This document shows, in pieces, positions 1 through 28,259 of a stretch of DNA of 28,259 bases (positions are counted from its first letter, which is position 1; each line of letters starts with the position of its first letter). The notes under the pieces are model-generated. The model saw only the letters and a list, made by a program, of their open reading frames with translations. It did no database searches and had not been told where the DNA came from. The position numbers and the translations under genes were made by a program. The stretch lies in IMG/VR virus record IMGVR_UViG_3300010149_000103, positions 1 through 28,259 of that record. One strand, given 5' to 3'. This DNA is from a virus.

Positions 1-1643
1 AAGCCGCAAGACGAAAAGTTGTTTGGCGTTGGCAGTTCATACGTTAGAGAATAGCTTGAAGTTCCCGTAAGGAGAGTGCCGCCCGAATCACACATTTCAA
101 AAATAAAAGGCATTCTGAACGGAGCCTCTAAAAGAGTAGCGGTGCCTGTGGTAGATATATCCCAATTTGTGCTAAGTGGATATGTATACAAAGTATCTTT
201 ATATGTATTCCCAACTATGAACAATTTATCGCCGTTAGAGCTAAACGCACATCGGCTACCACTGGCCCAGCCTGTTGGGGTGTATTTCGCATCAAGCGTA
301 GCAGTGCTTAAATCCCATGCTGTAGATAGCTCATATCTATCTATGCCATCCGTTCTTGCTACCAAAAGCTCCGATCCATTCCCCGAAAAAAGAATTGTAG
401 AACCTTGAACATAAGCGTTGTTATTAATTGTTAAGCTTTTTGAAGCATAGCTTGCAGTCGTTATATCATAAGCCGTAGATAACGTGTATTGATATAAGCC
501 TTGTGAAGTGTCTAAGACGTATAATTTTGTGCCACTATCTCCAAATTTAAAATCCACAATATAAGTAGCCGAACCCTGATCCAGCTCAAACATAGGTTCA
601 AAGGAGGTAAGTGATGTAACATCAAAAGATGTGGGTGTTTTCATTATAAGAGCATCATCATACCACAAAGCAAGAGTTTTTAATAAGGCATTTCCATCAG
701 GCGACCAAGAAATAAAACCATATTGATCATTGCTTATAGTTCCAGGCGTTGCTGTTGAAGAATAAGATGCCGTACTTAAATCATATGCGGTAGATAGTGT
801 GTATCGCCTAATTTGGCCTCCATAATAATACGATGTGTAGAACTCTGTTCCACTACCATTCATTGCCGCGCTCCAATAAAACCAATCAGAAAAACTATTA
901 AGTCGATCATATGATGTGCTTATGGAGCTAAGATCAAAAGCTGTAGATAGATCATATTCAAATATTGAAATGCTATTAGCAACATGAGAATGAGTGCTTA
1001 AATATAATGTACCTCCATTCGGTTTCATCCAAATATTATAAGAGCCTGTCTGTGTTGTATCTGAACTGTAATCTAATTCGTTAGATGTTTTAGACGCGGT
1101 GCTAATGTCCCACGCCGTAGATAAAGTCCATTCTCCTACAAGTTGACTGCTCCTAAATAAAACGTACATCCTAGTGCCGTCAGGCTTAAACCAAACCGAC
1201 GATACGCCAGAATACCCCGTACCACTAACGGTTAAAGTAGTTTTTGTGTAACTTGAAGGATCATAAGCCGTTGAAAGGACATATTGTTTAATGCTGGAAC
1301 CATCAGTCGTGTAAAGACGATCACCTCCCGCCTTAAGATACCCTGAACCTTCGATGCCTCCATCTTGAAGTTTTCTCTCTACTACACCCGATGTCGCCGC
1401 TTTATAATAATAGTTTGAGTAAGTAGTATATTTCTCAATAGTCCTGTTCCTTGCCTCATATATACTACCGCCACCATCTGCGGGAACTAAATTCCCATGA
1501 TTGGCAGCAAGATTAAGATCAATCGAGGGATAAGTAGTGCCTCGCAAGCTAAGAGAATTAAAATCAACCGCATTCAGTTTATAGGTATTATCGACCTCAA
1601 AACCAGATGCCGCCGCTAAAAGCTTATTGTCGCTCCCTATCAT
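1..1643 (-). CDS. Repeat-rich tail adhesin or fibre protein, partial (C-terminus beyond left edge)
   Basis: The frame is open from an ATG at 1643 to the window edge, about 547 codons with no stop, so the gene is truncated. Its ATG overlaps the stop of the upstream fibre gene as ATGA, which implies translational coupling. The protein is built of divergent repeats of about 60-80 residues. Each carries a Y-x-LSTA-(Y/W/F)-D-(L/I)-STAS core, preceded by a strand of the type F-S-x-(D/N)-G-x-x-(L/M)-Y/F-V. At least seven such cores are visible. This spacing and pattern resemble beta-propeller blades, of the kind seen in secreted and phage receptor-binding proteins. No signal peptide or membrane segment is evident. 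The position next to a long fibre gene supports a role in host recognition at the tail tip. The propeller fold is inferred from the repeat pattern only. Confidence 0.75.
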   Translation of the reverse strand, partial: MIGSDNKLLAAASGFEVDNTYKLNAVDFNSLSLRGTTYPSIDLNLAANHGNLVPADGGGSIYEARNRTIEKYTTYSNYYYKAATSGVVERKLQDGGIEGSGYLKAGGDRLYTTDGSSIKQYVLSTAYDPSSYTKTTLTVSGTGYSGVSSVWFKPDGTRMYVLFRSSQLVGEWTLSTAWDISTASKTSNELDYSSDTTQTGSYNIWMKPNGGTLYLSTHSHVANSISIFEYDLSTAFDLSSISTSYDRLNSFSDWFYWSAAMNGSGTEFYTSYYYGGQIRRYTLSTAYDLSTASYSSTATPGTISNDQYGFISWSPDGNALLKTLALWYDDALIMKTPTSFDVTSLTSFEPMFELDQGSATYIVDFKFGDSGTKLYVLDTSQGLYQYTLSTAYDITTASYASKSLTINNNAYVQGSTILFSGNGSELLVARTDGIDRYELSTAWDLSTATLDAKYTPTGWASGSRCAFSSNGDKLFIVGNTYKDTLYTYPLSTNWDISTTGTATLLEAPFRMPFIFEMCDSGGTLLTGTSSYSLTYELPTPNNFSSCG

Positions 1644-4600
1644 GCAAATGCCGCCCCTGCTAAGAATCCATACCAGTTCGTTCCACCGTCGATGCTCATA
1701 AATGTATAGATGTTTTTCTCTCCACTTGCAGGGGCGCTAGGGGCTGATCCCCCCGCCCAATCTACCGAAGTAGGCCATGTAAGAGTATGAGTACCGCCAG
1801 CCGTAAGAATGAGGGTAAACTTTGCTACCTGTGGACTTGATGGTGGGTTTGTAAATGTAAACGTAGTATTTCCCGAAGTCGTGATCGTGTAAGTGTCTCT
1901 TGCGCTCACATCCACCGATGGCGTTGTGCCTGACAATGCCGCAGATGTGTTGTCGATACCCGCTGCGGGAACACGGAAACGGGTAATGTTACTGTCGCCA
2001 ATTGTAACTTCATTATTAACGGATGCGGAAGAAGCTGAAGCATTGTATCCAATTACAATATTATTGTATCCAGTTGTAATATTGTCTCCCGAACTTCTAC
2101 CCAAAGCCGTATTGTAATAACCCGTTGAAACGGTGCTAAGTGCGTTGGCTCCTACGGCGGTGTTGTACGATCCGCTTGAAGCTTGCCTTAAAGCTTGCCA
2201 TCCAAACGCGGCATTTTCGCCTGTGGTTGACGTGTAAAGAGCTTGATAGCCGACGGCGGTATTTCTGTTAGATGTTGTATTCGTTCCAAGAGCCTCATGG
2301 CCGATTGCAATATTTTCAAAGCCCGTTGTTATATTTTCTCCCGCAAGAGAGCCAATCCCTATGTTTTTATTGCCAGTAGAATTATCTAATAGCGCGTCCC
2401 GACCCAAGGCAACATTATCATAACCAGTGGTCACAGAGTATAATGATTTATACCCAACCGAAGTGTTTCCTGAATATGTTGTATTTAATGCACCGCCATA
2501 TTGTGATTGATACCCAATCGCCGTATGCTTGCTTCCATTTACACGATTATAACCTGATTGGTATCCAATGTATGTATTTTCACCAGTGTCATGTTGTGTC
2601 CCCGCTTGATACCCTATTATAATGTTTCGATAGTTATTATTTGCGTTAGAGTCGCCACCACCCATTGAATTGTAGCCAATGGCTATACTATTGCTTTGAT
2701 CGCTATATTTAGCAGCATTAGTACCGATTGCGATATTATTGCTCTGTGTGCTAAAAGAGTACCCAGCATCGTTGCCGATAATTATATTATTGCCGCCCGA
2801 AGTTATGGTGCGACCCGCACGATACCCCATGACAACGTTATTAAGCCCTGTGGTAATATTGAAAAGACTTTCGCTTCCAACAGAAGTATTAGGCAACGCC
2901 GAAGTCATTGTTGTCTGACCCGATTGCCCACGCTGACTATCATTTCCTATGGCGGTATTGTCGTTACCTGTGGTGCGAAACTTACCGCTTTCATATCCAA
3001 GATAAGTGTTTCTACCCCCTTGGCTCCACCCGCCGCTTTCGTATCCTACTGCAACACTATTGGAAGCCCCGCCTGATGAGTTAAGAGCGCCACCCGCGTA
3101 AGCCCCTACTATTACCCCACTATGGTTCTGTGCGGCGTGTTGTGCGGTGTCTCTACCAATTAAAACGTTGTTTGTTCCCGTTGTGAGGCTGGCCCCCGCA
3201 TTAGCGCCGACAGCAACATTCCCATCCCCAGTGGTTATATCGTTACCAGCCTGTTGGCCTAATAAGGTGTTATAGTCTCCGCCAGTTGCAAGAGCATCAC
3301 CTGCACCTGTACCGCCAATGAAGTTTCCAGTGCCTACGTTACTGGCACCAGCGGGGAGGTTAGTAAGCCCTGAACCATCACCAGTAACTGCAGTTGCAGA
3401 TAGTGTGCCTGTTACACTTACCCCCGTTGTGTTTGTTCGCAACCGCTCCATATGATTATTATATAACACCACCGCCCCGCCATCAGCGAAAGAAGCATTT
3501 GTGGTTCCGACTTCATCAGTGATATAAAGCGTGCCGTATGTTTTTATGGACATATTACCGCTGGTGTTTGCAATATTGCCTGTTACATCTACACCTGATG
3601 ATGATGTTTGTAGCCTTGTTGTGCCGCTCGCTTTCAAACTTACCGTGTGATAGGTATCCTCGTTAAGCGTCATATATTCACGGTCAGTAGAGTGCCGCTT
3701 AAATGTATGTCCGTCTGATTTGTACGTTGTGACAAAATTGTGGTTTTCTATTGTCGCAGATGTGCCGCCGTGGAAAAGCTGCAAACCCTGATTTGCACTA
3801 CCAACATACCCAAGCCATACCTTATCATTTTGCCCTACTAAAATGTCTTCGTTGAAGGTTACATCGCCCGTGAACGTGCCGCCTGTTGTTGGAATCCCGA
3901 CATTAGCACCCGTGGCAATGCCATCTAACTTTGTACCGTCCGCTGCAATGTCTCGACCATCGACTGTTCCTTGTACTCCAATGTTGCCTGTTACGCCTAG
4001 ATAACCATTTACTTGAATCCCAGAAGAGGCGGTATAAAGTTTAGTAGAGCCATAATAAGATAGTTTTAACTGGCCTGAAGAGGCGTCTGCTCTTAAATAA
4101 TCAGTAAGACCTCCTGAACCATTGTCAGCTTTTATAACCACATCTTTATCATCTGCAGCATTTGATATAACTAAATTACCTGTTTCATTATAAATATGAC
4201 TATCAGTCCCAGCATGATACAGTTGCAAATCTTGTGATGTTCCAAGCTGTATTCTATTATTTACAACGCTTGTGCTGTCATTCGCTTGGATATTGTTTCC
4301 ATTAAGCTGGAGCGCACCACCAAGTTGCGGCGAAGTATCATCAACAAGGTCATCTAAAGCATTTGGGTTTGCGGTTGCATTAACTGCAATACCGTCTAGC
4401 TTTGTGCCATCTGTTGCAACATCACGCCCATCGACTGTGCCTGAGACTGTCATGCTCCCAGTTACGTCAACACCTGTGCTTTTTGTAGCAATTTTTTGAT
4501 TTCCATAATGATATAGGATAGCCTCTCCAGTAGAGCCGTCTCCCCTAAAATAGTCAGTAACTCCACCAGAACCATTATCGCTACGAAGAACAATATCACC

Positions 4601-5485
4601 ATCATCAGCATACTGGACTATAAAAAAGCTTCCCGTATAGTTTCCAATAACAGAATTGGAAGCATTATGATAAAGCTGTAAATCACCGCCAGTGCCAAAT
4701 ACAGCTTTCGCATTGTCAGCAAACTCTAACGCGCTATCGGACTTATCCCAAACGGCGCTGTAAGAAGCTCCCGTGAAGGTAACATCTCCATCATGCACCG
4801 CGCCATCATCGGTAACGGTTCCTGTGACGTTAATCCCGCTGCTAGTGGTTTCAAATTTTGTAGCGTTATCATATCGAAGGGAAACTGCGCCATCTGGCGT
4901 AAAAACGCCCATATACTCGCTGCCCGTTGTTTTCCCGATAAATATATTAGGGCCGTTGGATCGTATAAATAAAGAACCGCCGCCGACCTCATCTATATAA
5001 CTACTATTAGAAGCATGATATACTTCTAAATCATTGCCAAAGCCAAACTTCGCCTTAACATTATCTTGAAACTTTAAAGAATTAGCTGATCTATCAAATG
5101 TAATGTCATAACCAGCCGTAGCTCCGTCAAAGGTTACATCTTCCGCAAATGTAACCGCACCAGAGAAAGACGCGCCATCCGTAAACGGCAAATCGGAGGC
5201 CGATGGAGCGACGAACACAACCGCATCGCCGCTTAAGTTTATGGCGTTGTTGGAGTTATTGCTTTCGGAAACAGTTCTAGTAAGGGTGGTTCCACTAGCA
5301 GTGTAAGTCCCCGTCCCAATCTCAAAATTGGAGCCATCTTCGATGACGTAAGCAACGGTATTACCATCAGTGATACCGCCGCTTGAAAAGCTTTGGAACC
5401 CATCCACCGCAGAGCCAAGAGTTATTGTGCCAGTCCCCGTTGTTGAGGTGCTGACCTTTATACGGTTTCCGTAAGTATTGGGCAT
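1640..5485 (-). CDS. Long tail fibre with YadA-like head repeats (1281 aa)
   Basis: The N-terminal ~100 residues (TGTGTITLG ... GTYTASGTTLTR) match a module common at the start of marine phage fibre proteins. The middle (about 100-750) repeats units such as LQLYH, DNGSGG-x-TDY and DGRD(V/I)A-x-DGTKLDGIA. These occur two or three times each and point to internal duplication. From about 770 to 1190 there are many short repeats of the type N-(T/I)-A-(I/V)-G-x-x-(A/S)-G/L ... TTG-x-(N/Y)N. They resemble the left-handed beta-roll of YadA/Hep_Hag trimeric adhesin heads. A conserved C-terminal domain (about 1190-1281, ending GTNWYGFLAGAAFA) is of the kind found at the tips of marine phage fibres. 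TAGGAGTT precedes the ATG by 6 bases. It probably forms a trimeric receptor-binding fibre. The host receptor cannot be told from sequence. Confidence 0.85.
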   Translation of the reverse strand: MPNTYGNRIKVSTSTTGTGTITLGSAVDGFQSFSSGGITDGNTVAYVIEDGSNFEIGTGTYTASGTTLTRTVSESNNSNNAINLSGDAVVFVAPSASDLPFTDGASFSGAVTFAEDVTFDGATAGYDITFDRSANSLKFQDNVKAKFGFGNDLEVYHASNSSYIDEVGGGSLFIRSNGPNIFIGKTTGSEYMGVFTPDGAVSLRYDNATKFETTSSGINVTGTVTDDGAVHDGDVTFTGASYSAVWDKSDSALEFADNAKAVFGTGGDLQLYHNASNSVIGNYTGSFFIVQYADDGDIVLRSDNGSGGVTDYFRGDGSTGEAILYHYGNQKIATKSTGVDVTGSMTVSGTVDGRDVATDGTKLDGIAVNATANPNALDDLVDDTSPQLGGALQLNGNNIQANDSTSVVNNRIQLGTSQDLQLYHAGTDSHIYNETGNLVISNAADDKDVVIKADNGSGGLTDYLRADASSGQLKLSYYGSTKLYTASSGIQVNGYLGVTGNIGVQGTVDGRDIAADGTKLDGIATGANVGIPTTGGTFTGDVTFNEDILVGQNDKVWLGYVGSANQGLQLFHGGTSATIENHNFVTTYKSDGHTFKRHSTDREYMTLNEDTYHTVSLKASGTTRLQTSSSGVDVTGNIANTSGNMSIKTYGTLYITDEVGTTNASFADGGAVVLYNNHMERLRTNTTGVSVTGTLSATAVTGDGSGLTNLPAGASNVGTGNFIGGTGAGDALATGGDYNTLLGQQAGNDITTGDGNVAVGANAGASLTTGTNNVLIGRDTAQHAAQNHSGVIVGAYAGGALNSSGGASNSVAVGYESGGWSQGGRNTYLGYESGKFRTTGNDNTAIGNDSQRGQSGQTTMTSALPNTSVGSESLFNITTGLNNVVMGYRAGRTITSGGNNIIIGNDAGYSFSTQSNNIAIGTNAAKYSDQSNSIAIGYNSMGGGDSNANNNYRNIIIGYQAGTQHDTGENTYIGYQSGYNRVNGSKHTAIGYQSQYGGALNTTYSGNTSVGYKSLYSVTTGYDNVALGRDALLDNSTGNKNIGIGSLAGENITTGFENIAIGHEALGTNTTSNRNTAVGYQALYTSTTGENAAFGWQALRQASSGSYNTAVGANALSTVSTGYYNTALGRSSGDNITTGYNNIVIGYNASASSASVNNEVTIGDSNITRFRVPAAGIDNTSAALSGTTPSVDVSARDTYTITTSGNTTFTFTNPPSSPQVAKFTLILTAGGTHTLTWPTSVDWAGGSAPSAPASGEKNIYTFMSIDGGTNWYGFLAGAAFA

Positions 5486-5513
5486 TCTTTAACTCCTAAT
5501 AGATAACGCTCAA

Positions 5514-5885
5514 TTAGGATGGGTCGGGAATACCAATCTTAAAAGTAGCCAATGTGAAAGTGTTACCAGAAGTAACAGATTGTGACGCTGACAAAGAACC
5601 TGTAGCCAAAAGCCGCGTGTTAGTCGTGTCAAGTACAGCGTAATGAGTAGCCGTTCCTGTAGCAGTGATGCTCCCATCGGAAATTGCAGCAACCGTAACC
5701 TCACGCCCACCGCCTGACCTATCCGCGGGTGCAGCAATGCTTAAAGATGTGCTATCACCCAAAGCGTGTGTAGAGTTCGCGCTTGCGTAGGTTGTGCTTT
5801 CTTGTGAGGTGACCGTAATTTTATTGGCCTCAGTGTCTAAGACCGTAAGCCCGTTGTCTAGGACTCTGTCGGAAATACTCGCCAT
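5514..5885 (-). CDS. Small structural-region protein of unknown function (123 aa)
   Basis: This protein has 123 residues with no cysteine and is rich in Thr, Ser and Ala. It starts MASISDRVLDNGLTVLD and has alternating hydrophobic and Thr/Ser residues typical of beta-structure. No membrane segment is visible. The start is supported by AAGGAGTTATTAA just upstream. It lies between the capsid-proximal genes and the long fibre, 28 bases before the fibre start, and so belongs to the leftward structural operon. Proteins of this style near marine phage fibres are usually annotated as hypothetical. A fibre base, chaperone or head decoration role is possible. I do not recognise a family with confidence. 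Confidence 0.7.
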   Translation of the reverse strand: MASISDRVLDNGLTVLDTEANKITVTSQESTTYASANSTHALGDSTSLSIAAPADRSGGGREVTVAAISDGSITATGTATHYAVLDTTNTRLLATGSLSASQSVTSGNTFTLATFKIGIPDPS

Positions 5886-5942
5886 TTAATAACTCCTTGA
5901 GTGTTGGGCATGATAAGAACATAGCACAAGCATACTGTTCAA

Positions 5943-6257
5943 TCAATCAGGGTTTTTCTTGGGTCGACCGCGTTTTTTTGCGGGCGCTTTACCCCCCTCC
6001 CAAGCTTCATTTATATTAGGGGTTGAGGGATCATCCGCCAGAAGCTTACCTTTGGCGTTCCTCGCTCGTTTTGTTTCTTTTGGTGATGCGTTGCCTTGTA
6101 CTTCCATTGCAGCACCGCGATCAAGCATACTTTGAGCGATCGCTTTTTGCCACGCTTTACCAAGGGGCAAGAACTCTCCAGCCATGTATTTTCTTGCTGA
6201 CGTTCCATCCTCGTTATCTTCACCGACAACGCTATGAATCATTACAACTTTTTTCAT
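5943..6257 (-). CDS. Small basic-tailed protein downstream of the capsid gene (104 aa)
   Basis: The N-terminal half is a compact mixed alpha/beta segment with residues 20-50 (GTSARKYMAGEFLPLGKAW). The C-terminus is disordered and very basic, ending in KKRGRPKK, which contains the R-G-R-P core of an AT-hook. Its place directly after the major capsid gene fits a head-completion, head-decoration or head-tail joining protein. I do not recognise a family. The AT-hook-like tail suggests contact with packaged DNA, which is inference. The AAAGGTGGG ribosome binding site is strong but lies inside a hairpin (6262-6290). Confidence 0.65.
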   Translation of the reverse strand: MKKVVMIHSVVGEDNEDGTSARKYMAGEFLPLGKAWQKAIAQSMLDRGAAMEVQGNASPKETKRARNAKGKLLADDPSTPNINEAWEGGKAPAKKRGRPKKNPD

Positions 6258-6261
6258 TTTC

Positions 6262-6290
6262 CCACCTTTAAGAGAGAGGAAGGAAGGTGG
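6262..6290 (-). promoter_or_regulatory. Hairpin sequestering the ribosome binding site of the 104-aa gene
   Basis: On the minus strand CCACCTT (6290-6284) can pair perfectly with AAGGTGG (6268-6262) across a 15-base loop. The 3' arm is the Shine-Dalgarno sequence of the gene starting at 6257. The structure lies between the capsid stop and that start, and has no U-run, so it is not a terminator. It could lower translation of this gene relative to the capsid protein. Confidence 0.45.
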
Positions 6291-6316
6291 AAATCAACCC
6301 CCCTCCCCCGTTATCC

Positions 6317-7540
6317 TTAAGAAGTTGCGTGTTTAAGAACGCGCATAGCTTCCGCAAGAACAACCTCGCCGCCGACCCGCTTGCGAGCCAGATAACGCAC
6401 AAGGCCAGTTGATGCTTGGCTGTACGGGTCACGAAGAACCGATAACGCCACACGATCAACAATCATATATCCACGACGGAAGTCACCAATGATAACTGAT
6501 TTGGCTCCAGAAGCCGCATCCGCTACATCAGGAGCTTCCACATATGGGATGCCAATGATTGTGTTGGGCGCACCCGATTGACCAGAGAACCCCGTTTGGA
6601 AGATATACTGCCCTGCAGTGTCCTTTAGCTTACGGATGATGCCAAGCGTTGTGCGATTGAACATCATGGTAGCATTAGCCGCATAGTCAGACTTAAGTCC
6701 ATGCACCAAGTCCATAAGGTTATCAGTAGTGATAGCCGCAGAAGCTGCACCTGTGGCAGTGTGCGCAACTACGTTACCATTTGTGATACCGACTGGTTTA
6801 TTAGTTCCATTGCCGCTAATGAACGCCGCGCCTTCACTTTTTGCAAATTGCTCAGCAAATTCTTGGTTCATTTCCGCTTCCATATCAAAAGCCGCATCTT
6901 CAAGAAGTTGGCTTGAAATATCAACCATCGCGTATTGCTCATGCGTAGCAATAGTTTTCAAAGCAGTTGTGTAACCAGTGGTTTCAGCCCGTGTGCCAGT
7001 TTCCGCCGTCCACGCCGCCGCGAAGTTTGCGGTTTTTTGTGGAATTTCAATCTCTTTAGAGTTTGTTTGGCGCACACGCGCAACAGACCGAACAGGGGAT
7101 ATTTCTGTTACGATCTTAATGATTTCCGCAACATATTCCTCTGGGGCCAAGTTACCCGCCGTAGCCGCCGAGCCGACGGTCAAAGCTTTGGTTTCTTCTG
7201 CATCAAGACCTTCATTGCCCTTGCGCATGAACTTATCCCATGCCTTCATTGCAATATCGATCTGCTTGACTTGAACGCCCGCGTTTGGACGCTTAAGCAT
7301 TGTTTCAATGCTATCAAGCTTTTCTGCAAAACCTTCTGCCGTTTTTTCTTGCTGCACAAGCTTCTGGTTGACGCTTTCGTAGCGATCAAGTTCAGCTTCG
7401 ATCTTAGCAAGCTTTGCCTCTACAAGAGGGTCAGAATCGCCCTTTTTTTCTAGTTCTGCAACGCGCTGATCATTGGTAGCTTTAAATTCTTCAAAAGCAC
7501 CGTTCAGCCCTTCCAGATAAGTTTTGATGTTATCGTCCAT
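6317..7540 (-). CDS. Major capsid protein, HK97 fold (407 aa)
   Basis: Residues 1 to about 95 form a charged helical and coiled-coil segment (delta domain), which acts as a scaffold in HK97-type capsids and is usually removed by the prohead protease. The rest matches the HK97 phage capsid family: a conserved (E)ISPVRSVARV strand-helix near residue 145, an E-loop region around WTAETGTRAET (177-187), the EDAAFDMEAEMNQEFAEQFA spine helix, SGNGTNKPVGI, and a C-terminal IVDRVALSVLRDPYS segment. Length is typical for family members with a delta domain. The protease gene lies 18 bases upstream, the usual arrangement. AAAGGAAGTT supplies the ribosome binding site. Its N-terminal cleavage site cannot be fixed from sequence alone; the start of the mature protein is probably near residues 95-115. 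Confidence 0.96.
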   Translation of the reverse strand: MDDNIKTYLEGLNGAFEEFKATNDQRVAELEKKGDSDPLVEAKLAKIEAELDRYESVNQKLVQQEKTAEGFAEKLDSIETMLKRPNAGVQVKQIDIAMKAWDKFMRKGNEGLDAEETKALTVGSAATAGNLAPEEYVAEIIKIVTEISPVRSVARVRQTNSKEIEIPQKTANFAAAWTAETGTRAETTGYTTALKTIATHEQYAMVDISSQLLEDAAFDMEAEMNQEFAEQFAKSEGAAFISGNGTNKPVGITNGNVVAHTATGAASAAITTDNLMDLVHGLKSDYAANATMMFNRTTLGIIRKLKDTAGQYIFQTGFSGQSGAPNTIIGIPYVEAPDVADAASGAKSVIIGDFRRGYMIVDRVALSVLRDPYSQASTGLVRYLARKRVGGEVVLAEAMRVLKHATS

Positions 7541-7558
7541 GATAACTTCCTTTCTGTT

Positions 7559-8410
7559 TTAGGATTTTAGGATATTGGTCAAGCGATTAATCTCACTTAC
7601 CAGTTCAGAAGGCATTTCCTGTTTGCCAGCATCCCGCTGTTCCAGTGCCTTGGCGACAGCCGAAGCCGCAGCCTTTGCCTCGTTACGCGATAGGCTCCCT
7701 GCATCCCGCAGTAGTTCCTCCCATTCACGAACGGTGCGTTCCGCGCCCTTTACCGCTTGAACCCGTGCGCGTGGGTTCATTGGGAATGTGACGGCGGAAA
7801 TCTCCATAAGGTCAACAGACTTAAGGTAGCGCCGCTTGCGCTTTTCGTCATAATCAACCCCTTTAGGGTCTACGCGATAGCCAATACTTAGACCATCAAG
7901 CGCACCCATCTTCATTAGTTCGTACACCTCGCGCCCGCGCTGCGTACCCATTGCCAACCGCCCTTTAACCTTAAGGCCACGGCGGTCTTCTACGATCTCA
8001 TCAAATACCCCAATTGGCTCATCTTGGCGGTGTTGGTACAAGAGCTTCACAGCTTTTGCGCCCTTTTGCCCAATAGATTTAGCAAATGCACCTTCTACAA
8101 CCACATCGTTTCCTAGGTCTTTGTTTCCAAAAATAGAGCCATACCCAGTGAAGACACCCTGATCTTCCCCGTTGGCTTCAGCCTTGTATTCAAAAGCAAT
8201 GTCCAACGTCTCCGACTTGGCTTCTTGCTCATCAATGTATTGTTCTAGATCGACCTGTTCTTCTGTCATTTGCTTGCCCCCATATTGGCTCATGCAGACT
8301 GCTAACCTCTGGTCGCTGTCTGGAAATTCACTTGATACCTTGTCATCACCCATACAACGGCTAACAAAGCTGTCCCTATCTTCTCCGACTTTAGGCTTTG
8401 GCAATGGCAT
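7559..8410 (-). CDS. HK97-family prohead protease with N-terminal extension (283 aa)
   Basis: This is the serine protease that processes the capsid shell during maturation. Residues 1-47 carry a Cys-containing module (PLPKPK-x-GE ... FVSRCMGD ... RLAVCMSQ) common in proteins of phages of alphaproteobacteria. The protease domain spans about 70-225. It has an FxGYGSIFGNKDLGND start, the catalytic His in LLYQHR (H127), the Ser in LDGLSIGY (S175), and an acidic residue in DLMEISAVTFP (E203) that may complete the triad. The C-terminal tail (230-283) is helical and could act as a scaffold segment or recruit the capsid protein. It sits directly upstream of the major capsid gene as in most HK97-like phages. 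Confidence 0.95.
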   Translation of the reverse strand: MPLPKPKVGEDRDSFVSRCMGDDKVSSEFPDSDQRLAVCMSQYGGKQMTEEQVDLEQYIDEQEAKSETLDIAFEYKAEANGEDQGVFTGYGSIFGNKDLGNDVVVEGAFAKSIGQKGAKAVKLLYQHRQDEPIGVFDEIVEDRRGLKVKGRLAMGTQRGREVYELMKMGALDGLSIGYRVDPKGVDYDEKRKRRYLKSVDLMEISAVTFPMNPRARVQAVKGAERTVREWEELLRDAGSLSRNEAKAAASAVAKALEQRDAGKQEMPSELVSEINRLTNILKS

Positions 8411-8451
8411 TTTTACCTCATAATTTTATCGCGATCTTACACGAAACTAAC

Positions 8452-8640
8452 TCAGACGTCAAAGTCTATGCGCCGCTCTACAAAAAGTTGGCTAATAGTG
8501 CTTTGAACAACACGCCAAGTCCTACCAATCTCCTCAGGTTCAACATAGGCTATTAGGTCTTTGATTGTCTCATAATCTTCGTTTGTCATTTCATCTTCTA
8601 AGCTAAGAATTTCCTGTATCTTATCAGCCGCCTCGCTCAT
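8452..8640 (-). CDS. Small acidic helical protein (62 aa), unknown
   Basis: The ATG at 8640 is preferred because AAAGGAT lies 6-7 bases upstream. Translation would begin 17 bases inside the end of the minor head protein gene, a coupled overlap. The product is acidic and probably all helical (EAADKIQEILSLEDE ... EEIGRTWRVVQSTISQLFVE), with no cysteines or membrane segment. It lies between the minor head protein and the prohead protease, so a head assembly accessory role is plausible but unproven. I do not recognise a family. Confidence 0.6.
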   Translation of the reverse strand: MSEAADKIQEILSLEDEMTNEDYETIKDLIAYVEPEEIGRTWRVVQSTISQLFVERRIDFDV

Positions 8641-10525
8641 CAAATATCCTTTCTATAATATCTAATGCTTTAGGGTGTACCAGTTCTTTCTTTCCCATCA
8701 TATAGAGCGCAAAACTTTCAACGAAAAACTCCTTCTCGTTTGTTTCCCCATAGCGCGTGGATATCTCAGCCTGTCTGCGAACCTTTCTGTATCCACGCCA
8801 GAACTTCTTTAGCTCCCCTTCTAAAGGTGGCGTCTTATCAAACAAGCTTCGGCGCTTCTTGTATATTTGGTGTATATGGTGACCGAACTCGTGGTACATC
8901 AGTGACCGCAAGTGCTGTAACCCGTGCGCACTGTACTCCTCGGCTGTCCATGGCTTGCTAATACTTGAGTCGTCGTTGCCAACATACCACAGCCGCGCTC
9001 TACTGCCCAACTGTTGCTCAGGGTTAAATATCTGTTGGTGCGCCCTGTCGTTTAGCAGCTCCTCACGCAGCTTGTCCCGCTGCTTGTATAACCGCTCGCG
9101 CCGCTTTGGGTCTGTGGTGTTTTCGATCTTTTCTTGTACTTCACGCAGTTTGGCTTGCGTTGCCGCCCGTGCCGCAAGGAGCTTGCGATACTCGCTTTCC
9201 AGTTCGCTAAGGTCTTGCACATCAAGGTCTTTAACGTAGTTGTTCACAAACCTAGCATTCAGCCCAAGTATCCCGTCACCCATATTGCCAACAACGCCAT
9301 CCCTCTTCACTGGCTTGATGCCCCGTAGCCTTGGGATGTTTAGCCAATCCGCAAAGTAGTTAAGCTCTTTCATAATTCCAGCAACCGCTATCACTGCATC
9401 GTCAGTCAACCCATCGTTTGCCCAGCTACCCACATCAGCAAGGGATCGGCCACGAAACACAACACGTCCCTCAATCTTGTATGACTTGTGCGTCATAGCA
9501 TCACTTAGGCGCTCTTGCGTTGCCGCCCAAGCATCACGTCTATTGGTTTTGCGGGCAAACTCCTTAAAGGTTCTGTTTGTTATGCCCGCCTCAAATGGGC
9601 TTACAAAGGTTTCACCAATAGGCAAGTCGGCAAGGACATCCTCAACCGCCTCCTCAAATAACTCTGGCTCTGGCTCATTAATGCGGGCCAGAAAGTCATC
9701 GAGCGGTGAGCCACCCGTGGGGGTATCCTCTGGTTCATCGAAGCTATCAAAAAGCGCATCCTCGTCGGTAAAATACACAGCAAGGCACCGACAGTTAATG
9801 TTATTTGCTGCACCCCCGCTCCCATCGTGCGGGTAGTCCATAGCGATCTCTTGGCCCTTAAATCGGATAATAAACTTCTCTTCTATGCCTACTTCTTGCC
9901 CGTTTGCCGCTGCGTGAAACGAACGTGTGCGCCCATCACCTACACTGACCCATCGTTTGCGCTGGGCTGGTAAGTTAAGCTCTTTGGTGGCTTCGTGGGT
10001 GGCATAGCTTGCCGCCGCGTGTGTTTCTGTGCGGGCTATGGTTGCCGCCCTTGCCCTGCCAATAGCCCCTTTAGTCTTTTCCTTAATCAGCTTGGCTGTA
10101 CTGTCTACGCCCAACCCTTCATCTTCTCCAGCGCGGATAGCCCGTAAGATGCGTCTGCGTGTGGTGTTCGTCACCCCGACAACCCTTTCCGCGCCCTCAC
10201 GTGCATAAAACTGAAACACAAAGTTACCAAAGGACGTAAGCTTTCGATTCTCATAAACCCTGCTCGCAAACTTGTTTATGACTACTTCGTAATGTGCGCG
10301 GTATATCCGCTCTAACTGCCCCTGCAAGGGTCGTAAGGCATCGTCTATTGTTTGTCGGCGTTGATACTCTTCAGCCGCTGCATCCCCCACCCTTGCAAAA
10401 GCTGTGTAAAGGCTTCGGGCCATTGCCCGTTCGTATCGCATCCGCAGCCGATTAACTTCCTTAATCTCTTTAGAGATAGATATTCGGGTCTTGTGCGCCG
10501 CTTTTATAAATACAGGAAACGTCAT
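8624..10525 (-). CDS. Mu gpF-like minor head protein fused to a zincin-like metallopeptidase domain (633 aa)
   Basis: Residues about 30-255 match the phage Mu gpF/SPP1 gp7 head morphogenesis family: RARAATIARTETHAA (157-171), then VGDGRTRSFHAAANGQ (195-210), MDYPHDGSGG (229-238) and the family signature NINCRC (242-247). A proline- and acid-rich linker (260-300) follows. The C-terminal half is not part of the family. It has a coiled coil at about 437-495 and an HEFGHH motif (H545, E546, H549), followed 54 residues after H549 by FFVESFALY, where E603 could be the third zinc ligand. That layout is typical of gluzincin-like metallopeptidases. Family members of gpF are usually far shorter. The protein is probably placed in the head at the portal vertex and may be ejected with DNA, so the peptidase could act in the virion or the host. 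The ribosome binding site is poor (AAAGGGC directly before ATG). Confidence 0.88.
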   Translation of the reverse strand: MTFPVFIKAAHKTRISISKEIKEVNRLRMRYERAMARSLYTAFARVGDAAAEEYQRRQTIDDALRPLQGQLERIYRAHYEVVINKFASRVYENRKLTSFGNFVFQFYAREGAERVVGVTNTTRRRILRAIRAGEDEGLGVDSTAKLIKEKTKGAIGRARAATIARTETHAAASYATHEATKELNLPAQRKRWVSVGDGRTRSFHAAANGQEVGIEEKFIIRFKGQEIAMDYPHDGSGGAANNINCRCLAVYFTDEDALFDSFDEPEDTPTGGSPLDDFLARINEPEPELFEEAVEDVLADLPIGETFVSPFEAGITNRTFKEFARKTNRRDAWAATQERLSDAMTHKSYKIEGRVVFRGRSLADVGSWANDGLTDDAVIAVAGIMKELNYFADWLNIPRLRGIKPVKRDGVVGNMGDGILGLNARFVNNYVKDLDVQDLSELESEYRKLLAARAATQAKLREVQEKIENTTDPKRRERLYKQRDKLREELLNDRAHQQIFNPEQQLGSRARLWYVGNDDSSISKPWTAEEYSAHGLQHLRSLMYHEFGHHIHQIYKKRRSLFDKTPPLEGELKKFWRGYRKVRRQAEISTRYGETNEKEFFVESFALYMMGKKELVHPKALDIIERIFDERGG

Positions 10526-10530
10526 GCCCT

Positions 10531-10539
10531 TTTATAGCA
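10531..10539 (-). promoter_or_regulatory. Possible extended -10 promoter for the minor head protein operon
   Basis: The minus strand reads TGCTATAAA, an extended -10 (TGnTATAAA) ending 5 bases before the ATG at 10525. Transcription would start at or next to the start codon, giving a leaderless or near-leaderless mRNA. This fits the lack of a good Shine-Dalgarno sequence. A leftward terminator lies upstream at 10990-11029, so a promoter is needed about here. No convincing -35 box is seen. Confidence 0.4.
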
Positions 10540-10570
10540 AATAAAATTTTCCTTCTCTACACAAGAATAT

Positions 10571-10613
10571 TTGTAAATAAACTATTTACAAAGTGTCTGG
10601 GGTTTGATAGAAA
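10571..10613 (+). promoter_or_regulatory. Promoter with palindromic operator, site A (drives the 10645 cassette)
   Basis: The palindrome TTGTAAATA, AAC, TATTTACAA (10571-10591) covers the -35 box TTTACA (10585-10590). A 17-base spacer leads to the -10 TAGAAA (10608-10613). Five bases later is TGTAAGCAAC (10619-10628), which would be at the transcript's 5' end. The same arrangement recurs at 22495, 24550 and 26268. A protein dimer bound to the palindrome would block or modulate RNA polymerase. Confidence 0.8.
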
Positions 10614-10644
10614 GGCTTTGTAAGCAACGCAGAAAGGTAAACAA

Positions 10645-10983
10645 ATGTCACGCACTTCAGATTACAACTTCGCAGTCAACGTAGCAGAAACAGTAGAAGG
10701 CCTTTGCAAAATTGACGCACTTCGCTTTCACGCTTTCAATACTAACGGTCTGTGCTCTGCAGCACATGACGCGCAAGCCGCACTGTTAAAAGCTGTTGAA
10801 GAAGGAAAAGTCAAGTCAGGCGCTCTTATTGCTTATGATGTTTACAACCGCTTCGGCTACGAAGCTATCATGCGCCAAGCACAACGCAAGCAACCAAACT
10901 TCGGCAAAGCAAAACGCGCAATTGAATGGGTGCAGAGCGACATCAAAAAAATCTACGAAGCTATCGCTGAAGCACATAATTAA
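10645..10983 (+). CDS. Unknown protein of an inserted rightward cassette (112 aa)
   Basis: This is the first gene of a three-gene rightward cassette set among leftward structural genes. AGAAAGG before the ATG is a fair ribosome binding site. The protein is mainly helical and basic toward the C-terminus (RQAQRKQPNFGKAKRAIEWVQ), with two cysteines (C21, C37) and no membrane segment. It is expressed from site A, the same promoter type as the early right-arm operons, so it is likely an early or host-takeover gene rather than a virion part. I do not recognise a family. Confidence 0.75.
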   Translation: MSRTSDYNFAVNVAETVEGLCKIDALRFHAFNTNGLCSAAHDAQAALLKAVEEGKVKSGALIAYDVYNRFGYEAIMRQAQRKQPNFGKAKRAIEWVQSDIKKIYEAIAEAHN

Positions 10984-10989
10984 CAAAAA

Positions 10990-11029
10990 GCCCCCGACCT
11001 ATCAGTGCGTAACCTAATGGGTCAGGGGC
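10990..11029 (-). terminator. Rho-independent terminator for the leftward terminase-portal transcript
   Basis: GCCCCCGACCTAT (10990-11002) pairs with ATGGGTCAGGGGC (11017-11029), with one mismatch and one G-U pair over a 14-base loop. Read on the minus strand, the stem is followed directly by TTTTTGTTAA. On the plus strand it is followed by GTCCAAC, with no U-run. It should therefore stop leftward transcription arriving from the portal gene, and at most act as a weak structure for the rightward cassette. Confidence 0.7.
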
Positions 11030-11054
11030 CGTCCAACAGGGAGGAGTTGAACTC

Positions 11055-11189
11055 ATGCCAAACCATGGAGCTTTGAACATGCCACTAAAGATTATCACAG
11101 AAACACTTCTATTTCTAGCGTTCACACTAATCATCTTTAACTTACCAAGCCTGATCCAATACTTCGGGCAACTAATAGGAGGAAACTAA
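11055..11189 (+). CDS. Small single-span membrane protein (44 aa)
   Basis: GGGAGGAG lies 8-9 bases before the ATG at 11055; a second in-frame ATG at 11079 would give 36 residues but lacks as good a ribosome binding site. The product has one hydrophobic helix (IITETLLFLAFTLIIFNL, about residues 12-29) and a short polar tail. Its size and single span recall holin-like or envelope-acting phage microproteins, but no lysis gene is adjacent. An early, envelope-directed role is inference. The stop lies one base before the start of the next gene. Confidence 0.6.
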   Translation: MPNHGALNMPLKIITETLLFLAFTLIIFNLPSLIQYFGQLIGGN

Positions 11190-11190
11190 A

Positions 11191-11358
11191 ATGCTATCCA
11201 AGATGCACACAGAATACACTCGTTGGCTAAAGGTCGCAAAAGAACTGCAAACACAATATGAAGCTGGTGACGATCAACGCGCCATTGAAGTGGGCCGCAA
11301 ATCAATTGCTCGCTTAGAGCAAAAGATAACAGAACTGGAGGAGCAAGGAGCCGCTTAA
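11191..11358 (+). CDS. Small helical protein (55 aa), unknown
   Basis: The start follows a strong ribosome binding site, AGGAGGAAACTAAA, inside the end of the previous gene. The sequence is almost entirely amphipathic helix (RWLKVAKELQTQYEAG and AIEVGRKSIARLEQKITELEEQ), suggesting a helical hairpin or coiled coil that oligomerises. It is the last gene of the cassette. No family is recognised. Confidence 0.6.
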   Translation: MLSKMHTEYTRWLKVAKELQTQYEAGDDQRAIEVGRKSIARLEQKITELEEQGAA

Positions 11359-11366
11359 TTGCGGCT
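11349..11366. other. Short hairpin between convergent genes
   Basis: AGCCGC (11349-11354) and GCGGCT (11361-11366) form a perfect 6-bp stem with a 6-base loop, overlapping the stop codon of the 55-aa gene. The portal gene converges from the right and ends at 11410. There is no U-run on either side, so intrinsic termination is doubtful. Confidence 0.35.
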
Positions 11367-11409
11367 CATGTGCATCGTAAACGTGACAGATACCGCATCC
11401 GTGCCACAA

Positions 11410-13545
11410 TCAGTCACCTGTCTTAAGCGGGTGGCCCTCTGGCAGTAAGTCAGTGTCAAACTTGCCGCCCTTAAAGCGCCCATTACGCACAGCATACAAA
11501 AAAGAGTTGACGCGAGCGTAAGCCCACTGATCACTTGAACGCACTGTTGGCCTTACGCTTTGTGGGTTGGTGTTGTAAGCCCCGACACCCCGACGGAATA
11601 CAGCCTCCAACATTGATTGCGTGACTTTCTTCCCCTTCTTCTCTCCGTGTTCAGCGTTGTGTTCTTTAACTTTTTCAGCAAGCCCCTTTTTTACAGCCTC
11701 GCTGACTTTGGCCTTTTGCTCTGAGTAAGACTTTTCGCGCTCCTTGTCTAACTGATCAGTCTTACGGTTTGCCCAGCTTTGCCCTTCATCACCGCCCCAA
11801 CCAAGCCAAGCTATCAAGCCATTGCTAGGCCAGCCATCTTCACCCCTGCGAAAGCCTTGCGCTTCCTTATCTACTTCGTGCCGTGCAAAAAAGCTTTTCA
11901 TCCGACGAACAGTATTAGGCGATAAGCGCTCACGATCTATAAGCTGGTTAGCCCGCGCTACACCGACAGCCGTCATGCCCCGACCGTATTCCTTGCGCAA
12001 CTCTAATGATCGCGCTGCGTTCCGCGCCATTGCCGCTGTTGGGACAGTATCAACATCTCTTTCGGCCTTGTCTTCTTCGCCTTGCCAGCGAGCGCAAACA
12101 TACTGGATGCGCACTTCGGCATTAAATAGTTCGCAGTTGCCTTGCTCGAAGTGGATGCAGTTTCCACAACGCTCTTCACCATCGCCCATTCGATAAGCTT
12201 CTGGCAACTCGTCAGGTACTTCTTCACCGTCTGGATAGAAGTCAAGCTTAGAACCATATGCCGCTTTCCCTGCTTCCTCTGGGTCTTGCCCTTCATCTTC
12301 TGCCACCTCTGGGCCTCCGAGCGGGAACAAGTTAGCCGCAATAAACACTTCATCACCACCACTAATAGGCTCCAAACCCAAGCGCTCACGAGCTTCGTTA
12401 CGGCTGATAATCCCCTCACGCACTGCCGCAACTACGTTTTCGTATACCCGTCTGCGCCGTTCTGTCATTGCGGGTATGCTATCAACATCGTAACGGATAT
12501 TTATCTCGTCACCGAAGCTAGGGGCGAGCCATTCGTTTAAGTCGCTTTCAACGCGCTTGGCTAATGGGATAATCGTTTCTTCATATAACGCCAAACGCGC
12601 CTCTTGGACGTTAGCATAAGTCTGGCTGTCTGGGATACCAATTAGCTGAGAAGGAATACCAAAACAAAGCGCGATGTCTTTTGCTGCCATATGCTTATTT
12701 TGCAAGAAGTCCATATCCCTTGGGGACATGCCCATCTCCTTCCAATCAAAGTCTCCCTCCAGCAACAATGGTCGACCAGCGTTATTTTGCCCTGTAAACC
12801 TACTTTCCAAGTCGCTTGCCACTTGCTGTCGCTGTCCGTCCGTCAACATAGTCATATTGCCCATGTCATCCTTTGGCTTAAACACAATCGCGCCACTTGG
12901 CCTTGCGCCATTTACTAGCAACCCGATATTGTGTTTGGCGATCAGGTTGTGCTGATCCAAATCAACCGCAGCCGCCATAAGTGGAGACAAACCTAGATAG
13001 TCATCTAGCGGATTCCAGAATTTAAAGTGCTTAACCTCACTCTGACCAGTCATCGGGTCTGCATCGTATTGGGCGACGACCTGATTATTTAGCTTGTATC
13101 TGTAAGCCTTGGGTATCGATGTCTCACTTGGCTCAATCTCAACTCTATCTGGACGTAAAAGATAAAGCTCTGTCGGCACCATGTTCACAGCAGAAGCAAG
13201 GGCGTAACTGTTCCCCGACAAAAGCATAAATGAATAAAGCGCTTGAAAATATTCTACGCCCGCTTGGGTTGGGTTTGGCCTGTTGAGTAGGCTGATCAAT
13301 GGGTGTCGCTCTAGCTTTATATCACCTTGATACACCCTAAAAGGTATGGATGCTGCACCGTTTGCGATCTCATTTACACAGCGATAGACAATCGCGTTCT
13401 GTTGATACCCTTCACTAGCGTAATCCTTAAAATCGTCCTTACGCTTATGACTGAACATACTGCCCTGAACGTATACCTTGGGCGCTTCTTTTGTTTCAAG
13501 GCGCTGCCCAAAGATAGCCCCCCGCAAGTTGTCAATAATGCCCAT
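11410..13545 (-). CDS. Portal protein with long C-terminal extension (711 aa)
   Basis: Residues 1 to about 410 match the HK97-type portal family: AIVYRCVNEIANGAASIPFRVY (51-72), HPLISLLNRPNP, FYxxY-like helix, ELYLLRPDRVEIEP, GLSPLMAA, FGIPSQLIGIPDSQTYANVQEARLALYE (295-322), and EARERLGLEPISGGDEVF. It forms the dodecameric DNA gate at one capsid vertex. The usual length is about 400-450 residues. Here about 300 more follow: a four-cysteine knot (C460, C463, C471, C484), a helical region (502-595) with LSPNTVRRMKSFFARHE and GLIAWLGWGGD, a charged coil (596-640), and a DUF5824-like end (MLEAVFRRGVGAYNTNP ... SVRP ... SSDQWAYARVNSFL). The last parts resemble modules seen in other marine phage structural proteins. 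The start overlaps the terminase stop. Confidence 0.93.
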   Translation of the reverse strand: MGIIDNLRGAIFGQRLETKEAPKVYVQGSMFSHKRKDDFKDYASEGYQQNAIVYRCVNEIANGAASIPFRVYQGDIKLERHPLISLLNRPNPTQAGVEYFQALYSFMLLSGNSYALASAVNMVPTELYLLRPDRVEIEPSETSIPKAYRYKLNNQVVAQYDADPMTGQSEVKHFKFWNPLDDYLGLSPLMAAAVDLDQHNLIAKHNIGLLVNGARPSGAIVFKPKDDMGNMTMLTDGQRQQVASDLESRFTGQNNAGRPLLLEGDFDWKEMGMSPRDMDFLQNKHMAAKDIALCFGIPSQLIGIPDSQTYANVQEARLALYEETIIPLAKRVESDLNEWLAPSFGDEINIRYDVDSIPAMTERRRRVYENVVAAVREGIISRNEARERLGLEPISGGDEVFIAANLFPLGGPEVAEDEGQDPEEAGKAAYGSKLDFYPDGEEVPDELPEAYRMGDGEERCGNCIHFEQGNCELFNAEVRIQYVCARWQGEEDKAERDVDTVPTAAMARNAARSLELRKEYGRGMTAVGVARANQLIDRERLSPNTVRRMKSFFARHEVDKEAQGFRRGEDGWPSNGLIAWLGWGGDEGQSWANRKTDQLDKEREKSYSEQKAKVSEAVKKGLAEKVKEHNAEHGEKKGKKVTQSMLEAVFRRGVGAYNTNPQSVRPTVRSSDQWAYARVNSFLYAVRNGRFKGGKFDTDLLPEGHPLKTGD

Positions 13546-14843
13546 CAGCTAATTCTCCAAATCGGTTGGCCTGTCCGCTGGCTCAGTTCTGTAATAGCCC
13601 AAACCAAAGCGTCAAGCCTGTCGGGTGACTTGCGAGTATCTGGGGTATATGTTGTCAACTGATCTTCCAACTTTTTTAATTCACCCACGTGATGAACCTT
13701 GCCTTGCTCGTACAGTGCAGCGACAGGCTCAGCCCTTACTATCTTTCCCCGTGATGCGCGGACAGCGGTATAGGGGATATGCCTATCTATAGTTCTTACC
13801 ACTTTTTCTACCAAGTCGCCACCATTATTGACTTCTGCAATTAGTCTATCGGCGTTGTATTCGTGGAAAACCTCAACCGCTGTACGAGCCCAAGTGTCAG
13901 GACTCCCATGTATTGTGCGGTCATCAAGGACGTAAAAATGCCCATTGTCGCAACGCCCAGCAACAACAATACCCGTTTCGTCAGCGTCCTCTCCACTACT
14001 AACAGCGGGGTCTACAGCCACCACCACGCGCCTCAACTCTGGCATATCTGACCTTTTCAACCTTTGCCCTTCAATCATGCTCCAGTTCCACAGCGCCCCC
14101 TCTATGTCCTCCAAAACTTCAGCATAAAGCTCCTGTCTGCCAAGCCGTGTTCCTTCATACTTCTCGCGTAGTTGCTGTAATGCAGCGGGCGCTAGATTGG
14201 CTTCGTTGTCAAAAGTGCTCCCACGTGTCACCATCGTGCCCTGACGCTTTAGCAAGTTCTTTATTATCGGCGTGGGTTTAGGCGTTGTTGTTATGACACA
14301 CTGTGGGTTCTGACCTAAACGCAAACCAAACATTAGTTGGTCGAATGTTTCAGGGTAAGGCCACGCTGCAATCTCGTCACACCAAGCCCTGTGGAACTGT
14401 GGGCCACGCAAACGCTCAGGTTCGGTAGCTGCAAAGCCCTGTATAATTGATCCATTGTATAATCTTATTTCTTGCGCTGAACTGTTGTACCCCTGCCCCC
14501 TGCCACTAAGCAACAACTCGCGCGGCATGTAAGACAATATCCCGCTTTCACCGCCAAAGGCCACACGCTTCAAGTCACCAAAGGTAGGCACAACAACAGC
14601 CACACGCACATTCGGGTTCCGCAAGGCATACATCGCAGCATCAACACCGCCTGTTCGCGTCTTGCCCCAACCACGACCAGCCAAGATAAGCCAAACCGCC
14701 CAATCACCCTTTGGGGTTACTTGGTCAGCGCGGGCTGTATCAATCCAATCACTGTATAGTGTGGCGAGCGCCCTGTGACTTTGCCTCGGCAATGTCGTCC
14801 AGTTGGTCAAGCAATCGTGCAAGACTTGTTGGGATGCTGTCAT
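13545..14843 (-). CDS. Terminase large subunit (432 aa)
   Basis: This is the ATP-driven DNA packaging motor with a headful or site-specific nuclease. The Walker A motif is GRGWGKT (57-63 region), Walker B is AWCDEIAAW with D156 and E157, and the coupling motif is TTTPKP. The RNase H-like nuclease has D278 in VAVDPA, an acidic residue in LIAEVNNGG (E337), and D411 in SPDRLDALVW. The family resembles the terminases of gene transfer agents and siphophages of alphaproteobacteria. Length is normal. The ATG at 14843 lies 95 bases inside the small-subunit gene. The conserved part starts near LYSDW (residue 29), but no other ATG is available before the Walker motif. Confidence 0.96.
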   Translation of the reverse strand: MTASQQVLHDCLTNWTTLPRQSHRALATLYSDWIDTARADQVTPKGDWAVWLILAGRGWGKTRTGGVDAAMYALRNPNVRVAVVVPTFGDLKRVAFGGESGILSYMPRELLLSGRGQGYNSSAQEIRLYNGSIIQGFAATEPERLRGPQFHRAWCDEIAAWPYPETFDQLMFGLRLGQNPQCVITTTPKPTPIIKNLLKRQGTMVTRGSTFDNEANLAPAALQQLREKYEGTRLGRQELYAEVLEDIEGALWNWSMIEGQRLKRSDMPELRRVVVAVDPAVSSGEDADETGIVVAGRCDNGHFYVLDDRTIHGSPDTWARTAVEVFHEYNADRLIAEVNNGGDLVEKVVRTIDRHIPYTAVRASRGKIVRAEPVAALYEQGKVHHVGELKKLEDQLTTYTPDTRKSPDRLDALVWAITELSQRTGQPIWRIS

Positions 14844-15306
14844 CTGCCACTACCTTCGTTATTTCACCAGCTTCACCCAGCGCCAATTTGCCCATCTTCT
14901 GCGCTTTAAGCCCAGCATCAAGCAGTTCGTTTAACTCTTTTGCGCTCAATACGGGCTGTTGTGCGTTCCGTTCTGCCCGTAAAGCCAAGCGCAAATCACG
15001 CGATACCTTTTCCAGACCAGCCTTTGCAATGGTAATAGAGCTGCTATCCAGCTTTTCCATATCCTTTGCCGCTGCTTCTGCCCGTTGCTTATTTACCCTT
15101 TGCATGTAGTGGGCATGATATTCGTTCTTTTGTTGCTGCCACTCTTGCGCCTTTGCCCGCCTATAGACCGTGTTCTTTGGCACAGTGTGCCGTTCTATTA
15201 GGTGCTCAAGGGTTGGAAATATGCGCTCTCCGTTGTCGTTCTCGTATCCTTCGACAAACTCTTTGCGGATTGTTTCGTTAATTTCGTCTGTAATTTGTCC
15301 AGCCAT
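14749..15306 (-). CDS. Putative terminase small subunit (185 aa)
   Basis: It lies directly upstream of the large subunit, the normal place for the DNA-recognition subunit. Residues about 25-50 form a helix-turn-helix (LEHLIERHTVPKNTVYRRAKAQEW), followed by a long basic helical region that could oligomerise, and an acidic Leu-rich tail (SLARLLDQLDDI) that may contact the large subunit. The ATG at 15306 is preferred; a TTG 12 bases earlier would add four residues. The 3' end overlaps the terminase gene by 95 bases, unusually long. The assignment rests on position and the HTH rather than clear family motifs. Confidence 0.72.
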   Translation of the reverse strand: MAGQITDEINETIRKEFVEGYENDNGERIFPTLEHLIERHTVPKNTVYRRAKAQEWQQQKNEYHAHYMQRVNKQRAEAAAKDMEKLDSSSITIAKAGLEKVSRDLRLALRAERNAQQPVLSAKELNELLDAGLKAQKMGKLALGEAGEITKVVADDSIPTSLARLLDQLDDIAEAKSQGARHTIQ

Positions 15307-15318
15307 GACCGTCACCAA

Positions 15319-15852
15319 TTATTGCCCATTTGATAACCAAGATAGCAAATCCTTGGCTAAATTTGAAGTATCCTCAATTTTTCGCAAGTAATGTAACTCT
15401 ATTACCTCCCCTAGCTGCTTTTGAATGTTGGCTGTTTTTGTTTGCCTACCCTGTAAAAACTTAGCAGTTTGGGTGTCGCCGCGTTGTTTATGGCGCTCAT
15501 GTAAATCTTCTGCACTCGCCTTTAAGATAATCACCCGTGTTTCATACATTGCCATAAGCTTTTGAAGGTTAGCCCCTGTGAACAACCTATCGCCCTCAAA
15601 TAACAGGTTGCGACTTCGCTTCTCTGCGTACTTAAGGAAGTGCGGGTTTACATTCATTGCAAGCTTATCTGTGCCGAGAAATGTTTCCCCTGTTCCGTAT
15701 ATGCCGAGAAGGGCCAGATTACGGGTGTTGTCTACATGCCCACGAACCAGCCCAAACTTAAAGCCTTTAGGCTCATTCAGTGTATCATAAATCTTGCTAA
15801 CTAGCGTTGTCTTACCCGTGGCGGGTTCTCCCCCTATCGCTACGCATCGCAT
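15319..15852 (-). CDS. P-loop kinase, hydroxymethylpyrimidine DNA kinase-like (177 aa)
   Basis: The N-terminus carries a Walker A loop GGEPATGKTT (7-16). Later motifs are LLGIYGTGETFLGTDKLAM (48-66) and LLFEGDRLF (83-91); the E-G-D-R-L acidic motif is typical of phage P-loop kinases linked to DNA base hypermodification. HERHKQRGD (118-126) and FLQGRQTKT could be the lid that contacts phosphates. Such kinases phosphorylate the 5-hydroxymethyl group of bases in phage DNA. Here the gene directly follows an oxygenase that could make that group. The two overlap by one base (TAATG), so they are coupled. Alternatives are a nucleotide or polynucleotide kinase, or a zeta-toxin-like enzyme; I favour the base-modification role because of the neighbours. 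Confidence 0.75.
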   Translation of the reverse strand: MRCVAIGGEPATGKTTLVSKIYDTLNEPKGFKFGLVRGHVDNTRNLALLGIYGTGETFLGTDKLAMNVNPHFLKYAEKRSRNLLFEGDRLFTGANLQKLMAMYETRVIILKASAEDLHERHKQRGDTQTAKFLQGRQTKTANIQKQLGEVIELHYLRKIEDTSNLAKDLLSWLSNGQ

Positions 15853-16793
15853 TATCCGTTAAGCCCCTTTAAGTCTGTTCTGTTCTTAATTACCTCTAGC
15901 TCGTCCTCTGCGCTGCCACAGTTCATCATGTTCTCTCGATAATAGCACACGATGCTGATGCGCTCATATGGGCCTTTAGCCTTAATCGGAAGGTTTCCGT
16001 GTAGCTCATGCACATTAAAAAAGCACACATCGTTAGATCGCACATCAAACCCAACGCGGAAACGCGGCATACAGGTATATCCACCTTCGTACTTGCCAGC
16101 TTGCATCACGGCAATGTTACCAAGCCCGCCTTCGTAGTCGCCAGCGTCATAGTGCAGTGCTGTTCTAAAGTTCTTATTGACCGTTACAGTCGTAAACACC
16201 GTATCCCCGATAACAAAGTCTTTGTGCGTATCCTGTACGACCTTGTTCTGTGCTTCCCAGCGAGAGGGGCAAGCCTTCTGAAACTCATCGCTGATGCGCT
16301 TAATATATGGGTATGCCTCTGAGAACTGTCCGAAGTTCTTTTCTGTCCACGCAGTTTGTCGGCAGTATGGGAAGCGCAACGTTCTGTCAAAGTAGCCAAT
16401 GATGCCGCTGTTGACCATCTTGGCGCGTGTCTGCTTAGAAACATATCCGTCTTTTGTTACGTTACGATAGCGCTTCTTTTTGGTGTCGGCATCAATAACG
16501 CCCTGCCGCACACTAAGCACCTTGTCATCGTTAACATAGAACTCGCCAGCCGCGTCACCCCTGTTGTCGGTTGGTGTTGCTGCATGTCTTAACGCACCGT
16601 AAGCCGCCTTACATAAAGAAGTCGGTATTACGTTCTTGCGGAACATGAAAAGCGGGTTGCCATCCTCATCGTAGGCATCGCAGTCATAATCAATAATGTG
16701 GTCAATCTCGTGTTCCTCTAGGAACGTACCCGCCCGCGCTGACCATTCTTCCTTCGTGCCGTAGGCTTTTGCCTCAAAGATTTTTACACTCAT
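15852..16793 (-). CDS. 2-oxoglutarate/Fe(II) dioxygenase of the TET/JBP type (313 aa)
   Basis: The C-terminal half has the features of TET/JBP DNA-base oxygenases: TVTVNKNFRTALHYDAGDY, where H214 and D216 form the HxD iron site; then NIAVMQAGKYEGGYTCMPRF; SNDVCFFNVHELHGNLPI, with H265 the probable third iron ligand; and YERISIVCYYRE, with R278 the likely 2-oxoglutarate-binding residue. The MVNSGIIGYFDR segment (126-137) is also typical. These enzymes oxidise the methyl group of thymine or 5-methylcytosine in DNA. No cytosine methyltransferase is seen in the window, so thymine is one candidate substrate. It is flanked by a ParB-like gene and a P-loop kinase, with 20- and 1-base overlaps. The gene lies in one transcript with the terminase and portal, consistent with modification after replication. 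Confidence 0.82.
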   Translation of the reverse strand: MSVKIFEAKAYGTKEEWSARAGTFLEEHEIDHIIDYDCDAYDEDGNPLFMFRKNVIPTSLCKAAYGALRHAATPTDNRGDAAGEFYVNDDKVLSVRQGVIDADTKKKRYRNVTKDGYVSKQTRAKMVNSGIIGYFDRTLRFPYCRQTAWTEKNFGQFSEAYPYIKRISDEFQKACPSRWEAQNKVVQDTHKDFVIGDTVFTTVTVNKNFRTALHYDAGDYEGGLGNIAVMQAGKYEGGYTCMPRFRVGFDVRSNDVCFFNVHELHGNLPIKAKGPYERISIVCYYRENMMNCGSAEDELEVIKNRTDLKGLNG

Positions 16794-17388
16794 TTTCTAC
16801 CGCCAACACCACAGCGTCTGTGATGTTCTCCAAGTTGTTAGCTTTCATTATCTTATCGCATTGTTCGCGGAACCGTGGCTCACTTTGCTGGTCTAAGTAT
16901 AACAAAACCATCTTCACATGGTTAGCGGGCAAAACGTCCAACCCTTCTTCTTCAAGCTCTTCTTCTAGCTCGTCCTCGCCCTCGAACTGCAATAGCTCCT
17001 CGTTAAGCTTGGCAATCTCGTCTAGTTCAAAGCCTGTAAGCCCCATGTCATAATCAAGTTCTGCAAGTAAGTTAAACTCATGGGCTAGAAGCTCTTTATC
17101 CCACTCAGAAAACTCAGCAGTCTTATTGTCTGCTATCCTGTAAGCTGCTTTCTGCGCGTCACTTAACCCCTTGGCAATGACACAAGGAACACTATCAAAG
17201 CCCAAAGCAGTCGCAGCAGCGTGTCGGGTATGCCCCGCAAGTATAATCTTCTCCTCGTCAATAACTATCGGTTGCTGCCAGCCAAATTCTTTCAAGCTCT
17301 CGGCGACCTTTGTAACCGCAACATCGTTTTTTCTTGGGTTGTTATCGTATGGTTTGATGTCTGTAATGTTAAAAAGCTCAATTTGCAT
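16774..17388 (-). CDS. ParB-like nuclease-domain protein (204 aa)
   Basis: Residues 8-100 match the ParB N-terminal domain: ITDIKPYDNNPRKND (8-22), VAESLKEFGWQQPIVIDEE, and GHTRHAAATALG (52-63) with the conserved GHTR motif, then AAYRIADNKTAEFSEWD. This domain binds CTP in chromosomal ParB and occurs in phages beside DNA methylases and base-modification enzymes. The remaining part has an acidic run (residues 136-149, mainly E/D and L) and a C-terminal alpha/beta segment. There is no ParB HTH of the classical kind. AGGTGG precedes the start. It is the first gene of the leftward modification-packaging operon. It may guide or license the modification enzymes on DNA; this is inference. Confidence 0.85.
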   Translation of the reverse strand: MQIELFNITDIKPYDNNPRKNDVAVTKVAESLKEFGWQQPIVIDEEKIILAGHTRHAAATALGFDSVPCVIAKGLSDAQKAAYRIADNKTAEFSEWDKELLAHEFNLLAELDYDMGLTGFELDEIAKLNEELLQFEGEDELEEELEEEGLDVLPANHVKMVLLYLDQQSEPRFREQCDKIMKANNLENITDAVVLAVENECKNL

Positions 17389-17417
17389 GGGCCACCTGTT
17401 TTTGTGTTATGATAAAA

Positions 17418-17446
17418 TTCTTATCTATTTGTGAAGATATATGCAA
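17418..17446 (-). promoter_or_regulatory. Possible promoter of the ParB-to-portal operon
   Basis: On the minus strand TTGCAT (17446-17441) is followed after 17 bases by TAAGAA (17423-17418), about 30 bases before the ParB start. It lies just after a terminator (17448-17479), where a new transcript must begin. Both boxes are imperfect. It lacks the GTAAATA-N3-TATTTAC operator, so control differs from the early right-arm promoters. Confidence 0.35.
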
Positions 17447-17447
17447 T

Positions 17448-17479
17448 AAAAAAAGCCCCGCTGCACTACCAACGGGACT
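17448..17479 (-). terminator. Rho-independent terminator after the leftward replication genes
   Basis: On the minus strand AGTCCCG (17479-17473) pairs with CGGGGCT (17460-17454) with one G-U pair and a 12-base loop, followed by a run of seven T. It lies about 95 bases after the stop of the 167-aa gene and separates the replication transcript from the ParB operon. Confidence 0.75.
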
Positions 17480-17573
17480 AGGTGTGTCGGTCATCAAGGC
17501 AGATTTAAGTACACATGAAAAGTACCAAATCCATCGAGCAGTTAGGTTAGAATACAGGTTCCCGACTTGCAAA

Positions 17574-18077
17574 TTATTGCACACCGTTGTGGGAGACGTC
17601 AATATTTGGTTTCCGATATTTATCCAAGTCCCGTTTGGAAACCAAACCTTTTTCAATAAGGTAATTTGCGCCGCTCCCAAAAACATACCATTCAGAGACA
17701 GGTTCTCCGCGCTTGATGCGCCCAGCATTAATCAGGTCTGCTTCAAAGTCCACAGGACGCGCTAGTTCGGGGTCAACATCAGCCAAACGCACCCTATCCG
17801 CACTGTCATGCACCCCTTTAATAAATGTCTTTATTGTGGGCCATGTACGGCTCGCAGTGTTTTTCCTAGTGTATTGGGCCACCCGCTCAAGAAGTGTGTT
17901 TACAGAACTCTCTGACAAGCCGCTAGGTATCTCTGAGTTAATGTCCTCAACCATAAACACCATCTCATCTTGTGCCCGTAGCTTGTCAAAGCTTGCTGGA
18001 ACCTCATAACGCTTAAGAAATTGTACCAACCAAGCCCCGACAATACGCTTGCGTTCTTCATACCCTAGATTACTCAT
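17574..18077 (-). CDS. Replication partner protein, possible helicase loader (167 aa)
   Basis: The gene follows the replication initiator-like gene with an 8-base overlap, the same O-P order as in lambda-like phages. The product is mainly helical (GYEERKRIVGAWLVQFLKRYEVP, then WPTIKTFIKGVHDSADRVRLAD), charged, and lacks Walker motifs. So it is not an ATPase loader of the DnaC type; a P-like adaptor is the nearest idea. I recognise no family from sequence. Its ribosome binding site AAAGGAGATAGG lies inside the end of the initiator gene and is preceded by the recurring TGTAAAAGCAAC element. Confidence 0.6.
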   Translation of the reverse strand: MSNLGYEERKRIVGAWLVQFLKRYEVPASFDKLRAQDEMVFMVEDINSEIPSGLSESSVNTLLERVAQYTRKNTASRTWPTIKTFIKGVHDSADRVRLADVDPELARPVDFEADLINAGRIKRGEPVSEWYVFGSGANYLIEKGLVSKRDLDKYRKPNIDVSHNGVQ

Positions 18078-18768
18078 TACCTATCTCCTTTGTTGCTTTT
18101 ACAAAACCTAGATCACCCAAGATGTGATCCATTTGCTGTGATGTTGTCATGTGGTTAAAGTCTGGCGCGTCAATCTCATCATCCCAGCGCCCCTGATTTA
18201 GCCATGTGGACAAGTGTGGTATATACCGCGTATCCCTGCCCTGAACAGAAACGATGTAGGCATCCAGCTTACCAGCAAGCGTTTCCAATGGCTGTTTCTT
18301 TACAGCTTTTTCAAACGATGCTTTTGCTGCGCCTTTGCCCTTCTTTACAGGATAACGAGACCAAAGTTGTTCAAATGTTTGCTCAATAATATCTTTGGTT
18401 AAACTTAACTGTTTATTTCTTACCTGTTTATGGGGGTGTCTCTCTGACACTGGGGGGGTGTCTGTGTGACACTGGGGGAGTGTCACTGTGCTACCCCCTA
18501 CCTCAAAGCCAAAGGCATAACGATTGGAAGTCTGGCTACCGTTTTGCCTAAACTCTTTTTCAGCACTTATAAGCCCGCGCGACTGCAATAACTCCAAGCA
18601 CCTAATAACTGTAGAGCGTGAACAACCTACGTCCTCGCCAATCTTTGTCAGGCTTGGAAAACATCCTGTGTCTGGGTTGTGCCTGTTTGCCAGCGCTAAG
18701 AGCACCATCTTGGCATGAACAGACAAATCCCTTTGCTCCCATGCCCAGTTGACCGCCTTAAAACTCAT
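18070..18768 (-). CDS. Phage replication initiator, lambda O-like organisation (232 aa)
   Basis: Residues 1-90 form a winged helix-turn-helix of the type in phage replication proteins: VNWAWEQRDLSVHAKMVLLALANRHNPDTGCFPS, then IGEDVGCSRSTVIRCLELLQSRGLI. A variable linker (about 91-125) is encoded by two 22-bp direct repeats. The C-terminal domain (about 130-200) reads FEQLWSRYPVKKGKGAAKASFEKAV and YIPHLSTWLNQGRWDDE, a pattern common in phage replisome organisers. The protein should bind the repeats in its own gene and recruit the partner encoded next. AAGGAGAGGTAA gives a strong ribosome binding site. Confidence 0.83.
   Translation of the reverse strand: MSFKAVNWAWEQRDLSVHAKMVLLALANRHNPDTGCFPSLTKIGEDVGCSRSTVIRCLELLQSRGLISAEKEFRQNGSQTSNRYAFGFEVGGSTVTLPQCHTDTPPVSERHPHKQVRNKQLSLTKDIIEQTFEQLWSRYPVKKGKGAAKASFEKAVKKQPLETLAGKLDAYIVSVQGRDTRYIPHLSTWLNQGRWDDEIDAPDFNHMTTSQQMDHILGDLGFVKATKEIGNE
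18385..18490. other. Candidate phage replication origin: iterons plus AT-rich stretch
   Basis: Two direct repeats of 22 bp lie head to tail (18432-18453 and 18454-18475), differing at only two positions. Each holds the inverted repeat GTGTC-N5-GACAC next to five G. A partial third copy (GGGAGTGTCAC) follows at 18476-18486. Next to them, at 18385-18430, is an AT-rich stretch, which is downstream in the sense of the initiator gene. Iterons followed by an AT-rich unwinding region inside the initiator gene is the lambda origin layout. Confidence 0.65.
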
Positions 18769-18873
18769 TTACCTCTCCTTGTGTTGCTTTACGTTGACAG
18801 GGGTTCTTGTTCCCCGTATATTTGCTCTTGAAGGTTGGCTTACCTCCATCCTTCGTTGCTTTACAGGGGTCAT
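18769..18873 (-). repeat. Duplicated leader between the HTH gene and the replication gene
   Basis: Two imperfect copies of a leader of about 35 bases lie at 18840-18870 and 18769-18804. On the minus strand both contain ACCCCTGT, AAAGCAAC, AAGGA and GAGGTAA in the same order. The copy next to the replication gene gives its ribosome binding site. The other has a ribosome binding site but no start codon at the right distance. A 34-codon open frame (ATG at 18873, stop directly before 18768) spans both and lacks a good ribosome binding site. It may be a decayed gene start or a regulatory leader. Confidence 0.5.
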
Positions 18874-18892
18874 CGCTTTAAGTGGTGACCCT

Positions 18893-19081
18893 TTAATTTT
18901 CCAGATACCTTTCAAGCTTTACCATTGTCCTCTTGCTAGGGTTGCCGCCAAGAACGATCCTACGAAGCGCAGCATACGTCAAACCAGTGCGTTCTGCCAC
19001 GACCTTCAGCTTCCTATCCTCAAGCTTAATCCTAAGCTCTTGGGCTGAAAGGGTAGGCTTTTCTAGAAGTGGCTCTACCAT
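18893..19081 (-). CDS. Small helix-turn-helix regulator (62 aa)
   Basis: The C-terminal half is a compact HTH: RKLKVVAERTGLTYAALRRIVLGGNPSKRTMVKLERYLE, like the DNA-binding part of Cro/CI-type proteins. The N-terminal 20 residues are polar. It is the first gene of the leftward transcript and is divergent from the recombination operon, the usual site for the phage's early switch regulator. Its upstream region holds palindromes that could be its own operator. No dimerisation domain beyond the HTH is visible, as in Cro-like proteins. Ribosome binding site AAGGAAAA is 9-10 bases upstream. Confidence 0.72.
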   Translation of the reverse strand: MVEPLLEKPTLSAQELRIKLEDRKLKVVAERTGLTYAALRRIVLGGNPSKRTMVKLERYLEN

Positions 19082-19163
19082 TATTTTTTTCCTTATGTTA
19101 AATTAACACTTGCATTTTTTGCACATAACGCAAATTATAGCAATAGCAACGAAGGAGAAAATT
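19082..19163. promoter_or_regulatory. Divergent early control region
   Basis: This region separates the leftward HTH gene from the rightward recombination operon. On the minus strand TGCTATAAT (19142-19134) is a perfect extended -10. The palindrome TTTGC-N7-GCAAA (19118-19134) overlaps its likely start site, and GTTAAATTAAC (19097-19107) lies nearer the HTH gene. A rightward promoter is less clear; TTGCAT at 19110-19115 could be a -35. The GTAAATA operator is absent here, so another regulator must act. Confidence 0.55.
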
Positions 19164-19397
19164 ATGATACCACAATGTCCGCCCAGCTTAATCAGGGTTG
19201 CCATCAGCAACGCTATATCACGCAGAAGCACAAAGCTTGTCATGCAAGCCAACCGTGAAGAGATTAGCCATCAGCGCTATATTGCAGAGCAGTTCCCAGC
19301 CGATGCCATTAGCTATCTAGAGGAAGCAATCAACGAGGCCATTAAAGAGTGGGAAGCTCAGTACAAGGCCAATCATAAGGAAGTAGCCTGTGACTAA
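19164..19397 (+). CDS. Unknown first gene of the rightward recombination operon (77 aa)
   Basis: The ATG at 19164 is chosen over upstream frames because GAAGGAGA lies 7 bases before it, next to AGCAAC. The protein is mainly helical and basic in its first half (RVAISNAISRRSTKLVMQANREEISHQRY) and acidic later (YLEEAINEAIKEWEAQ). There is no membrane segment. Its stop overlaps the GTG start of the next gene. No family recognised; a DNA-related accessory is plausible from context. Confidence 0.65.
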   Translation: MIPQCPPSLIRVAISNAISRRSTKLVMQANREEISHQRYIAEQFPADAISYLEEAINEAIKEWEAQYKANHKEVACD

Positions 19398-19875
19398 AGT
19401 AGACAGCGCACTTCTTACACTGGTATCGGAAGCGCTTGCCGATTACGCAGATGACGAACAAACCTTCTGGGATACACTGGACGGCGAGACAGACGTCATG
19501 GGTCTGGTTGGCAAGCTTATCCAGCAATCTGTAGAAACGGATGCACAGATCGCAATGATAGACGGGCTGGTGGAAACATACCGCCAGCGCAAATCATCGT
19601 TACAGGGCCGCAAGGAAGCTTATAAACGCGCCCTGATGACAGTGCTAAGAAGCACAAACCAAGCCAAGGTTCCACATGCACTGGGAACAGTTTCATTGCG
19701 CAAAGGAACCGAAAGCGTATTAGTAACCAACATAGAGGAGGTGCCGACACAACTTTGTAAGATTACCAAAGCGCCCGACAAAACTGCAATTAAAGCGCAG
19801 CTAAAAGCGGGTGAAACAATAGACGGGGTTGAACTTGTAACCAGCCCCGAGACAGTAAGCATAAGGATTAAATGA
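19390..19875 (+). CDS. Siphovirus Gp157-like protein (161 aa)
   Basis: The start is GTG at 19390, overlapping the previous stop. The order is an acidic N-terminus, a helical region (about 45-80) IQQSVETDAQIAMIDGLVETYRQRKSSLQGRKEAYKRAL, then a beta-rich C-terminus with LGTVSLRKGTESV and ending TIDGVELVTSPETVSIRIK. This pattern is that of the Gp157 family, found in phage recombination operons beside single-strand annealing proteins and SSB. In some phages the family has been linked to resistance; the biochemical role is unclear. Stop and next start overlap as ATGA. Confidence 0.85.
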   Translation: MTKVDSALLTLVSEALADYADDEQTFWDTLDGETDVMGLVGKLIQQSVETDAQIAMIDGLVETYRQRKSSLQGRKEAYKRALMTVLRSTNQAKVPHALGTVSLRKGTESVLVTNIEEVPTQLCKITKAPDKTAIKAQLKAGETIDGVELVTSPETVSIRIK

Positions 19876-20495
19876 TGACCAATGCGAATAACACAGACAT
19901 GAATGCGATTGTAGCTTTTAACAAGGCACAGGCAGAAATGGGCCGTGCAATTAAAAACCAAAAGAACACATTCTTAAAAAACAGCTACGCCGATCTTTCG
20001 GCAATACAAGATGCAGTTCTACCAGCGTTCCAATCAAACGGGTTCGCTATCTTACAAGTGGGGGGCCACGACGAGTTCGGGCCTTACATGGAAACACAAG
20101 CTCGCCACGTTAGCGGTGAAGTATTTTCCTCACGGATATACCTAGAACACAATAAGGGCGACATGCAGTCGTTAGGTTCGGCCATAACATACGCCCGCCG
20201 CTATGGGTTGTCTGCAATCAGTGGGGTGCCTGTAGAGGATGACGATGGCAATCACGCTGTCGGTCATGACAGGGTGCAAGCAAAGGTAAATAAAAAACCA
20301 CCACAGCCAAGCATCCATCAACGTGCAGACAAGCTCGAAAGCTTTTTAAACAGCAAGCCAGATGCTGACGCATTCATTAAGGCAGGGCCAAACGCACACG
20401 CACTCCTTGAGCTACTCACAGCGCAAGACAGACCACGGGCAGAAAAGCTCAACCAGCTTTGGCTGGATCAAGAAGAACGCATCTTAAAGGGTTAA
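19872..20495 (+). CDS. erf: ERF-family single-strand annealing recombinase (207 aa)
   Basis: Residues about 10-125 match the ERF family: IVAFNKAQAEMGRAIKNQKNTFLKNSYADLSAIQDAVLPAF, GFAILQVGG, and QSLGSAITYARRYGLSAISGV with the conserved S-A-x-T-Y-x-R-R-Y-x-L motif, followed by the acidic DDDGN. ERF proteins bind single-stranded DNA and anneal complementary strands, supporting phage recombination and circularisation. The C-terminal part (130-207) is variable, basic then helical. Length is normal. ATGATG gives two adjacent possible starts. The next gene is SSB. Confidence 0.93.
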   Translation: MMTNANNTDMNAIVAFNKAQAEMGRAIKNQKNTFLKNSYADLSAIQDAVLPAFQSNGFAILQVGGHDEFGPYMETQARHVSGEVFSSRIYLEHNKGDMQSLGSAITYARRYGLSAISGVPVEDDDGNHAVGHDRVQAKVNKKPPQPSIHQRADKLESFLNSKPDADAFIKAGPNAHALLELLTAQDRPRAEKLNQLWLDQEERILKG

Positions 20496-20499
20496 TAAA

Positions 20500-20886
20500 A
20501 TGACATTGAAAATTACAGCTATCGGCAACCTTACCCGCGACAGTCAACTCCGCACACTTAGCAGCGGAGAAACTGTGCTAAACTTTAGCATCGCCCGCAA
20601 TGACCGCCGCACTAAAGAAGCCACCTACATTGAGTGCGCAGTATGGGGCAAGCTTGGGCAATCCATCGCCCAGTACCTTTTGCGCGGGAAACAAGTTTAC
20701 GTTGATGGTGAGCTTGGTATGCGCCAATGGGAAGGGCAGAACGGGCCACAAACTAGCCTAACATGTCGCGTCCGTGAGATCGAAATCCTTGGCGGCGGGC
20801 AACAAAGCCAACCACAGGGTCAGCCAAGCGGCGACCAATCGGGCGCACCAAGCAACGGGGATATGGATGACGAAATCCCATTCTAA
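20500..20886 (+). CDS. ssb: Single-stranded DNA-binding protein (128 aa)
   Basis: An OB-fold domain spans about 1-100: ITAIGNLTRDSQLRTLSSGETVLNFSIARND, YIECAVWGKLGQSIAQYLLRGKQVYVDGEL, and MRQWEGQNGPQTSL. A short Gln/Gly/Ser-rich linker leads to the acidic tip DMDDEIPF, the classical site for partner binding. It coats single-stranded DNA at forks and during annealing with the ERF protein encoded four bases upstream. It is shorter than cellular SSB, as is usual in phages. Confidence 0.96.
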   Translation: MTLKITAIGNLTRDSQLRTLSSGETVLNFSIARNDRRTKEATYIECAVWGKLGQSIAQYLLRGKQVYVDGELGMRQWEGQNGPQTSLTCRVREIEILGGGQQSQPQGQPSGDQSGAPSNGDMDDEIPF

Positions 20887-21283
20887 ACCCAAGCTTCAAG
20901 TTTACAAACGTGACGGGCATTTATTGCCCCTCACAGAGTACGATGCACAAGAAATAGAACAAGCGCCGATTGACCAGTTGTACGATCTGGTTCCTGTATT
21001 TAAACGCTCAGACCCGCATCACAAGCTATACTGGGCAACCCTTGGCAATGTTGTTCAACAGACGGGCGCATGGGCGAGTTCTGCGCACTTACACGACGAT
21101 CTTAAGATGCTGTGCGGGCATTACCGAACTGTCATAAACAGGGCGACAGGTGGTCTTTATTACATCCCTGACAGCATTGCTTACCGCAAGATGGATCAAG
21201 CAGAGTTTGCTGCGTACTTTGAACAAGCAATGGAAAAGTTATCGGAGACCATAGGCTATGACCCACTCGCCGCTAGACAATGA
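20867..21283 (+). CDS. DUF1367-like phage protein (138 aa)
   Basis: The start at 20867 lies inside the last codons of the SSB gene; earlier in-frame starts would put most of the extra residues inside SSB coding sequence. Conserved-looking segments are LQVYKRDGHLLPLTEYD, RSDPHHKLYWATLGNVVQQTGAW, LHDDLKMLCGHYRTVIN, and IPDSIAYRKMDQAEFAAYFEQAMEKL. This order matches DUF1367-type phage proteins, found near recombination genes and compared by some authors with lambda NinB. The role is unknown; single-strand DNA or recombination work is suggested by position. Confidence 0.72.
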   Translation: MTKSHSKPKLQVYKRDGHLLPLTEYDAQEIEQAPIDQLYDLVPVFKRSDPHHKLYWATLGNVVQQTGAWASSAHLHDDLKMLCGHYRTVINRATGGLYYIPDSIAYRKMDQAEFAAYFEQAMEKLSETIGYDPLAARQ

Positions 21284-21740
21284 GGACAAGCGCAGTTGGT
21301 GCGCACTGGGCGAAGAACAGGAAATAGCCTTTATAAATGCACACACATTCAAAGACACTGTGCTGAGTATGAACCCAGAAAAGGACTTGGACAAATACAC
21401 CTTTGATATGCGGATCAATATGCCGTGCGACCTAAAGACAATCCGCACCCCTTGGATATATGCAAAAGATAAATTTGGGATTGACCCAAAACATGCAGTT
21501 TCCATTAATCAAAAAGACTTGCGCCGATATGCTGAACTCTATCCAAACATCGTTATCGTTTTTGATGTAAGCTTTGCCGAATATAGGGCTATCCACTTTG
21601 GCACCATAAGCCACTTTAAAAAGCTGTTAGAGGATGGCGATATGCACAAGCATGAATATCAGCACAGGAAAAATGACACACAAGGCAACGCGAAGATCAG
21701 CTATGTGTTTGATATAACAAAACTGCCAATACTGAGGTGA
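21258..21740 (+). CDS. Possible PD-(D/E)XK nuclease (160 aa)
   Basis: The gene overlaps the previous one by 26 bases. A helix with E19, E20 and E22 (LGEEQEIAFINAH) is followed by a strand pair, DKYTFDMRINMPCDLKTIRTPW, where D50 and the D-L-K triplet (59-61) could be the PD ... (D/E)xK residues. It continues with NQKDLRRYAELYPNIVIVFDVSF, like the helix and strand after the core motif in this superfamily. This fits a recombination nuclease beside ERF, SSB, HNH and RusA genes. No strong family match is known to me, so the fold call is inference from pattern and context. Confidence 0.5.
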   Translation: MTHSPLDNEDKRSWCALGEEQEIAFINAHTFKDTVLSMNPEKDLDKYTFDMRINMPCDLKTIRTPWIYAKDKFGIDPKHAVSINQKDLRRYAELYPNIVIVFDVSFAEYRAIHFGTISHFKKLLEDGDMHKHEYQHRKNDTQGNAKISYVFDITKLPILR

Positions 21741-21744
21741 GCAA

Positions 21745-22062
21745 ATGGCAAACTTAACAGGAAGAAAACCATACCAAAAAGAAGGAAAGCCAAAGAAAGA
21801 TGAAAAGTATCTACAAGCTATTAGGCAAAAGCCGTGCTGCGTTTGCGCGAGGTTTGGCGAAGCTCAACGCTCCCCGACCACAGCCCATCACCCTATCCAT
21901 GATCGCCACGGAACTAGAAAACGATCTGATAGAACTGCGATCCCGCTTTGTGAAGGCCATCACCAAGGTCTTTGGGACACGTCAAAAATAGCGCTACACA
22001 AAGAGCCGCAACTTTGGCGCGAAACCTATGGCCCTGACTACTCGTACTGCGAGGCTACTTAG
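21745..22062 (+). CDS. HNH-type nuclease, Ref/DUF968-like (105 aa)
   Basis: KPCCVCARFGE (30-40) gives the first zinc pair, TTAHHPI (45-51) the catalytic histidines, and IPLCEGHHQGLWD the later Cys and His residues. The order C-x2-C ... AHH ... PLC-x2-HH is that of HNH proteins such as Ref (P1 recombination enhancement nuclease) and DUF968. Ref cuts at RecA-made displacement loops; whether this protein does so is not known. The basic N-terminus (KKDEKYLQ preceded by KEGKPK) could bind DNA. It ends 8 bases inside the convergent RusA gene. Confidence 0.78.
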   Translation: MANLTGRKPYQKEGKPKKDEKYLQAIRQKPCCVCARFGEAQRSPTTAHHPIHDRHGTRKRSDRTAIPLCEGHHQGLWDTSKIALHKEPQLWRETYGPDYSYCEAT

Positions 22063-22489
22063 TCCAAGAGATGCGCACATGCACCAGCGGTGGAACATCT
22101 AATCCGCAATACTGCTTCCTCGCGTTAATAGCGTGGACTTGCGCATCATCTAAAAAGACAACCCCATTACAGCCATCCAGAACAGCTTTGATAATATTGT
22201 CTATGTCTGGCTTCTTTGGCTTTATCACGTTTGCAAAAGCAAGCGCCCGCTTTTTGTTAGGCCAGCTTTTAGGAATGCCATGATACGCAGTGACCTCAAC
22301 AAATACGTTTGCTGATGTTGGTGGCAGCTTGTTCTTTGCCATTGCTACCCAAGCCGATTGACGCACCGTTCGCTCGTATGCAGCGGTCTTGCTGTCGGTG
22401 TATGTTCTGCCCGCCTTGGTAAATCTGGGCCGACCTTTACCCCTTGGTTCACCGTCAATTATGAACTCTACTCTCTGTATTCCATCCAT
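22055..22489 (-). CDS. rusA: RusA-family Holliday junction resolvase (144 aa)
   Basis: This is the only leftward gene in the right part before the lysis gene. RGKGRPRFTKAGRTYTDSKTAAYE (16-39) is the conserved basic start; KPKKPDIDNIIKAVLDGCNGVVFLDDAQV (90-118) holds the catalytic Asp residues (D95, D97 and D114 or D115). The dimer cuts four-way junctions made by recombination or replication. Length is close to E. coli RusA with a little extra. It faces the HNH gene and is divergent from the papain-like gene, with operator B lying 5 bases before its start. Confidence 0.93.
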   Translation of the reverse strand: MDGIQRVEFIIDGEPRGKGRPRFTKAGRTYTDSKTAAYERTVRQSAWVAMAKNKLPPTSANVFVEVTAYHGIPKSWPNKKRALAFANVIKPKKPDIDNIIKAVLDGCNGVVFLDDAQVHAINARKQYCGLDVPPLVHVRISWTK

Positions 22490-22494
22490 AGCCT

Positions 22495-22535
22495 GTAAAT
22501 ACCCTATTTACTTTTTTTCTAAAGTATGATAGAAT
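22495..22535 (+). promoter_or_regulatory. Promoter with palindromic operator, site B (divergent from rusA)
   Basis: GTAAATA, CCC, TATTTAC (22495-22511) covers the -35 TTTACT (22507-22512). After 17 bases comes -10 TAGAAT (22530-22535), the best -10 of the four, and after five more TGTAAAGCAAC (22541-22551). On the minus strand TTTACA at 22545-22540 with TTTAGA 17 bases later could serve rusA. The operator would then lie in the rusA leader and could repress both genes. Confidence 0.8.
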
Positions 22536-22568
22536 GACTGTGTAAAGCAACACTTTTTGGAGGGGCAA

Positions 22569-23297
22569 ATGCCTATCAAACTTAAACCAGTCAACCACAA
22601 ACGCGGTGACAGCAACCGCTATTGCGGGCCAAGCGCCATCAGTGCCATCACAGGCATGAACACAGGCGAAGCCGCAAGACTGCTCCGTTACGTCAGCGGA
22701 AAGGCATCTATCAAGGGGTGTTACACCCGCCATCTACTGTCAGCCTTGGAAATGTGCGGAATAACGTACGGAAGGCAGAGCGTAACCAATAAACCGACCC
22801 TCGCCGCTTGGTTGCGTGAAAGCAAAGCGCAGCGCACCAGTGGTCGGGTGTTTCTTGTGGTGGCGGGCCATCACTTCCAAATCATTACTGGTCGCCGCTA
22901 TGTCTGCGGGCTAACGGGCGACATCGTCAGCATAAAACATGACAAGGTGAAGCGCCGAGCGCGTGTTGCCGAGGTCATTGAGCTGTTCGCAGACGGGCGC
23001 ATTACCATCCCAGAGCAAGCCCGCAAGCCAGCCAAAGACCGTAAGAAAAGCAAGCTGCGCCGCCAGTGCCGCAAAATTGCTGCCGAGTATGGCTTCCACA
23101 TTGACGCCGAGCGTGGCGCTTGGGGCGTAAGCTACTGGGTCTGCATGTCGGACGATGCTGAGGACTTGGCCTTTGATATGGGCCATGAGTTAAGCGACAG
23201 TCATGTGTGTTATTACTGGGACGAGGTAGCCGAGAGGCTGGATCGTATGGTAGAGTTCCATAAGGCGCACTTCGCGCCCCTACCGCAAGCAGCATAG
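22569..23297 (+). CDS. Papain-like cysteine peptidase candidate (242 aa)
   Basis: The ATG at 22569 follows GGAGGGG. The order NRYCGPSAISAITG (16-29), with C19 at the start of a helix, and LVVAGHHFQIITG (97-108), with H102 at the start of a strand, is that of papain-like and C39-like peptidases. D118 or another polar residue could complete the site. From about 120 the protein is basic (KHDKVKRRARVAE, KDRKKSKLRRQCRK), then acidic and beta-rich. It is the first gene under operator B, an early gene, so it may trim host or phage proteins early in infection. Such domains are also found in deubiquitinase-like and toxin-like proteins. Activity is not proven. Confidence 0.6.
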   Translation: MPIKLKPVNHKRGDSNRYCGPSAISAITGMNTGEAARLLRYVSGKASIKGCYTRHLLSALEMCGITYGRQSVTNKPTLAAWLRESKAQRTSGRVFLVVAGHHFQIITGRRYVCGLTGDIVSIKHDKVKRRARVAEVIELFADGRITIPEQARKPAKDRKKSKLRRQCRKIAAEYGFHIDAERGAWGVSYWVCMSDDAEDLAFDMGHELSDSHVCYYWDEVAERLDRMVEFHKAHFAPLPQAA

Positions 23298-23305
23298 AGA
23301 ACAGC

Positions 23306-23560
23306 ATGGAACCAAAGACAATGATTATCATGCGAGGTGAAGACGTAACTCTTCAGGAGCTAGGTGTTTGCCTCCCAGACTTCTCAGCCCTTTGGCCTCA
23401 CCACATCATAGCCTTCAACAACAGCGCCATCTACAGTAGCAGCAACGGACACGGGACGCGGGTGCTGGTGATCCATGACACCGAAAGCGAAGCGACCCAG
23501 ATAGTAGACTTCGATGAGCTTGGCTTTTTTGACGAACCCTTTGATGGTTGCATCCACTAG
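23306..23560 (+). CDS. Small unknown protein (84 aa)
   Basis: The ATG at 23306 has a weak ribosome binding site (AGAGA); in-frame ATGs at 23321 and 23330 are alternatives. The sequence is beta-rich and acidic at the end (VIHDTESEATQIVDFDELGFFDEPFDG), with no motif known to me. It lies 8 bases after the peptidase candidate in the same transcript. Functional link with that gene is only positional. Confidence 0.55.
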   Translation: MEPKTMIIMRGEDVTLQELGVCLPDFSALWPHHIIAFNNSAIYSSSNGHGTRVLVIHDTESEATQIVDFDELGFFDEPFDGCIH

Positions 23561-23612
23561 AATAAATTAGATTTCTTCTTGCCTTATCTTCTGCGTTGAT
23601 TGAGTTTGAATC

Positions 23613-23622
23613 TGTAAAGCAA
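23613..23622 (+). promoter_or_regulatory. TGTAAAGCAA element before the DUF932 gene
   Basis: This is a copy of the early-gene leader element without the palindromic operator and without a good promoter. It is followed at once by ATGGAGG and the gene start at 23635. It supports an mRNA-level role, since no promoter boxes stand at the spacing seen in sites A-D. Confidence 0.45.
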
Positions 23623-23634
23623 ATGGAGGTAAAC

Positions 23635-24471
23635 ATGCTAGATTTTACAAACACCACTAACGACTGGAACTTTGAAACAGTTAAAGAGCCAGTGATGCGC
23701 CCCAATGGGCAGGTCATGGAAAACATCTATAACCTTGTCCGCACTGACACAGACGAAGTTCTGCACACACACAACAACTCTTACACAATCCTATCGCATG
23801 ACGATGCAGTAAACGCTGCGTATGACGCAGTTAAAGAGGCAGACATCAGCCAAGACTTTAGCGTTGACATCAAGTGCATGGACAGCGGGCGCAAGCTTAA
23901 AGGCACTATCCTGTTCAACGATCTAACCATCGAGCCGCAGGAGGGCGATCATGTAAAGCTGCGCATGGACTTCTTTAACAGCTATGACGCTTCATGGGCA
24001 TACGCCAACCAACTCGCGGGTCTGCGCTTGGTTTGTACGAATGGTATGGTTTCACCGCAAGCAATCGCAAAAGTCTGGGCGCGTCACACAGCAAACATCA
24101 ACGTTCAAGCATCTGTATCACAAATCGCACAGGGTATGGACACCTTCTTGCACAACAAAGAGCAATGGCAACAGTGGATGAAGGTCAAGGTCAGCCGTGA
24201 CCAAGCCGAAGCGCTGTTTAAGGATACTGTCGTAAAGCGCCGCACCAAAGCCACAGACGAGCGCTACAATGCAAAGCAGTTGGAAGTCTTGCTAGGCCAG
24301 CTTGACACAGAGTTCAGCACATTGGGCAAGAACAAGTGGGCGCTGTATAACTGCCTCACACACTGGTCAAGCCACACAGAGGCGTCCAAGACGCCAGAGA
24401 TTGCTCAGCGCAGCCGCGAGGCTAAGGTCGCCAGCGCAATGAACTCAAAGCAGTGGTTGGCAATCGCATAA
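23635..24471 (+). CDS. DUF932 phage/plasmid-type protein (278 aa)
   Basis: The ATG at 23635 is set by GGAGG 7 bases upstream; earlier in-frame starts lack one. The key family pattern is LRMDFFNSYDASWAYANQLAGLRLVCTNGMV, with the conserved R-L-x-C-x-N-G-M, preceded by the YTILSHDDAVNA segment. The C-terminus is helical (LEVLLGQLDTEFSTLGKNKWALYNCLTHWSSH). DUF932 proteins are widespread in phages and plasmids and lie near replication or recombination genes; their function is unknown. A strong terminator follows directly after the stop. Confidence 0.9.
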   Translation: MLDFTNTTNDWNFETVKEPVMRPNGQVMENIYNLVRTDTDEVLHTHNNSYTILSHDDAVNAAYDAVKEADISQDFSVDIKCMDSGRKLKGTILFNDLTIEPQEGDHVKLRMDFFNSYDASWAYANQLAGLRLVCTNGMVSPQAIAKVWARHTANINVQASVSQIAQGMDTFLHNKEQWQQWMKVKVSRDQAEALFKDTVVKRRTKATDERYNAKQLEVLLGQLDTEFSTLGKNKWALYNCLTHWSSHTEASKTPEIAQRSREAKVASAMNSKQWLAIA

Positions 24472-24476
24472 AACTA

Positions 24477-24500
24477 GGGGGCTTCGGCCCCCCTTTTTTT
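24477..24500 (+). terminator. Rho-independent terminator after the DUF932 gene
   Basis: GGGGGC (24477-24482), a TTCG loop and GCCCCC (24487-24492) are followed by C and seven T. The UUCG tetraloop closed by C-G is especially stable. It ends the site B transcript just before promoter C. Confidence 0.92.
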
Positions 24501-24549
24501 GGGTAACAACTAGCGCCAGTTCTTACCCAATTTGATTATTCCAGAATAT

Positions 24550-24592
24550 TTGTAAATAATCTATTTACAACTAATCCAAATCACTTTAGAAA
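24550..24592 (+). promoter_or_regulatory. Promoter with palindromic operator, site C
   Basis: TTGTAAATA, ATC, TATTTACAA (24550-24570) covers -35 TTTACA (24564-24569). A 17-base spacer leads to -10 TAGAAA (24587-24592), and five bases later comes TGTAAGCAAC (24598-24607). The flank AGAATAT upstream is shared with site A, so these two are closest. It drives the 88-aa gene and probably the next three. Confidence 0.8.
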
Positions 24593-24622
24593 GATCATGT
24601 AAGCAACGCATTGGAGGTTCAA

Positions 24623-24889
24623 ATGCACACACAGTTCGACAAAGACAACTTTCAAATCTCAAACGGTTGGGTTCACTATGTAGAAAACGGCGAGCGCAAG
24701 TTCGTTATCCGCACAGAGAAAACAATCTTCAAAGCAAAAGCAGTCGTAAACCAACTGTGCGCAGCACATACTCAAGAAGAGTACTTCTCAATGTTAGACG
24801 CGGGCATCCCACCAATCAAAATCCTTGGCAATAAGGATCGCGGTTGGTTGCTACGCCAAATGAAGTCAGCAAAGCGCAACATGATTTAA
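24623..24889 (+). CDS. Small basic protein (88 aa), unknown
   Basis: The ATG at 24623 is preferred because GGAGG precedes it by 6 bases; a TTG 12 bases upstream overlaps that site. The sequence begins with an aromatic beta-region (FQISNGWVHYVENGERKFVIRT) and continues with helices, then a basic end (GWLLRQMKSAKRNMI). It is the first gene under operator C. No family recognised. Confidence 0.65.
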   Translation: MHTQFDKDNFQISNGWVHYVENGERKFVIRTEKTIFKAKAVVNQLCAAHTQEEYFSMLDAGIPPIKILGNKDRGWLLRQMKSAKRNMI

Positions 24890-24903
24890 GGGGCTTCGGC
24901 CCC
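24890..24903 (+). other. GC-rich UUCG hairpin without a U-run
   Basis: GGGGC (24890-24894), TTCG and GCCCC (24899-24903) start right after the stop of the 88-aa gene. It is nearly the same as the terminator stem at 24477, but ATCACC follows instead of T. It may be a transcript-stabilising or partially terminating structure that lets less RNA reach the following genes. Confidence 0.5.
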
Positions 24904-24930
24904 ATCACCCTAGTCCTTAGGAGGTAAGCC

Positions 24931-25104
24931 ATGGACAAATCTACTTTCACTCTCGGTCAACGCTTCATCGTTAAAGATGCTGCTAGTTTCTATCACGGGC
25001 AAGAGGCCACAGTGGTCGCTCCCACTGATTGGCTTGGCGTATGGAACGCGCGTATCGGTAACGTGTTCTTCTGCATCAACGAACGCTACATGGGAGCGTT
25101 CTAA
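24931..25104 (+). CDS. Small beta-rich protein (57 aa), unknown
   Basis: AGGAGGTAAGCC before the ATG is one of the best ribosome binding sites in the window. The product is a compact all-beta-like protein (TLGQRFIVKD, ATVVAPTDWLGVWNARIG), which could be a small SH3-like fold; that is only a guess from strand pattern. The last A of its stop codon is the first base of the next gene's ATG (TAATG). Confidence 0.6.
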   Translation: MDKSTFTLGQRFIVKDAASFYHGQEATVVAPTDWLGVWNARIGNVFFCINERYMGAF

Positions 25105-25352
25105 TGTACTTCGATAAAGATATCGACTTGGAGTTGGAGCACAAAGGTTGCTCCTTCACCGTCAACATCAGCTACGCTTATTCCCCCGCCACAGGCTTCT
25201 CAGACGATCCGTGGGGCGCAGAGGTAGAGTTTGGACAGTTCCTTAACTGGCGCAGACAAAGGCCGATCAGCCGCCGCTTACAGGCTGTTATAGAAAAGCA
25301 TTACGGGGACGCATTGGTGGAAACAATCTGCGAGAGGGAGCAAGACCAATGA
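25104..25352 (+). CDS. Small acidic protein (82 aa), unknown
   Basis: The coupled start shares TAATG with the preceding stop. The N-terminal half alternates hydrophobic and charged residues, as in a beta-sheet (DIDLELEHKGCSFTVNISYAYS). The second half is helical (SRRLQAVIEKHYGDALVETI). Its stop overlaps the next ATG as ATGA. The tight coupling of three genes suggests that their products are made in related amounts. No family is recognised. Confidence 0.6.
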   Translation: MYFDKDIDLELEHKGCSFTVNISYAYSPATGFSDDPWGAEVEFGQFLNWRRQRPISRRLQAVIEKHYGDALVETICEREQDQ

Positions 25353-26272
25353 TTGACAGTTTCTTAAAAGCATTTGACGGGGTCAGCCGTATGGTCGATC
25401 ACTGTGGTTGGGTCGGTGGTAAACTGGCCCATGAATACTTCCCGCCGCTTCTTGCAGATGCACAAATCTTTGACTGCAATGGCATTAAGGACGCTGTGAT
25501 CGGGGATGGCTCTTTCGAGGCAGAGATGTACCCCGACTATGAAGTTCCTCCGCATGTGGACGCGCGTTTGCCCGCACCTATCACAGTTCTGGGGTTTGAC
25601 ATCCGCGACCTCAAGCGCCGTGTCGCAGGGTATGGGGATGAAACCTTCCCTACTGCAAACACTGCCCGCATCTATGTCCTTCGGCAGCTATCAAGCCCAA
25701 GTCACTTTGAAGTGTTAAACATTTCCCAACAGCATTCGCCCATCCGCATCGGCACTGTCGGCGGCGAAAATGGGTGGGAGCCTTGCCCCGTGCTGCGTAA
25801 GGAAACGCTAGAACACGCGAGCAAACGGCCCGAGATCACTGATCCATACGCTTGGAAGTTATACCAAGAGGAAGCTGAAAAGTTTCTACTCGCCACAGAA
25901 GGCACAATGCGCCGCATGTGCTGCCTACTGCAAACCATGAACACGCCTCGCTTCGTAACCATTGCCCCGACAGGTTCACGCCAAGTGCGCAGGGGCGCAA
26001 GTCGCGGGATGGGCCTAGCTGTTGACGCTTGGCATTGCGTAAGCTGGGATGTGGATAAGCCCGTAAAGGCCAAGGTTCTGCACGATGAAGCATTCCATAA
26101 GCTGCCACTGCACTTCCGTCGCGGGCATTGGCGCAAGGCAGACCCAGACCACGCCAAGTCCATTAATCGTGGCGGGCGCTGGTTTACTTGGATTGATGGC
26201 TACTGGGCAGGGCATCCAGCTTTCGGCTTTAAGCAAAGCTATCACCAGCCGAAAAGAGCTGTTGCTGTGTAA
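25349..26272 (+). CDS. Unknown protein with GHWR-containing C-terminus (307 aa)
   Basis: It is the largest unrecognised gene in the right arm. The N-terminal part has PPLLADAQIFDCNGIKDAVIGDGSF; the middle is helical with CC (MRRMCCLLQTMNTPR) and a basic stretch (GSRQVRRGASRG). The C-terminus has LHFRRGHWRKADPDH ... WTWIDGYWAGHPA. The H-x-RRGH-x-R and aromatic pattern recurs in phage hypothetical proteins, and may bind metal or nucleic acid, but no enzyme family is clear. The stop lies inside operator D. Confidence 0.65.
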   Translation: MIDSFLKAFDGVSRMVDHCGWVGGKLAHEYFPPLLADAQIFDCNGIKDAVIGDGSFEAEMYPDYEVPPHVDARLPAPITVLGFDIRDLKRRVAGYGDETFPTANTARIYVLRQLSSPSHFEVLNISQQHSPIRIGTVGGENGWEPCPVLRKETLEHASKRPEITDPYAWKLYQEEAEKFLLATEGTMRRMCCLLQTMNTPRFVTIAPTGSRQVRRGASRGMGLAVDAWHCVSWDVDKPVKAKVLHDEAFHKLPLHFRRGHWRKADPDHAKSINRGGRWFTWIDGYWAGHPAFGFKQSYHQPKRAVAV

Positions 26273-26309
26273 ATAGTGTATTTACAAGCCCCTCTGTTTA
26301 TGATAGACA
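26268..26309 (+). promoter_or_regulatory. Promoter with palindromic operator, site D
   Basis: TGTAAATA, GTG, TATTTACA (26268-26286) covers -35 TTTACA (26281-26286). A 17-base spacer leads to -10 TAGACA (26304-26309), and five bases later comes TGTAAGCAAC (26315-26324). The left half overlaps the stop codon of the preceding gene. It drives the operon with three HTH genes, one of which might encode the regulator. Confidence 0.78.
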
Positions 26310-26342
26310 GGGTTTGTAAGCAACTTTTGATAGGTAACTCAA

Positions 26343-26747
26343 ATGACAAATGTAACTGAAACAGGTAGCCCATTCGAGCTAATCAGCGACTTTCATAAAG
26401 ACGCATATGGCTTCCGTCCCAATCAAGCATTCATGGACAACTACCGCACCTGTTCATACGATGAGCGCAAGCGCATCCACAAAGAGCTAAACGACGAGAT
26501 CGTGCGCAGCGAAAAGGAGCGTTTGGAAGCAGAGGAGCGGGCGCTTGCCAAGCTCAAGTCTGCAATGGTGCAAGCTATTGAGCACCCGACCATGGAAATC
26601 AACGGCTGGAAGCCCGCGTTGCTGCATGTGTTGGGCAACCCAACAATCAACCACGACCAAGACCTAGAGCATGAGCTTTGGAGGTGGGGCATCGGGTGGC
26701 AAAAGATGCGCGAGATTACACGCAAATACTTTCAACGGGTGCATTAA
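26343..26747 (+). CDS. Helical protein, unknown (134 aa)
   Basis: The ribosome binding site is weak (ATAGGTA, 10 bases before ATG). The central part is a long charged helix (YDERKRIHKELNDEIVRSEKERLEAEERALAKLK, about 37-70), probably a coiled coil. The C-terminal part has tryptophans and a basic end (WRWGIGWQKMREITRKYFQRVH). It is the first gene of the HTH operon. No family recognised. Confidence 0.65.
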   Translation: MTNVTETGSPFELISDFHKDAYGFRPNQAFMDNYRTCSYDERKRIHKELNDEIVRSEKERLEAEERALAKLKSAMVQAIEHPTMEINGWKPALLHVLGNPTINHDQDLEHELWRWGIGWQKMREITRKYFQRVH

Positions 26748-26773
26748 GCATCCACCCAACCTTGGAGGAACCA

Positions 26774-27034
26774 ATGAGTAAATGGAATGAACTTATTACC
26801 GCACAAAAAGCGGAACGCATAGACCTCGTACAGAAAGCACTGGACGAGCATAAAACAAAGACAAACGCTGCGAACAGCTTGGGCATTACACGCCAACAGC
26901 TCTATCAGTTTATGCGTCAGCACAAGCTGCAAATCGTTGCGAGAAAATACGTCAGCGACTTAACAAAAGTGGTTGAAGAAATAAGCCCAATAATTACGCC
27001 AAGAAAAAAAAGTCAGACAGGTTACAATGATTGA
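26774..27034 (+). CDS. Fis-type helix-turn-helix protein (86 aa)
   Basis: The ATG at 26774 follows TTGGAGGAACCA; earlier in-frame starts would run through the previous gene. Residues 15-47 form a Fis-like HTH: VQKALDEHKTKTNAANSLGITRQQLYQFMRQHKL. The A-A-x-x-L-G-I-T-R-x-x-L-Y core matches Fis/NtrC C-terminal domains. The basic tail ends in TPRKKSQTG. Without other domains it probably acts as a small dimeric DNA binder. The stop overlaps the next gene by 8 bases. Confidence 0.75.
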   Translation: MSKWNELITAQKAERIDLVQKALDEHKTKTNAANSLGITRQQLYQFMRQHKLQIVARKYVSDLTKVVEEISPIITPRKKSQTGYND

Positions 27035-27254
27035 GCAGTGGGACGAGATGAGCGAAAGACACTTCAGAGAAAAGTATCAAGCGCTTCAGTCCTTAAATCA
27101 GTCTCGCTATACTCAAACAGAGGCAGCGCGGATACTTGGCATGTCGCCCCGTCGCCTCAATAATTGGGTGAAAGCTTATAAGATTATCTGGATAGTAAAG
27201 AGGCAGGGGAGGAAAATCCATGAAACTATCGCCCGCACTAGAAGCGGAATATAA
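27027..27254 (+). CDS. Small helix-turn-helix protein (75 aa)
   Basis: The N-terminal 25 residues are charged helix (SERHFREKYQALQS). Residues 27-53 form an HTH, YTQTEAARILGMSPRRLNNWVKAYKI, with the A-x-x-L-G-M-S-x-x-x-L-x-x-W pattern of Fis-like and transposase-like domains. A basic tail follows (KRQGRKIHETIARTRSG). Its 3' end overlaps the next gene by 35 bases. It is probably a DNA-binding regulator; the target is unknown. Confidence 0.68.
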   Translation: MIEQWDEMSERHFREKYQALQSLNQSRYTQTEAARILGMSPRRLNNWVKAYKIIWIVKRQGRKIHETIARTRSGI

Positions 27255-27399
27255 ATTCCTTAAACAACAGGTAGACTTTTGGATGGAAGCATGGATGCGC
27301 AAAGACGCATCGCCATCAGCACAGCAAAGATACTTTTACGCTAAAGAGGACTTGGCTAAATTTGTTTCAAACAGGCGCAAAGAAGGTTTTAATATATGA
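27220..27399 (+). CDS. Small helical protein (59 aa) between two HTH genes
   Basis: GGGGAGGAAAATCC before the ATG is a strong ribosome binding site. The product has two predicted helices (ALEAEYKFLKQQVDFWMEAWMRKD and AQQRYFYAKEDLAKFVSNRRKEG) with many aromatic residues. The stop TGA overlaps the next ATG. Coupling on both sides places it in the HTH operon. No family is recognised. Confidence 0.6.
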   Translation: MKLSPALEAEYKFLKQQVDFWMEAWMRKDASPSAQQRYFYAKEDLAKFVSNRRKEGFNI

Positions 27400-27698
27400 A
27401 TATGTTCACTGAAGAAGAAGTGCGAGAGCGCTGGGAAAAACTTGCTGAAGCTGAACGCAAAAGGATTAAGCAACGGGACGGAGCGAAGCTACCAGACCCG
27501 CCAGACCCTAACAAGCCAAAGCCGAAGCTCAAAAGGTATCAACCCGATATGCAAAAGAGCAATTCTTACAACCCCGAACGCTACGAGCAAATCCTTAAAC
27601 TTGTCAAAGAGGGGCATACCAATAGAGCAATCGGTAGGATGCTTGGGATAAGCGATACAAGCGTTCGCTATTGGAAGAAGCGTTACGGTATGAGTTAA
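27396..27698 (+). CDS. Helix-turn-helix protein with proline-rich linker (100 aa)
   Basis: The N-terminus is a charged helix (EEEVRERWEKLAEAERKRIKQRD), then a Pro/Lys-rich linker (PDPPDPNKPKPKLK), then an HTH at residues 59-98: RYEQILKLVKEGHTNRAIGRMLGISDTSVRYWKKRYGM. It resembles homeodomain-like HTH domains in resolvases and transposases but has no catalytic part. It is the third HTH protein in the operon. It could act with the other two or compete for sites. Confidence 0.72.
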   Translation: MNMFTEEEVRERWEKLAEAERKRIKQRDGAKLPDPPDPNKPKPKLKRYQPDMQKSNSYNPERYEQILKLVKEGHTNRAIGRMLGISDTSVRYWKKRYGMS

Positions 27699-27837
27699 TC
27701 GTGTGGGCCGCTCTGATGTCACTTGTGATTGCCGATAGGCACCAGAAAGATCAAGTAAGCCATTTACGGATGGTTAAAACTCACTCTCACCGTTCGACCC
27801 ACTCAACATTTCTATCAAATAAAAACAGGTAAACACA
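27699..27837 (+). other. Intergenic region with a degenerate copy of the early promoter start
   Basis: At 27744-27760 AGAAAGATCAAGTAAGC matches the -10-to-leader part of site C at all but one of 17 positions. No palindrome and no fair -35 lie upstream. It could be a weakened or differently controlled promoter for the 72-aa gene. A 20-codon frame at 27771-27833 has no ribosome binding site and is not called. Confidence 0.4.
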
Positions 27838-28056
27838 ATGGAATTTTTTACTGCTTTATACATTGAATACGCAATACGCGGCAGAGAAATAGAAACCTAT
27901 TTAATCCTCCCTAGCCATGAAGCTTGTCAAATAGCTATCCGCGACAACGAACACATGTACACATACTTCTTTGCAGATGGTGATGTGAATATGTGGTGCT
28001 TGGATACTGGGGTGATTTCAGAAAGTATAAGACCAGTCTTGCGCCCTAAGTCCTGA
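27838..28056 (+). CDS. Small acidic protein, last gene of the rightward run (72 aa)
   Basis: ACAGGTAAACACA before the ATG is a fair ribosome binding site. The sequence is acidic and aromatic (EFFTALYIEYAIRGREIETYLIL, NEHMYTYFFADGDVNMWCLD) with alternating strands, so a small alpha/beta fold is likely. No motif is recognised. A terminator follows about 60 bases after its stop. Confidence 0.6.
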   Translation: MEFFTALYIEYAIRGREIETYLILPSHEACQIAIRDNEHMYTYFFADGDVNMWCLDTGVISESIRPVLRPKS

Positions 28057-28116
28057 TGTGCAAAGATAAAGGTGAAACGATTGGCTTGGTCAGGTTGCTC
28101 GTTAGGTAAGTGGCTC

Positions 28117-28153
28117 CCCCAGAAGTTTGATCTGCTTCTGGGGTTCCTTTTTT
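28117..28153 (+). terminator. Rho-independent terminator ending the right arm
   Basis: CCCCAGAAG (28117-28125) pairs perfectly with CTTCTGGGG (28135-28143) over a 9-base loop, followed by TTCC and a T-run. On the other strand there is no U-run, so it stops only rightward transcription, just before the convergent lytic gene. Confidence 0.9.
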
Positions 28154-28169
28154 CAGCATAAAGATATTT

Positions 28170-28259
28170 TCAACCAACCATTGCTGCATACGTCTTAGGC
28201 CCAACAATGCCATCTACCGTCAACCCTTTAGCGTACTGCCATTCTTTTACTGCCGCTTC
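28170..28259 (-). CDS. C-terminal end of a peptidoglycan-binding protein, probably endolysin (partial)
   Basis: Only the last 29 codons are in the window. They read AVKEWQYAKGLTVDGIVGPKTYAAM, the second half of a PG_binding_1 repeat with the typical Q-x-x-x-G-L-x-x-D-G-x-x-G-P-x-T pattern, then VG and the stop. This domain usually anchors a cell-wall hydrolase. In a phage genome an endolysin is the likeliest full gene; the catalytic domain is to the right of the window. No promoter can be judged. Confidence 0.8.
   Translation of the reverse strand, partial: EAAVKEWQYAKGLTVDGIVGPKTYAAMVG

What the first reader, a model, noticed from the sequence alone, without database searches (positions are those of the whole stretch)
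8624..10525. Minor head protein fused to a zincin-like metallopeptidase
The gpF-like domain (about 30-255) is joined to a long C-terminal part with coiled coil, HEFGHH (545-550) and a downstream Glu in VESFALY. gpF-like proteins in other phages carry extra domains such as toxins; a peptidase here could be delivered with DNA or process head proteins. The gene is 633 residues, about twice the usual length.
Basis: partly seen in the sequence, partly recalled or inferred. Interest (0 to 1): 0.6.

Follow-up and report, generated by a model that had tools for sequence, protein, structure and literature searches.

The report
Phage head protein with protease-partner cassette
This marine phage makes a minor head protein whose back half is a zinc protease of the lethal-factor type, always paired with a tiny overlapping gene that changes when the protease type changes, so the phage probably injects a protease into its host and uses the tiny protein to keep it quiet until then.

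Summary
The minus-strand gene 8624-10525 encodes a 633-residue MuF (gpF-like) head protein with a C-terminal zincin domain. The AlphaFold model of 335-633 (pLDDT 88.6) matches the catalytic domain of anthrax lethal factor best. HExxH is present in 37 of 37 distinct C-terminal domains recruited by the MuF half alone.

A 62-codon ORF (8452-8640) with its own Shine-Dalgarno sequence overlaps the stop codon. Such an ORF follows 42/42 MuF proteins with this protease domain. Unrelated small ORFs follow 12/12 relatives carrying other lethal-factor-like zincin domains. Apart from three apparently spurious ORFs, none follows 21 relatives without an extension. Protease domain and partner diverge and recombine together as one cassette.

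Best reading: a MuF toxin/immunity-type module, i.e. a virion-packaged, injected protease with a cognate inhibitor. MuF-metallopeptidase fusions and MuF toxin-immunity pairs are known. Apparently new: lethal-factor-like clades with type-specific partners, in marine phages including integrase-less ones. The separate S78 prohead protease makes head maturation unlikely here. Packaging, injection, proteolysis and inhibition are untested. New variant of a known kind.

The parts
8624..10525 (-). MuF-metallopeptidase fusion gene, 633 aa
   Evidence: ORF and translation
9746..10525 (-). MuF minor head protein part, residues 1-260
   Evidence: Phage_Mu_F 126-248, E 5.1e-13; PHROG 2468 at 20-259, E 3.3e-42
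9524..9745 (-). acidic linker, residues 261-334
   Evidence: between the two parts; net charge -11
8627..9523 (-). lethal-factor-like zincin domain, residues 335-633
   Evidence: ATLF profile at 529-613, E 7.5e-6; AlphaFold pLDDT 88.6; best structural matches lethal factor, Z 10.1-10.5
9002..9217 (-). helical (coiled-coil) insert, about residues 437-508, missing in Pelagibacter-type relatives
   Evidence: model helices, alignment gaps
8879..8893 (-). HExxH motif, residues 545-549 (HEFGH; the alignment is invariant on through H552 and Q553)
8729..8731 (-). E599, likely third zinc ligand (invariant Y592 lies 7 residues before it)
   Evidence: spacing compared with lethal factor from memory
8452..8640 (-). 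partner gene, 62 aa, acidic (net -10), overlapping the 3' end of the fusion gene by 17 nt; AAAGGA at 8647-8652
7559..8410 (-). separate S78 prohead protease (context)
   Evidence: Peptidase_S78, E 1.6e-34
11410..13545 (-). portal protein (context)
   Evidence: Phage_portal, E 6.3e-79

Best explanation
This is a MuF-type effector module. Shown by sequence: residues 1-260 are a MuF minor head protein; residues 335-633 are a zincin of the lethal-factor-like fold with a complete predicted active site; the overlapping small gene is a partner tied to that protease type; protease plus partner are exchanged as one cassette. Inferred: the MuF half places the protein in the procapsid near the portal. 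The protease travels in the head and enters the host with the DNA, where it cleaves one or more host proteins (regulators or defence factors are my guess). During head assembly the small acidic protein, made from the overlapping gene, binds and silences the protease so that phage and host proteins are not cut early; it is left behind or falls off before or at ejection.
For: MuF profile. Lethal-factor-like fold of the C-terminal domain and invariant active site, with HExxH in 37/37 domains not recruited by the motif. Partner ORF follows 42/42 and 12/12 protease-bearing genes but only 3/21 short MuF genes. Partner family follows protease type, whatever the MuF half. Protease and partner diverge and are exchanged together between nearly identical flanks. 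Small proteins mostly acidic. S78 protease is separate. Short MuF relatives lack the zincin anywhere in their contigs, so it is dispensable for head building. Precedent: MuF toxins Apk2 and Bxa are neutralised by small neighbouring proteins (PMC11699363); 20% of 191 MuF toxins had a metallopeptidase domain and 89.4% were followed by a small ORF (PMC5576092).
Against: No test of packaging, injection, proteolysis, toxicity or inhibition. Adjacent genes recombine together even without contact. The same pairing would be seen for a chaperone. HTVC026P and Kolga show no S78 protease, so a processing role is open there. The single-sequence match to the lethal-factor Pfam model is 1.2 bits below its cut-off.
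Confidence: 0.6

Rival explanations
1. The zincin is a second assembly protease that trims head or scaffold proteins (or the MuF protein itself) inside the procapsid, and the small protein times its activation.
For: Fused to a head protein and encoded in the head module. HTVC026P and Kolga carry the fusion and no detectable S78 protease. Autoprocessing zincins are proposed for phage polyvalent proteins (PMC5512222).
Against: The window and six near-full-size relatives with a protease-bearing MuF have S78, and six relatives without any such zincin also build heads with S78. The domain diverges far faster than the MuF half and is swapped for another type or absent, unlike a core assembly enzyme.
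Confidence: 0.13
2. Injected protease as in the main reading, but the small protein is a loading chaperone or adaptor rather than an inhibitor.
For: Type-specific pairing, co-divergence and overlap with the protease gene fit a dedicated chaperone equally well.
Against: Studied MuF toxins have small inhibitory partners (PMC11699363); mostly acidic small proteins resemble many immunity proteins (general knowledge).
Confidence: 0.15
3. A classical lysogen weapon: prophages release phage-borne protease that harms competitors, and the partner gives lysogens immunity.
For: Jamet et al. found MuF toxins confined to temperate phages (PMC5576092). One bacterial genome (Sphingobium Leaf26) carries the module, and that genome has tyrosine recombinases.
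Against: No integrase, resolvase or rve match in the window record, in HTVC026P, in Kolga, or in six 44-50 kb contigs with a protease-bearing MuF gene; one of these, 45,326 bp, is evidently complete since its two ends continue one protein at residues 317/318. Module found in 1 of 84,980 bacterial and archaeal species genomes at the sensitivity used.
Confidence: 0.08
4. The C-terminal domain is a catalytically dead structural relic of a zincin, and the small gene is an unrelated head-module gene.
For: Activity is untested.
Against: All predicted catalytic residues are invariant across sequences only 26-36% identical to the window domain, and the small gene is absent next to short MuF genes.
Confidence: 0.04

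Closest known systems
MuF polymorphic toxins (Jamet et al. 2017, PMC5576092), including Apk2 and Bxa (PMC11699363)
   Same: MuF N-terminal half, exchangeable C-terminal enzyme domain, small downstream gene; metallopeptidase domains reported in 20% of 191 cases
   Different: Here the extensions recruited through the MuF half are all zincins, with a small partner family matched to each zincin type, and many carriers show no integrase; the published toxins were confined to temperate phages, mainly of Firmicutes. Toxicity and immunity are shown for Apk2 and Bxa, not here.
Anthrax lethal factor catalytic domain / ATLF family (PF07737) and Pro-Pro endopeptidases
   Same: HExxH plus downstream Glu, predicted fold (Z 10.5 for the window type, 12.3 for the other type), invariant Tyr before the Glu
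   Different: Fused to a phage head protein, with a helical insert; low identity (16-17% in the structural alignment); no receptor-binding or translocation parts; substrate unknown
Polyvalent-protein MPTase domains (Iyer et al. 2017, PMC5512222)
   Same: Zincins in phage-delivered proteins, some seen as similar to lethal factor by profile
   Different: Polyvalent proteins are large multi-domain proteins whose zincins are proposed for self-processing; here a compact two-part protein with a dedicated partner gene. Clade membership was not tested.
SPP1 gp7 and Mu gpF (MuF head proteins)
   Same: MuF domain; gene next to the portal gene
   Different: gp7 has no toxin domain (PMC5576092); Mu gpF carries a different C-terminal domain (PMC5512222)

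Membership tests
Phage_Mu_F (PF04233) | Profile match above the curated cut-off | tested here: met
   50.2 bits against 29.6
Phage_Mu_F (PF04233) | Gene downstream of the portal gene in the head module | tested here: met
   portal, MuF, S78, capsid order
ATLF (PF07737), lethal-factor-like zincins | Profile match above the curated cut-off | tested here: not met
   26.2 bits against 27.4 for the single sequence; relatives also just below. I therefore call it ATLF-like, not a member
ATLF (PF07737), lethal-factor-like zincins | HExxH plus a downstream zinc-binding Glu | tested here: met
   H545, E546, H549, E599 invariant in 31 sequences; Glu column paired with 9urd. Zinc binding itself not tested
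ATLF (PF07737), lethal-factor-like zincins | Catalytic-domain fold | tested here: met
   18 best rows are lethal factor, Z 10.1-10.5, 168 residues, rmsd about 4; Foldseek alone gave no match below E 0.001
MuF polymorphic toxin | MuF N-terminal part with exchangeable C-terminal domain | tested here: met
   three states: none, window type, other zincin type
MuF polymorphic toxin | Small gene immediately downstream, only where a toxin domain is present | tested here: met
   42/42, 12/12 against 3/21
MuF polymorphic toxin | Toxicity of the C-terminal domain and neutralisation by the small protein | not testable with these tools
   needs expression tests
MuF polymorphic toxin | Restriction to temperate phages (reported distribution, not a definition) | tested here: inconclusive
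   no integrase, resolvase or rve match in the window record, two isolates and six 44-50 kb contigs, but one bacterial genome carries the module; records may be incomplete
Prohead (maturation) protease | Sole head protease of the module | tested here: not met
   separate S78 protease in the window
Polyvalent-protein MPTase (Iyer et al.) | Belongs to one of their 12 clades | not tested
   their alignment was not at hand

The most novel reading that the evidence does not exclude
Virulent marine phages, including those of SAR11, carry an injected lethal-factor-like protease together with a dedicated protein inhibitor that is not lysogen immunity but a safety catch used only while heads are built; unrelated inhibitor families arose for different branches of the same protease fold, and the pair is shuffled between phages as a cassette in an arms race over a host substrate.
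Probability: 0.35. Interest if true: 0.78.

Novelty: new variant of a known kind. Interest (0 to 1): 0.62.

Why it matters
Most genes of marine phages have no known function. This gives a concrete and widespread candidate for an early effector: 324 matching stretches in one viral collection and the cultured Pelagibacter phages HTVC026P and Kolga carry a head protein with this protease, and the loci examined pair it with a small gene whose type follows the protease type. It extends MuF toxins to lethal-factor-like proteases and to phages without a detectable integrase, where lysogen immunity would not explain the partner. It names two short genes that anyone can express together to test the idea, and would offer natural protein inhibitors of this protease fold.

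Tried and rejected
Chance motif: rejected, 37/37 conservation in a set not recruited by the motif. The first scan used MYHEFGHH as a search pattern, so its motif conservation was not counted.

Programmed frameshift making the small ORF an extension of the protease: rejected. Its start offsets fall in both alternative frames (for example -17 and -4), and the window ORF has its own ATG and Shine-Dalgarno sequence.

Small ORF as a general neighbour of MuF genes: rejected by its absence next to short MuF genes. Of the three hits there, two start in another frame just before the next gene and one uses GTG at -46.

ADP-ribosyltransferase reading of the stretch around VFRGRS (my own first thought): no Pfam or structural support.

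Profile-profile comparison of the two protease types aligned only 17 residues around HExxH, so their relation rests on fold.

Foldseek alone was uninformative for the window domain. No paper describing this pair was found in six library searches.

Full report
What is there. The gene lies on the minus strand, 8624-10525, in a head module in the order terminase, portal (11410-13545), this gene, S78 prohead protease (7559-8410), major capsid protein (6317-7540). The record is a 28,259-base virus contig from IMG/VR. Residues 126-248 match Phage_Mu_F at E 5.1e-13. Residues 529-613 match the anthrax lethal factor family at E 7.5e-6, 1.2 bits under the family's cut-off.

The peptidase domain. HExxH alone would be weak evidence: the protein's composition predicts 0.03 copies. 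The first relative search used the motif itself as a search pattern, so I repeated the search with the MuF half only. In that set every distinct C-terminal extension carries HExxH, 37 of 37, in variants such as HEFGHHIHQ, HEFGHQIHQ, HEFAHHVHQ, HEVGHQIHQ and HEMGHQIHQ. Alignment A2 (31 rows) shows invariant H545, E546, H549, H552, Q553, E569, Y592, E599, F601 and E603. AlphaFold gave pLDDT 88.6 and pTM 0.82. Foldseek found nothing below E 0.001, but the second aligner put lethal factor in the first 18 rows, Z 10.1-10.5 over about 168 residues. Nearly all of the rows below match only the helical insert, about residues 437-508.

Three states of one head protein. MuF halves related to this one occur without an extension (253-274 aa), with this domain, or with a second zincin domain (HEYGHHVD type). 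The second type was modelled too (pLDDT 92.4); it also matches lethal factor (Z 12.3) and Pro-Pro endopeptidases (Z 9.8). The two domains align in sequence only around HExxH. So phages with this MuF half exchange distant branches of what looks like one protease fold. A longer subgroup (TWRHEYGHHIDY, alignment A7) has a third kind of small partner.

The partner gene. A 62-codon ORF (8452-8640) starts 17 nt inside the protease gene, with AAAGGA 6 nt before its ATG. After removal of near-duplicates, such an ORF follows 42 of 42 genes with the window-type domain and 12 of 12 with the other types. It follows 3 of 21 short MuF genes, and those three look spurious. A second scan seeded with the protease domain gave 53 of 55 by script, the other two being visible by eye with a non-ATG start or a longer ORF; part of this set is the same contigs as before. 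A profile of the window-type partners finds partners from Pelagibacter-type loci above the best of 4,000 shuffled sequences, while partners of the other protease types score far below (best 1.8 bits against 11.9 for the best shuffle); the reverse search agrees. Not every window-type partner is recovered this way, so the most divergent ones rest on position and general pattern. The partner thus follows the protease type in both directions: same protease on very different MuF halves, same partner family; same MuF half with another protease, another partner family. The small proteins are mostly acidic (39 of 42 and 12 of 12 net negative) and match no convincing Pfam or PHROG family.

One cassette. 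In L012, L019 and L020 the MuF halves are 97-98% identical (dN/dS 0.03-0.06), the protease domains 57-64% and the partners 54-60%. Nucleotide identity falls from over 90% to about 50-75% from shortly after the MuF half to the end of the partner gene and returns to 92-100% in the S78 gene. Over 98 pairs, protease and partner identities correlate at rho 0.75 (0.73 after allowing for the MuF half), MuF half and partner only at 0.25. The pairs are not independent, and adjacent genes move together, so this shows a unit of exchange rather than contact. Where dN/dS could be measured the partner gene gave about 0.1-0.6, as expected of a real protein gene.

How it probably works. The best-supported reading is a MuF-type toxin-immunity module: the MuF half takes the protease into the head, the protease is injected with the DNA and cuts host protein, and the small protein silences it during assembly. 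Shown: domains, predicted active site, type-specific partner, cassette exchange. Inferred: packaging, injection, proteolysis, inhibition, host target. The precedent is close: MuF toxins Apk2 and Bxa are blocked by small neighbouring proteins (PMC11699363). Jamet et al. reported metallopeptidase domains in 20% of 191 MuF toxins and a small ORF after 89.4% of the toxin genes (PMC5576092).

Rivals. A head-maturation role is disfavoured here because S78 is a separate gene, kept in six 40-48 kb relatives that have neither zincin type. It is not excluded in HTVC026P and Kolga, where no S78 was detected. A chaperone role for the small protein fits the pairing equally well and needs the inhibition test. 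Lysogen warfare fits the literature, but no integrase, resolvase or rve match was found in the window, HTVC026P, Kolga or six 44-50 kb contigs with a protease-bearing MuF gene. One of those is evidently complete: its two ends continue one protein at residues 317/318 (the ends were compared with a relative, not joined). One bacterial genome of 84,980 species, Sphingobium Leaf26, carries the module, so some carriers may be temperate.

Novelty. MuF-metallopeptidase fusions and MuF toxin-immunity pairs are known in general. What I did not find described is this lethal-factor-like clade in marine and SAR11 phages, the type-matched partner families, and the cassette exchange; absence from an open-access library is weak evidence. 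I rate it a new variant of a known kind.

Noticed in passing
window 15319-17388 (-): A Tet_JBP-type oxygenase (15852-16793, E 2.6e-19), a P-loop kinase-like ORF (15319-15852) and a ParB_N protein (16774-17388) sit next to the terminase genes; this looks like a DNA base hypermodification cluster.
   Followed up: partly
window 10526-11409, ORF 10645-10983 (+): An opposite-strand 112-aa ORF lies between portal and MuF genes. The same spot is non-homologous between otherwise near-identical relatives L012 and L019, so it looks like a hypervariable insertion site.
   Followed up: no
window 11410-13545 (-): The portal protein (711 aa) has a long C-terminal extension with a Cys-rich stretch and a weak DUF5824 match, E 1.3e-4, below the cut-off.
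   Followed up: no
L145, L160, L164: A third, longer zincin extension (TWRHEYGHHIDY) on the same MuF family, with its own unrelated small partner gene.
   Followed up: partly
L238, about 5165 onward: The small partner ORF reads on into collagen-like GxxGxx repeats, as if partner and a tail-like protein were fused.
   Followed up: no
L072 (HTVC026P) and L073 (Kolga): Cultured SAR11 phages whose gp30 and gp59 are this protein type, annotated only as 'hypothetical protein' and 'putative head morphogenesis protein', each followed by the small gene; no S78 protease detected in either genome.
   Followed up: yes

Follow-up and report, generated by a model that had tools for sequence, protein, structure and literature searches.

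The marine phage contig analyzed here, IMG/VR virus record IMGVR_UViG_3300010149_000103, carries a three-gene cassette that probably directs a post-replicative modification of thymine, in which 5-hydroxymethyluracil (5hmU) would be made in phage DNA by a TET/JBP-family oxygenase and then phosphorylated by a P-loop kinase. The window, as the term is used below, is the whole stretch of DNA that was analyzed, namely the entire record of 28,259 bases. The cassette lies on the minus strand in the order ParB-like protein, TET/JBP oxygenase and P-loop kinase, and is followed by a terminase small subunit (TerS)-like ORF, the terminase large subunit (TerL), and the portal protein:

17454..17479, minus strand: terminator-like hairpin with a T tract, just upstream of the ParB-like gene (consensus match alone)
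16774..17388, minus strand: ParB-like (ParB_N) protein, first cassette gene, 204 aa (Pfam ParB_N, 6.2e-8)
15852..16793, minus strand: TET/JBP-family 2-oxoglutarate/Fe(II) dioxygenase, 313 aa (Pfam Tet_JBP, 2.6e-19)
15319..15852, minus strand: P-loop kinase, predicted 5-hydroxymethyl-pyrimidine DNA kinase, 177 aa (phrog_800, 2e-9)
14749..15318, minus strand: putative terminase small subunit (weak match to phrog_1206, E 0.025; position conserved)
13545..14843, minus strand: terminase large subunit, TerL (Terminase_6N, 5.4e-19; Terminase_6C, 3.8e-17)
11410..13545, minus strand: portal protein, next gene in the same direction (Phage_portal, 6.3e-79)

Conservation of the cassette and its surroundings

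A sequence-only reading of this DNA had described three coupled genes, encoding a ParB domain with a GHTR motif, an oxygenase with an HxD...H...R signature, and a P-loop kinase with an EGDRL motif, and all three ORFs were found on the minus strand at the positions given above. Its further statement that both terminase subunits and the portal follow directly downstream was borne out by Pfam for TerL and the portal, the TerS-like ORF being weakly supported. The ParB-like and TET genes overlap by 20 bp and the TET and kinase genes by 1 bp, and dozens of viral contigs retain the block ParB-TET-(...)-kinase-TerS-TerL-portal. When the window was compared with the relative L011, whose TET is 89% identical, the pS and pN values were 0.81 and 0.076 for the TET gene, 0.89 and 0.169 for the ParB-like gene, and 0.75 and 0.246 for the kinase gene. 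Synonymous sites near saturation, together with low nonsynonymous change, indicated that all three genes are under purifying selection. The three-gene cassette was thereby confirmed as real and not a chance arrangement. A distant lineage (L135, 1386-3342; L139, 1605-3561) showed the order ParB-kinase-TET followed by TerL, the enzyme order being reversed. The hairpin at 17454-17479 is a likely candidate for the 5' border of the transcription unit; no counterpart was seen at the same place in L011, and the terminator was consequently dropped as evidence.

The ParB-like protein matched phrog_620 (2.7e-52) and phrog_498 (3.3e-45), the latter corresponding to the N-terminal part of ParB-DNA methyltransferase fusions, and its GHTR motif occupies residues 52-55 (17224-17235). 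In nearly every locus of the window clade, TET follows this gene directly. This ParB-like group is common in phages (554 records) and is often annotated as, or adjoins, DNA methyltransferases, a tie with which a role in DNA modification fits. We suggest that the protein probably helps the TET and the kinase to find or stay on DNA.

Several features were noted elsewhere in the window. At 5886-5943, the gene after the major capsid protein adjoins tail-fibre-like genes, and near relatives have a 12-13 kb head-tail/tail module (G004_53-64 and G043_44-56) that the window lacks. L008, a nearly identical contig, stops at about window position 6172, so this junction stands without support and may represent either a deletion or a misassembly. 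A MuF-like head protein (8624-10525) carries, fused at its C terminus, a metallopeptidase-like domain of the HExxH type (HEFGHHIH), for which the Pfam peptidase match was below the cut-off. At the 3' end of the portal gene, a 48-bp segment is identical between the window (11428-11475) and L011 (15379-15426), in surroundings of about 70-80% identity, which may reflect either local exchange or a constrained DNA site.

The oxygenase and the kinase

The oxygenase scored 69.5 bits against Tet_JBP (curated cut-off, 34.9) over the full domain (profile positions 3-164 of 164), and the residues H214, D216, H265, and R278, which form the HxD...H iron triad and the 2-oxoglutarate arginine, were invariant among 25 TETs. 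The TET family profile matched human TET2 among the PDB sequences (E 8e-5). Single-sequence phmmer searches of the same PDB sequences with one TET or one kinase returned nothing relevant and were uninformative, so family profiles were needed. The AlphaFold2 (AF2) model of the oxygenase (pLDDT 85.6) had a double-stranded beta-helix fold closest to those of TETs, and its top 26 Foldseek matches in the PDB were all of the TET type (TET2, NgTET1, CMD1, and CcTet), with TET2 as the best match (9.4e-12) and FTO ranking after these first 26. The concern that structure prediction might place the protein with protein or small-molecule hydroxylases was settled by this model, which groups it with TET2, NgTET1, CMD1, and CcTet instead. 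On the strength of the model, the oxygenase is a nucleic-acid-type TET/JBP enzyme with a predicted DNA oxidation activity.

TETs of the window kind were found in 13 of the 50,697 records of the phage collection. When cellular genomes were scanned with the TET alignment, no relative emerged, and hence no host or prophage clue was obtained. GenBank labels phage TET/JBP proteins as "SNF2 DNA repair protein" or "DnaJ chaperone" (HTVC112P gp18, Cr30 gp129, DLP6, and S-CBWM1). Two more small proteins resembling 2-oxoglutarate oxygenases were seen, by eye only, amid tail-fibre genes of the close relative G004 (G004_5 and G004_6; L064-L066).

The Walker A motif of the kinase (GEPATGKTT) lies near 15805-15831 and its EGDRLF motif near 15580-15597; the invariant residues of the family include G8, G13, and K14 of the P-loop, D62, E86-G87...R89, R120, R124, and Q128. 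The best PHROG for the window kinase was phrog_800 (2e-9), which also holds Pseudomonas phage M6 gp54 (2e-39), a protein matching the Pfam 5-hmdU DNA kinase family HMUDK_HMUD1 (7.7e-18). In an hhalign comparison with M6 gp54, the kinase family profile gave an E value of 4.5e-5 over the N-terminal half only, with a probability of 69%. No Pfam family, HMUDK_HMUD1 included, exceeded its cut-off on the window kinase, Ploopntkinase3 reaching 16.6 bits; the related Kozie gp4 matched Ploopntkinase3 at 4e-18. The AF2 model of the kinase (pLDDT 90.5) folds like an NMP kinase, its neighbours including AK6, PSTK, and thymidylate kinase (TMK); compared with PDB sequences, the kinase profile gave nothing beyond generic P-loop matches. 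The helical partner HMUDK_hel, which M6 has, was absent from the window, G004, G005, and G022. As a member of the same PHROG as the M6 kinase, the window protein is predicted to be a 5-hydroxymethyl-pyrimidine DNA kinase. The label "terminase small subunit", given to PHROG 800 and used in GenBank, covers 5-hmdU DNA kinases, the proteins concerned being M6 gp54 (NC_007809, 41685-42248), Cr30 gp114, and the window kinase; the presence of gp54 in phrog_800 and its Pfam match make this label misleading.

Proposed pathway, substrate, and link to the terminase

Use of the kinase alignment alone as a scan query yielded 76 further kinase loci. A TET was encoded in each of the 42 loci having 4.7 kb or more upstream of the kinase, the 18 loci without TET all falling short of this length, and also in 6/6 kinase records examined earlier. 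Because TETs are rare in the phage collection, this co-occurrence does not represent background. An amino acid:DNA transferase (ADDT) accompanied the kinase in 64 of the 76 loci. In relatives whose TET is 72-73% identical and whose flanking genes keep the same order, ADDT, DAO, GATase, and GNAT genes were found between the TET and kinase genes, or the kinase was replaced by a TET-associated glycosyltransferase (TAGT). The gap between TET and kinase held ADDT, GATase, and a GNAT-like gene in, for example, L014-L019, L021, L022, L036, L040, and L044; ADDT, GATase, and an FAD oxidase in L020 and L050; and ADDT with an N6/N4 methyltransferase in L030, L031, L037, and L041. TAGT was present, with no kinase detected, in L023-L028 and L032-L034, and the Microbacterium phage Kozie showed the order TET-ADDT-FAD oxidase-kinase. 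The ADDT of the relatives belongs to the family of M6 gp51, and, judged by sequence, the enzymes between TET and kinase, or TAGT in place of the kinase, are thymidine-hypermodification machinery in these relatives.

Family, fold, and gene neighbourhood lend strong support to the general claim made earlier, that the methyl group of a base is oxidized by a TET/JBP enzyme and then phosphorylated. From the families and folds, the conserved active sites, the order and co-occurrence of genes, and the absences observed, we infer substrate, product, timing, and purpose as follows. The TET/JBP enzyme would oxidize thymine in phage DNA at its 5-methyl group, giving 5-hydroxymethyluracil with the use of 2-oxoglutarate, Fe(II), and O2, and the kinase would use ATP to turn the hydroxymethyl group into 5-phosphomethyl-uracil in DNA. 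In the relatives, ADDT would displace the phosphate with an amino acid, followed by trimming or decoration, and in the window lineage the pathway would probably end with the phosphorylated base, or close to it. Its purpose would likely be to shield virion DNA from host nucleases.

The supposition that a decorating enzyme lies outside the window found no support for this lineage, as the near-complete 47 kb close relative G004 lacks ADDT, TAGT, and HMUDK_hel. No ADDT was found in the window, G001, G004, G005, G006, or G022 by a profile including diverged members, nor by Pfam where tested, and no TAGT in the window, G004, G005, or G022; the absence of ADDT from the window lineage suggests that the phosphomethyl base is the product or that another enzyme uses it. 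The TET tree places the window lineage within a set of lineages that bear ADDT or TAGT. The minimal ParB-TET-kinase triad reappears in L084, L105-L108, L143, and L135/L139, and by parsimony the minimal state needs five changes on this tree. The comparison of the window with L011 further indicated that the kinase is under selection even without ADDT. We tentatively propose, while regarding it as rather doubtful, that ParB-TET-kinase is a complete two-step pathway, present in the window lineage and independently in about four others, with 5-phosphomethyl-deoxyuridine as its end product in virion DNA. Equally tentatively, this base would mark the DNA with a double charge and would be formed from ordinary thymine within the polymer, by a unit that shares its transcription with the terminase.

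There is also some chance, albeit a minor one, that the kinase only activates the base and that a further transferase, of phage or host, replaces the phosphate, so that the base would end up as an adduct with an amino acid or another group, as in the relatives. This possibility concerns the last step only and is compatible with a thymine-modifying cassette. The frequent company of ADDT in the kinase loci argues for it, as does the M6-type pathway, in which the kinase product is described as an intermediate in the account given in PMC6449724, and no function is assigned to several genes in the window and in G004. However, the six window-clade records named above yielded no ADDT, the minimal state takes five changes on the TET tree, and the sole gene common to the window and G004 and missing from the other relatives compared encodes a protein of 112-117 aa that is not enzyme-like.

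With respect to the base that is oxidized, the sequence-only reading had named thymine or 5-methylcytosine (5mC); the results narrowed this towards thymine and away from 5mC, through the absence of methyltransferases and the thymidine-pathway genes of relatives. A C5 cytosine methyltransferase was found in none of the 44 window-type TET contigs, which include the complete G043 (49.9 kb, with 97-bp terminal repeats) and the close relative G004, and it was absent from the complete genomes of HTVC112P, P12024L, Cr30, C48C1, and Kozie. None of 41 further kinase contigs had a match over the cut-off. The initial impression that the window holds no methyltransferase or glycosyltransferase was matched by our searches, which found neither a C5 methyltransferase nor TAGT in it. 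Thymidylate-synthase-type enzymes (PF00303) were not detected in the window clade, while the M6 positive control was found; Cr30, a distant relative, carries a thymidylate synthase. The lack of both enzyme types in the window branch makes thymine in DNA the simplest substrate for TET, and ADDT and DAO in close relatives, which belong to thymidine pathways, count against 5mC. Thymine, oxidized within DNA, thus appears to be a likelier substrate than 5mC from gene content. The alignment of 25 sequences revealed no base-specific residue in the TET active site. D219, located three residues after the iron aspartate, was considered as a discriminator between thymine and 5mC and rejected, since the branch with the C5 methyltransferase and that of the window alike have aspartate at this position. 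In the literature on phage thymine hydroxylase, we found no test of such an activity.

We regard it as unlikely that the TET-kinase pair of the window acts on 5mC, in which case a host-supplied or too-diverged methyltransferase would provide 5mC, the TET would convert it to 5hmC, and the kinase would phosphorylate the latter. The only records with a C5 methyltransferase, Melnitz, G046, and G047, have it directly upstream of a homologous TET-kinase pair, so that such a pair can evidently serve 5mC too, and the TET structures matched by our model act on 5mC. However, the TETs of these three are distant (25-28% identity) and form a separate clade on the TET tree, no window-clade record has a C5 methyltransferase, complete and near-complete genomes included, and the ADDT and DAO of close relatives are thymidine-pathway enzymes. 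The distribution of the methyltransferase suggested two branches, namely a 5mC branch with its own methyltransferase and the window branch without one. In the 5mC branch (L005, 6269-7552; L055, 1007-2281), the gap between TET and kinase holds a gene without a clear family, in which a ParB-like stretch was noted by eye.

It is very improbable that the kinase is in fact a terminase small subunit or a zeta-like toxin in a coincidental neighbourhood: PHROG 800 bears the terminase label and the gene sits just upstream of the terminase genes, but a separate TerS-like gene comes next, phrog_800 holds the Pfam-called 5-hmdU DNA kinase gp54, the kinase strictly co-occurs with TET, and the zeta toxins brought up by the earlier reading were absent from the top 50 fold matches of the model, with Zeta_toxin scoring 13.3 bits on the window kinase (cut-off, 22.3).

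Returning to the thymine-modifying cassette, 72 kinase-TET loci had a detected TerL or room for one, these rows being partly redundant; in 45 of them, including all 16 minimal loci outside the 5mC branch, TerL was located within 3 kb downstream on the same strand. The TerS-like homologue in L011 matched phrog_1206 with an E value of 7.6e-4. The TerS-like and TerL genes overlap by about 95 bp (14749-14843) in different frames, and this overlap is kept in relatives. The recurrence of TerL downstream supports co-transcription with late packaging genes. Modification at packaging, as proposed earlier, is a possible reading of the gene order; the link to the terminase is real and recurrent, but it reveals how the genes are arranged and not when modification happens.

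Implications and comparison with known systems

If the proposed pathway is correct, it would represent a phage route to modified thymine on finished DNA that requires no special nucleotide pool, unlike that of M6-type phages, and phage enzymes that hydroxylate thymine in DNA would be useful as reagents. The locus would be modular, with the step after 5hmU swapped (amino acid, sugar, or phosphate) and TET and terminase constant, and it might yield a DNA base bearing a free phosphate. A database label is also corrected, as the PHROG 800 "terminase small subunit" family holds DNA-base kinases.

In the M6-type pathway, as outlined in PMC6449724, 5hmdU is acted on by a kinase and then by a transferase. 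The proposed pathway resembles those of M6, Salmonella ViI, and Delftia phiW-14 (Lee et al. 2018, 2022, as presented in PMC6449724) in proceeding from 5hmU through a 5-hmdU DNA kinase to tailoring, and differs from them, as far as that presentation goes, in that 5hmU would arise in DNA by a TET/JBP enzyme and not as a nucleotide via a thymidylate-synthase relative. The window kinase falls in the PHROG of M6 gp54 and the relatives of the window carry the ADDT family of M6 gp51, whereas the window lineage itself has neither the HMUDK_hel partner nor ADDT. For the Rhodococcus phage Tonitrus, a thymidine hypermodification set of ParB-TET-aGPT-Pplase2-5hmU kinase has been predicted (PMC11955845). 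Both clusters unite a ParB-like protein, a TET-like J-binding protein, and a 5-hmU DNA kinase, but aGPT-Pplase2 is absent from the window cluster, the phage and host are different, and the Tonitrus set is a prediction only.

Phage TET systems for 5mC hypermodification (Burke et al. 2021, PNAS) reportedly work with a C5 methyltransferase. Those of Melnitz, G046, and G047 are similar to the window in placing TET/JBP together with kinase or tailoring genes, and differ in having directly upstream the C5 methyltransferase that the window clade lacks. In the kinetoplastid base J pathway, JBP1 and JBP2 are proposed to hydroxylate thymine in DNA, which a glucosyltransferase then decorates. The predicted TET/JBP hydroxylation of thymine in DNA before a second enzyme acts is common to both pathways, and the TAGT-bearing relatives L023-L028 offer an even closer analogy; the window system, however, belongs to a phage and not to a eukaryote, and is predicted to phosphorylate rather than glucosylate. 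The kind of system described here is therefore already known, as in Tonitrus, and what is new is its recurrent minimal, terminase-coupled form.
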